From Bacteroidales bacterium (GTDB lineage: Bacteria; Bacteroidota; Bacteroidia; Bacteroidales; UBA932), in assembly GCA_017549145.1 (NCBI GenBank), contig JAFYVM010000021.1, forward strand, positions 1 through 42,426: DNA of 42,426 nt. The letters run 5' to 3'. The position numbers were made by a program, and so were the translations under genes. Under the pieces are notes generated by a model that worked only from the letters and a program-made list of their open reading frames with translations, ran no database searches and had not been told where the DNA came from. This document shows, one piece after another, positions 1-42,426 of the stretch (the first letter of the stretch is position 1; every line of letters begins with the position of its first letter).

Positions 1-88
1 CGCTTGGGAGGCTTATTATATCATTTCAAGGGTGTTGACAAGTGAGCATCTGAAAACTGGGATGATGAACAGATGTTGAGCTTAAGAG

Positions 89-787
89 TTACTGATCCAA
101 ACTCAGAGATTTTAGTACAGTGTATTTATCTTCAGTTTTTAAGTTTCTCCATAAATGATTGATATAAGCTTGATTCATTCGGGCTATTAAATCATTAAAC
201 CGCAAAAAGAAGTCAACCAGTCTCATTGTTTCCATTACTTCCTTACTTTCATTAATTTCTTCGTGTCGGGATTCATATAACATTGGGATGTCGATATGCA
301 CTTCGGCATTTCTGACATCTTTCCACCAACTGTCTTGTTTGGATATATCATCCAGGTCGGATAAAATATGCCCAAACTCCAATTTGAAGCCCGGAAACAT
401 ATGAATTATCTCCTGTAACTTGCTACAATATGATTCTTTATGCGCCTTCTCATTAAAGCCATATAGTCTTTTAAAACTCTCGTTTAGTTGAACCTTCAAC
501 TTACCACGTAGAAAACTCTTCTCGTATTGTATTTCAGTGTTTAGGAAATATTTGGTCAGAACTATGCAATCGCCAAATGAATAGCTGATGAATGTACTCA
601 CATCATTCATAGTGCCCATTATGTGATTGAATTCATGGTTCTGTGATGGTGGGAACTCTTGAATAACCTGATGCATTCCATCAATGGATTCTGCAAAAGT
701 TTGTATTGTTTCATCTGCAATTATTGTAAGTTGTCTGCGCTCTTGATCAGTTAAAATATGATTATTAAATACAGCGGTGGTTTCCAT
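89..787 (-). CDS. Hypothetical helical protein with a HEPN-like RNxxxH motif
   Basis: Predicted 232-residue soluble protein that I cannot place in a named family. It has no signal peptide or membrane segment and reads as mostly helical. Residues 159-164 (RNAEVH) match the RX4-6H pattern of HEPN-fold ribonucleases, including the Asn that often follows the Arg. HEPN proteins act in toxin-antitoxin, abortive-infection and RNA-processing roles; a nuclease role here is inference from one short motif. The ATG at 787 is chosen because a TATATTTG box (812-819, minus) lies just upstream and residues further upstream run through non-coding sequence and the tRNA. It stands alone beside the 3' end of tRNA-Leu, a common position for acquired genes; the left flank is outside the window. 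Confidence 0.6.
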   Translation of the reverse strand: METTAVFNNHILTDQERRQLTIIADETIQTFAESIDGMHQVIQEFPPSQNHEFNHIMGTMNDVSTFISYSFGDCIVLTKYFLNTEIQYEKSFLRGKLKVQLNESFKRLYGFNEKAHKESYCSKLQEIIHMFPGFKLEFGHILSDLDDISKQDSWWKDVRNAEVHIDIPMLYESRHEEINESKEVMETMRLVDFFLRFNDLIARMNQAYINHLWRNLKTEDKYTVLKSLSLDQ

Positions 788-811
788 GTGGCAGTATGAT
801 TTGTTCTTGTG

Positions 812-819
812 CAAATATA
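812..819 (-). promoter_or_regulatory. Bacteroidota -7 box for the HEPN-like gene
   Basis: TATATTTG on the minus strand matches the TAnnTTTG -7 element of Bacteroidota. Transcription would begin about 20 nt before the ATG at 787. No clear -33 TTG is visible. Confidence 0.45.
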
Positions 820-887
820 CATAATCAAAGTGAATAGCTGGTTTCAGTGCCGGGTACAATTTGTCCCCCTCACCAATCACTATCGAC

Positions 888-971
888 CGAGTGCAAAAAC
901 ATACCGAAACTGCTCTTGATACCCCGGAAAAAGATGGGATCAGGAGCAGTTTCCCGGTAAAAATGCACTCG
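888..971. repeat. Long imperfect hairpin (84 nt)
   Basis: Arms pair over about 30 bp: CGAGTGCA (888-895) with TGCACTCG (964-971), TACCG (902-906) with CGGTA (955-959), AAACTGCTC (907-915) with GAGCAGTTT (944-952), then TTGAT/ATCAG with one wobble and CCC/GGG, closing on an 11-nt loop at 925-935. No coding sequence covers it. There is no T-run next to it, so it is not a standard terminator. It may be a small non-autonomous element or a recombination site. Confidence 0.6.
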
Positions 972-1040
972 ATACCCAGAAGAAATCCGGAAATTCGCGG
1001 ACTTTCTGTGGTGCAACCGTGGTGCAAAAGGGAAAAAGAA

Positions 1041-1075
1041 AAATGCAAGTGTTTGAAAATCAAGCACTTGCATTT
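1041..1075 (-). terminator. Rho-independent terminator of tRNA-Leu
   Basis: Perfect 11-bp inverted repeat (AAATGCAAGTG at 1041-1051, CACTTGCATTT at 1065-1075) with a 13-nt loop. On the minus strand it is followed by a T-rich run. It lies 4 nt after the encoded CCA of the tRNA. Confidence 0.8.
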
Positions 1076-1078
1076 GTT

Positions 1079-1163
1079 TGGTACCCGGAGCCGGGATCGA
1101 ACCGGCACGGATTGCTCCACTGGTGTTTGAGACCAGCGCGTCTACCGATTCCGCCATCCGGGC
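1079..1163 (-). tRNA. tRNA-Leu (anticodon CAA)
   Basis: Full cloverleaf on the minus strand, 85 nt including an encoded CCA (1079-1081). The acceptor is GCCCGGA/TCCGGGT with a G-U first pair. The D-arm is of leucine type (GCGGAATCGGTAGACGC). The anticodon stem is CTGGT/ACCAG around the loop CTCAAAC, giving anticodon CAA, which reads UUG. The long variable arm (class II) and the T-arm GCCGG-TTCGATC-CCGGC support leucine. It has its own promoter box and terminator. Confidence 0.96.
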
Positions 1164-1194
1164 TTGAAGGATAGACCTTCTGGTTTTGAGTTTG

Positions 1195-1202
1195 CAAAGA
1201 TA
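1195..1202 (-). promoter_or_regulatory. -7 box for tRNA-Leu
   Basis: TATCTTTG on the minus strand (TAnnTTTG type), about 32 nt before the mature 5' end of the tRNA. It is divergent from the aroB promoter box. Confidence 0.55.
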
Positions 1203-1247
1203 TTGTAAATTGTGCGAATTACCAACATTTTTGAAAAGGAAAATGCT

Positions 1248-1255
1248 TACTTTTG
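1248..1255 (+). promoter_or_regulatory. -7 box of the aroB operon
   Basis: TACTTTTG matches TAnnTTTG, 20 nt before the aroB ATG. A TTTG at 1230-1233 may serve as the -33 element, although the spacing is short. Confidence 0.5.
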
Positions 1256-1274
1256 TAGGATTCAACAAATTTAG

Positions 1275-2387
1275 ATGAGACATATCAATATATATTCGGG
1301 AGAACGCTGCATCAGCAGAGTGGTAATCAACAGCAGTTTTGAAGGTCTGGAGGCTGAGCTTGCTCGCCACAATCGTGTATTCGCAGTTATGGATAACAGG
1401 GTGGCGGCAGAGTGTCCGGCATCCCATTTTTTGGCAGATTTCTTCGGCAGGAAGGGTGTGCCGGGAATGCTGATTGAGGCTTCGGAGCAGACTAAGACAA
1501 TGGATACAGTGATGGAGGTATGCTCGTGGCTTTTGGAGCAGGGTGCAGACAGAGATGCTTTGGTGCTTGCCATTGGTGGAGGTGTGACCTCGGATATCGT
1601 TGGATTTGCAGCTGCGATCTATAAGCGCGGAATCCGCTCGGCTTATATCCCGACAACTTTCCTTGCACAGGTGGATGCCGCTATTGGCGGAAAGACCGGT
1701 GTCAACTTCAATAATTACAAGAATGTCCTTGGTGTGATCCGTCAGCCGGAGTTTACATATTTGTGCCCACAGATGCTTGAGAGCCTCTCTCGCAGAGATT
1801 TTCTTTCAGGTGCTGCAGAGCTCTTGAAGACTTTCATTATTGAGGATAACGGATATTTTGATCGCGCAGTTAAGTGGCTTCGTGGCTATGCCTTGACTCA
1901 GACTCAGGAGGCCGGTGCTGAGTACATGAAGGCTACTATGGATGAACTTTTGGACCTTATCGCAGCCGCAGCTCAGGTGAAGATTTCAATTGTGTCGCGT
2001 GATCAGTTCGAGAGAGGGGAGCGTCGCAAGCTCAATCTTGGCCATACATTCGGACATGCAATCGAGACTTTGGCTCAGCGCAAGGGCTATGATATAACTC
2101 ACGGCGAGGCAGTGTCGATGGGTATTCTTTTGGCTGCAGAGTTGGCTGATTCTTACGAGATGAGGAATCCAGAGGAGGGACTTGCACGTCGTCTGGACGA
2201 GGCTTTCCTTTCATGTGGTCTTCCAATCGGCTGCCCATTCCGTGTGTCGGCAATGACTGAGATTATGCGCAAGGATAAGAAGGCAGGTGCTGGAAAGGTG
2301 CATTTTGTGCTGCCTTTCGAGGTGGGAGATGTCAGGGTGATTGATTTCACCGTTGAGGATGTTACTCGTCTTTTGTCTGTTAAATAG
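1275..2387 (+). CDS. aroB: 3-dehydroquinate synthase
   Basis: Cytosolic enzyme of 370 residues that converts DAHP to 3-dehydroquinate, the second step of the shikimate pathway. It needs NAD and a divalent metal. The NAD-binding segment (AIGGGVTSDIVGFAA, about 98-112), the family signature PTTFLAQVDAAIGGKTGVN (about 125-143), and the metal-ligand region with Glu in SGAAELLK and His in NLGHTFGHAIE and THGEAVSMG are all present. The length is typical. It starts an operon with the aroD-aroA fusion 6 nt downstream and then aroC. The promoter box at 1248 lies directly upstream. Confidence 0.97.
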   Translation: MRHINIYSGERCISRVVINSSFEGLEAELARHNRVFAVMDNRVAAECPASHFLADFFGRKGVPGMLIEASEQTKTMDTVMEVCSWLLEQGADRDALVLAIGGGVTSDIVGFAAAIYKRGIRSAYIPTTFLAQVDAAIGGKTGVNFNNYKNVLGVIRQPEFTYLCPQMLESLSRRDFLSGAAELLKTFIIEDNGYFDRAVKWLRGYALTQTQEAGAEYMKATMDELLDLIAAAAQVKISIVSRDQFERGERRKLNLGHTFGHAIETLAQRKGYDITHGEAVSMGILLAAELADSYEMRNPEEGLARRLDEAFLSCGLPIGCPFRVSAMTEIMRKDKKAGAGKVHFVLPFEVGDVRVIDFTVEDVTRLLSVK

Positions 2388-2393
2388 GAAAAT

Positions 2394-4523
2394 ATGATTT
2401 GTACCGTTATACATAATAAGAACTTCGAGCAGATCCTCGAGGCGTTGGAGCAGTGTGAGATGGCGGAGATCCGCTTGGACAGCTGTCGTATGTCTGCGCG
2501 TGAGATTCAGGAGTGCTTTTCTTCGGATGTGCCTTTGATTGCGACCTGTCGTTTGGCTGAGCTTATGGCTTCTGAACCTTCGCTTCAGGATGAGTCGATG
2601 ACGCAGCAGAGCCGTGAGATCAAGGCGGCGCAGATCGCGGAAAAGCGTCTGTGTCAGGCGATTGAGGCAGGTGCGCGATATGTGGATGTGGAGATTGAGG
2701 CGCCGAAGCAGATGTCGAAGAGAGTTCGCAATGTGGCCCATGAGAACGGTACAGTCTTCATTCGTTCATACCATGATTTCGAGGGTACAGCATCTGTGGA
2801 TGCGCTTAGAACCCTTGTGGTGAAGTGCCATTATCATGGTGCGGATATGGTAAAGGTTGCAACGATGGCTTCTTCGCAAGAGGATGCGGAGAGGGTGTTG
2901 TCGCTATATGAGTGGTGTGGTGGTATGCAGGGTACCGATATGGAAAACCTTGCAGATGGTGGCTTGATAGCATTCTGTATGGGTGAGGCAGGTCGCGAGT
3001 CTCGCTTGGAGTGTCTCCGTCGTGGTGCTCCGTTTACATATACAGCGCTGGATGGAGATGAGGCTGTGGCTCCTGGCCAATGGTCTATGTCCGAGATGAA
3101 GGCGGCAGTGTATGGTGAGGCCGGCCACAGATATCCTCAGCTGGATCCATTGTCGGTGCCATGTTCAAAGAGTTTTGCTCAGCGTGCGATCATTGCTGCA
3201 GCTTTGGCAGACGGCGTTTCGCATCTTAGAGGATATACGCCATGTGGTGATAATGAGGCGGCACTTGCTGTAGCTAGGGAACTTGGTGCAGATGTGCAAC
3301 TGGATGGAACAACAATTACAATCAAGGGTGTCGCAGCTTCGCGTGGTTTGTTATCTGCCTTGGGGGCAGGTGATCATGCTACAGTGCATGTGGGAGAGTC
3401 AGGCCTGTTGGCAAGGATGGTCATTCCTCTGATGGCTCAGCTTCATGAGGGACCGGTTGAGGTTACAGGTGAGAAGACTTTGCTTAAGCGTCCGCTTACT
3501 GGAGCACGTGAGATTCTGGAGGCTGTTGGGTGTGGGGTGAAGGAGATCCTTCGCTGCGCTCAGGATGACAGAGAGGATGCGGTGCGGATTCCATTGACTG
3601 TGGAGGGGCCGTTGAAGAGTGGCGGAAGAGTGGTGATAAGCGGCAAACATGGCTCACAACTCATTACAGGCCTGTTGATGGCGCTGTCTTTTGCAGAGAA
3701 GAATACAACTCTTGTGGTCAATGACCCTAAGAGCATACCATATATTTTCATTACCCTCGAGGTGCTTAAGAAGTTTGGAGTCAAGATCGGCAATGAGATG
3801 CTTGGCGGTCGCGATTTCCTGGAGTCCAATGGTGATTGGTCGCTTTGTACTGAGATGGTTTTCAAGGTGAGGGGAGGCCAGAGATTGAAGGCTACAGATA
3901 TCGACCTTGAGGGAGATTGGAGCGCTGCTGCTAACTTCCTCGTGGCGGGAGCAGTCTTCGGAAAGGTGGAGGTCGCAGGACTGGACACGACTTCGCTTCA
4001 GGCGGACCTTTCTATTATGGATATATTGATGGATGCCGGTGCAAGCTTGTCGCAGGTTGATGGAGCGAGGGGAAATATCGCTGTTCAGCGTGCTCCGCTC
4101 AGAGCATTCAATGTGGATGCGTCGAACTGCCCGGATCTTTTCCCAGTGATTTCAGTGCTGGCTGCATTCTGTCAGGGAACCAGCCGTATTGCGGGTCTTG
4201 GACGTTTGGCGAACAAAGAGAGTGACAGGGCAAAGGCAATCCTTGAAATGTTGAGTCAGATGGGTGTGGAGGCACATCGTAAGGATGATGAGTTGGTTGT
4301 CAAGGGATATTCACTTGTTCAGCGTCTGCTCGGACAATCCTCAGGTGAGTCATGCCAGCCAGGTCTGTTGAAGGGTGGAGAATATACATCGCACCATGAT
4401 CATAGAATGGTGATGGCGCTGAAGGTGGCATCTTTGGGAGCAGATGGCCCTATCGTCATTGATGATGAGGATTGTGTGGCAAAGTCGTTCCCATCGTTTA
4501 ATGAGCAGTTCTCGCTAATGTAA
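2394..4523 (+). CDS. aroDA: Fused type I 3-dehydroquinate dehydratase / EPSP synthase
   Basis: A 709-residue bifunctional enzyme. Residues 1 to about 215 are a type I dehydroquinate dehydratase: VDVEIEAPK holds the acidic residue, SYHDFEGT the catalytic His and VKVATMA the Schiff-base Lys. After a short linker, about 245-709 form EPSP synthase (shikimate-3-phosphate plus PEP). Visible EPSP motifs are CSKSFAQRA (Lys, Ser, Arg), HGSQLITGLLMAL, EGDWSAAANFL, CPDLFPVI (catalytic Asp), KESDRAKAI, HHDHRMVMA and CVAKSFPSF. All key residues are present, so both halves should be active. The intervening step (AroE) is not in this protein. Residues 384-392 (EILRCAQDD) come from an in-frame palindromic repeat. 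The gene follows aroB by 6 nt. No frameshift or internal stop is seen, so the fusion looks real. Confidence 0.95.
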   Translation: MICTVIHNKNFEQILEALEQCEMAEIRLDSCRMSAREIQECFSSDVPLIATCRLAELMASEPSLQDESMTQQSREIKAAQIAEKRLCQAIEAGARYVDVEIEAPKQMSKRVRNVAHENGTVFIRSYHDFEGTASVDALRTLVVKCHYHGADMVKVATMASSQEDAERVLSLYEWCGGMQGTDMENLADGGLIAFCMGEAGRESRLECLRRGAPFTYTALDGDEAVAPGQWSMSEMKAAVYGEAGHRYPQLDPLSVPCSKSFAQRAIIAAALADGVSHLRGYTPCGDNEAALAVARELGADVQLDGTTITIKGVAASRGLLSALGAGDHATVHVGESGLLARMVIPLMAQLHEGPVEVTGEKTLLKRPLTGAREILEAVGCGVKEILRCAQDDREDAVRIPLTVEGPLKSGGRVVISGKHGSQLITGLLMALSFAEKNTTLVVNDPKSIPYIFITLEVLKKFGVKIGNEMLGGRDFLESNGDWSLCTEMVFKVRGGQRLKATDIDLEGDWSAAANFLVAGAVFGKVEVAGLDTTSLQADLSIMDILMDAGASLSQVDGARGNIAVQRAPLRAFNVDASNCPDLFPVISVLAAFCQGTSRIAGLGRLANKESDRAKAILEMLSQMGVEAHRKDDELVVKGYSLVQRLLGQSSGESCQPGLLKGGEYTSHHDHRMVMALKVASLGADGPIVIDDEDCVAKSFPSFNEQFSLM
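3541..3570 (+). repeat. Dispersed palindromic repeat, copy 1, inside aroA
   Basis: Thirty bases identical at all but one position to 5131-5160. The core 21 bp (3546-3566) is an imperfect palindrome: ATCCT/AGGAT outer pairs, a 2-nt mismatch, then GC/GC. In this reading frame it encodes EILRCAQDD and keeps the frame open. The reverse complement of the core matches the repeat at 27677-27697 with few changes. Confidence 0.85.
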
Positions 4524-4556
4524 AATGCAATGCTCTGATTTATAGGGAGTTATGCG

Positions 4557-4608
4557 AACTACGTGCCGCCAAAGGGGAGCACGCACTTTGTGTAAGGGGT
4601 TGGTAGTT
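4557..4608. repeat. Nested inverted repeat between aroDA and aroC
   Basis: In the 108-bp gap, AACTAC (4557-4562) pairs with GTAGTT (4603-4608) and GTGC (4563-4566) with GCAC (4579-4582). The stems are short and there is no T-run, so it is not a terminator. It may be a small repeat element or a leader structure for aroC. Confidence 0.3.
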
Positions 4609-4631
4609 AATAGGTTACAAAATACGCAAAT

Positions 4632-5657
4632 ATGAATACGTTCGGAAGAAAGTTTAGAGTGACGATTTTTGGAGAGTCTCATGGTGAGGCAATCGGAGTG
4701 GTACTTGATGGAGTGCCTGCCGGTTTGGAGCTATGTGAGGCTGACTTTGAAAAGGATATACTTCGTCGCAAAAGCGGCTCGAAGGGTACCACTCCACGTA
4801 TCGAGTCAGACATGCCGCAGATCTTGAGCGGAGTGTTTGAGGGACATACTACTGGTGCGCCGCTCGCCATGCTCTTCCGTAATGAGAACACAAAGTCTCA
4901 GGACTACAGCCAGTTCGCAGCTAAGCCTCGTCCGGGCCATGCAGACCTGACCGCTGCACTCAGATGGGATGACTGTAATGACCCTCGTGGTGGCGGACAT
5001 TTTTCAGGCAGGATGACTCTTCCTGTGGTTGCAGCCGGAGTGGTTGCAAAGAAGATTCTGGCAGATGCTACTATCCTTGATGAGACTCCTTGCAGTGAGA
5101 TCAATGCGAGTATTGTAGAGCTCGGAGGAGAGGAGATCCTTCGCTGTGCTCAGGATGACATGTCAGCAGAGTGGCAGGAGGCAATTGAAAAGGCAGCAAA
5201 GGATGGTGATAGTCTTGGTGCAGTCGTGGAGTGCTGCGTTCCGAACATTGATCCGGGCTATGGAGAACCGTTCTGGGATAGCATTGAGTCACAGATTGCA
5301 CATGCTGTGTTTGCAATTCCTGGCGTTCGTGGAGTAGAGTTCGGAGATGGTTTCAAGGCTGCTGCCATGAGAGGCTCGGAGCATAATGATCCTATCGGTC
5401 CGGATGCGCGTCCGATTAAGAATGGTGCGGGCGGAGTGAATGGTGGCCTGACCAATGGTGCTCCTGTCGTATTCAGAGTAGCATTCAAACCAACATCGAG
5501 CATCAGTCGTGCTCAGCAGACCTTCAACTTTGAGACCGGCGAAATGGACACTCTCGAGATCAAAGGTCGCCACGATGTCTGCTATGCATTGCGTTGCCCA
5601 GTTGTCGTTGAGGCGATGACAGCAATCGTTCTTGCAGATTTCGCCCTCCTTCGTTAA
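4632..5657 (+). CDS. aroC: Chorismate synthase
   Basis: A 341-residue enzyme making chorismate from EPSP, the last step of the shikimate pathway; it needs reduced FMN. The N-terminal signature GESHGEAIGVVLDGVPAG, the RRKSG(S)KGTTPR region, RPGHAD, the DPRGGGHFSGRMT segment and the C-terminal KGRHDVC are all clear. It lies third in the operon, 108 bp after aroDA with no terminator between. Residues about 167-176 (EEILRCAQDD) are an in-frame copy of the same palindromic repeat found in aroA. They sit in a region between conserved blocks where chorismate synthases vary in length, so activity is probably kept. A strong terminator follows at 5682. Confidence 0.97.
   Translation: MNTFGRKFRVTIFGESHGEAIGVVLDGVPAGLELCEADFEKDILRRKSGSKGTTPRIESDMPQILSGVFEGHTTGAPLAMLFRNENTKSQDYSQFAAKPRPGHADLTAALRWDDCNDPRGGGHFSGRMTLPVVAAGVVAKKILADATILDETPCSEINASIVELGGEEILRCAQDDMSAEWQEAIEKAAKDGDSLGAVVECCVPNIDPGYGEPFWDSIESQIAHAVFAIPGVRGVEFGDGFKAAAMRGSEHNDPIGPDARPIKNGAGGVNGGLTNGAPVVFRVAFKPTSSISRAQQTFNFETGEMDTLEIKGRHDVCYALRCPVVVEAMTAIVLADFALLR
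5131..5160 (+). repeat. Dispersed palindromic repeat, copy 2, inside aroC
   Basis: Same 30-base unit as 3541-3570 with one C-to-T difference in the centre that is silent in the encoded peptide (TGC or TGT, Cys). It is read in the same frame in both genes and yields the identical peptide EILRCAQDD. The core palindrome is 5136-5156. Confidence 0.85.
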
Positions 5658-5681
5658 TCTGAATATATAGAGAAATAGTTG

Positions 5682-5720
5682 TCGTCCCAGAAAATTGTAT
5701 CGATTTTTCTGGGACGATTT
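5682..5720 (+). terminator. Terminator of the aro operon
   Basis: Perfect 13-bp inverted repeat (TCGTCCCAGAAAA at 5682-5694, TTTTCTGGGACGA at 5705-5717) with a 10-nt loop, 25 nt after the aroC stop. The downstream T-run is short. Confidence 0.75.
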
Positions 5721-5745
5721 GTATTTGTCACCTGCCCTACTTATT

Positions 5746-5889
5746 TCAAAATCGATACTTCTCGCAATTGCCATTCTATGCTTTCTACAGCAGATTTTGC
5801 GCAGTAACCATGTGCAAAATTATATGGTTGCTCTTCATGAATTTGTATATACGCTTCCTATGGCACATTGTACGCAGTATCGATTTTGA
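5746..5889. repeat. 144-bp intergenic segment bounded by 13-bp inverted repeats
   Basis: TCAAAATCGATAC at 5746-5758 and its exact reverse complement at 5877-5889 bound 118 bp with no gene. A third copy of the core GTATCGATTTT lies at 5697-5707. The rest of the 314-bp gap between aroC and the mscS-like gene holds nothing else I can recognise. It could be a degenerate mobile fragment or binding sites. Confidence 0.4.
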
Positions 5890-5971
5890 TGGGATGAGGG
5901 ATTGTTGAGCGAGGTCTCGTGACATAACAATGGACAAACGCATCACTAATGTGAATTTGTGCTATTTCATG

Positions 5972-7090
5972 CTAGTTCTGCAACGGAAGCTGGTAAAGGC
6001 GAAGCCCGAAGGCTGGGGCCATGGCAAGGAGGTGGTCGAAGATGTCCGACTGGATGGACTCGTACTCGGCCCAGACCTTGTCGCTCAAAAAGAAGTACAC
6101 CTCGATGGGCACTCCGAACTGTGTGGGTTCGCGTTGTGCAATAATCAGGTCAAGGTTCTGTGCCACAATCGGATGGCGGCGCAGGTATCTCTCAATGTAT
6201 ATCCTATAAAGTTGACTGTTGGTAGGCATGGAATACTCCATGTGGCTTCCTTCGTGCCCGATTGTATAATCCGCCATCAAAGGAACATTTTTCCTGATGT
6301 CTGCAATCATGTCTTCTGTGCAGAACTCCAGACTGCATAAATCCAGAAAGATTCTTTTGTCCACTCGGCGTCCGTCGCTTTCCGCCATTCCTCTCCAGTT
6401 CTTGAATGTTGAGCTGATCAGCGTGTATGGCGGAATCGTGCTGATGGTATTATCCCAGTTACGCACTTTGACTGTATTTAGTGTAATCTCCAGAACTGTT
6501 CCGTTGGCACTTCCATCCGGCATCTGAATCCAGTCTCCGATACGGATCATGTTGTTCTGCGAAAGCTGTACTCCCGATACAAATCCCAGGATACTATCCT
6601 TGAACACCAACATCAGCACAGCCGCAGAAGCACCCAATCCTGTAAGCAGGACGGTAGGGGACTTATCCAGTAGTATGGCAATTATGATGATGCCTGCAAC
6701 GAAATATAGAATCACCTGCAGGCCCTGAATCAATCCTTTAAGAGGATGTGTCTTGTTTTTATCGGTGTGCGAATACAGGTCGAGAAAGGTCAGTAGAATG
6801 CTGTTTGCAATGATCAGAAACACACATATAAGATAGATAAGAACCACCTTGTGAAACCAGATCAATACTGCTGACCCTCTGTCAAACACACCATAGAGCA
6901 TAAAATACAGCACGATGCCTGGAATTGCCAGAAGGCATTTCCTGCCTAGATTCCTTTTAGTCAGATATTCCCACCACTGCGATTTATTCAGTTTGCTGCC
7001 CTTGCGTGAGAGCAGAAAAAGAACGCCTCGGCAGAGAAAATAAATTCCCACTGCCAAGGCAATCACTGCTATGACCTTAATAGCTGTCAT
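5972..7090 (-). CDS. MscS-family mechanosensitive channel (YbdG-like)
   Basis: A 372-residue inner-membrane protein. There are about four to five hydrophobic segments in residues 1-150. The pore-lining helix is near ILLDKSPTVLLTGLGASAA, followed by the conserved MscS block FKDSILGFVSGVQLSQNNM and IRIGDWIQMPDGSANGTV. The cytosolic beta domain follows. The motif FKNWRGMAESDGRRVDKRI is typical of the YbdG (miniconductance) branch and not of short MscS. It likely releases solutes on osmotic downshock. It is the last gene after rubredoxin (5 nt gap); these may be cotranscribed from yifB. Confidence 0.88.
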   Translation of the reverse strand: MTAIKVIAVIALAVGIYFLCRGVLFLLSRKGSKLNKSQWWEYLTKRNLGRKCLLAIPGIVLYFMLYGVFDRGSAVLIWFHKVVLIYLICVFLIIANSILLTFLDLYSHTDKNKTHPLKGLIQGLQVILYFVAGIIIIAILLDKSPTVLLTGLGASAAVLMLVFKDSILGFVSGVQLSQNNMIRIGDWIQMPDGSANGTVLEITLNTVKVRNWDNTISTIPPYTLISSTFKNWRGMAESDGRRVDKRIFLDLCSLEFCTEDMIADIRKNVPLMADYTIGHEGSHMEYSMPTNSQLYRIYIERYLRRHPIVAQNLDLIIAQREPTQFGVPIEVYFFLSDKVWAEYESIQSDIFDHLLAMAPAFGLRLYQLPLQN

Positions 7091-7095
7091 AATCC

Positions 7096-7257
7096 CTACT
7101 GCTCTTCATCGAAAAACTCCTTACCAACTCCACATGCAGGACATGTCCAGTCCTCTGGAAGCTCTTCAAATGAAATTCCCGGAGGGACTCCGCTTTCCGG
7201 GTCACCGTCTGCCGGGTCGTAAATGTATCCGCAGACGTTGCAAATATATCGTTTCAT
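7096..7257 (-). CDS. Rubredoxin
   Basis: A 53-residue protein, too short for many gene callers but unmistakable. It starts [15 protein letters not shown] and ends in a [13 protein letters not shown] block. The two CxxC knuckles (Cys6/Cys9 and Cys39/Cys42) bind one iron. The GxPPGxxFEELPxDW spacing is canonical. Rubredoxins pass single electrons, in anaerobes often to peroxide- or oxygen-detoxifying enzymes. It sits between yifB (58 nt upstream) and the mscS-like gene (5 nt downstream). No obvious partner is nearby. Confidence 0.96.
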
Positions 7258-7315
7258 AACCACATAGTTTTACGCAAGCACCTATGGCAATATTCAGACC
7301 TTATCTATTAACCGG

Positions 7316-8878
7316 TCATTCAAAAATGTTCTGCTTGTCAAGGAAGCGGTAGGCGGAGGCCTCGGAGATGTGTTCCGGGAGGATGTCAGGGGCGGAGGCC
7401 ATGTCTGCGATGGTGCGGGCTAGTTTGATGATACGAGTGCAGGCACGTGCGGAGAGCCCCATATTGTCAATTATCCTTTCCAGAAGTTGTTTGCTCTCTG
7501 CGCTGAGGGGACAATACTTTTCTATATGTTTGTTGTTCATGGCTGCATTGCAGAAGATGCCCTCTCCTTCGAATCGTTTCCTCTGAATCTCTCTCGCAGC
7601 AAGAACCCTGGCAGCAATGACGGCGCTTGACTCAGCTTTCTTCCACTCGACAAGACGTTTGGGATCAACCCTGCGCAAAAAAATCTGCACGTCAATTCTA
7701 TCTAGAATCGGTCCCGACAGCTTCGAGATATATGCTATTCGTTTGGACGGAGTGCAGGTGCATCTGTCATCTTCTCCATAGTACCCGCAGGGACAAGGAT
7801 TTGTAGCTGCCACAAGCATGAAGTCGGCAGGATATTCTACCTTGGATTTGAGACGGGAAATTACTACCTTACGGTCTTCCATCGGCCCTCTGAGCGCTTC
7901 CAAAGCCCTTTTGGGCGCTTCGCAGAATTCGTCGGCGAAAAATATTCCATTATGAGCAAGCGAGATTTCTCCAGGCATGATAGTGTCCGATCCTCCTCCC
8001 AGCAGTGCTGCTAAAGATGCGCTATAATGAGGCGCTCTAAATGGGCGTTTGCGCATCAATCCGCCAGCTGGATTTCCCTTGCCGGCAACGGAATAGACCT
8101 TACTGGTCTGAAGGGACTCTTGCAAATTCATGGTCGGGAGGATCCCCGCCATGGCCTTCGCCAAAGAACTCTTTCCGCAACCTTGGCTACCGATAAGAAG
8201 AACATTGTGGCCGCCGCTTGCAGCAATCTCAATACCTCTTTTCGCTCCCTCCTGTCCGATAATGTCTGCAAAATCCATTGCATCATCGGCAGTTTCTGCC
8301 TTACCTCCAATAACTCCATCATCTCCTGATAGACTTAAGCGATTTTGAGCTAAAAGATCCTCACATGTCTCCTCACCAGCCAATATCCTCAGCACATCTT
8401 CAAGGTCGCGGACTCCATAAATCTCAACGCCAGAAAGTTCTACTGCTTCCACCGCAGAGCGAAGAGGCAGGATGCATCCGCGAAGTCCTTTTTTCACGGC
8501 GAGTTCCGCCAATGGCAGAGCGCCAGGGATTTCCTTTATTGTACCGTCCAGCCCGAGTTCTCCCATTATCAGGAAGTGGTCCAAAAGGGGTAATTCACGT
8601 TGCTTGGATGCTGCTATTATTCCCAAAGCAATGGGCAGGTCATATCCGCTGCCCTTTTTATGCATATCCGCGGGAGCAAGATTGATTACTATCTTTTTCC
8701 CGGGAATTCTGAAATCCAGAGACTGCAAGGCTGTAATTGTTCTCAGAAGACTCTCCTTCACAGCAGCATCAGCCAACCCCACTAAGTGTATTCCGAGGCC
8801 TTGGGCAATATTTACCTCAACCTCCACCGGCACCGCCTCAATGCCGATGCATTTCGCACAATGAATGTTAATAAGCAT
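7316..8878 (-). CDS. YifB/ComM family Mg-chelatase-like AAA+ ATPase
   Basis: A 520-residue cytosolic protein. The N-terminal domain (about 1-165) has the ComM-type Lon-like fold start, VEVNIAQGLGIHLVGLAD. The AAA+ core has Walker A GSQGCGKSSLAKAM (about 230-243), Walker B GIFFADEF and the sensor region AATNPCPCGYYG with a Cys-rich segment (CPCGYYGEDDRCTC). The C-terminal Mg-chelatase-like domain has SARACTRIIKLARTIADM. ComM in Vibrio and Haemophilus is a helicase that extends branch migration in natural transformation. Length and domain order fit the family. Transcribed divergently from mlaE. No other competence genes are nearby. Confidence 0.93.
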   Translation of the reverse strand: MLINIHCAKCIGIEAVPVEVEVNIAQGLGIHLVGLADAAVKESLLRTITALQSLDFRIPGKKIVINLAPADMHKKGSGYDLPIALGIIAASKQRELPLLDHFLIMGELGLDGTIKEIPGALPLAELAVKKGLRGCILPLRSAVEAVELSGVEIYGVRDLEDVLRILAGEETCEDLLAQNRLSLSGDDGVIGGKAETADDAMDFADIIGQEGAKRGIEIAASGGHNVLLIGSQGCGKSSLAKAMAGILPTMNLQESLQTSKVYSVAGKGNPAGGLMRKRPFRAPHYSASLAALLGGGSDTIMPGEISLAHNGIFFADEFCEAPKRALEALRGPMEDRKVVISRLKSKVEYPADFMLVAATNPCPCGYYGEDDRCTCTPSKRIAYISKLSGPILDRIDVQIFLRRVDPKRLVEWKKAESSAVIAARVLAAREIQRKRFEGEGIFCNAAMNNKHIEKYCPLSAESKQLLERIIDNMGLSARACTRIIKLARTIADMASAPDILPEHISEASAYRFLDKQNIFE

Positions 8879-8952
8879 AATTTTTTGGTTTTACATTTGC
8901 CTAAATATTGATGCTTATTTCATAAAAGAGGGTAAGAAAAAGAAAAATGTGG

Positions 8953-8960
8953 TAAATTTG
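8953..8960 (+). promoter_or_regulatory. -7 box for the mlaE operon
   Basis: TAAATTTG (TAnnTTTG type), 23 nt before the mlaE ATG at 8983. Confidence 0.5.
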
Positions 8961-8982
8961 CGTGTTAAAATAAATTTTATTG

Positions 8983-9729
8983 ATGATAAAAAAATTTTTA
9001 GTCTCTATAGGAAGCTATGTTCTGTTCCTGAAAAATGTATTCAGGAAGCCTGAGAAGTGGAAAATCTTCTGGAGACAGCTGATTATTGAATCGGATAAAC
9101 TCATACTTTCATCTATAATTCTAGTCGGAGTCATTTCCCTCTTTATCGGAGGTGTATTGGTCATTCAGACTGCATCAAACCTTGAAAATCCTATCATCGA
9201 CAAGATGTACATCGGATATATGGTGAGAGAAAGTCTTATTCTTGAGTTCTGCTCTACTATGGTTGCCTTGATTCTTGCCGGTAAGATGGGTTCGAACATT
9301 GCTTCAGAGATTGGAAGTATGCGTATCACGGAGCAGATTGATGCTATGGATATGATGGGTGTCAACTCAGCAGGATTCCTTGTGCTTCCTAAGGTTGTTG
9401 CAACCACTATTCTCAGCCCTCTCCTTATGCTTCTTAGTCTTGCACTTGGACTTGTAGGTGGATGGGTTGTTGTAAATGCAACTCAGATCATTCCTCCTCC
9501 ATCGTATATTACAGGTATCAAGGCATTCTGGAACGGATTCTATGTGTTCTATAGCTGCTTCAAGATGTCTCTATTCTGCTTTATGATATCTTCAATTGCC
9601 GCATTCAACGGCTATTATGCGAAGGGTGGTTCGCTTGGCGTGGGACGTTCCAGCACAAAGGCAATCGTAATCACTAGTATCCTTATCCTTTTGGCAGACC
9701 TCATTGTCACACAATTAATGCTGTACTGA
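8983..9729 (+). CDS. mlaE: MlaE-type ABC transporter permease
   Basis: A 248-residue inner-membrane permease of the MlaE/YrbE family, which moves phospholipids between inner and outer membranes with an MCE protein. It has an amphipathic N-terminus and about five membrane segments. The conserved block SEIGSMRITEQIDAMDMMGV (the EQIDAL-type coupling motif) sits in the centre, then LPKVVATTILSPLLM. The ATG at 8983 is preferred over an in-frame TTG one codon earlier. The ATPase gene follows 2 nt later. No MCE-domain (MlaD) gene is next to it. Confidence 0.93.
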   Translation: MIKKFLVSIGSYVLFLKNVFRKPEKWKIFWRQLIIESDKLILSSIILVGVISLFIGGVLVIQTASNLENPIIDKMYIGYMVRESLILEFCSTMVALILAGKMGSNIASEIGSMRITEQIDAMDMMGVNSAGFLVLPKVVATTILSPLLMLLSLALGLVGGWVVVNATQIIPPPSYITGIKAFWNGFYVFYSCFKMSLFCFMISSIAAFNGYYAKGGSLGVGRSSTKAIVITSILILLADLIVTQLMLY

Positions 9730-9731
9730 TT

Positions 9732-10484
9732 ATGATCAAGGTAGAACATTTATATAAGGGCTTTGATGGGGTTCAGGTACTCAAGGATATTTCAGTTGAG
9801 TACGAGGCTGGTAAGTGCAATATGATTATCGGAGCCAGCGGTTCAGGTAAGACTGTTCTTTTGAAGAATCTCATCGGTCTGATGACTCCAGACAGTGGCG
9901 AGATTTCTTATGGTGACATGAAGATGTCCCAGATGACAGACAAAGAGAAGAAGCTTCTTCGTCAGAAGATTGGTATTCTCTTCCAGGGAAGTGCACTTTT
10001 TGATTTCGCAACAGTGATAGAAAATGTGATGTTTCCGATGGAATTCTTCACAGACTGGTCACCAGCACAGCGTCGCGAAAGGGCGCAGTTCTGTCTTGAA
10101 AAGGTTAATGTGATAGGTTCCGACAAGAAGTTCCCGAATGAGCTTAGTGGTGGAATGCAGAAGCGCGTGGGTATTGCCAGAGCTATTGCTCTTAATCCGC
10201 AATTCCTTTTCTGCGACGAGCCGAACTCGGGACTTGATCCGTATACATCCATCCTTATCGACCAGCTTATCAGCGATCTGACAAAGGAGTTCAATATGAC
10301 AACTGTCGTGAATACCCACGATATGAACTCTATCCTTGAAATTGGTGACAAGATTGGCTTTATTCATCAGGGTACGTTGCTCTGGCAGGGTGACAAGAAT
10401 TCTATCCTAAGCACTGATTGTAAGGAACTCAGAACATTCGTGTGTGCAAACACATTGGCACGAAACATAATTGAAGGAAAATAA
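9732..10484 (+). CDS. mlaF: MlaF-type ABC transporter ATP-binding protein
   Basis: A 250-residue ATPase. Walker A is GASGSGKTVLL (about 36-46), the Q-loop LFQGSALFDFATVIENVMFP, the signature ELSGGMQKRVGIARAI, Walker B FLFCDEPNSGLDP and the H-loop NTHDMNS. SALFD after the Q-loop and the GMQKRV signature are typical of the MlaF/Ttg2A branch. It should energise the MlaE permease. Translation is nearly coupled to mlaE; the next gene starts 1 nt after the stop. Confidence 0.95.
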   Translation: MIKVEHLYKGFDGVQVLKDISVEYEAGKCNMIIGASGSGKTVLLKNLIGLMTPDSGEISYGDMKMSQMTDKEKKLLRQKIGILFQGSALFDFATVIENVMFPMEFFTDWSPAQRRERAQFCLEKVNVIGSDKKFPNELSGGMQKRVGIARAIALNPQFLFCDEPNSGLDPYTSILIDQLISDLTKEFNMTTVVNTHDMNSILEIGDKIGFIHQGTLLWQGDKNSILSTDCKELRTFVCANTLARNIIEGK

Positions 10485-10485
10485 A

Positions 10486-12195
10486 ATGAGAGGCATCATC
10501 AAATATATTTCAGTAATATTCCTGTTGCTCTGCTTGACTGTATTGGCACAAGCGCAATCTCCTAAGTCTCTTTTGGAGAATCGCGTGCTTACAGCGGTGC
10601 AGAAGTATGATGCGGGACAAGTTGATGATGCAATCAAAATGCTCCTGCCTATCGTGGAGCTCGATCCGACCAACGATGCGGCGTACTATTATTTAGCTCA
10701 GTCGTACATAAAAAAGAAAGAACCTGATGCTGCAGAACTTTACCTTCAGAAAGCCGTAGAGCTGGATAGAAATAACTTCTGGTATAGACAGCGTCTGGCG
10801 ACTCTGTATGCTGCGACATCTCGTGGAGAGTTGGCTATTTCCATATATGAGCAACTTCTCATAGACTTCCCGAAGAAAAGTGATATCTATTTTGAGCTGG
10901 TGGAGCTATATGCGGCTATGGGAGAGATAGATAAGGCACTTGAAACGATTGAAGAAGTAGAGAAGGTGTTTGGAGTAACTGAGGCCTTGGCTGTATATCG
11001 TTTTAATCTGCTTAGAATGACCGAGCGCCAGGAGGAGGCCTTCAAGTCGCTTGAGGCCTATAATGAAAAGTATTCTTCACCTTATGTGCTCTCTACATTG
11101 GCAGACTGGCATATTTCTCAGTATAACGATTCGACTGCTCTTGCTTATTATAACGAAGCATTGGACTTGGATTCCAGCTATGCTCCAGCTCAGTTAGGTA
11201 AGGCAGAAGTGTTGAGAATGCGTCGAGATTATGGCGGCTTCTTCTCAATGCTCAATAAGCTTGTCAGGAATGAAGAAACGGCCGTAGGTGTAAAAACGGA
11301 TTATCTGATGGCTGTTGTACAGCGTACGGAGCCGAAATTCTTGCGTACCTTCTCATCTGAGCTTGATACGGTGATGACAGGTCTTATTTCAAAGCATGCG
11401 AAGGATAGTGCGGCTTTGGAACTGGCGGGATTATGGTATTATAAAACTAGCAGAAACGAGGAAGCAGCGAGATATTTTAAGATAAATGCGAATGAGCATC
11501 CGTCCAGCTTGAACGCTACTGCCGGCTATGTGGAGTTTCTGATGTATGCAGAAATGTGGGATGATCTTGCTAGTGAGGGAAGAAAGGCTTTTGAGGTTTT
11601 TCCAAGTGAGCCTGCGTTCTTGGAGCTAGCTAGTATCGGTGATTATAATATGGGTCGCTACGATGAGGTGATGGAGCTATGTGATAAGGTACTCGAGGTT
11701 GCACCAAGGGATAGCTCAAGAACTCTGCGGGCTTGGTCGACAAAAGGTGATCTATACCATAATGCTGGTGATTTCAAGAAGGCTTATAAGGCATACGACA
11801 AGGCATTGAAGATCAATCCGGATTATGAGTATGTGTTGAATAATTACGCCTATTATTTGAGTGTTGAAGGCAAGAAGTTGAAGAAGGCGTATGAAATGAG
11901 CAAGAAGACAATCGAGAAGGAACCGAATAATGCAACTTATCTGGATACCTTTGGTTGGATTGTGTATTTACAAGGCCGTCCTATGGAGGCGAAACCGTTC
12001 TTCAAGCGTGCAATGCTTTATGGTGGAAAGGATAGTGCCGTGATTCTGGACCATTACGCAGAAGTTTTGTTTGCTTTGAAAGAATACGATATGGCTTTTG
12101 TATATTGGAGCCTCGCGAAGCAAAAGAATTCTGAGGGAGAGGTCCCTGATCTAGATGAGAAGATTCAACAGAAAAAACAGGAAGCGGGAAGATGA
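10486..12195 (+). CDS. Exported tetratricopeptide-repeat protein
   Basis: A 569-residue protein with signal peptide (MRGIIKYISVIFLLLCLTVLAQA, about 1-23, cleavage before QSPKS). Helical TPR units run from about 25 to the C-terminus; clear ones include the pair from about 44 to 115 (DPTNDAAYYYLAQSYIKKKE onwards) and those near the end (KAYKAYDKALKINPDYEYVL, then EPNNATYLDTFGWIVYLQGR). The ATG at 10486 is preferred to an upstream start inside mlaF because the signal peptide begins there and GAAGGAAA precedes it. It overlaps the EnvC-like gene by 4 nt (ATGA). TPR proteins of this kind are usually envelope scaffolds; the specific partner is unknown. Confidence 0.88.
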   Translation: MRGIIKYISVIFLLLCLTVLAQAQSPKSLLENRVLTAVQKYDAGQVDDAIKMLLPIVELDPTNDAAYYYLAQSYIKKKEPDAAELYLQKAVELDRNNFWYRQRLATLYAATSRGELAISIYEQLLIDFPKKSDIYFELVELYAAMGEIDKALETIEEVEKVFGVTEALAVYRFNLLRMTERQEEAFKSLEAYNEKYSSPYVLSTLADWHISQYNDSTALAYYNEALDLDSSYAPAQLGKAEVLRMRRDYGGFFSMLNKLVRNEETAVGVKTDYLMAVVQRTEPKFLRTFSSELDTVMTGLISKHAKDSAALELAGLWYYKTSRNEEAARYFKINANEHPSSLNATAGYVEFLMYAEMWDDLASEGRKAFEVFPSEPAFLELASIGDYNMGRYDEVMELCDKVLEVAPRDSSRTLRAWSTKGDLYHNAGDFKKAYKAYDKALKINPDYEYVLNNYAYYLSVEGKKLKKAYEMSKKTIEKEPNNATYLDTFGWIVYLQGRPMEAKPFFKRAMLYGGKDSAVILDHYAEVLFALKEYDMAFVYWSLAKQKNSEGEVPDLDEKIQQKKQEAGR

Positions 12196-13367
12196 GATTT
12201 TTAGTAACATTAGTATTGTTCTTGTCGCTGTTTGGTAGCGCTCAGGCCCAGAATATAAAGGCTCAAAAGGAGAAGAGAGCTAAGCTTGAGCGTGAAATAG
12301 CAATTATAGACAAGCAACTCGCGGAGAATGCTTCCAAGAGTACGGATATGCTTTCCAATCTGTCGCTGATTAAGAAGAAAATCTCGAATCGAAAGGACCT
12401 GATCAGCGAAAGCGATAAGGAAATCAAGCAGTATTCTGACAGTATTTCCCGTAAGCAGCGAGACATCAACACTCTCAAGACAAGAGTAGATACTTTGGCT
12501 GCTCATTATTCCCGTTTGGTGATGGGTGCTTACAAGACCAGAGATCCACGAAGATGGTATATGTATGTCTTAGCTAGTGACAATCTCGGTCAGGCGTTCA
12601 GACGTATGGCCTATTTCAAGAACCTGTCCAACCAGTTGAATCATGATGCAATCCTGCTGAAGGATGCTCAGGCGGAGCTTGAGAAACAGAGACAGGTACT
12701 CTCCGGGCTTAAGAAAGAGGCACAGGATATTAAGAAACAGCGTCAGACAGAGCTTGAGAAACTGAATAAGGAGGAGCAGCAGGCAGAGGTGATAATCGCA
12801 AATCTTGAAAAAGATCAGAAGAAGTACCAGAAGCAGCTCGAAAGCAAGAGAAAGCAGGTTGAGGCATTGAATCGAGAGATTGAACGACTGGTTGCTGAGG
12901 CAATGCGTAAGAGCAAAGCTTCGAGCGGTTCAAAGAATAAGATGGTCGTAGATTCAAAGTTGGATGCAGCCTTTGCAAAGAATAAGGGAAAATTACCTTG
13001 GCCGGCTGACGGACCTATCGTAGATAAGTTTGGAGAAAAATACCATCCGGTATATAAGAGTGTGAAGCTCCCGTCAAATAATGGAGTGGATATCGCGTTG
13101 ACTAAGGATACAAAGGTGTGCGCTGTATTCGAGGGAGTTGTAAGACAGATAGTCGTTATGCCTGGATACAATAAGTGTGTTTTGATTCAGCATGGAAACT
13201 ACTTCACATTCTATTGTAAGCTGGCATCGACAAATGTAAAGGCTGGTGACAATGTGGTTCTTGGTCAGCAGATCGGAACAGTGGATACAATCAACGGACA
13301 GACTCAACTTCATTTCCAGGTGTGGGTAAACAATAAACCTCAAAACCCAGAGACTTGGCTTAAGTAA
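12192..13367 (+). CDS. EnvC-type murein hydrolase activator (degenerate M23)
   Basis: A 391-residue exported protein: signal peptide (1-19, ending SAQA), a long coiled coil rich in Lys, Glu and Gln (about 20-245), then a LytM/M23 domain (about 265-391, from LPWPADGPIVDKFGEKYHPV to PETWLK). In active LytM enzymes zinc is held by HxGxD and HxH. Here the first His is Asn296 (NNGVD) and the first His of HxH is Gln (QLHFQVW). It therefore probably lacks peptidase activity and activates amidases at division, as EnvC does in E. coli. Translation is coupled to the TPR gene through ATGA. Confidence 0.88.
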   Translation: MRFLVTLVLFLSLFGSAQAQNIKAQKEKRAKLEREIAIIDKQLAENASKSTDMLSNLSLIKKKISNRKDLISESDKEIKQYSDSISRKQRDINTLKTRVDTLAAHYSRLVMGAYKTRDPRRWYMYVLASDNLGQAFRRMAYFKNLSNQLNHDAILLKDAQAELEKQRQVLSGLKKEAQDIKKQRQTELEKLNKEEQQAEVIIANLEKDQKKYQKQLESKRKQVEALNREIERLVAEAMRKSKASSGSKNKMVVDSKLDAAFAKNKGKLPWPADGPIVDKFGEKYHPVYKSVKLPSNNGVDIALTKDTKVCAVFEGVVRQIVVMPGYNKCVLIQHGNYFTFYCKLASTNVKAGDNVVLGQQIGTVDTINGQTQLHFQVWVNNKPQNPETWLK

Positions 13368-13379
13368 AAACTACTAGCA

Positions 13380-14522
13380 ATGACAACAATAAAGAAAACA
13401 GTTTTCCTGACAGGTGGAACCGGTAATATGGGCTGGGCTGGATTTCAGGAACTTTATCAGAGAAAGGATAGATTCAATATAAGACTTCTCGCTCGTGACA
13501 GTAAGAAGAATCGTAAGATGTTGGATAAGTATGCTGATGATCCGGCAGTTACTGTAATATGGGGCGACCTTACCCGTTATGAGGATGTTTTGGAAGGAGT
13601 CAATGGTTCTGACTATGTGCTTCATGTGGGCGGAATGGTCTCTCCTGCTGCAGATTATTTTCCAGAAAAGACCCTGAAGGTCAATGTGTCAGCTGCTGAA
13701 AATGTCGTTAAGGCAGTTCTCGCTCAGCCAAATGTAGATGATATCAAGGTTGTATATATAGGCTCAGTTGCCCAGTATGGTGACCGTAACCCTCCGCGTC
13801 ACTGGGGAGATGTGAATGAACCGCAGGTCCCTGCAAAATACGATATGTATGCTCTGTCAAAGATTAAGTCAGAGGAAATCTTTGCAAATGCCGGCTTAAA
13901 GAACTGGGTGTCACTTCGTCAGAGTGGTATTCTCTATCCTGGTATTCTTAAGGTTGTGAATCCTACAGCCTTCCATGTTCCCGTAGGAGGAGTGTTGGAG
14001 TGGGCTACAATTGAGGATTCCGGTCGCCTTCTTGCGCAGGTGTGTGAGGATTGGGTTCCAGCTGAATTCTGGAATCAGGCCTATAATATCAGTAGTGGTG
14101 AACAGTATCGTATGACTAATTACGAGTTCGAGACACGTCTTCTTAATGGTCTTGGCCTTCCTGGTCCGGAGAAGGTGTTCGAGCCACAGTGGTTTGCCTT
14201 GAAGAATTTCCATGGAATGTGGTATACAGATGGTGATAAGCTTGAGGATTTCCTTCATTTCCGTGCCAATACTCCAATTGATGAGTACTTTGCTACAATG
14301 AAGGCCAAACTTCCATGGTTCTATTCTCTTGCATTCCTTGCACCAGCTTGGGCCGTGAAGCTCTTTATGAAACCTTATGCATTTGAAAAGGGAATGGGAA
14401 CCCAGTGGTGGGTAGAGAATGACCCGGAGAAGTTTGAGGCATACTATGGTTCCCGTGAGGAATACGAAGCTATCAAGTCTTGGGACGATGTGCGTCCTGC
14501 ACCACTTAAGAAGAGTCTATGA
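13380..14522 (+). CDS. NAD-dependent epimerase/dehydratase family protein (extended SDR)
   Basis: A 380-residue protein. The N-terminal Rossmann motif is FLTGGTGNMGWAGFQEL (TGxxGxxG, about 9-25). The catalytic YxxxK is YALSKIKSE (about 159-163), with Ser in IGSVAQYG upstream. It fits sugar-nucleotide or lipid-linked epimerases and reductases; the substrate cannot be read from sequence. The C-terminal 60 residues hold a hydrophobic stretch (FYSLAFLAPAWAVKLFM) that may be membrane-associated. It lies 12 nt after the EnvC-like gene and overlaps nrdG by 4 nt (ATGA). Confidence 0.85.
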   Translation: MTTIKKTVFLTGGTGNMGWAGFQELYQRKDRFNIRLLARDSKKNRKMLDKYADDPAVTVIWGDLTRYEDVLEGVNGSDYVLHVGGMVSPAADYFPEKTLKVNVSAAENVVKAVLAQPNVDDIKVVYIGSVAQYGDRNPPRHWGDVNEPQVPAKYDMYALSKIKSEEIFANAGLKNWVSLRQSGILYPGILKVVNPTAFHVPVGGVLEWATIEDSGRLLAQVCEDWVPAEFWNQAYNISSGEQYRMTNYEFETRLLNGLGLPGPEKVFEPQWFALKNFHGMWYTDGDKLEDFLHFRANTPIDEYFATMKAKLPWFYSLAFLAPAWAVKLFMKPYAFEKGMGTQWWVENDPEKFEAYYGSREEYEAIKSWDDVRPAPLKKSL

Positions 14523-14971
14523 AAATAAGAGTATTAGACATAGCATATGAAACAATGGCAGATGGCCCAGGCCTGCGCACCTCAATCTATTGCGCAGGCT
14601 GTGCCCACTGCTGTCCAGGTTGCCATAATCCCCAGTCTTGGGATTTCAAGGGCGGCCAGGAGATGTCTGTACAGGAACTTTTAGATATCATAAAGGACGA
14701 TGAGTTCGCCAATGTGACCTTTTCAGGTGGCGACCCACTTTATCAGGTTGAGGCCTTCACAGAATTGGCCCGTCGTATAAAAGAAGAAACCGGCAAGACC
14801 ATATGGTGCTATACCGGTTTTACTTATGAGGAAGTCTTGGCAGATGAGCGTCTGAGCCAGATTCTTCCATATCTTGATGTTCTGGTTGAGGGGCCATTTA
14901 TTATGGAACTCCGTACTACCGAGCTTCCATTCCGCGGCAGCTCCAACCAGCGCATTATTCAGCTTAAATAA
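14519..14971 (+). CDS. nrdG: Anaerobic ribonucleotide reductase activating protein
   Basis: A 150-residue radical-SAM enzyme that places the glycyl radical on NrdD. The [4Fe-4S] motif is in YCAGCAHCCPGCHNPQSWD, giving CxxxCxxC. It also shows the SAM-binding TFSGGDPL motif and the short length of NrdG. Its substrate nrdD is not adjacent: it lies about 4.6 kb away on the other strand. nrdG is instead coupled by ATGA to the epimerase gene. The 3' end faces the MBOAT gene with a 6-nt gap and no clear terminator. Confidence 0.95.
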   Translation: MKIRVLDIAYETMADGPGLRTSIYCAGCAHCCPGCHNPQSWDFKGGQEMSVQELLDIIKDDEFANVTFSGGDPLYQVEAFTELARRIKEETGKTIWCYTGFTYEEVLADERLSQILPYLDVLVEGPFIMELRTTELPFRGSSNQRIIQLK

Positions 14972-14977
14972 TTCCCC

Positions 14978-16807
14978 TTAGAACTGGAAATAGATAAATG
15001 CTTGTGTATCTGCGGTCATGAACTGGTAGATAATGAGCACTGTTACCGCAATCATCACTATCATGATTGGGATAGGTAGAAGTGCGAAATTCATTCTATA
15101 CCATCTCTTCATCTTTGATGGCAGCCAGTGAATGATCATTCCAAGTAGAATCAGTGAAAAGACCTCCCAATACTCTGCGCAGATGTCAGGGATAATGCTG
15201 GTATTCCATTTTCCACCGATCTGGTTGACCATATTCTGTGCTGTATTCCAAGCCTCAATATTTGCAGTCTTCGGGTCGAGGTTACTACCACTTCTGAAGA
15301 AGAGTCGAGTGAATGTAATGAAGGTGAAAGTCTGCGCGACACCCCAAAGATATCCTATATTCTGACCCCTCTGTCCTTTGCAGAGGTGATAGATGTATCT
15401 TACGATAAATCCTGTATAGATAACCAGCATCCACACTGTGAGGAGATTCCAGATAGGGAGAGGGTAGTAATGTCTGATAGCAATCAATCCTGCGCTGAGG
15501 AGAGTCATGAACAGCATTCTAAGATGCCAGCCAGTCTTTTTCCATAGCTGGTATACAATCATGCCGACTCCATTCAGTCCACCCCAGATGATGAAGTTGA
15601 ATGATGCTCCATGCCAAAGACCTCCGAGCAACATTGTGATGAATCTGTTGAGGTTTGCGATAATGTTCTTCTTACCCTCTTTGCTGAAATGAGAAATTAC
15701 AATCATCAGCAGGGCAAGTCCTACAAAGACGAGCGATATGATCCAGCTTCCAGAGAGGATTGCCGCAAAGATAGCAAAGAGTACAATCCAGAAATATGTT
15801 CCGAATGATGCCTCGCGGTTACCTCCCAGTGGAATATAAAGGTAAGATTTCAACCAACGGCTGAGCGACATGTGCCAACGTCTCCAGAAATCCTGAGGGT
15901 TCGGAGCCTTATATGGTGAATCGAAGTTCTGTGGAAGGTAGAATCCCATCAGCATTGCAACTCCGATTGCAATATCGGTGTAACCGGAGAAGTCAGCATA
16001 TACCTGTAATGAATATCCGAACAAGGCTGCCAGATTCTCGAATCCTGTAAAGAGAAGTGGGTTTTCGAAAACTCGGTCAATGAAGTTGACAGCGATGTAG
16101 TCACTGAGAATAATCTTCTTTGCGAGACCATTGAGAATCCAGAATACTGCGATACCGAATTGCTTGCGGCCGAGGTGGAACTGCTTGTAGAGCTGGGGAA
16201 TGAAATCACTCGCTTTTACAATAGGTCCTGCAACCAGCTGTGGGAAGAAACTTACGTAAAATCCGAAGTCCAGAATGTTCTTAACCGGCTCAATCTCCTT
16301 TCTATATACGTCAACAGAGTAGCTGATTACCTGGAAGATAAAGAACGAGATACCGACTGGGAGCACGATAGCATCCACGTTGAACATCTCCTTTCCTGCG
16401 ATGATGTTGCCAAGCTGTGAGAATATGTTGACAACCTTGATTTCTATGCCTGTGATATTGTGGATGAAGTCTGCGAAGAAATATGCATACTTGAAATAGC
16501 AAAGGATAGAGAGATCAAGCACGGCACTTAATATCAGCCATGCCTTCTTTCCACTATCTTTTTTTGCCTTACTGATTCTTTTTGCGATAAGGAAATCCGA
16601 TATGGTCACAAAAATCAGAATCAGCAGAGAGAATCCGCTGGTCTTGAAATAGAAAAAGAGGCTGACGAAGAAGAGGAATGCGTTACGCATGAGCCTCTTG
16701 TTTCCAATCAGCGCAAATATCATATACACTATTGCAAAGAACGCCCAGAAGTAGAACTGGGTGAACAATAGTGGTGAATTAGGGTCAAATGAGAATATTT
16801 TTTCCAT
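14978..16807 (-). CDS. MBOAT O-acyltransferase (AlgI/DltB-like)
   Basis: A 609-residue polytopic membrane protein with about 11-13 hydrophobic segments. The MBOAT core is plain: NPQDFWRRWHMSLSRWLKSY and GLWHGASFNFIIWGGLNG, whose His is the family's catalytic residue. The family moves acetyl groups across the inner membrane onto extracellular polysaccharide, alginate, teichoic acid or peptidoglycan. The last gene in a three-gene unit after two SGNH proteins, it fits the common MBOAT plus SGNH acetylation pair. The acceptor polymer is unknown; no polysaccharide locus is visible in the window. Confidence 0.92.
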   Translation of the reverse strand: MEKIFSFDPNSPLLFTQFYFWAFFAIVYMIFALIGNKRLMRNAFLFFVSLFFYFKTSGFSLLILIFVTISDFLIAKRISKAKKDSGKKAWLILSAVLDLSILCYFKYAYFFADFIHNITGIEIKVVNIFSQLGNIIAGKEMFNVDAIVLPVGISFFIFQVISYSVDVYRKEIEPVKNILDFGFYVSFFPQLVAGPIVKASDFIPQLYKQFHLGRKQFGIAVFWILNGLAKKIILSDYIAVNFIDRVFENPLLFTGFENLAALFGYSLQVYADFSGYTDIAIGVAMLMGFYLPQNFDSPYKAPNPQDFWRRWHMSLSRWLKSYLYIPLGGNREASFGTYFWIVLFAIFAAILSGSWIISLVFVGLALLMIVISHFSKEGKKNIIANLNRFITMLLGGLWHGASFNFIIWGGLNGVGMIVYQLWKKTGWHLRMLFMTLLSAGLIAIRHYYPLPIWNLLTVWMLVIYTGFIVRYIYHLCKGQRGQNIGYLWGVAQTFTFITFTRLFFRSGSNLDPKTANIEAWNTAQNMVNQIGGKWNTSIIPDICAEYWEVFSLILLGMIIHWLPSKMKRWYRMNFALLPIPIMIVMIAVTVLIIYQFMTADTQAFIYFQF

Positions 16808-16824
16808 CGGTTAGTTTTCTACGA

Positions 16825-18105
16825 TCAGTTCTTCATAGGTTCTACAGTTATTCTTTCCAGATCCTCTTCAGGGTTTTCAAAATCTGCCAATATGGCTTCG
16901 AACAAAAGATCTGCTATTCGTCTATATCCTTTAGGACTAAAATGCAGTTGGTCTTTTGATATATATCCGACTTCAAGCCATGTGTGCACGGAGCCTCTTT
17001 CACCCATCACTCCATATAGATCCCACACACCAGCATTATACTCAGCGGCAAGCTCAATCATAGCGACTCTGACTTCATCAGCATTATAATTATACTCCAT
17101 GCCACCTTTGACATATCTGTAACTGTCATTGTTGGTGATGAATATCATTGCGCAGTCAGGAGATACTGCATGTACCTTCTGGATAAGTCTTCTATATCCG
17201 TTCTTGAATTTGTCGGGAGAGAAAGTGAGTGAATCGCATGCAGAATCGTTGATTCCAAGACCAAAGATCACGAGGTCCGGGTTTACCAACTGAAGATCTC
17301 TTTCGAGGTCAGCACATTGGTCTGACCAGGCAGTAACGCGTGCACCATTGACTCCGGATGCAAAATAATTGACACCTTTCTTTCCTGTAAGTGGCTGAAG
17401 TCCATTGAATACAAAATATTCTCCCTCAGGAATTACAAAGTCGATACGAACACTGTCTGTCACCTTTGGCAGGTCATAGAAATATGAGGCAGTGAGACTG
17501 TCGTACACATGTTTGCATTTCTTGTTGCCTACATAAAGTTCTGGGTATACCTTTTCTGAACTAGAATATCCGAGGAGACGGATCTGCTTAAAAGTCCAAG
17601 CCTGTTTCCTGTTCTTAGGGTTTGTATTCAATCCGATGGAAGCAGTACTGTCGCAACGAGCTGCGAATCCGGTAATACCATAGCGTGGCTTTTCCTCCTT
17701 TGAGGTTTTTGTCAACATAGGTGCATACCAATTGCCTTCTGCTGTCATGCGGATAGATTTGTCCTCATTAGTGCCGGCAAGCTGTCTTGGGAATACGAAT
17801 CCACGTTCTCCTTCGCCACCAAATTTCTGAAAATTATCTCTCAGTCTATTCGGAAAACTTCCTCCCTGTACGTGTGAACCACCTACATGCCAGATGTTTA
17901 CATTAGATAGACTATCTTTTTTCAGGCTGTCAAGCTTAGCATAGAAGTTGTCTTGCGCCTCTCTGCCACCAGGAAAGAACAATACAGATTTTTCAAAGTT
18001 AATGACTGTATCCTGAGGGAACTGTAGTTCGTTCTTTTTGTTCTCCTGGGCATTAGAAGTGCATGCAATCAGAATAAAGGCAAGTAATAGTAAACTATTC
18101 CTCAT
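16825..18105 (-). CDS. SGNH/GDSL hydrolase-family lipoprotein
   Basis: A 426-residue lipoprotein; the signal MRNSLLLLAFILIAC ends in a lipobox (LIAC). The ATG at 18105 is chosen because of the lipoprotein signal and the strong GGAGGAAGG just upstream. The SGNH blocks are IWHVGGSHVQGG (Ser nucleophile, block I), FGLGINDSACD (Asn, block III) and KDQLHFSPKGYRRIA (Asp-x-x-His, block V). It overlaps the upstream gene by 11 nt and is followed 17 nt later by the MBOAT gene. Probably it transfers or removes acetyl groups on an envelope glycan. Confidence 0.87.
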   Translation of the reverse strand: MRNSLLLLAFILIACTSNAQENKKNELQFPQDTVINFEKSVLFFPGGREAQDNFYAKLDSLKKDSLSNVNIWHVGGSHVQGGSFPNRLRDNFQKFGGEGERGFVFPRQLAGTNEDKSIRMTAEGNWYAPMLTKTSKEEKPRYGITGFAARCDSTASIGLNTNPKNRKQAWTFKQIRLLGYSSSEKVYPELYVGNKKCKHVYDSLTASYFYDLPKVTDSVRIDFVIPEGEYFVFNGLQPLTGKKGVNYFASGVNGARVTAWSDQCADLERDLQLVNPDLVIFGLGINDSACDSLTFSPDKFKNGYRRLIQKVHAVSPDCAMIFITNNDSYRYVKGGMEYNYNADEVRVAMIELAAEYNAGVWDLYGVMGERGSVHTWLEVGYISKDQLHFSPKGYRRIADLLFEAILADFENPEEDLERITVEPMKN

Positions 18106-19438
18106 TTTCCTTCCTCCAAAGATAATATTCATAGTAGAGTTTGAATGATTCGGCAATTCTGGATGCCATGAGCTTTGAACCCTTTGATGAGAAATGGATG
18201 TAGTCTGATGCAGCAAGTCCCTTGCTTACCCATTTAGACATCGAGTATTTACCACCCATAGCGCCAAAAATATCCCAATATGCAGCGCCGCATGAGTTTG
18301 CTGTGCTTTTGAGCGAGTCAACAAGATGCGGAATCATAGGGCGTGTGCGAGAATACATGTCAGATGGGCCGATAAATACGATCTTAGCATCAGGAGCAAG
18401 TCCCTGGATATAATTAATCTGCTTGCGGATTGTATTACAGTAGTTAGATACGTGCTTTGTATTACTGATTACAGGAACACTATTTCCTCCATACTGAAGG
18501 AAAATCAGTCTTACGTTTTCTTGCTCATAATAGCTTCGGAGCTGGTCTGCATTCATCGCTGTGAAGATTGTTCCAGAACAACCACGCATAGGGATGTTGT
18601 CCACAGCAACACCTGTCTTATTGTCCATGAGCACTCCATAAATATCTCCATTTCCAGATACGCTAAGGCTGACATTATCACTGCTGTCAGGGACGCTGAA
18701 TACCGCTCTTGTCAGGAGTTCGCCAGCAGGAAGATGAATTGTGCTGTCACCAAGAGTAACAGAAAGTCCCTTTCCAGATGTATTACCTGCAACTACAGTA
18801 ACCTCGTTGAAGAGTCTTCTCTTTGCATCAGTACGCTTGCTCTGACGATAGTTAAGACGCACAGAGCCATAGAGTCTCACAAAATCTCCAAATGGACCAT
18901 ACTTGTTACCACCGCTACGTCTGTCTGGAGCGAAGATCATGTATCTTGTGATGCTTCCGCTTGCGCTACCCGCCATACTGAACGTGTAGTGAGTTCTGGC
19001 TGGCATCATTCCCTGTCCATCTCCTCCGAACATACTCTGAAGAGTATCTCGGAGGATAAATGTCATACGGTCCTCTTCAAGCTGCGAGTCTCCATAATGA
19101 AGGATTCTGACTTTGTTGCTATCGGCCTTCTCAAGCTCCTTGAACACAGGGTCAAAGAAACTATGGTCGTTATTTGGAGTATAGAATCTAGTAGGACTTG
19201 TGTTGAAGAATTTCACAAGTGAGTCTTTTTCAGCAGCAATTTCTGCATTCTTCTCGCTCATAGCAAGAATTTCCTCTACGCTGATTTCTGGCTCTTCCTC
19301 ACTCTCTTCTCCCATGACTTCTTTCAGACTAGGAAATTTGAGGGTAAGAGTCAGGCCATCCTCTGGAAAAAAGTGGCACATAGCTCCTAGAGTGGCGATT
19401 GCAGATAGAATAAAAAGAGTAATTTGATATCGTTTCAC
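18095..19438 (-). CDS. SGNH/GDSL hydrolase-family exported protein
   Basis: A 447-residue protein with an N-terminal signal or anchor (MKRYQITLFILSAIATLGAM), an acidic helical stretch (about 40-65, EESEEEPEISVEEI), then an SGNH domain: RILHYGDSQLEEDRM (block I Ser), LIFLQYGGNSVPV (block III) and ASDYIHFSSKGSKLMA (block V Asp and His). A paralogue of the next gene but more divergent. It leads the acetylation operon behind a good promoter box at 19473. Two SGNH partners with one MBOAT suggests stepwise transfer in the periplasm; that order is inference. Confidence 0.87.
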   Translation of the reverse strand: MKRYQITLFILSAIATLGAMCHFFPEDGLTLTLKFPSLKEVMGEESEEEPEISVEEILAMSEKNAEIAAEKDSLVKFFNTSPTRFYTPNNDHSFFDPVFKELEKADSNKVRILHYGDSQLEEDRMTFILRDTLQSMFGGDGQGMMPARTHYTFSMAGSASGSITRYMIFAPDRRSGGNKYGPFGDFVRLYGSVRLNYRQSKRTDAKRRLFNEVTVVAGNTSGKGLSVTLGDSTIHLPAGELLTRAVFSVPDSSDNVSLSVSGNGDIYGVLMDNKTGVAVDNIPMRGCSGTIFTAMNADQLRSYYEQENVRLIFLQYGGNSVPVISNTKHVSNYCNTIRKQINYIQGLAPDAKIVFIGPSDMYSRTRPMIPHLVDSLKSTANSCGAAYWDIFGAMGGKYSMSKWVSKGLAASDYIHFSSKGSKLMASRIAESFKLYYEYYLWRKENEE

Positions 19439-19472
19439 AAGATAATCCTTTGATAGTTAAATTTTAAGGGCG

Positions 19473-19480
19473 CAAAGATA
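19473..19480 (-). promoter_or_regulatory. -7 box for the MBOAT/SGNH operon
   Basis: TATCTTTG on the minus strand, 35 nt before the ATG at 19438 and directly after the nrdD terminator hairpin. Confidence 0.6.
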
Positions 19481-19483
19481 TAA

Positions 19484-19513
19484 AAAAATCGCGACTTTGT
19501 AGCCGCGATTTTT
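19484..19513 (-). terminator. Terminator of nrdD
   Basis: Perfect 10-bp inverted repeat (AAAAATCGCG at 19484-19493, CGCGATTTTT at 19504-19513) with a 10-nt loop, followed by T's on the minus strand and located 16 nt after the nrdD stop. Confidence 0.85.
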
Positions 19514-19529
19514 ATACTGTAGCCAAAGG

Positions 19530-21737
19530 CTATTTATGTACAACTCTGTCTTTTAGCTCTGAGAGTTTAGCGCTGTTCCAGCGTCCTGTAGTACCTACAA
19601 GGTAACCGGTGATTCTCTGAAGCTTGTCAATCTTTGTGCTCTTGCAATGAGGACATTTCTCAAGGTTGGCATCCGCGTTCTCGAATCCACAGTCCATGCA
19701 ACGGTTGCGGTTGTGGTTTACAGAGCCGTATCCGATGTTGTATTTGTCCATCAAGTCTACGATTGCCATGATTGCCTCAGGGTTGTGAGTTGCATCTCCG
19801 TCGTTCTCTACGTAGAAGATGTGTCCACCACGAGTGAGGTCATGGTATGGAGCCTCGATCTCAGCCTTGTGCTTAGGGGTACACTTGTAGTATACTGGCA
19901 CGTGGTTAGAGTTTGTATAGTAATCCTTGTCAGTTACACCTGGGATTACTCCGAATTTCTTGCGGTCAAATCTTGTGAAGCGACCAGAAAGTCCCTCTGC
20001 AGGTGTTGCAAGTACACTGAAGTTGTGTCTGTACTTCTCACAGAACTCACCCACCTTATCCTTCATGAATGTAACGATGCGAAGTCCGAGTTCCTGAGCC
20101 TCTGCTGATTCTCCGTGGTGCTTTCCACAAAGTGCGATAAGAGTCTCTGCGAGTCCGATGAATCCGATACCGAGAGTTCCGTGGTTGATTACTGCCTCGA
20201 TTGTGTCGTGCTCACCAAGCTTCTCGCTGTCAAGCCAAAGCGCACCCATCAAAAGCGGGAACTGCTTCTTGAGGGCAGTCTTCTGGAAGTCAAATCTCTC
20301 ATTAAGCTGTTTTGCGGCAACATCAAGTGCCCAACCGAGCTTGTGGAAGAACTCGTGGATTCTATCCTCCTCATTCTTGATGCCCATGCACTCGATAGCA
20401 AGTTTGACGATATTGATGGTAGTGAATGAGAGGTTACCACGGCCGATAGATGTCTTAGGTCCGAATCTGTTCTCAAACACACGTGTACGGCAACCCATTG
20501 TCGCAACCTCATACTGATATCTCTTAGGGTCGTCTGCTCTCCAAAGCTCATGCTGGTTGTATGGAGCATCGAGGTTAACGAAGTTAGGGAAGAAACGACG
20601 TGCAGACACCTTACATGCGAATTTGTAAAGGTCGTAGTTTCTGTCCTCAGGAAGGTAGCTGACGCCTCTCTTCTTCTTCCAGATCTGGATAGGGAAGATA
20701 GCTGTCGAGCCATTACCAACTCCCTCGTATGTTGTGTTGAGAATCTCGCGGATTACGCAACGTCCCTCAGCTGATGTGTCAGTTCCGTAGTTGATAGAGC
20801 TGAATACCACCTGGTTACCACCACGGGAGTGGATAGAGTTCATATTGTGAACGAAAGCCTCCATTGACTGGTGTACGCGGCTTACGGTCATATTGATAGC
20901 ATGCTGGATTACGCGGTCGTCACCCTGAGTTCCCACGAGATCACGTCTGATATAGTCGTCAATCTCGGTATTGTAAAGTCTAGAGTAGTCCTCGCCGTTG
21001 ATTTCGCCGATTTTGTCAAGCTCTTCCTGGAATGAACGTCTTACGAATGGAGCCATATAGAAGTCGAATGCAGGGATAGCCTGGCCGCCATGCATTTCAT
21101 TCTGAACTGTCTCCATTGAGATACATCCAAGGATACTTGCAGTCTCGATTCTCTTTGCAGGACGTGACTCACCATGACCAGCGAAGAAACCATCCTCAAG
21201 AATCTTGTCAAGAGGGTGCTGGATACAAGTAAGGCTCTTTGTAGGGTAGTAGTCCTTGTCGTGAATATGGATGTAGTTGTTCTTTACTGCCTCCTTCACC
21301 TCCTCAGAAAGCATGCACTCGTCAACATAAGACTTAGTTGACTCAGAAGCGAACTTCATCATCATACCAGCTGGAGTGTCGGCGTTCATGTTGGCATTCT
21401 CACGAGTAATCTCGGTTGCCTGAGCGTCGATGATCTCCTGGAAGATCTCGCGTGACTTTGCCTTACGTGCAAGGTTTCTCTGGTTGCGGTATGCGATGTA
21501 CTTCTTTGCTACCTCCTTGCGTGGGCTATTCATCAACTCGTTCTCGACCTGATCCTGAATATCCTCCACGCTCATGTTCTCTGTCTCAATCTTTGAGATA
21601 GCAGACGCAATTTCGGCGGCGAGAACGATGTCCTCTCCTTCCTCAGTTACATCCATTGCCTTAAGAACGGCGTCAACGATCTTTCTTTTGTCAAATGTTA
21701 CGACTCTACCGTCGCGCTTTACTACATGCTTTACCAT
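19530..21737 (-). CDS. nrdD: Anaerobic ribonucleoside-triphosphate reductase (class III)
   Basis: A 735-residue glycyl-radical enzyme that reduces NTPs to dNTPs without oxygen. An N-terminal ATP-cone (about 1-95, starting MVKHVVKRDGRVVTFDKRK) gives allosteric control. The catalytic barrel follows. The C-terminal zinc site has four Cys in CMDCGF and CPHCKS, and the glycyl-radical segment is RITGYLVGTTGRW near residue 715. All needed parts are present. I start at the ATG at 21737, where the ATP-cone begins; an in-frame TTG 14 codons earlier is less likely. The partner nrdG is distant, on the other strand. The 5' flank holds repeated TTAACAGG half-sites. Confidence 0.96.
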   Translation of the reverse strand: MVKHVVKRDGRVVTFDKRKIVDAVLKAMDVTEEGEDIVLAAEIASAISKIETENMSVEDIQDQVENELMNSPRKEVAKKYIAYRNQRNLARKAKSREIFQEIIDAQATEITRENANMNADTPAGMMMKFASESTKSYVDECMLSEEVKEAVKNNYIHIHDKDYYPTKSLTCIQHPLDKILEDGFFAGHGESRPAKRIETASILGCISMETVQNEMHGGQAIPAFDFYMAPFVRRSFQEELDKIGEINGEDYSRLYNTEIDDYIRRDLVGTQGDDRVIQHAINMTVSRVHQSMEAFVHNMNSIHSRGGNQVVFSSINYGTDTSAEGRCVIREILNTTYEGVGNGSTAIFPIQIWKKKRGVSYLPEDRNYDLYKFACKVSARRFFPNFVNLDAPYNQHELWRADDPKRYQYEVATMGCRTRVFENRFGPKTSIGRGNLSFTTINIVKLAIECMGIKNEEDRIHEFFHKLGWALDVAAKQLNERFDFQKTALKKQFPLLMGALWLDSEKLGEHDTIEAVINHGTLGIGFIGLAETLIALCGKHHGESAEAQELGLRIVTFMKDKVGEFCEKYRHNFSVLATPAEGLSGRFTRFDRKKFGVIPGVTDKDYYTNSNHVPVYYKCTPKHKAEIEAPYHDLTRGGHIFYVENDGDATHNPEAIMAIVDLMDKYNIGYGSVNHNRNRCMDCGFENADANLEKCPHCKSTKIDKLQRITGYLVGTTGRWNSAKLSELKDRVVHK

Positions 21738-21883
21738 AGTATCAAGTGTCAAAACCAACCTAGCCCTTGTTGGGGCCAAGAGGGAAGTTCATATTACGCG
21801 GGAAATTAAACCGGAGACTTCTTCAACCGGGTCAGCAAAGATAATTCAAATCCTATAAGAATTATAGAAAGCCCAAATAAAAA

Positions 21884-21935
21884 GTTATTAACAGGCATAA
21901 AAATAACCTGTTAACTCGTTGGTTAACAGGTTATT
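21884..21935 (-). terminator. Strong hairpin with repeated TTAACAGG half-sites
   Basis: AATAACCTGTTAAC (21902-21915) and its perfect complement (21922-21935) form a 14-bp stem with a 6-nt loop, 57 nt after the phosphopantetheinyl transferase stop, followed by a short T-run on the minus strand. A third half-site, TTAACAGG at 21888-21895, can pair with the same central CCTGTTAA (21907-21914), so two exclusive hairpins are possible. It acts as the terminator of the upstream gene and may also be a control site for nrdD. Confidence 0.6.
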
Positions 21936-21991
21936 ATAGTGGGTGTTAATTTGGATTTTCTAAAAATTGGCTAACTTTTTTGTTTCATGCA

Positions 21992-22627
21992 TTATCCTAC
22001 AAGCCATACGAGGACATGACGGTCAAACATCATGTATTCAAGCTCAAATTCCTCCTCGTGCTCATCCTTGTGAATGAAGGTTGCCTCGAGTTCGCCTTCC
22101 TTGCGAAGCTTGAACTGCTCCACCTCAATCTGCTCTGCAAAATCAACGCGATTCTGAGACATTCTCTTGAAGATAGCCTCTTTTGCGCACCAGTAGATGG
22201 CAAGCTGCTCGTTTCTCTTATCGTCATCAAGGTCTTCGATTTCATCCTCTGACAACGCCTTCTTCTCTACAACTGCAAAGTCGCGATCAAGAGATTCAAT
22301 ATCGATTCCCACTTCTTCGTCATCGTGGATGATGATGGCTACATATTTATCTGTGTGAGTAATGCTGATGTTTGTTGCGCAATTCTCAAGATAAGGTTTG
22401 CCATTGTCGTGGTGATTGAGGTACATCTTCTCCTCGAATACCTCATTAAGTAGTGCGCGCACAGCAAGTTTCTGTCTTCTGTGGCTTTCGTTGCGGAATA
22501 GCTGGATTTCCTCGAGTTCATCGCGAGGAACTGAAGTTATGCTCAATAACTCCTCTTCTGTTTCTGTAATCTGCCAAATGGCAATCTCTGCTTTGTTTTC
22601 TAATTTTTTTCTAAGGTATAGTGCCAT
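21992..22627 (-). CDS. 4'-phosphopantetheinyl transferase superfamily protein
   Basis: A 211-residue enzyme that moves the phosphopantetheine arm from CoA to a carrier protein. The motifs NISITHTDKYVAI, VGIDIES (metal-binding Asp) and WCAKEAIFKRM (metal-binding Glu and conserved Lys) are those of the Sfp/Gsp branch. It is acidic overall. It stands alone, preceded by a long structured non-coding stretch and followed by the strong hairpin at 21902-21935. The carrier protein substrate (ACP or a secondary-metabolite carrier) is not in the window. Confidence 0.88.
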   Translation of the reverse strand: MALYLRKKLENKAEIAIWQITETEEELLSITSVPRDELEEIQLFRNESHRRQKLAVRALLNEVFEEKMYLNHHDNGKPYLENCATNISITHTDKYVAIIIHDDEEVGIDIESLDRDFAVVEKKALSEDEIEDLDDDKRNEQLAIYWCAKEAIFKRMSQNRVDFAEQIEVEQFKLRKEGELEATFIHKDEHEEEFELEYMMFDRHVLVWLVG

Positions 22628-22649
22628 ATATAATATATAGTATATTCTC

Positions 22650-22866
22650 TTTTATGAAACCAAATTCCCCGGTATGCCTACATACGACAAGCCTGTGCGT
22701 GCCGACCAAGCACACACAACAACGCCTTCACGACCCTCGTCGGAGGCATTACCCATTACCATATAAATGTTGTTGGATAACGGATCGTCAGAATTCTGAT
22801 CCGCTGCGATACTTTGATTTATTACTATAGGACTGGGAGGTTCCACTGTCTATCTCGTTAAATTTC
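22650..22866 (-). ncRNA. Candidate structured RNA (about 190-215 nt), family unknown
   Basis: The non-coding stretch between the GLUG gene and the phosphopantetheinyl transferase folds extensively. The ends pair: GGAACC-TCCC (minus, 22844-22835) with GGGG (22670-22667) and GGTTTC (22661-22656). Inside are GTATG/CATAC (22672-22676/22681-22685), an 8-bp stem GTGCGTGC/GCACACAC with one wobble (22695-22702/22710-22717), AACAACGCCT (22718-22727) pairing with AGGC (22744-22747) and GTTGTT (22769-22774), CGAC/GTCG (22731-22742), and CGGATC/GATCCG (22781-22786/22798-22803). A -7 box at 22872 points into it. It does not fit tmRNA, SRP RNA or RNase P RNA. A 6S-like or Bacteroidales-1 RNA is possible but untested; a cis leader of the transferase is the other option. 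Ends are approximate. Confidence 0.5.
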
Positions 22867-22871
22867 AGCCG

Positions 22872-22879
22872 CAAAGATA
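22872..22879 (-). promoter_or_regulatory. -7 box for the candidate structured RNA
   Basis: TATCTTTG on the minus strand, about 28 nt before the first paired base of the closing stem. Confidence 0.55.
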
Positions 22880-22915
22880 CACAATCTTTTCGTTTCTTAA
22901 AATTTATTTGAAAAA

Positions 22916-22945
22916 GGGACTATCCAAATTTAGATGGATAGCCCC
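22916..22945 (-). terminator. Terminator of the lipoprotein operon
   Basis: GGGACTATCC (22916-22925) pairs with GGATAGCCCC (22936-22945) with one G-U/C-A position and a 10-nt loop; TTTTT follows on the minus strand. It lies 29 nt after the stop of the GLUG protein. Confidence 0.8.
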
Positions 22946-22974
22946 TCAGTAGCATGTATTTATGATTGTTGCTT

Positions 22975-25389
22975 TTACTTTTTAAGTGATGGGATGTCTG
23001 TTGAGAAATCCCAGACATCTGCAGACCATCCTGCAGCCTGTGCGACGCTTGAGAGTGTCGCTCCAGCAGCTGCGGCCTTTCCGTGATAAGGACTGAACCA
23101 TTTTGCGGATCCGGCAGGCTGAGTCAGAGGCGATTCAGGGCTGCTGTCTGCGTGATCAAAGAGAATATTAAGACTGGCATCTGCGTAGTATTCAAATACC
23201 ATTGATGCATTTCTCCAACAATTCTTAAGGGTGTTCGGGCGTGATGAACATCCTACAACGGCTCCACCGCTATAATGGTTGGCAGGGTTTTCGCCGCCTT
23301 CTACATTTGTCTTGACAGATAGATTATATGCTATACATCCTTCAATAGATGTGTTGACACTTGCACTAAGACTAGCAGATGAGCCCTGTCTGCCAAATGC
23401 GCGTCCAACCAAACCTCCAACTCCAAATGAACCAACTACCGAGCCGGTCGCAAAGCAGTTTTTCAAAGTAGAGTTCTTTGGTAAATCTCCAGCGAGTCCG
23501 CCGACATAGCTTGAACTGCAGTTAATGTCCATTGTGGTGCCGCAGTCGGTCATTTTGAGACCTTGGTCTGTCGTACGTCCGATTACGCCTCCAACAACAG
23601 TTGTTGACTTAATGCTTCCTTCAGAGAAGCATCTGGTTAAAGTACATCCATCTCCTGTAGAAGTGTTGCTCTGTCCGATGATTCCACCGACAACGCCAGA
23701 GAATGCATCAATTGCGCCTTTGTATGTGCAATCTGTAATAGCTACCGCTCCTGAAGTGTGGGCGACGATTCCTCCGATGTAGCTTGTACCTGAGCCTTTT
23801 TCGCGAACTGTGATATTAGCTGCAACGTGGCAGTTTTTTACTTCTCCGGTTCCGTAATATCCAACGATACCTCCAGCAACGTCGTCACGAGCAGTGATGC
23901 TCATTGTACAGTTGCAATCTGTTATATTGACCTCGTTGGTAGTCTTTCCAAGAATTCCTCCACATGCGCGTCCACTTGCTGTAGTAAGGGTTCCGGAAGT
24001 ACTGCAACCTGTAATCGTTACACCCATGAGTGCCTCTCCCAAGAGACCTCCAGCTGGAACATAGTCGCTAGCTGAAGTGCTTGTGCGTTCCACAATACCA
24101 TTGAATGAACAATTAACGAAGGTGCCTTCACCAGCTCTTCCTGCAATTCCTCCAATTTGTGTCGAGCCAGAGTTACTTACCTTGCCATTGACTACGTGTA
24201 CATTTTCGATGTGACCCTGAAGCGAGCCATCGTTATTTCCGACCCATGCTGCGACAATTCCGCAAGGGCTTGATGAAGATGTTGAGATAACAGCGTTTTC
24301 AATAGTAAGATTCTTTACTGTACCATGAAGAACTCCAAAAAGGCTTGCCCATGTTCCGCTGGTGCATGTGAATCCTGTGATCTTGTGATTGTTGCCGTCG
24401 AATACGATGCCGTACGCTTCGTTAACCGGATTGATTGGAGTCCAATTCTTCACGCTGCTCATATCGATATCAGCAACCATCTTGAAGTGAGTGTGCGAGT
24501 TTGCAGCAATAATGTTTCTTACGTTCTGCATGTCTTCAAGAGTCTCGATTACGTATGGATCCGTTTCGCTACCTTTTCCGTTAAGGGTGCGTACCCATTT
24601 TTCGTCAGCAGTAGTAAGAAGTATTACATGACTATCGTATAGAGTCTGTGTTCCTGGGAAGAAAGTGTTTACCAATGACTCGTCACCCTCTGTTGCAATG
24701 GTGATAGTAACCTTCTTGGTCTTGTCCAAACTGATTTTCCCGCATGGAAGGTATGCTGTAAAGGTGTTGTTAGTCAGTGCTCCATTCTCCACGGTTATGC
24801 TGCATGGAGTATTGCCTTCTGCTTCAAATGATACCTCCTTGATAGATTTTGTTCCATCTGGAAGATTGAGTAGAAGTTTAAGGTAGCCTGACTGAGAGAA
24901 GGTTCCACCATGTTCTGCAGCCCAACCATATCCAAAGAGGATGTCGTTGATGGAGTCTACTCCTTTCAGGCTGGCGCTATATTTAAGGTGTGAGAAGTCC
25001 TTGTCTGCTTTCTGTGTGGCAGCTTCGTCTGTGGCAGCTCTTGCTGGATATGTAATGTCAAATGTTTTACCCTCAGGAATTTTTCCTGTAAACTTGGCAG
25101 TCTTTCCCTGCGCTGACACCAAAGTGAAAACTTCTCCACCAACCAGGATCTGGTCTCCTTCTGTCCATGATGGAGTAAATCCACCCTCGCTGTTTTCTGT
25201 CAGCGTGGCGCGTGTCTCAATTACCTCTACCTCTGGAAGAGTTACGCTTATCTCAATTGTCTCTCCAGATTTTACCGTAATTTCTTGTGTACTCTTGTCT
25301 GCAGGGCTTTCCTGTTGAGGGACAATTTCCTTTGCGCAACCTGCCATTATCATGGCAGCTATGCATAATGTGAAAACTCTATTTGTCAT
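22975..25389 (-). CDS. Surface lipoprotein: fimbrillin-like domain plus GLUG repeats
   Basis: An 804-residue lipoprotein; the signal MTNRVFTLCIAAMIMAGC ends in a lipobox (MAGC). Residues about 40-275 resemble the fimbrillin (Mfa/FimA-like) fold: ETRATL, then PSWTEGDQILVGG and a DITYPA strand. From about 288 (NGKGSETDPYVIETLEDMQN) to about 740 it carries many tandem GLUG-type repeats with GGIVGY, GGIIGQ, GGVIGR and GGLVGR and the alternating KNC/TDC turns, as in large adhesins. No catalytic site or type IX sorting tail is seen. Probably a surface adhesin or ligand-binding protein. It overlaps the SGNH lipoprotein upstream by 4 nt (ATGA), so both are made together. Confidence 0.82.
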   Translation of the reverse strand: MTNRVFTLCIAAMIMAGCAKEIVPQQESPADKSTQEITVKSGETIEISVTLPEVEVIETRATLTENSEGGFTPSWTEGDQILVGGEVFTLVSAQGKTAKFTGKIPEGKTFDITYPARAATDEAATQKADKDFSHLKYSASLKGVDSINDILFGYGWAAEHGGTFSQSGYLKLLLNLPDGTKSIKEVSFEAEGNTPCSITVENGALTNNTFTAYLPCGKISLDKTKKVTITIATEGDESLVNTFFPGTQTLYDSHVILLTTADEKWVRTLNGKGSETDPYVIETLEDMQNVRNIIAANSHTHFKMVADIDMSSVKNWTPINPVNEAYGIVFDGNNHKITGFTCTSGTWASLFGVLHGTVKNLTIENAVISTSSSSPCGIVAAWVGNNDGSLQGHIENVHVVNGKVSNSGSTQIGGIAGRAGEGTFVNCSFNGIVERTSTSASDYVPAGGLLGEALMGVTITGCSTSGTLTTASGRACGGILGKTTNEVNITDCNCTMSITARDDVAGGIVGYYGTGEVKNCHVAANITVREKGSGTSYIGGIVAHTSGAVAITDCTYKGAIDAFSGVVGGIIGQSNTSTGDGCTLTRCFSEGSIKSTTVVGGVIGRTTDQGLKMTDCGTTMDINCSSSYVGGLAGDLPKNSTLKNCFATGSVVGSFGVGGLVGRAFGRQGSSASLSASVNTSIEGCIAYNLSVKTNVEGGENPANHYSGGAVVGCSSRPNTLKNCWRNASMVFEYYADASLNILFDHADSSPESPLTQPAGSAKWFSPYHGKAAAAGATLSSVAQAAGWSADVWDFSTDIPSLKK

Positions 25390-26594
25390 GGCAGATAGTC
25401 AATACATTGTTCATAAATCATACTTGCCATCTTGTCAAATGCAGGTGCAGTAGGGTGGCTTCCTGAGCACTTGTCAATGGTTACACCGACAAAGTTCACG
25501 TATGGAAGACCAAAATGCTCTGCAATTGCAACGGTAGCCCTTTCATAATCCAAGGTCAGTCTGTCTCCTACAATGATGATGATCTGTACACCTTCATAAC
25601 GGTTCTGGAGCATTTTGATCAGCTCGATATATGCGCTTCTATAGTTGCCAAGGTTGCCCTGTCCGATAGGGAGGTCCCAAGTGTATTCTCCTACTGGAGT
25701 ACTTTGGTTGCGGTCATTAGTGCCTCCGTGGATGATGATGATGTCCGGATCCACAAAGTCATACGCTCTGTCCACAAAGCCTGCTCCGATGCTCTTTCCG
25801 CTCTGACGGCCTGTCTTGACTTCGTGTATCACGCGTGTTCCTGACCATGATGTGTTCACGTCAAGTTCACCATTCTTCATATAGTCATAGATGAGCCTCC
25901 ACCAATATGTCTTCTCCTTGGAGTTCACTGCGATTGATGGGTTTGCAGTCACATTAGGGTCATTGCCCGGATAGTATGGGCTATAGTCCGGGTTGCACAT
26001 TGTGCCGTCAAATGTGGAAATAGAGTCTCCCATGACACCGACTTTGCGCTTAGGCTGTACCAGTGGCTTTGAAAAATCAAGCTGTATTGATGTGATTTCT
26101 CCCTTTTTGAGCTCTACACTTTGTGTGAACTGGTATGTGTAGCGGTTGGTCTTTACTGTGAATGTTCCGGAATATGAGCCAGGAAGGCAGAGGATACCAT
26201 ATTCTCCAGCTGATCCTTCACGACCTACAGCAGGTCTGTTTATTGGGTCATCTGATGCCCACTTCATGGTGATGCTGTTGCTGGTATTTGTGACTTTCCC
26301 GTCTTCGAGTTTGCCTGCAATCACATTGTCTGCTTCAAATGTTACTTCCAGTACGCGCTCTCTCACAGCGTAGTATTTGCTGTCCATAAGAATGACCTTC
26401 ATTCCGGCTGTAGCCTCGTTGACTTTGCCTTCAAGGTCCTCCTGTGCTGTCATGTAATATTTGAACTGTTCTGCTTCGACTGTGGCAGAAGTCGCCTCCT
26501 GTTGACCGTTGTTTGGATGGTCAGGCTTCTGGCACGAGAACAATCCAGCTGCCATCAGAATGATGGTCTTGATTGGTATTAGTTTCGTTCTCAT
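25386..26594 (-). CDS. SGNH/GDSL hydrolase lipoprotein with N-terminal beta domain
   Basis: A 402-residue lipoprotein (MRTKLIPIKTIILMAAGLFSC, lipobox LFSC). Residues about 40-178 look like an all-beta fimbrillin-like module (ending VELKKGEITSIQLDFSKP). The SGNH esterase domain then begins: VGVMGDSISTFDG (block I Ser), IIHGGTNDRN (block III Asn) and a C-terminal GSHPTAPAFDKMAS with the His. The substrate is probably an acylated glycan or peptidoglycan. First gene of the two-gene unit with the GLUG lipoprotein; divergent from mdh. The shared beta module suggests both proteins dock to the same surface. Confidence 0.85.
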   Translation of the reverse strand: MRTKLIPIKTIILMAAGLFSCQKPDHPNNGQQEATSATVEAEQFKYYMTAQEDLEGKVNEATAGMKVILMDSKYYAVRERVLEVTFEADNVIAGKLEDGKVTNTSNSITMKWASDDPINRPAVGREGSAGEYGILCLPGSYSGTFTVKTNRYTYQFTQSVELKKGEITSIQLDFSKPLVQPKRKVGVMGDSISTFDGTMCNPDYSPYYPGNDPNVTANPSIAVNSKEKTYWWRLIYDYMKNGELDVNTSWSGTRVIHEVKTGRQSGKSIGAGFVDRAYDFVDPDIIIIHGGTNDRNQSTPVGEYTWDLPIGQGNLGNYRSAYIELIKMLQNRYEGVQIIIIVGDRLTLDYERATVAIAEHFGLPYVNFVGVTIDKCSGSHPTAPAFDKMASMIYEQCIDYLP

Positions 26595-26616
26595 TGTGTA
26601 TTATGAATTTATGTTT

Positions 26617-26624
26617 CAAATGTA
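26617..26624 (-). promoter_or_regulatory. -7 box for the lipoprotein pair
   Basis: TACATTTG on the minus strand, 23 nt before the ATG at 26594. Confidence 0.45.
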
Positions 26625-26636
26625 GCAAATACTTAT

Positions 26637-26644
26637 TATATTTG
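26637..26644 (+). promoter_or_regulatory. -7 box for mdh
   Basis: TATATTTG on the plus strand, 40 nt before the mdh ATG and 13 nt from the divergent box at 26617. Confidence 0.55.
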
Positions 26645-26683
26645 CGAAGATTTGAAATCTAATGTTAACATTATAGAATAATT

Positions 26684-27670
26684 ATGGAATTTTTAACTAA
26701 CGACAAGCTCGTGATCGTAGGTGCCGGTGGCGCTATCGGATCAAACATGGCTCAGACAGCTCTTATGCTCGGCCTTACTCCAAACATTTGCCTTTATGAC
26801 ATCTATGGACCTGGCGTAAATGGTGTTGCAGAGGAACTTTACCACTGTGCATTCGAGGGTGCTAACATCACTTGGACTACTGATCCTGAGGTTGCATTTA
26901 CAGGTGCTAAGTATATCATTTCTTCAGGTGGAGCTCCACGTAAAGAGGGTATGACTCGTGAGGACCTTCTTAAGGGTAACTGCCAGATCGCTGCTGAGTT
27001 CGGTGATAACATCAAGAAGTATTGCCCAGATGTAAATCACGTGGTTGTTATCTTCAACCCTGCTGACGTAACAGCTCTTACAGCTCTTATCCGTTCAGGT
27101 CTTAAGCCAAGCCAGCTTACTTCACTTGCAGCTCTTGACTCAACTCGTCTTCAGTCTGCAATCGCTAAGGAGCTTGGTGTACCACAGTATAAGGTAGAGA
27201 ATGCTCGTACTTATGGTGGTCACGGTGAGGCAATGGCAGTATTCGCATCTAAGATTACTGTTGACGGTAAGCCACTTGCAGAGTACAATATTCCTGAGGA
27301 TAAGTGGGCTGAGATCAAGCACGCTACTATCCAGGGTGGTTCAAACATCATCAAGCTTCGTGGTCGCTCTTCATTCCAGAGCCCATCTTACCAGTCAGTT
27401 CTTATGATTCAGGCTGCTATGGGTGGCGCTGAGTTCAACTGGCCAGCTGGTTGCTATGTAAACAACGAGAAGTACAAGAACGTTCTCATGGCTATGCCTA
27501 CAGTAATCGACGCAACAGGTGTTCACTTCGGTGAGGTTACAGGTACTCCAGAGGAGCTTGCAGCACTAGATGCATCTTATGCACACCTTCAGGTTATGCG
27601 TGATGAGATCATTTCTCTCGGTATCATCCCACCAGTAGAGGAGTGGAACGCAATCAACCCTAATCTTTAA
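26684..27670 (+). CDS. mdh: Malate dehydrogenase
   Basis: A 328-residue NAD-dependent enzyme converting malate and oxaloacetate. It shows the dinucleotide motif VGAGGAIGSNMA (about 12-23), ISSGGAPRKEGMTREDLL with the substrate-binding Arg, the FNPADV segment, LAALDSTRL (Asp and Arg), and the catalytic His in TYGGHGEAMAVF. Codon use is strongly biased, as expected for an abundant enzyme. It is monocistronic, with a promoter box and a terminator of its own; a palindromic repeat lies between its stop and the terminator. Confidence 0.95.
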   Translation: MEFLTNDKLVIVGAGGAIGSNMAQTALMLGLTPNICLYDIYGPGVNGVAEELYHCAFEGANITWTTDPEVAFTGAKYIISSGGAPRKEGMTREDLLKGNCQIAAEFGDNIKKYCPDVNHVVVIFNPADVTALTALIRSGLKPSQLTSLAALDSTRLQSAIAKELGVPQYKVENARTYGGHGEAMAVFASKITVDGKPLAEYNIPEDKWAEIKHATIQGGSNIIKLRGRSSFQSPSYQSVLMIQAAMGGAEFNWPAGCYVNNEKYKNVLMAMPTVIDATGVHFGEVTGTPEELAALDASYAHLQVMRDEIISLGIIPPVEEWNAINPNL

Positions 27671-27672
27671 TC

Positions 27673-27700
27673 TGTTATCCTGAGCGAAGCGAAGGATTCA
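27673..27700 (-). repeat. Dispersed palindromic repeat, copy 3, after mdh
   Basis: Reverse orientation relative to the copies at 3541 and 5131. The 21-bp core (27677-27697) is the palindrome with GAAGC at its centre; it begins 6 nt after the mdh stop. No protein is affected here. Confidence 0.8.
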
Positions 27701-27717
27701 ATACAGAATTCAATGAT

Positions 27718-27751
27718 AAAGGCTCTTTGTCTATCGACAAGGGGCCTTTTT
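27718..27751 (+). terminator. Terminator of mdh
   Basis: AAAGGCTCTTTGTC (27718-27731) pairs over 14 positions, two of them G-U, with GACAAGGGGCCTTT (27736-27749), followed by T's. Confidence 0.85.
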
Positions 27752-27828
27752 AATGCTACTTTCTGTGCGTTCTTGCAAAAAAAATGCAAAATTTTGTTAA
27801 AAAAGTTTGCAGATTTATTTTTTCGCCG

Positions 27829-27836
27829 TATATTTG
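27829..27836 (+). promoter_or_regulatory. -7 box for tRNA-Pro
   Basis: TATATTTG with TTTG (27806-27809) 19 bp upstream, a good Bacteroidota -33/-7 pair. Transcription would start about 10 nt before the tRNA. Confidence 0.65.
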
Positions 27837-27853
27837 CAGTCCCAAAAGATAAT

Positions 27854-27927
27854 CGGGGTGTGGCGCAGTTGGTTAGCGCATCTGGTTTGGGACCAGAGGG
27901 TCCTGTGTTCGAGTCACAGTACCCCGA
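27854..27927 (+). tRNA. tRNA-Pro (anticodon TGG)
   Basis: A 74-nt cloverleaf. Acceptor CGGGGTG/TACCCCG, D-arm GCGCAGTTGGTTAGCGC, anticodon stem CTGGT/ACCAG with loop TTTGGGA giving UGG, and T-arm CTGTG-TTCGAGT-CACAG. The 3' CCA is not encoded (CAA follows), unlike tRNA-Leu in this window. A terminator follows directly. Confidence 0.95.
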
Positions 27928-27928
27928 C

Positions 27929-27966
27929 AAAAAAGAGCAGTTGATTTTCAACTGCTCTTTTTTTTG
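27929..27966 (+). terminator. Terminator of tRNA-Pro
   Basis: A 16-bp stem (27929-27944 with 27948-27963), core GAGCAGTTGA/TCAACTGCTC, with a 3-nt loop and a run of T's. Confidence 0.9.
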
Positions 27967-27968
27967 TA

Positions 27969-27976
27969 TATCTTTG
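27969..27976 (+). promoter_or_regulatory. -7 box for the lolD-trmN6 unit
   Basis: TATCTTTG directly after the tRNA-Pro terminator. The resulting leader of about 130 nt would contain both hairpins at 28001-28082. Confidence 0.5.
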
Positions 27977-28000
27977 ACCCTCTCGCTAAAATATAATGGC

Positions 28001-28082
28001 TTGTCCACGAAATGGCACTTTGGGTGGACAATGTGTAAGAAAAGTGGTTACTTGTCCACGAAAAGTGGGTTTTAGTGGACAA
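28001..28082. repeat. Two 31-nt hairpins bounded by TTGTCCAC/GTGGACAA
   Basis: Unit 1 is 28001-28031 and unit 2 is 28052-28082. Each begins TTGTCCAC and ends GTGGACAA, with a 15-nt loop whose first four bases are GAAA; 20 nt separate them. Loops are otherwise different. They lie in the leader of the LolD-type gene. They look like a REP-type repeat pair or a duplicated operator. Confidence 0.75.
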
Positions 28083-28113
28083 AATTTGATGTATGCAAAA
28101 AAGATCTGAAATT

Positions 28114-28764
28114 ATGATACAAGCAAACGGAATTGAGAAATCATTCGGAACTCTCAAAGTACTGAAAGGATTGGACTTTAGTGTGGAGGCAGCAGAGGTA
28201 GTGTCCATTATGGGAGCCTCTGGTGCAGGAAAGTCAACTCTTCTCCAGATTTTAGGCACATTGTCGACTCCGGATGCTGGTTCATTGATAATTGACGGAG
28301 TTGATGTACTTAAGCTCAAGGGTGATAAACTTGCAGAGTTCAGAAACAAGCGAATCGGATTTGTGTTTCAGTTCCACCATCTTCTACCGGAGTTCACAGC
28401 TTTGGAGAATGTAATGATTCCCGCATTCATAGCAGGCCGTTCGAAAAAGGACGCAGAGCAGGCTGCAACCCAACTTCTCAATGATCTTGGATTAGGTGAG
28501 CGCTTGACTCATAAACCATCAGAGCTCTCAGGTGGTGAGCAGCAGCGAGTTGCAATTGCGCGTGCTCTGATCAATAAGCCGGCAGTGCTTTTCGCTGATG
28601 AACCATCTGGCAATCTCGATAGTAAAACTAAGGAAGAACTCCATAAGCTCTTCTTTGAGCTTCGTGATAAATATGGTCAGACGATAATCATCGTAACTCA
28701 CGACCCGGATCTTGCCAAAATGTGCGATAGGGAACTATATATGGTAGATGGTAATTTTGTGTAG
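28114..28764 (+). CDS. LolD-type ABC transporter ATP-binding protein
   Basis: A 216-residue ATPase of the MacB/LolD/FtsE branch. Walker A is [11 protein letters not shown] (about 36-46), the Q-loop [20 protein letters not shown], the signature [16 protein letters not shown], Walker [13 protein letters not shown] and the H-loop IVTHDPDLA. Phe-His-His-Leu-Leu-Pro in the Q-loop is typical of LolD, which drives release of lipoproteins from the inner membrane. The partner permeases LolC/E are not here, so the assignment to lipoprotein export is by family only. The ATG at 28114 is chosen over 28093 because [12 protein letters not shown] is the usual start. trmN6 begins 4 nt downstream. Confidence 0.87.
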
Positions 28765-28768
28765 ACCT

Positions 28769-29539
28769 ATGCAAATATTCCGATTCAAGAAGTTTAATGT
28801 GGTAAATGAGCGTAGCGCCATGAAGGTTAATACCGATGGCGTGTTGCTTGGTGCTGCCATGACACTGGCACCGACAGACCGCAGACTTCTTGACATTGGT
28901 ACCGGCACTGGCACCATCGCATTGATGGCCGCACAACGTCTCCGTGATGAGTTGGGGCAAACGTTGAGTCGCGAAGGCGACATTCAGATCGACGCTATTG
29001 ATATAGATGAACCCTCAGCAAGCGAAGCAAAGTCAAACTTCGAGCAATCTCCATGGGCAGCTAATCTCAGTGCCCATAACCTTTCTCTAGATGATTTTGC
29101 AGCAATGTTGGCCGCCAAAAAGGAAGACGGACAGGATACCATGTGCAACCTGATATTCTCCAACCCGCCCTATTTCGAGGATTCCCTCACAGCACCAGAT
29201 GAAAGGAAAAGTACTGCCAGACACACTTCTGACGGACTTTCTTATAGAGATATATTTGATTTTGCAAAGATCTATCTTGCTGAAAACGGGCGAGTGGCAC
29301 TAGTCCTCCCTGCAGATCAGGAGGTTGCAATCTGTCGCTATGCACGAATGAGCGATATGCACCTCTTTCGTATTCTTCGCGTGAGAACGGTTCCGCGCAA
29401 GGCACCAACACGTATCATTATAGAATTCACAAGACAGCGTGTTCAAGAAGTTGAGGATTCAATTCTCACAATACAAAATGAAGGACAGTATACTCAAGAG
29501 TACCTGTCCCTCACTAAAGAATTTTATCTGTTTGCTTAG
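28769..29539 (+). CDS. trmN6: tRNA1(Val) adenine-37 N6-methyltransferase (TrmN6/YfiC)
   Basis: A 256-residue methyltransferase. Starts MQIFRFKKFNVVNERSAMKV, typical of this family. SAM motif I is LLDIGTGTGTIALMAA (about 41-56) and the N6-adenine motif NPPYFED (about 129-135). It methylates A37 of tRNA-Val. The ATG at 28769 is chosen for family match over an earlier in-frame GTG. Its stop overlaps the stop of the opposing LTXXQ gene by 4 nt, leaving no room for a terminator. Confidence 0.9.
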   Translation: MQIFRFKKFNVVNERSAMKVNTDGVLLGAAMTLAPTDRRLLDIGTGTGTIALMAAQRLRDELGQTLSREGDIQIDAIDIDEPSASEAKSNFEQSPWAANLSAHNLSLDDFAAMLAAKKEDGQDTMCNLIFSNPPYFEDSLTAPDERKSTARHTSDGLSYRDIFDFAKIYLAENGRVALVLPADQEVAICRYARMSDMHLFRILRVRTVPRKAPTRIIIEFTRQRVQEVEDSILTIQNEGQYTQEYLSLTKEFYLFA

Positions 29540-30084
29540 TTTGCCTTTGACTGTGGAGCTGGTTTGCCACCCTGATGTCCTCCCTGATGACCCTTGTGTG
29601 GTCCGCCGTGTGGTGCTCCGAATGGTTTCTGACCGCCTAGGTTGCGGATGCTCTGTCTACGGAACTTCTCCTCTGCAACATAAAGTTTTGCAACCTTCTT
29701 TCCTGACAGAACCTTGCGATATTTTTCCGCGTCCTGCTTGCCTGCGTCCTGTACTGCCTGCTTTGCAGCAAGGTAATCGTCGAGCAATTTGTTGATCTCC
29801 TTCTCACTTGCAGTGTCTTCCTTCAAAGCTTTGAGCAATGCAACGTATGCCTCTCTTGATTTCTTCTGCAACTCGCTCTTCTCGGCAGCAATCTTATTAT
29901 ATACCGGCCAGAATACCTGTGCCTCTTCAGGAGTTAGATTCAATTCTGCTGTGATGAATCCGATTTTTTCGCTCTTTATCTTATTCTGCCAATCTCCACC
30001 TTTGTTTGTCTGGGCCTGAACATTTGATACAGAAAGCAGTGCAAAGGCTGCCAATGCTACTGCAAAAACTTTTAAACTCTTCAT
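29536..30084 (-). CDS. Exported LTXXQ (Spy/CpxP-like) protein with His/Gly tail
   Basis: A 182-residue periplasmic protein. Signal peptide about 1-25 (MKSLKVFAVALAAFALL onwards, ending VQA). The mature helical part has the LNLTPEEAQVFWPVYNKI motif (LTxxQ-like) and long charged helices. The tail holds repeated His/Gly: GAPHGGPHKGHQGGHQGG, a likely metal-binding or flexible stretch. Proteins of this family are chaperone-like sensors of envelope stress. Third gene of the ECF sigma operon, probably a target of that factor. The ATG at 30084 gives the better signal peptide than the GTG at 30093. Confidence 0.8.
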   Translation of the reverse strand: MKSLKVFAVALAAFALLSVSNVQAQTNKGGDWQNKIKSEKIGFITAELNLTPEEAQVFWPVYNKIAAEKSELQKKSREAYVALLKALKEDTASEKEINKLLDDYLAAKQAVQDAGKQDAEKYRKVLSGKKVAKLYVAEEKFRRQSIRNLGGQKPFGAPHGGPHKGHQGGHQGGKPAPQSKAN

Positions 30085-30096
30085 AATCTTCACTTT

Positions 30097-30432
30097 TTAA
30101 TATAATTCAAGGTCTTCGAAGTCCTCTAAATCTACACCTGTATATATAAGGTATTCAACAAGGTCGTCCTCTGTGAGCTCCTCGGCTACTGCGTAACCAT
30201 TATAGGAATTATTGTCATCCCACTTGAGAAGGATACCCGTGCCTGCAACGAGTAAGGCGAACGTAGCCGCAATTGCAGTGTATGTCACCCATTTTCGCGT
30301 GTTATTGGTTTTGCTTCTCTTCGGAATCTCTGTGAGACTCTTATTCAAAGAAGAAAAATAGTTTTCTGGTACGCTGAATGGTGAATTCTTTAACTGCGTA
30401 TTCTGCAATATGTCCTGTTCTTCTCGTTTCAT
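30097..30432 (-). CDS. Small one-TM protein, putative anti-sigma factor
   Basis: A 111-residue protein with a cytosolic N-terminus (about 1-44), one membrane segment (KWVTYTAIAATFALLVAGTGI, about 47-67) and an acidic C-terminal tail on the far side (EELTEDDLVEYLIY onwards). No family is recognised and there is no zinc HxxxCxxC motif. Its place 25 nt after the ECF sigma gene, its topology and size fit a Bacteroidota anti-sigma factor. That role is inference from position. Confidence 0.65.
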   Translation of the reverse strand: MKREEQDILQNTQLKNSPFSVPENYFSSLNKSLTEIPKRSKTNNTRKWVTYTAIAATFALLVAGTGILLKWDDNNSYNGYAVAEELTEDDLVEYLIYTGVDLEDFEDLELY

Positions 30433-30457
30433 GGCTCTTATTAGACAAGGTATAGAG

Positions 30458-30994
30458 TTAAAGGTTTAAAAGAGTTTCTTTAATTTTATTGTAAGCATGA
30501 TGATAAGATGCTTTTAGTGCTCCGACTGAAGTTCCGGTGATCTCAGCGATGTCCTCATATTTCATTTCGTCAAAGTATCTGAGGTTGAAGACTACTCGCT
30601 GCTTTTCCGGGAGTTTTATAATTGCCTTCTGGAGCTCTGCCTGAATCTTATCTCCATTGAAGTATTCATCTTGCTGCAATTTTCTGACTAAGATGGAATC
30701 AGACGAGTCCAGTGAGAACATTGTGCGCAGCTTCTGTTTTCGTAAGAAGTTGATGGCCTCATTCGTGGCGATCCTATATATCCACGTAAAAAGCTGCGCG
30801 TCCGCCCTAAAGGATGGAAGCGCAGCCCAGATCTTTATGAATACCTCCTGGGTCAGGTCATCAGCGTCATCGTGGCTATATACAAACCTGCGGATATGCT
30901 GGTAGATTCTTTCTGAGTAGTTCTGTACTATCAGATTGAAAGCCAACTCGCGCTGCCCTTTGTTATATAAGTATATGATTTCTTTGTCTGTCAT
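30458..30994 (-). CDS. ECF-type RNA polymerase sigma factor
   Basis: A 178-residue sigma70-family group 4 factor. Region 2 holds AFNLIVQNYSERIYQHIRRF and DDLTQEVFIKIWAALPSF, with the WIYRIATNEAINFLRKQK helix. Region 4 holds LPEKQRVVFNLRYFDEMKYE and DIAEITGTSVGALKASYHHA. It leads a three-gene unit with a putative anti-sigma factor and an exported LTXXQ protein, an arrangement like CpxP/Spy-type envelope stress control. It follows the transketolase pair by 48 nt with no clear terminator, so readthrough is possible. Confidence 0.93.
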   Translation of the reverse strand: MTDKEIIYLYNKGQRELAFNLIVQNYSERIYQHIRRFVYSHDDADDLTQEVFIKIWAALPSFRADAQLFTWIYRIATNEAINFLRKQKLRTMFSLDSSDSILVRKLQQDEYFNGDKIQAELQKAIIKLPEKQRVVFNLRYFDEMKYEDIAEITGTSVGALKASYHHAYNKIKETLLNL

Positions 30995-31042
30995 ACCTTA
31001 CAATAGACGCGCGACGCTTTGCCTGGTTTAATCAGGAAATTG

Positions 31043-31999
31043 TTATTTTCTAGAAATTGCCTTCTTGGCAGCCTCTGCAATGTTAGCAGCGTCCATACCG
31101 TAGAGGCTAAGAAGCTGTGCAGGTGTACCGCTCTGGCCGAATTTGTCGCCACCGTTGATATACTCAACTGGGGTAGGTGCGTTTGCTGCAAGTACTCCGG
31201 CGATAAGCTCGCCAAGACCGCCACACATGTTGTGCTCCTCAGCACAAACAACTGCTCCTGTCTTCTTTGCAGATGCAACAACTGCCTCAACATCAAGAGG
31301 TTTGATGGTTGCAATATCGATTACCTCTGCTGAAATGCCCTCAGCCTCAAGAAGCTCAGCTGCATTTACGGCCTCCCATACAAGGTGACCTGTAGCGAAG
31401 ATTGTAACATCTGTTCCTTCGTTCAAGCAAACTGCCTTACCGATTTCAAATACCTGATCCTCAGGAGTGAAGTTTGGCATTGTTGGTCTACCGAATCGAA
31501 GATATACTGGTCCATTGTACTCTGCAATAGCAAGAGTTGCTGCCTTACACTGGTTGTAGTCACAAGGGTTGATTACTACCATTCCAGGGAGTGCGCGCAT
31601 AAGTGCGATATCCTCCATTGTCTGGTGAGTTGCTCCATCCTCTCCAAGAGTGATACCTGCATGTGATGCGCAAACCTTGACATTTGTGTGTCCGTATGCT
31701 ACTTCCTGGCGGATCTGGTCATATACACGGCCAGTTACGAACTCTGCAAATGATGATGCGAATGCAACCTTACCTGTAATGGCGAGACCGGCGGCAGCAC
31801 CAATCATATTTGCCTCTGCGATTCCACACTGGAAGAATCTCTCAGGAAACTCCTTAGCAAATGCATCCATCTTTACAGAACCAAGAAGGTCTGCTGTAAG
31901 GGCGACGATATTAGGATTCTTTCTTCCGGCTTCGAGAAGTCCAGCTCCGAATCCGCTACGTGTGTCCTTATTACCTGTGTTTGTATATTTCTTTGCCAT
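31043..31999 (-). CDS. Transketolase, C-terminal half
   Basis: A 318-residue subunit containing the pyrimidine-binding and C-terminal domains. FFQCGIAEANMIGAAAGLA has the catalytic Glu that activates thiamine diphosphate; CASHAGITLGEDGATHQT and the C-terminal transketolase domain (AVCLNEGTDVTIFATGHLVW onwards) follow. It pairs with the N-terminal half 17 nt upstream to make one transketolase of the pentose phosphate pathway. Split transketolases are well known in anaerobes. Both parts are intact. Confidence 0.93.
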   Translation of the reverse strand: MAKKYTNTGNKDTRSGFGAGLLEAGRKNPNIVALTADLLGSVKMDAFAKEFPERFFQCGIAEANMIGAAAGLAITGKVAFASSFAEFVTGRVYDQIRQEVAYGHTNVKVCASHAGITLGEDGATHQTMEDIALMRALPGMVVINPCDYNQCKAATLAIAEYNGPVYLRFGRPTMPNFTPEDQVFEIGKAVCLNEGTDVTIFATGHLVWEAVNAAELLEAEGISAEVIDIATIKPLDVEAVVASAKKTGAVVCAEEHNMCGGLGELIAGVLAANAPTPVEYINGGDKFGQSGTPAQLLSLYGMDAANIAEAAKKAISRK

Positions 32000-32016
32000 A
32001 ATCTTTGTCTCCTAAA

Positions 32017-32862
32017 TTAAAAGTCTCCCAAAGTCTCCTCCAACTGTGCCAATGCACGCTCACACTGCTCAGGTGATGTTGGCTTACCGTGCCACTCACA
32101 TGTGCCGGCCATAAAGTCGACGCCATGTCCCATGTCGCTGTTGAAGAGAATAATAACAGGCTTACCATTGCCAGAAAGCTCGTTAGCCTTAGCATATGCA
32201 GCGAGAATTTCATTGAAGTCATGTCCGTCAGCTACGACAGTCTCCCATCCGAATGCTTTGAACTTCTCCTCAAGGTTGCCGAGACCGGCAACATTATCAA
32301 CGCAACCGTCGATCTGCTGTCTGTTCCAGTCTACAAGGGCTACGAGGTTGTCAATCTTCTGGTGAACAGCAAACATTGCAGCCTCCCATATCTGTCCTTC
32401 TTCACACTCGCCATCGCCGAGCATTACGTATACCTTTTCGTTCTCCTTGTCGAGTTTCTTTCCAAGTGCAATACCTGCAGCTGCGGAAAGTCCCTGTCCG
32501 AGTGAGCCAGATGCCTGAACGATACCTGTAAGACCTGTCTCAATGCATGGGTGTCCCTGAAGTCTTGTGCCGAGAAGACGGAATGTCGAAAGCTCAGAAG
32601 TAGGGAAGTAACCTGCTCTAGAAAGAATCGAATAGTACATAGGGGTTAGATGACCTGCGGAGAGAACGAATACGTCCTGTCCCTTGCCCTGTCTTGTCCA
32701 GGTTGCCGGGTCATGTTTCATAACATCGAAATAAAGAGCAGTGATGAAATCTGCACTACTCATAGAACCGCCCGGGTGTCCGGATTTTGCGTTAGTCACC
32801 ATTCTGATGATGTCCCTTCTCACCTGGGTGGAGATGCGCTGGAGCTCGTTGATGTTCGCCAT
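32017..32862 (-). CDS. Transketolase, N-terminal half
   Basis: A 281-residue thiamine-diphosphate-binding subunit. SGHPGGSMSSADFITALYF (about 27-45), SAGHLTPMYYSIL and the ThDP motif GDGECEEGQIWEAAMFA followed by DWNRQQIDG are clear. It carries out two-carbon transfer only with the C-terminal half, next in the operon. A TACTTTTG promoter box on the minus strand lies at 32888-32895, divergent from lepA. Confidence 0.93.
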   Translation of the reverse strand: MANINELQRISTQVRRDIIRMVTNAKSGHPGGSMSSADFITALYFDVMKHDPATWTRQGKGQDVFVLSAGHLTPMYYSILSRAGYFPTSELSTFRLLGTRLQGHPCIETGLTGIVQASGSLGQGLSAAAGIALGKKLDKENEKVYVMLGDGECEEGQIWEAAMFAVHQKIDNLVALVDWNRQQIDGCVDNVAGLGNLEEKFKAFGWETVVADGHDFNEILAAYAKANELSGNGKPVIILFNSDMGHGVDFMAGTCEWHGKPTSPEQCERALAQLEETLGDF

Positions 32863-32887
32863 TATATTGTAGTTTTACGTAATCATA

Positions 32888-32895
32888 CAAAAGTA
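32888..32895 (-). promoter_or_regulatory. -7 box for the transketolase genes
   Basis: TACTTTTG on the minus strand, 26 nt before the ATG at 32862. Confidence 0.5.
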
Positions 32896-32908
32896 CAAAA
32901 AAATGCTT

Positions 32909-32916
32909 TATCTTTG
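32909..32916 (+). promoter_or_regulatory. -7 box for lepA
   Basis: TATCTTTG on the plus strand, 21 nt before the lepA ATG; the divergent box ends 14 nt away. Confidence 0.55.
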
Positions 32917-32936
32917 CAACAATTTCACATTTGAAT

Positions 32937-34724
32937 ATGAAGAAGACTAGAAATTTCTGCATTATTGCACATATTGACCACGGTAAGAGTACTTTGGCTG
33001 ACCGAATGTTGGAGATTACCAATACCCTTACTGCTCGTGATATGGAGAATCAGGTTCTGGATTCAATGGATCTTGAGAAGGAGAAAGGTATTACCATCAA
33101 GAGCCACGCAATCCAGATGGACTATAAATATAAGGGAGAGGATTATACTCTCAACTTGATTGACACTCCGGGCCATGTGGACTTCTCTTATGAGGTGTCA
33201 CGCGCTATCGCTTCTTGTGAGGGTGCTCTTCTTGTTGTTGATGCAACTCAGGGTATCCAGGCCCAGACAATCTCAAACCTTTATTTGGCTATTGAGCATG
33301 ACTTGGAGATTATTCCAGTCCTTAATAAGATTGATGTTGAGTCAGCAATGGTTGAGGTGGTTACTGACCAGGTGGTAGATCTTCTTGGATGTAAGCCGGA
33401 GGATGTTCTTCTTGCATCAGGTAAGACAGGACAGGGCGTGAAGGAGGTACTTGATGCCATTATTGAACGCATTCCTGCTCCTCAGGGAGATCCGGATGCT
33501 CCTCTTCAGGCGTTGATCTTTGACTCGGTATTCAACTCATTCCGCGGAATCATTGCATATTTCAAGGTTGTAAACGGTTCAATCAAACCGGGCGACAAGG
33601 TTAAGTTCGTCAGCACCGGTAAGGAATATGTTGCTGATGAGATCGGCGTGCTTAAGATGAAGATGCATCCGCGCAAGGAAATCCCTTGCGGAAGTGTAGG
33701 ATATATCATTTCAGGTATCAAGACTGCTGTTGAGGTAAAGGTTGGTGATACCATTACTAATGTTGCTAATCCTTGTACAGAGGCGATTGCCGGATTTGAG
33801 GAGGTTAAGCCAATGGTCTTCGCTGGTCTTTATCCTGTTGAGACTGATCAGTACGAGGAACTTCGTGCTTCTCTTGAGAAATTCCAGCTTAATGATGCGT
33901 CGCTAGTATTTGAGCCAGAGTCTTCGTTGGCCCTTGGTTTTGGATTCCGCTGCGGATTTTTAGGACTTCTCCACTTGGAGATTGTACAGGAGCGTCTTTT
34001 CAGAGAATTCAATATGGACGTTATCACTACCGTGCCTAACGTGTCATATAAGGTCTATACAACTCAGGGTGAGTGCCTGGATGTACATAACCCATCAGGA
34101 TTGCCAGCTGCTACATTGATTGATAGAATTGAGGAGCCATATATCCGCGCACAGGTGATTTCGCGTTCTGACTACTATGGTCCGATCATGAAGCTCTGTC
34201 TTGATAAGAGAGGTGTGCTCATCAATCAGCATTATCTTACAGCAGACCGTCTTGAGCTTACTTATGAGATGCCTCTTTCTGAGATTGTCTTCGATTTCTA
34301 CGATAAGCTTAAGTCTATTTCAAAGGGATATGCGTCATTTGACTATCACGTGATAGGATTCAAGGATGCAAAACTTGTGAAGCTCGATATCCTTCTCAAT
34401 GGTGACCCTGCTGATGCCTTGTCATCGCTTATTCATGCCGACCATGCTTACGATTTCGGACGTAAGATGTGTGAGAAGTTGAAAGAGTTGATTCCTCGCC
34501 AGCAGTTTGATATCGCAATTCAGGCTGCAGTAGGAGCAAAGATTATTGCACGTGAGACTGTGAAGGCTGTTCGTAAGGATGTTACCGCGAAGTGTTATGG
34601 TGGTGATATATCTCGTAAGAGAAAGCTTCTCGAGAAACAGAAACAGGGAAAGAAGAGAATGCGCCAGATCGGAACAGTAGAGGTGCCGCAGAGTGCGTTT
34701 ATGGCAGTTCTTAAATTGGACTAA
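32937..34724 (+). CDS. lepA: Elongation factor 4 (LepA), ribosome-associated GTPase
   Basis: A 595-residue translational GTPase. G1 is [14 protein letters not shown] (about 10-23), switch region [15 protein letters not shown]3 [12 protein letters not shown] and G4 NKIDVE. The LepA-specific C-terminal domain is present (from about 487, with [20 protein letters not shown] and a [10 protein letters not shown] end). It acts on stalled ribosomes and initiation. The ATG at 32937 is chosen over an in-frame TTG two codons earlier. A terminator follows at 34743. Confidence 0.97.
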
Positions 34725-34742
34725 CATTAACTACATAAAAAC

Positions 34743-34775
34743 AAAAAAGGGAAACCGTCACGGCTTCCCTTTTTT
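34743..34775 (+). terminator. Terminator of lepA
   Basis: AAAAAAGGGAAACCG pairs with CGGCTTCCCTTTTTT (34743-34757 with 34761-34775, one mismatch), loop TCA. The A/T flanks let it work on both strands. Confidence 0.88.
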
Positions 34776-34787
34776 GTTTTCTTTTCT

Positions 34788-34874
34788 ACAGATTCTTGAA
34801 CTGCACACATTTTTTGGAAAAATGGAATCTGTGAAAAGAGACGAATAAGATTCTTAACCGATGCAAATATCGGT
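34788..34874. other. Non-coding segment with nested hairpins
   Basis: In the 229-bp gap before yidD, ACAGATTC (34788-34795) pairs with GAATCTGT (34825-34832), enclosing CATTTTT/AAAAATG (34808-34824). A further stem ACCGAT/ATCGGT (34857-34862/34869-34874) follows. No gene is seen. It may be the 3' end of the yidD transcript or a small RNA. Confidence 0.3.
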
Positions 34875-34953
34875 GTTTTGTATATTTTGTTAGTTGTTGT
34901 TTCTGTTGTTTTAGATGTTGTTTAAGCCTCTGGGGGTTGTTTTAGCCCATGTT

Positions 34954-35205
34954 TTATGGAACAGGGTCGTATCCGTGACCACCCCAAGGATGGCAGCGAA
35001 GAATTCTTCTGACGGTAAGATAAAGGCCCTTGAATGGCCCATGTTTTCGGAATGCTTCTATCGCATATTGAGAACAAGTCGGGGTAAATCGGCAGCAGGA
35101 AGGCTTTAGTGGCGAGATGCACACTTGGTAAAAACGTATCAAGATTACGAATGGGAAGATAGCAATCTTTTTTAATGTCGCCTTAAATTTGCTCTGCTGT
35201 TCCAT
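34954..35205 (-). CDS. yidD: Membrane protein insertion efficiency factor YidD
   Basis: An 83-residue protein. An amphipathic membrane-associated N-terminus ([20 protein letters not shown]) is followed by the family core [15 protein letters not shown] and ends in GGHGYDPVP. It helps YidC insert membrane proteins. It overlaps rnpA by 23 nt, the usual arrangement. It is the last gene of the DUF4271-hemD-rnpA-yidD run. Confidence 0.96.
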
Positions 35206-35587
35206 TGTCAGAAATCTTTTGTGCTGTGCCCTTATTTACCTTTTCGATGATTTTCGCTACTGCTGATTGAACATCCTCGAATGTAAGGATTTCTTTTGTA
35301 GAGTAGGTGAAGAGAATGTCAACTCCAGTTGCGTTCAGGGTCTCCTTCTGGAGTCTCCAGCTTTCTCTTATCCTGCGTTTTAGAAGATTTCTCTTTACCG
35401 CTCTTTTGAAGATCTTTTTAGGGACGGAAACCATTATTCTGTTATACTCCAACTGGTTTCCCGGTAGGTAACAAAAACGAAAACCCGGAATATTCCCGTG
35501 CTTACCATTGGCAAGCAGCTTCGATATTCCGGTCTTACCGCAAAGTCTCTCCTTTTTAGGAAGAGTATGGCGGATCTGGTTGTCCAT
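35183..35587 (-). CDS. rnpA: Ribonuclease P protein component
   Basis: A 134-residue basic protein that assists RNase P RNA in cutting the 5' leader of tRNA precursors. The RNR motif is [18 protein letters not shown] (about 62-79), preceded by [10 protein letters not shown]. It begins 2 nt after the hemD stop. The C-terminus runs a little longer than usual ([19 protein letters not shown]). The neighbour rpmH, common elsewhere, is not here. Confidence 0.95.
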
Positions 35588-35589
35588 TT

Positions 35590-36333
35590 TTAGTTATTCT
35601 TTGATAAATATAGCTCAAGTGCTTTTGCTACAGATGGGATTTCTGCAGTAGGAGCTGAAATCTCAATATCAAGTCCTGCCTCCTGCATTGCATTTACCAC
35701 TGATTTACCATAAGAAATAAACTTGATTCCATTCTGCTGGAACTCAGGCTGGTTCTCATAGAGTGACTTGACGTCGGCCGGGTTGAAGAATACAAGGAGT
35801 TTGTATGAGTGAAGATCTACATCTTTAAGATCCTGTGGTACAGGTTTTACGAATACTGCAGTCTCAAAGTCGTAGTTCTCCTTCTCGAATAGCTTGGTGA
35901 CAGCATCCTTTGTTGTTGACTCAACTGTTGCGATGAGGAACTTCTCTCCTTTGTGCTTGCTTCCGATAAGTCCGATGATAGACTCTGGCTTTCCGTCACC
36001 AAAGAAGATTTTGCGCTTTCTGTACACGATGTGCTTCTGAAGGTAGTTCGCGACTGCTTCAGTTGTACAGAAATATTTCATAGTCTCCGGAACTTTCACA
36101 CGAAGTTCTTCGCAAATCTGGAAGAAAGCATCGATAGTGGTGCGTGCGGAGAAAACGATTGCAGTATGGTCTAGTATGTTGATTCTCTGAGTGCGGAACT
36201 CCCTGGAAGTGAGGGGTTCAATCTTGAAGAATGGTTTGAAGTCGAACTCTACTCCGAACTTCTCTGCAATGCTTGTATAAGGCGAAGCCGTCATCGGCTG
36301 CTGCTGTGAAATCAGTATTTTTTGTACGCTCAT
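35590..36333 (-). CDS. hemD: Uroporphyrinogen-III synthase
   Basis: A 247-residue cytosolic protein of the HemD fold, which cyclises hydroxymethylbilane to uroporphyrinogen III for haem or sirohaem. The sequence is low in conservation, as for the whole family. Supporting stretches are ILISQQQPMTASPYTSIAEK, AIVFSARTTIDAFFQI, YKLLVFFNPADVKSLYEN and FISYGKSVVNAMQEAGL. Placement between DUF4271 and rnpA is the usual one in Bacteroidales. The other haem genes are not in the window. A promoter box lies just upstream at 36393. Confidence 0.85.
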   Translation of the reverse strand: MSVQKILISQQQPMTASPYTSIAEKFGVEFDFKPFFKIEPLTSREFRTQRINILDHTAIVFSARTTIDAFFQICEELRVKVPETMKYFCTTEAVANYLQKHIVYRKRKIFFGDGKPESIIGLIGSKHKGEKFLIATVESTTKDAVTKLFEKENYDFETAVFVKPVPQDLKDVDLHSYKLLVFFNPADVKSLYENQPEFQQNGIKFISYGKSVVNAMQEAGLDIEISAPTAEIPSVAKALELYLSKNN

Positions 36334-36337
36334 TATT

Positions 36338-37051
36338 CTAAAAAATCACGGCCGAAGTAACCAAAACTCCGGTAGGTAAAATTTCGAGGGCGCAAAGATA
36401 CAAAAATCCCGTGAAAAAGGAACAACAAGAATTCAAAATTTGTATTTTTCTTACGAGATAGAGCATATATGTAAGTGCTGATACCCAAAGCATTGCATTT
36501 CTCATGTTTTCATAGTCCATCTTGAAAACTGTTCCCCATGCAGCGATTGAAAGGAGGAATATCGTGAGGATAATGAAGAAACTATATGCGACTCTGACGA
36601 CTCCTTTATATGACTTTAGTGAGACGCGCCTTGGTTTGAACATGTGCTCAAGTAGAGTCCTGATACCAAAGAAAAGTCCCAGCATGCCGAAAATTATCCA
36701 TAAGCGGGTGTTGGGTCCGAGAGCCTCCATCCATGTTGGCTCATACAAATTGAAGGAATATGCAGTAAGGCAGAATGGAATAATAGAGCAGATGGCTACA
36801 AGATCTCTGTCTCGGCTAAGTCTGACACTTGCTTCAAGGTTGAGACTTTCCTTCCATCTTATGGCTGTTGCCAGAAGTGAAGGAATAATTTCTAAGACTG
36901 TTCTGATTTGCGTAATGAATAGAATGACGGCGATTGCCAGAAACATGTAGAAAAATCCACACTCATGACTGATGTTGATTGTGGATTCTGTTGGTTCCAG
37001 CGCGAGCATTAACTCGCTGCTGTGAAATGCATTTTCTACAGATTGAATCAT
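36338..37051 (-). CDS. DUF4271 membrane protein
   Basis: A 237-residue integral membrane protein with about six hydrophobic segments (for example FFYMFLAIAVILFITQI, LVAICSIIPFCLTAY and VAYSFFIILTIFLLSIAAW). Function unknown. The family is confined to Bacteroidota and normally sits beside hemD, as here. Its ATG overlaps the stop of the SUI1 gene by 1 nt (TAATG). The 3' end contains an internal promoter box for hemD. Confidence 0.82.
   Translation of the reverse strand: MIQSVENAFHSSELMLALEPTESTINISHECGFFYMFLAIAVILFITQIRTVLEIIPSLLATAIRWKESLNLEASVRLSRDRDLVAICSIIPFCLTAYSFNLYEPTWMEALGPNTRLWIIFGMLGLFFGIRTLLEHMFKPRRVSLKSYKGVVRVAYSFFIILTIFLLSIAAWGTVFKMDYENMRNAMLWVSALTYMLYLVRKIQILNSCCSFFTGFLYLCALEILPTGVLVTSAVIF
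36393..36400 (-). promoter_or_regulatory. Internal -7 box for hemD-rnpA-yidD
   Basis: TATCTTTG on the minus strand inside the 3' end of the DUF4271 gene, 60 nt before the hemD ATG. Confidence 0.4.
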
Positions 37052-37395
37052 TAGTTACCTCTTTTCGCTCTATATCCCATATCCTTCAGGAGAGATACGA
37101 CTCTATCTCTGAAGTCTCCTTGAATGGTAATTTCTCCGTCCTTTGCGCTACCGCCTACTCCGCACTTTACCTTTAGGGCTCTGCCTAGCTCTGCCAGGTC
37201 ATCTGATGTGCCGATAAAACCAGTTACCAATGTAACTTGTTTTCCGCCTCTACCTTTTCTGTCAATAGTGACAATCAGGTTCTGTTTCTGTGGCTCAATA
37301 GTTGTAGGCTCCGCCTCCGCTTCTTCCTCGTAAACGAAGTCCGGGTTGGTGGAGAATACGACTCCGAGTCTCTTTTTCCAATCGTTGTCAGCCAT
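37051..37395 (-). CDS. SUI1-domain translation factor (YciH-like)
   Basis: A 114-residue protein. The C-terminal SUI1/eIF1-like domain (about 40-114) has VTIDRKGRGGKQVTLVTGF, the KCGVGGSAKDGEI block and a final DRVVSLLKDMGYRAKRG, all standard in bacterial YciH proteins. They are thought to proofread start-codon choice. An acidic linker (EEEAEAEPTTIE) precedes it. The ATG at 37395 is preferred over a start 7 codons earlier, because the promoter box at 37414 lies just upstream. Confidence 0.9.
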   Translation of the reverse strand: MADNDWKKRLGVVFSTNPDFVYEEEAEAEPTTIEPQKQNLIVTIDRKGRGGKQVTLVTGFIGTSDDLAELGRALKVKCGVGGSAKDGEITIQGDFRDRVVSLLKDMGYRAKRGN

Positions 37396-37413
37396 AGCAC
37401 GAATTATTTTTTG

Positions 37414-37442
37414 CAAATATAGCTATTATCGTCGTATATTTG
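37414..37442. promoter_or_regulatory. Divergent -7 boxes for the SUI1 and DUF2723 genes
   Basis: TATATTTG on the minus strand at 37414-37421 and TATATTTG on the plus strand at 37435-37442, 13 nt apart. The two promoters must compete or share control. Confidence 0.55.
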
Positions 37443-37473
37443 TCAGTTTTAAGACGTTATACTAATTATATAT

Positions 37474-40400
37474 ATGCTAGAAAAGAAATTTACACTTTGG
37501 AATAGGATTACAGCTGCAGCTGTGTTTGTAATAGCTGCTCTGACCTATCTTCTTACAATTGAGCCTACTGCATCCTTCTGGGATTGTGGAGAGTTTATCG
37601 CTTCTTCATATAAGCTAGAGGTGGGTCACCCTCCGGGAAACCCTGTATTCCAGCTCTTTGCAAGGTTCTTCACAATGTTTACAGACAATATGCATGCGGC
37701 AGTTGCAGTTAATGCAATGAACGCAGTGTGCTCTGCACTCACTATATTCTTCCTTTATCTGACAATCGTATTCTTCGCGAAGAGACTTATCAAGCCATCA
37801 GAGGATGGAACTTACTCTCTTTCGAAGGCAATTGCAATCTTTGGGTCAGGTGCTGTCGGTGCTCTTGCATATTGCTTCAGTGATACATTCTGGTTCTCAG
37901 CAGTTGAGGGTGAGGTATATGCGATGTCCTCGCTCTTCACTGCAATGGTGTTCTGGGCAATGATCAAGTGGTATGAGCAGGCAGAGACTCCGTATGCAAA
38001 CAGATGGATTGTGCTCATTTCTTTCCTGATGGGTCTATCTGTCGGAATTCACCTTTTGAATCTCCTCGCTATTCCTGCCCTTGTATTTCTGTTCTACTAC
38101 AAGCAGAGGGAGAACGGACACTATTCAATGTGGGAATATGTGAAGATTTTCCTCGTATCAGTGGTGATTCTTGCGATTGTACTCTTTGGAATCATTCCAT
38201 ATTTGCCAAAGATTGCTGCACAGTTTGACTTGTTCTTTGTCAATACTTTAGGCCTTCCTTTCAATAGCGGCGCCGCCTTCTTTATGCTTGTTCTTCTCGG
38301 ACTTTGCTTCTGGGGTCTCTTTAAGACTATGAAGAAGCAGCAGGTGTTTGCTAACACCGTATTGTTGTGCTTTACTGTGATTGTAATCGGATTCTCGCTG
38401 TTCTCGATTGTAATCATCCGTTCAAGCGCAAAGACTCCGACAAACGAGTATCAGCCAGATAATCCTTTTACACTGGTGCGTTACCTCAGCCGTGAGCAGT
38501 ACGGAAGTACTCCTCTCGTGTATGGACAGTATTTCGATGCTCCATATGAGATCAAGCGTACTAAGTACTGGGCTCCGATGGGAGATAAATATATCAAGAC
38601 AGATGGTCCTGGCGAAATCGTGTATGAGAGCTCTGGAAAGATGCTTTTTCCTCGTATGTGGAATGGTGGTGACCAGAGATTCATCAGATTCTATCAGTCA
38701 TATATGAATGGTGGTGGAAAGAAAGTGGCAGGTGCTCAGCATAGCAAGCCGACATTCTTCCAGAATCTCGCATTCTTCTTCGACTATCAGATGAACTGGA
38801 TGTACTGGCGCTACTTTATGTGGAACTTTGCTGGTCGTCAGAACGATATCCATAGCCCTTCTCCGGGAGATATCTTTGCCGGAAACTGGGAGTCAGGAAT
38901 TCCATTTATTGATAATATCCGTCTTGGAGATCAGTCAGATGCCCCTGATTACCTATTAAATAATAAGGCAAAGAACCATTACTACATGCTTCCTTTGCTG
39001 TTGGGACTTCTTGGACTCTTCTTCCAGTTTGCAAGAGATAAGCGCGGATGCTGGTTGACATTCCTAATGTTCTTTATGACTGGTATCGCTGTCGTGATTT
39101 ACCTTAATCAGCCGCCATATCAGGTACGTGAGCGCGACTATGCTTATGCCGGTTCGTTCTATTCGTTCTCTATCTGGATTGGTCTTGCTGTGGCTGCACT
39201 TTATTCTTGGATCAAGGAGAGAGGCTGCAACGCAGAGCGTAAGGGTAAGTCTTGTGAGGTCATTACAGCATCTGCTATCACAGCAGTGTGTCTTGGTGTT
39301 CCTGCCCTCATGGCAGCAGAAAACTGGGATGATCATGACAGAAGCAATCGTTATACAGCAGTTGAGATGGCGAAGAATTACCTTAATTCTGTAGGCCAGA
39401 ATGGTATTCTCATCACTCACGGAGATAATGATACCTTCCCTCTCTGGTATGCTCAGGAGGTAGAGAATGTGCGCCCTGATGTACGTATATGTAATACTTC
39501 GCTTCTTGGAACAGACTGGCATATCGACCAGATGAAGTATGCTGTAAATGAGTCTGCGCCACTTGATCTTCAGGTCGGCCAGAATCAGTATCTCTATGGT
39601 ACCAACGAATACGTATATATATATGATACACGTGACACAATCGTGCCTCTTGCAGATGTTATGCGTGTGTTCCGTCATCCGGAAGCTAAACTTCCTTTGC
39701 AGAGTGGCAGAACTGTAGATTATATTCTCTCACGTAAGTTCTCTATCCCTGTCAACAAGGAAAATATCATCAAGTACGGAATCCTGGATGAGAAGTATTC
39801 TGATATGATTCCTGATGAGATCGTGCTTTCTATTCCAAAGGATAAGGACTATCTTACTAAGCCGGAAATCTTCATGCTCGACCTTCTTTCTAACTACCAG
39901 TGGGATCGTCCGATCAGCCTTTTGAGCATGGGTGGAGATATCAATGTGGGTCAGAAGGAATATTTGATGTATGATGGATTCTCTTATAGATTTGTTCCTA
40001 TCAAGAATAGGATGAAGAGCACTGATATTGGTTTTGCTGATGCAGAGGATCTTTACAATAAGATCAAGAACGTATATACTTGGGATGCCCTCAAGAGAAC
40101 TGATTACTTCGTTGATTATCAGAACTTCTATACTTTCTGCGGTGTGCTTTCGCAGAGACAGATCTTTGTAAATGCCGCTTGGGAAATGCTTAAGGTCGGT
40201 GATAAGGAGAGAGCTATAGAACTGCTTGATATGTGTCAGGAATGTGTTCCGGAGGAAAACTATCCGCTTGATATCACATATCTTGGATTCATTAACGAGT
40301 ATATGGTCATCGGTATGGCTGAGGCTTACTATGCAGCCGGTGCTTCTGATAAGGCAGAGGATCTGCTTCGTAGAATGGTTGATCCGCTTATGATGTCGTT

Positions 40401-40551
40401 GACGTTCTTCGGAGGTTACTCAGACTACGCATCACAAGAGTTCGAGAAAGTATATACCTATCTCGAAAATATTGCCCAGGTTGCCTCAGACGGAGGTAGC
40501 AAGGAACTGGTTGATGAATTGGTTGCTCGTTTTGAGGAACTATCTCGCTAA
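37474..40551 (+). CDS. DUF2723 membrane glycosyltransferase (GT-C, TMEM260-like)
   Basis: A 1025-residue protein. Around ten to twelve hydrophobic segments lie in residues 1-620. The family signature is near the N-terminus: ASFWDCGEFIASSYKLEVGH followed by PPGNPVFQLFARFF, with the Asp-Glu pair expected at the GT-C active site. A second conserved stretch is PPYQVRERDYAYAGSFY. The long C-terminal part is soluble and ends in a helical region (ERAIELLDMCQECVPEEN). Bacteroidota DUF2723 proteins are linked to protein O-glycosylation; the sugar and target are not shown here. Its 3' end overlaps the convergent methyltransferase gene by 12 nt. Confidence 0.9.
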   Translation: MLEKKFTLWNRITAAAVFVIAALTYLLTIEPTASFWDCGEFIASSYKLEVGHPPGNPVFQLFARFFTMFTDNMHAAVAVNAMNAVCSALTIFFLYLTIVFFAKRLIKPSEDGTYSLSKAIAIFGSGAVGALAYCFSDTFWFSAVEGEVYAMSSLFTAMVFWAMIKWYEQAETPYANRWIVLISFLMGLSVGIHLLNLLAIPALVFLFYYKQRENGHYSMWEYVKIFLVSVVILAIVLFGIIPYLPKIAAQFDLFFVNTLGLPFNSGAAFFMLVLLGLCFWGLFKTMKKQQVFANTVLLCFTVIVIGFSLFSIVIIRSSAKTPTNEYQPDNPFTLVRYLSREQYGSTPLVYGQYFDAPYEIKRTKYWAPMGDKYIKTDGPGEIVYESSGKMLFPRMWNGGDQRFIRFYQSYMNGGGKKVAGAQHSKPTFFQNLAFFFDYQMNWMYWRYFMWNFAGRQNDIHSPSPGDIFAGNWESGIPFIDNIRLGDQSDAPDYLLNNKAKNHYYMLPLLLGLLGLFFQFARDKRGCWLTFLMFFMTGIAVVIYLNQPPYQVRERDYAYAGSFYSFSIWIGLAVAALYSWIKERGCNAERKGKSCEVITASAITAVCLGVPALMAAENWDDHDRSNRYTAVEMAKNYLNSVGQNGILITHGDNDTFPLWYAQEVENVRPDVRICNTSLLGTDWHIDQMKYAVNESAPLDLQVGQNQYLYGTNEYVYIYDTRDTIVPLADVMRVFRHPEAKLPLQSGRTVDYILSRKFSIPVNKENIIKYGILDEKYSDMIPDEIVLSIPKDKDYLTKPEIFMLDLLSNYQWDRPISLLSMGGDINVGQKEYLMYDGFSYRFVPIKNRMKSTDIGFADAEDLYNKIKNVYTWDALKRTDYFVDYQNFYTFCGVLSQRQIFVNAAWEMLKVGDKERAIELLDMCQECVPEENYPLDITYLGFINEYMVIGMAEAYYAAGASDKAEDLLRRMVDPLMMSLTFFGGYSDYASQEFEKVYTYLENIAQVASDGGSKELVDELVARFEELSR

Positions 40552-41475
40552 GCGTACAAATACACTTAACGGCAAATTCTTGCCGTAAGAATCACGTAAT
40601 ACAAGTTCCCCGAAATCGAGGGACTTGTATGCGTTTTTAAGGCAGAATGCCTGCTTTACAATAGTCTCTCCGAGTACGGCAGAATAGCCGTTAGAATAGA
40701 GGTTGAGGACCATGAAGCTGTCTTGTGGAGCAAGAATGGCTGCCACACACTGAAGCATCTCATTGAGACACTCGTCAAGTTTCCATTTCTCACCGTCAGG
40801 ACCATGTCCGTATGCTGGCGGGTCAAGGATGATTCCCTGATACGTATTGCCTCTCTTAGCTTCGCGACGAGCGAATTTTAGAGCGTCTTCAACGATCCAT
40901 CTGATGTTGTCAAGGCGGCTTGCCTCCATGTTTCCGCGAGCCCATGTAACAACCTGGCGTACAGAATCCAGGTGAGTTACGTCTGCTCCTGCAGCCTTAG
41001 CTGCGAGCGATGCGGCTCCAGTATATGCGAATAGATTAAGAACCTTTGGTTTTGGTTTACCCTCTGCCTCGGCTTTCTCAACAAGAGCTCGTGTCTGCTT
41101 GTAGATGTATTCCCAGTTTGATGACTGCTCTGGGAAGCATCCTACATGCTTGAACGAAGTAAGGCCAAGGCGGAGTGAGAAGTTGAGGCCTTCCTGTGCG
41201 CCATTGTAGCGGATGTACCACTGGTCATCCATCTTTCTCTTGCGCTCCCATGTACCGCTATCTTCCTTACCGGCCTTTCCAAAACCTGCACCTGTCTTGA
41301 AGCGAGTGTGGATCATCTTATTCCACTCTCCGTCTGACAATGACTTGTCCCACAAAGCCTTAGGCTCCGGCCTTGCCATAATGAATGGGCCGAATCTTTC
41401 GAGCTTTTCAAAATTGCCGGAATCGATCAGTTCGTAGTCTTTCCAGAATGCACCTGGACTTTCAATTGTCATCAT
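40540..41475 (-). CDS. RlmI-like SAM-dependent methyltransferase
   Basis: A 311-residue methyltransferase. SAM motif I is VLNLFAYTGAASLAAKAAGA, with acidic VTHLDSVRQVVTWARGN next. DPPAYGHGPDGEKW (DPPAYG) is the catalytic motif of the RlmI/RlmK branch. The N-terminal PUA domain of RlmI is absent, so the RNA target is uncertain; rRNA is likely. The start has two Met codons (41475 and 41472); I use the first. A -7 box lies 41 nt upstream. Confidence 0.88.
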   Translation of the reverse strand: MMTIESPGAFWKDYELIDSGNFEKLERFGPFIMARPEPKALWDKSLSDGEWNKMIHTRFKTGAGFGKAGKEDSGTWERKRKMDDQWYIRYNGAQEGLNFSLRLGLTSFKHVGCFPEQSSNWEYIYKQTRALVEKAEAEGKPKPKVLNLFAYTGAASLAAKAAGADVTHLDSVRQVVTWARGNMEASRLDNIRWIVEDALKFARREAKRGNTYQGIILDPPAYGHGPDGEKWKLDECLNEMLQCVAAILAPQDSFMVLNLYSNGYSAVLGETIVKQAFCLKNAYKSLDFGELVLRDSYGKNLPLSVFVRLAR

Positions 41476-41515
41476 AATTTTGTGCTTTAAGGCAGTGATA
41501 CCGTTTTTCTGACTG

Positions 41516-41523
41516 CAAAGATA
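41516..41523 (-). promoter_or_regulatory. -7 box for the methyltransferase
   Basis: TATCTTTG on the minus strand, divergent from the pgk box. Confidence 0.5.
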
Positions 41524-41553
41524 TGTAAATTCTTGTATTTCCCCGAAAATTGC

Positions 41554-41561
41554 TAAATTTG
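41554..41561 (+). promoter_or_regulatory. -7 box for pgk
   Basis: TAAATTTG on the plus strand, 47 nt before the pgk ATG. Confidence 0.5.
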
Positions 41562-41607
41562 CTCGGTTTTAGACGGAAATAATTAACAAATACATTTATA
41601 TAACATT

Positions 41608-42426
41608 ATGCAACAGTTTATTGACAATTACGATTTCGCTGGCAAGAAGGCCATCGTTCGTGTAGACTTCAATGTTCCGCTTAACGCAAACATGGAAATC
41701 ACAGATGACACACGTATCCGTGCAGCTATCCCTACTCTTAAGAAGGTTCTTGAGAAAGGTGGTGCTGTGATTGTTATGTCTCACCTTGGACGTCCAAAGG
41801 GAGTTACTGAGAAGTTCTCTCTCAAGCACATCCTTGGTCGTGTTGAGGAGCTCCTCGGCGCACCAGTGAAGTTCGCTGACGATTGTCAGGCAGCTGACGA
41901 GCAGGTTGCTGCTCTTAAGATGGGTGAGTGCCTCGTACTTGAGAACCTCCGTTTCTATGCTGAGGAGGAGGGCAAGCCAAGAGGTGAGTTCGCTACAGAA
42001 GAGGAGAAGAAAGCTGCTAAGGCAGTTGTAAAGGAGAACCAGAAGGAGTTCGTTAAGAAACTTGCTTCTTACGCTGACTGCTACATCAACGACGCATTCG
42101 GTACTGCACACCGTGCACATGCTTCTACAGCTCTTATCGCTGAGTACTTCCCTAACGACAAGATGTTCGGTTATGTAATGGAAGGCGAGATCAAGGCTAT
42201 TGACCACGTTCTTAAAACTCCTGAGCATCCAGTAACTGCTATCGTAGGTGGTGCAAAGGTATCTTCTAAGATCACTATCATCGAGAAGCTTTTCGACGCA
42301 GTTGACAACATGATCATCGGTGGTGGTATGGTTTACACATTCAGAAAGGCTCAGGGTGGCCAGATCGGTCGCTCACTTTGCGAGGATGATCAGATGCAGC
42401 TTGCACTTGACACACTCAAGAAGGCA
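41608..42426 (+). CDS. pgk: Phosphoglycerate kinase (partial, N-terminal 273 residues)
   Basis: Open from the ATG at 41608 to the window edge without a stop; about two thirds of a normal enzyme of about 415 residues. It transfers phosphate from 1,3-bisphosphoglycerate to ADP in glycolysis. [11 protein letters not shown] (family signature), [32 protein letters not shown] and [12 protein letters not shown] (start of the nucleotide-binding half) are all present. Codon use is strongly biased, as in mdh, suggesting high expression. Confidence 0.97.

Follow-up and report, generated by a model that had tools for sequence, protein, structure and literature searches.

A TGTC-tagged hairpin repeat carried in frame by core enzymes of a Bacteroidales bacterium

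Repeat copies in the aroA-aroC window

The analysed window is the whole 42,426-nt stretch of contig JAFYVM010000021.1 (assembly GCA_017549145.1) from a Bacteroidales bacterium (UBA932), and it contains three copies of a short hairpin element, two of which lie within neighbouring genes of aromatic biosynthesis (Table 1).

Table 1 Features of the window.
Feature	Positions	Strand	Remarks
Host gene 1, aroD-aroA: fusion of type I dehydroquinase and EPSP synthase	2394..4523	+	
Host gene 2, chorismate synthase (aroC)	4632..5657	+	
TGTC-tagged hairpin element, copy 1	3544..3570	- (TGTC strand)	within the EPSP synthase part of the fusion gene
Copy 2	5134..5160	- (TGTC strand)	in AroC; loop ACA, not GCA, on the TGTC strand
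Copy 3	27673..27699	+	intergenic, 2 nt past the mdh stop codon; diverged, with tag TGTT and tail TC

As the sequence-only reading had claimed, the 30-base unit AGGAGATCCTTCGCTGCGCTCAGGATGACA at 3541-3570 recurs at 5131-5160 with a single T difference, which is silent because TGC and TGT both encode Cys, and both copies are read in the same frame, adding EILRCAQDD on the forward strand of the fusion gene and of aroC. The copy reported after mdh was likewise recovered, as a 25-mer match at 27674-27698 on the strand opposite to the matches at 3541 and 5131; within 3 mismatches this 25-mer has three matches in the window against 0.00 expected from 100 shuffles. The unit length of 30 bases holds for copies 1 and 2, whereas the conserved unit of the family is 27 nt, and the left-hand AGG is not a fixed part of it. 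An Rfam scan of the window at the gathering threshold returned two tRNAs only.

Alignment with relatives brought the earlier idea of a clean nine-residue insertion close to what is seen in AroC, which is, on balance, about 8 residues longer than in the nearest relative without the insert (G007; 61% complete, 0 copies, AroC 77% identical), but not in AroA, where the net gain relative to L034 is only about 3 residues and loop length varies among the aligned relatives. Judging from these gaps and from the length variation, the loops that hold the inserts may be exposed. In related species, other repeats occupy the same AroC and AroA loops.

Family consensus and predicted hairpin

Over-representation of the core was borne out genome-wide, with at least 67 dispersed sites (34 forward and 33 reverse; 22-mer within 3 mismatches, 2.35-Mb genome, 83% complete) and none for the same pattern read backwards. 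These counts, together with the AroA and AroC homologues compared, none of which has the full nine residues, refute the view that the two enzymes have conserved the peptide from ancient times or that it matches by chance, and leave that view virtually no probability, even though certain distant chorismate synthases also have a long loop in AroC.

The 27-nt consensus is 5'-TGTC-ATCCT-GA-GC-GNA-GC-GA-AGGAT-CT-3'. The tag is TGTC in 64/67 copies and CGTC in 1/67, the tail is CT in 61/67, and the first two stem positions are A-T (65/67) and T-A (66/67), followed further in by conserved G.A and A.G mismatches (65/67 each). A GNA loop is present in 58/67 copies and other loops in 9/67; the exact GCGNAGC tip occurs in 41/67, and in a further 11/67 the GNA loop sits on C-G plus an A-T pair. 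In the predicted fold, two G.A mismatches interrupt a stem of 7 Watson-Crick pairs (9 including the mismatches), and the loop is 3 nt long. Compensatory changes are found in the stem, with pair 12-18 being GC in 52 and AT in 11 of the 67 copies, and pair 7-23 CG in 61 and TA in 4. Across 25 distinct types, pairing is 97.1% and the covariation score is 0.338 versus 0.138 when shuffled (0/500 as high) and at most 0.085 when slid. Two of the five covariation measures were not above shuffles (96/500 and 85/500 as high), nor was one measure in a second run (500/500 as high), and one element alignment was built from 23 of 27 distinct forms.

The folding energy is unexceptional against shuffles, with z -0.84 as DNA and -1.65 as RNA, and we assume that the energy tables give too little weight to the GNA and tandem G.A motifs. 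In DNA, a GNA loop closed by two G-C pairs is described as extra-stable (PMC4686876), and the d(GCGNAGC) minihairpin treated there, where it stabilises synthetic aptamers, is identical in its 7-nt core (N being free) to the tip of 41/67 copies of the natural genomic repeat described here. A search of the open-access literature found no paper linking this minihairpin to REPs and none containing the core DNA or the peptides of the element, although subscription papers could differ.

Distribution in the genome, genus and phylum

Within the genome the copies cluster locally, with 11 gaps of at most 2 kb versus 3.7 expected and 6 of at most 500 nt versus 0.9 expected. A replication-strand bias of the kind that insertion on the lagging strand would leave was not supported: among 70 elements found by either pattern in 40 stretches and the window, which are not all of the copies, 37 agree with the GC skew of their 20-kb stretch (p 0.72) and 43 with the AT skew (p 0.07), and adjacent copies agree in 30/49 cases (permutation p 0.07).

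Relatives carry the same core with species-specific outer stems, namely ATCCT/AGGAT here, mainly ATTCT/AGAAT in G005, and ATTCC/GGAAT in the 52 copies of G006; the G.A and GNA letters were fixed in the G005 search pattern, so that their constancy lies beyond the reach of that pattern. A scan of the 27-nt element scored 150 candidates per genome, which makes its counts lower bounds. Species of one genus carry between 0 and 67 copies, with one control match (in G017) in the genus counts, and presence in the phylum is patchy (77/296 genomes). No insertion could be paired with its empty site in DNA, and neither a near-identical empty site nor a target duplication such as marks a MITE could be read, as the relatives are too diverged at that level.

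This distribution bears on the suggestion that the cell retains the element for a function of its own, such as transcript ending, mRNA stability or supercoiling, with the genic copies as by-products. The position of copy 3 directly after the mdh stop would suit such a role, as would the at least 9/67 copies upstream of the first ATG of a long ORF, but a general cellular role is argued against by the variation in copy number within the genus and the patchiness in the phylum, and we regard it as very improbable.

Copies inside proteins and frame use

In-frame palindromic repeats are best known from Rickettsia, and the likeness noted in the sequence-only reading is upheld by 19 genic copies in 16 otherwise unrelated proteins, including MurB, MetH and an aldehyde dehydrogenase. 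A copy was taken as genic if the longest ORF over it had at least 250 aa and left 45 residues or more on either side of the element, counted from the first ATG and to the end. Such long ORFs cover 32 copies, of which 13 were excluded by position (the second copy of L003, L007, L010, L011, L015, L073, L083, L084, L089, L093, two of L097, and L099); the L011 copy also falls within a 309-aa ORF on the opposite strand, 11 residues short of its end. The other 35 copies fall in shorter ORFs only, such as one of 179 aa at L006. Fifteen of the 16 host proteins match Pfam, in diverse families, and L020 was kept without a Pfam match.

The reading frames are used unequally: the CHPERSEGS type accounts for 14 copies, EILRCAQDD for 4, VILSEAKDL for 1 and SFASLRMT for 0 (p ~1e-5 versus equal use of the four open frames, in a test devised after the data had been seen). 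Three ORFs in the SFASLRMT frame were excluded, as the element precedes their first ATG. A special link to one pathway is not supported, given that the copies lie in 16 proteins of diverse families; the AroA and AroC pair is not a sign of targeting, because copies cluster locally and the two genes are neighbours.

Rickettsia palindromic elements are described as lying in frame in unrelated genes (PMC3733652, PMC10969869) and as about 150 bp long (PMC10969869), compared with 27 nt (9 residues) plus arrays here, and the two are likened by description. They also belong to a different host phylum.

One-sided tandem arrays

Tandem arrays of the 5' half of the hairpin adjoin the tag side in 24/67 copies and the tail side in 0/67. 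Across 49 array units, positions 1-13 are kept (78-100%) and positions 14-25 lost (0-33%); at positions 26-27 the match to the head is 65% and 51%, and a model with a boundary at the hairpin tip does not account for this. Inside genes the arrays advance in 18- or 21-nt steps, and they keep the frame at 8/8 loci versus 5/16 elsewhere (p 0.002; hand tally, test devised after the data had been seen), with spacers counted at 21/24 array loci. Invading hairpin repeats are known from other bacteria, and the one-sided tandem arrays are an added feature here.

Search for a mobiliser and relation to known repeats

The earlier reading had found no REP-type transposase in the window and proposed a genomic search. 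The first part stands, with none among the listed ORFs by eye and no genomic Y1 or RAYT match on the window contig; elsewhere in the genome, six places match Y1 or RAYT models (L031-L033, L324-L326), but their flanks are free of the element motif (within the 2.5-3.4 kb looked at) and so offer no tie.

These places raise the explanation that a RAYT/TnpAREP (Y1 HUH) protein of the host specifically mobilises the element as a REP, as is thought for GTAG REPs. Of three proteins tested, two match NF047646 at E 2.5e-9 and 1.7e-11, short of the 80-bit cut-off of that model, and across 25 genomes of the genus, copy number correlates with the number of NF047646 matches (Spearman 0.48, p 0.014, uncorrected for kinship). 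TnpAREP is reported to recognise the tag, the loop and the mismatches of the stem when it binds hairpins of ssDNA (PMC8266576), and GTAG REPs resemble the present element in being short hairpins whose stems hold mismatches and whose 5' tag is unpaired (PMC8266576, PMC6006769), with in-frame REP insertions reported in subclass 2.4 tnpAREP genes (same sources). However, their tag is GTAG or GTGG rather than TGTC, and they flank the RAYT gene (PMC8266576, PMC6006769), which the element does not do at the examined loci. By a scan that recovers 60/67 known copies, the motif was also absent at 22 further Y1/RAYT loci (20 distinct places) of relatives, and a loose scan of 26 Y1 loci in other repeat-rich genomes gave 4 matches, of which just two, both in G248, are likely to be real copies. 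Three repeat-rich Bacteroidota genomes have no Y1/RAYT match, namely G045 (one contig, 99% complete, 34 copies), G283 (33 copies) and G277 (15 copies). On balance we think this explanation unlikely, though worth keeping in view.

A second explanation dispenses with a transposase and attributes the spread of the element to template switching or ectopic recombination, at forks stalled by a very stable hairpin, with the clustering as its reflection. The closest spacings, the arrays ending at the hairpin tip and the repeat-rich genomes without a Y1 match would favour it; against this, many copies lie far from any other and have sharp ends at AGATCC and GACA with unrelated flanks, and we hold it to be distinctly unlikely.

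Among described families, the element comes close to the CGTC-tagged REP superfamily, reported from five phyla including the Bacteroidetes (PMC3733652, Di Nocera 2013), a likeness judged on described features rather than on family consensus sequences. Shared with that description are the unpaired end tag (CGTC, or TGTC/CCTC), the complementary A and T with which the stem starts (its first two positions), the presence of copies within genes, and the lack of a transposase gene beside the copies, as seen here for the Y1/RAYT places. The superfamily differs in its stem of 8-9 bp (here 5 pairs, two G.A mismatches and 2 pairs), its loop of 4-5 nt (3 nt in the fold predicted here) and its short unpaired tail, mostly CCA rather than CT; in the parts of that source consulted, no mention was found of one-sided half-element arrays.

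Proposed mechanism

The element is dispersed, varies in number and stem between species, has undergone compensatory changes, and lies in frame in genes whose arrays keep the frame. It is probably a non-autonomous, REP-like mobile repeat that spreads as ssDNA, with genic copies filtered by selection and arrays grown by stalling. The ssDNA would fold on the GC-GNA-GC minihairpin and be processed in trans by a putative ssDNA nuclease or transposase, landing both between and within genes, often close to an earlier copy. Purifying selection would clear most genic landings, and the survivors would be those in variable loops or linkers, with a length divisible by three and a readable polar frame, mostly of the CHPERSEGS type and never, as far as seen, SFASLRMT; the aroA and aroC copies would be two such survivors in neighbouring genes. 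Once settled, the minihairpin may stall DNA synthesis, and the nascent strand may then copy again what precedes the hairpin tip; this would account for arrays that consist of the 5' half and lie on the tag side only.

Significance

The findings describe a Bacteroidales species that bears a Rickettsia-like load of in-frame repeats in core enzymes, and the sharp one-sided arrays tie a DNA minihairpin to the origin of minisatellites in a way that can be tested. The mover of CGTC/TGTC repeats was left open in 2013 (PMC3733652) and can now be tested, because repeat-rich genomes with and without HUH-Y1 matches exist. More speculatively, and in our view with the odds against it, the natural extra-stable minihairpin (GC-GNA-GC under tandem sheared G.A pairs) may itself be the unit of selection, a self-spreading generator of protein insertions that works without a dedicated transposase. 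If so, the hairpin would seed permissive loops of core enzymes, stalled replication would grow one-sided, frame-compatible tandem repeats in those loops, and the lineage would continually lengthen the loops of its housekeeping proteins.

Copies of the repeat in the window and in the genome

The palindromic repeat reported from the sequence-only reading was recovered in the same frame in both AroA and AroC, with the same peptide in each, and again after mdh (Table); AGGAGATCCTTCGCTGCGCTCAGGATGACA at the first site and the second copy differ by one change. The number of window matches expected by chance was 0.00. That reading had also proposed a genome-wide count, and the core is indeed over-represented: allowing up to three mismatches, 67 copies of the 22-mer core occur in the genome (2,351,949 bases, 83% complete) and none of the reversed control. 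A covariance model, for which 23 of the element's 27 distinct forms were used, scored 150 of 1524 candidates from this genome and gave at least 92 matches at E ≤ 0.001.

Table. Coordinates of the repeat copies and neighbouring features in the window
Feature	Position	Strand	Remarks
aroD-aroA fusion	2394-4523		Type I dehydroquinase and EPSP synthase in one ORF, immediately upstream of aroC
Copy in EPSP synthase half	3541-3570 (element 3544-3570)	-	Translated EILRCAQDD
Copy in aroC	5131-5160 (element 5134-5160)	-	Translated EILRCAQDD
Third copy	27673-27699	+	After mdh
Direct repeats	28000-28082		Past tRNA-Pro; two of 32 nt, 78% identical, CTTGTCCACGAAA...GTGGACAA, palindromic ends on each

Anatomy of the hairpin

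Read from the tag end, the element is TGTC ATCCT GA GC GNA GC GA AGGAT CT. The TGTC tag is present in 64 of the 67 copies, the CT tail in 61, and each of the two mismatch positions, G.A and A.G, in 65, and the loop is GAA in 42 copies, GCA in 9, AAA in 8, GGA in 5, GTA in 2 and ACA in 1. Compensatory stem changes are seen at pair 12-18 (GC in 52 copies, AT in 11) and at pair 7-23 (CG in 61, TA in 4). Across 25 distinct forms from four genomes, collected with a pattern that left the stem letters free and preset the G.A and GNA letters, 97.1% of cells were paired, and the covariation score was 0.338 vs 0.138 for shuffled forms (0/500 as high) and at most 0.085 for slid partners, with two of the five covariation measures no better than shuffles (double-change pairs 96/500, further pair types 85/500). 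The forms of this genome alone scored 0.151 vs 0.093 (0/500 as high), and here the pair-type measure failed against shuffles (500/500).

Exact GCGNAGC occurs in 41 of the 67 copies, and a GNA loop over at least two G-C pairs, with any N, is described in PMC4686876 as an extraordinarily stable DNA minihairpin. By the energy tables used, the fold of the element was not exceptional. Tandem G.A pairs in a GNA-minihairpin context are also stable.

Distribution across genomes

At least one match was found in 23 of 41 genomes, this one among them (25 of the genus and 16 others of the order). With one common pattern, copy number within the genus ranged from 0 to 67, the zero counts being in G007, G010, G012, G013, G014, G018 and G020, several of which are incomplete genomes. 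Repeat-rich species each combine the common core with a distinct outer stem: ATCCT/AGGAT here, mainly ATTCT/AGAAT in G005 and ATTCC/GGAAT in G006 (52 copies). At the phylum level, the structural pattern matched 77 of 296 genomes with a maximum of 118 copies, and the control had 0 among the matches listed. The element, in a form that leaves one loop base free, also lies on 62 viral-contig stretches (IMG/VR, L205-L266), of which some share a contig and some carry it as inverted pairs. The named relatives at loci L034, L035, L036, L038 and L042 point to a rumen or gut Bacteroidales as the source organism.

Copies inside protein genes

Nineteen copies lie within 16 proteins of this genome, counting only longest ORFs of at least 250 aa with the element at least 45 residues past the first ATG and at least 45 before the end, a rule that excluded 13 copies. 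Pfam assigned 15 of the 16 hosts to families: DPP IV, cobalamin methionine synthase, PG_1098, M20 peptidase, MutS-family protein, ArsP_2, HI0933-like, TsaD-family protein, ATP_bind_3, FAD-dependent protein, aldehyde dehydrogenase, MurB, a Mur ligase-fold protein (best solved match folylpolyglutamate synthase), AroA and AroC. Eight hosts were compared with their best solved chain, and five have extra residues at the element: 15 in MurB, 13 in aldehyde dehydrogenase, 16-17 in the HI0933-like protein, about 9 in MetH, in the linker ahead of the B12 domains, and about 30 in DPP IV, the last from offsets of broken alignment stretches. No clean gain is seen in the other three: AroA has about 5 extra residues, the FolC-like protein has 2, and for AroC the loop of the solved chain is itself longer.

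Frame use in the 19 genic copies is biased (p ~1e-5 if the four open frames were used equally), with 14 of the CHPERSEGS type (including CHPEQSEGS, CHPERSKGS and CHSERSEES), four EILRCAQDD, one VILSEAKDL and no SFASLRMT; three of the 13 excluded copies use the SFASLRMT frame, upstream of the first ATG. A Cys-giving TGC or TGT loop is found in all four EILR copies vs 10 of 67 overall, a post hoc comparison. Three loci (L005, L016, L025) carry two copies per protein, 168-366 nt apart and mostly flanked by CHPE-type hexapeptide units.

Copies also cluster, with 11 gaps of at most 2 kb vs 3.7 expected (p 0.0002) and six of at most 500 nt vs 0.9 expected (p 0.0004), the genome being modelled as a single line. 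The sequence-only reading had pointed out the occurrence in two enzymes of one pathway; since the 16 hosts are of diverse families and aroA adjoins aroC, the pair is accounted for by a second landing nearby, and pathway targeting is unnecessary.

The AroC and AroA loops in relatives

AroC comes close to a clean nine-residue insertion: the stretch from GG to W has 14 residues in the window vs 6 in the insert-free relative G007. In AroA, the corresponding loop varies in length among the aligned relatives and L038 carries a long repetitive insert there, so that copy cannot be called a clean nine-residue insertion. At the corresponding AroC loop, L034 (73% identity) has CTCAGGATGA and G024 a different repeated stretch, and VISSEVEKS and SVIPSEVEES lie in or next to that loop in L042 (G006) and L038. 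L036 has CHSERSEES in a second AroC loop. Judged by their likeness to the frames of this genome, the three peptides may be translated REPs, and the AroC and AroA loops look like recurrent landing places.

In G024, a related species, the different repeat (locus L107) is CAGGCCGGCAATGAC-like with AGND peptides and occupies these loops of both AroC and AroA. The second AroC loop, near residue 255, bears inserts of some 30-60 residues in L126 (G003), L127 (G019), L125 (G017) and L036, and those of G003 and G019 are very His/Cys/Gly-rich, resembling a metal-binding stretch.

One-sided tandem arrays

A further core lies within 32 nt on the tag side of 24 of the 67 copies and on the opposite side of none. 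In 49 array units from 24 loci, element positions 1-13 are kept (78-100%) and 14-25 lost (0-33%), so the array unit corresponds to the element's 5' half as far as the loop; the match at positions 26-27 is 65% and 51%, outside this pattern. Spacers between units are locus-specific, 4-8 nt long and 74% pyrimidine (38 spacers, 21 loci). The array boundary at the hairpin tip would fit stalled synthesis followed by re-copying.

Candidate mobilising enzymes

The genome has six places matching the Y1 or RAYT-like profile models (three Y1_Tnp matches, one above cut-off; five NF047646 matches, none above), and none has the element's motif nearby (2.5-3.4 kb scanned each). Two of three proteins tested match the REP-associated transposase model, below cut-off. 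At five places (L031, L033, L324, L325 and L326, on contigs C9, C71, C48, C72 and C43), open frames some 290-360 residues long encode RAYT-like Y1 proteins that score under the NF047646 cut-off, a kind of match that is common in the genus. In L031 and L033 the core is followed by a long C-terminal part.

That a RAYT or Y1 protein of the host mobilises the element appears rather unlikely. The number of NF047646 matches does rise with copy number across 25 genus genomes (Spearman 0.48, p 0.014; kinship ignored), but the motif is absent not only from the six places but also from 22 loci in relatives, which represent 20 distinct places, in a scan that recovered 60 of the 67 known copies and can miss some, and neither model has a match in the repeat-rich G045 (single contig, 34 copies), G283 (33) and G277 (15). 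In G320 (50 copies) the sole transposase-model match is weak and lies in a 37-residue frame. A looser scan of 26 Y1 loci of other repeat-rich genomes gave four matches, of which two look real, both in G248. No strand bias of the kind expected of lagging-strand insertion was seen.

Relation to known repeats

PMC3733652, where Di Nocera and colleagues likewise leave the mobilising enzyme of CGTC repeats open, describes a superfamily that has the tag and first stem pairs in common with our element, but its stated stem, loop and tail differ, and we therefore do not file the element as a formal member. In the portions consulted of a mainly open-access literature, we found no earlier description of a minihairpin core in REPs or of one-sided, frame-kept arrays. 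The suggested likeness to Rickettsia palindromic elements is borne out by a palindromic repeat lying in frame inside unrelated genes. Array units have a length divisible by three at 8/8 genic loci vs 5/16 others (p 0.002, hand tally), which suggests that arrays within genes are under selection to stay in frame. The element works like REPs and Rickettsia palindromic elements, as a short palindromic mobile repeat that is tolerated in frame.
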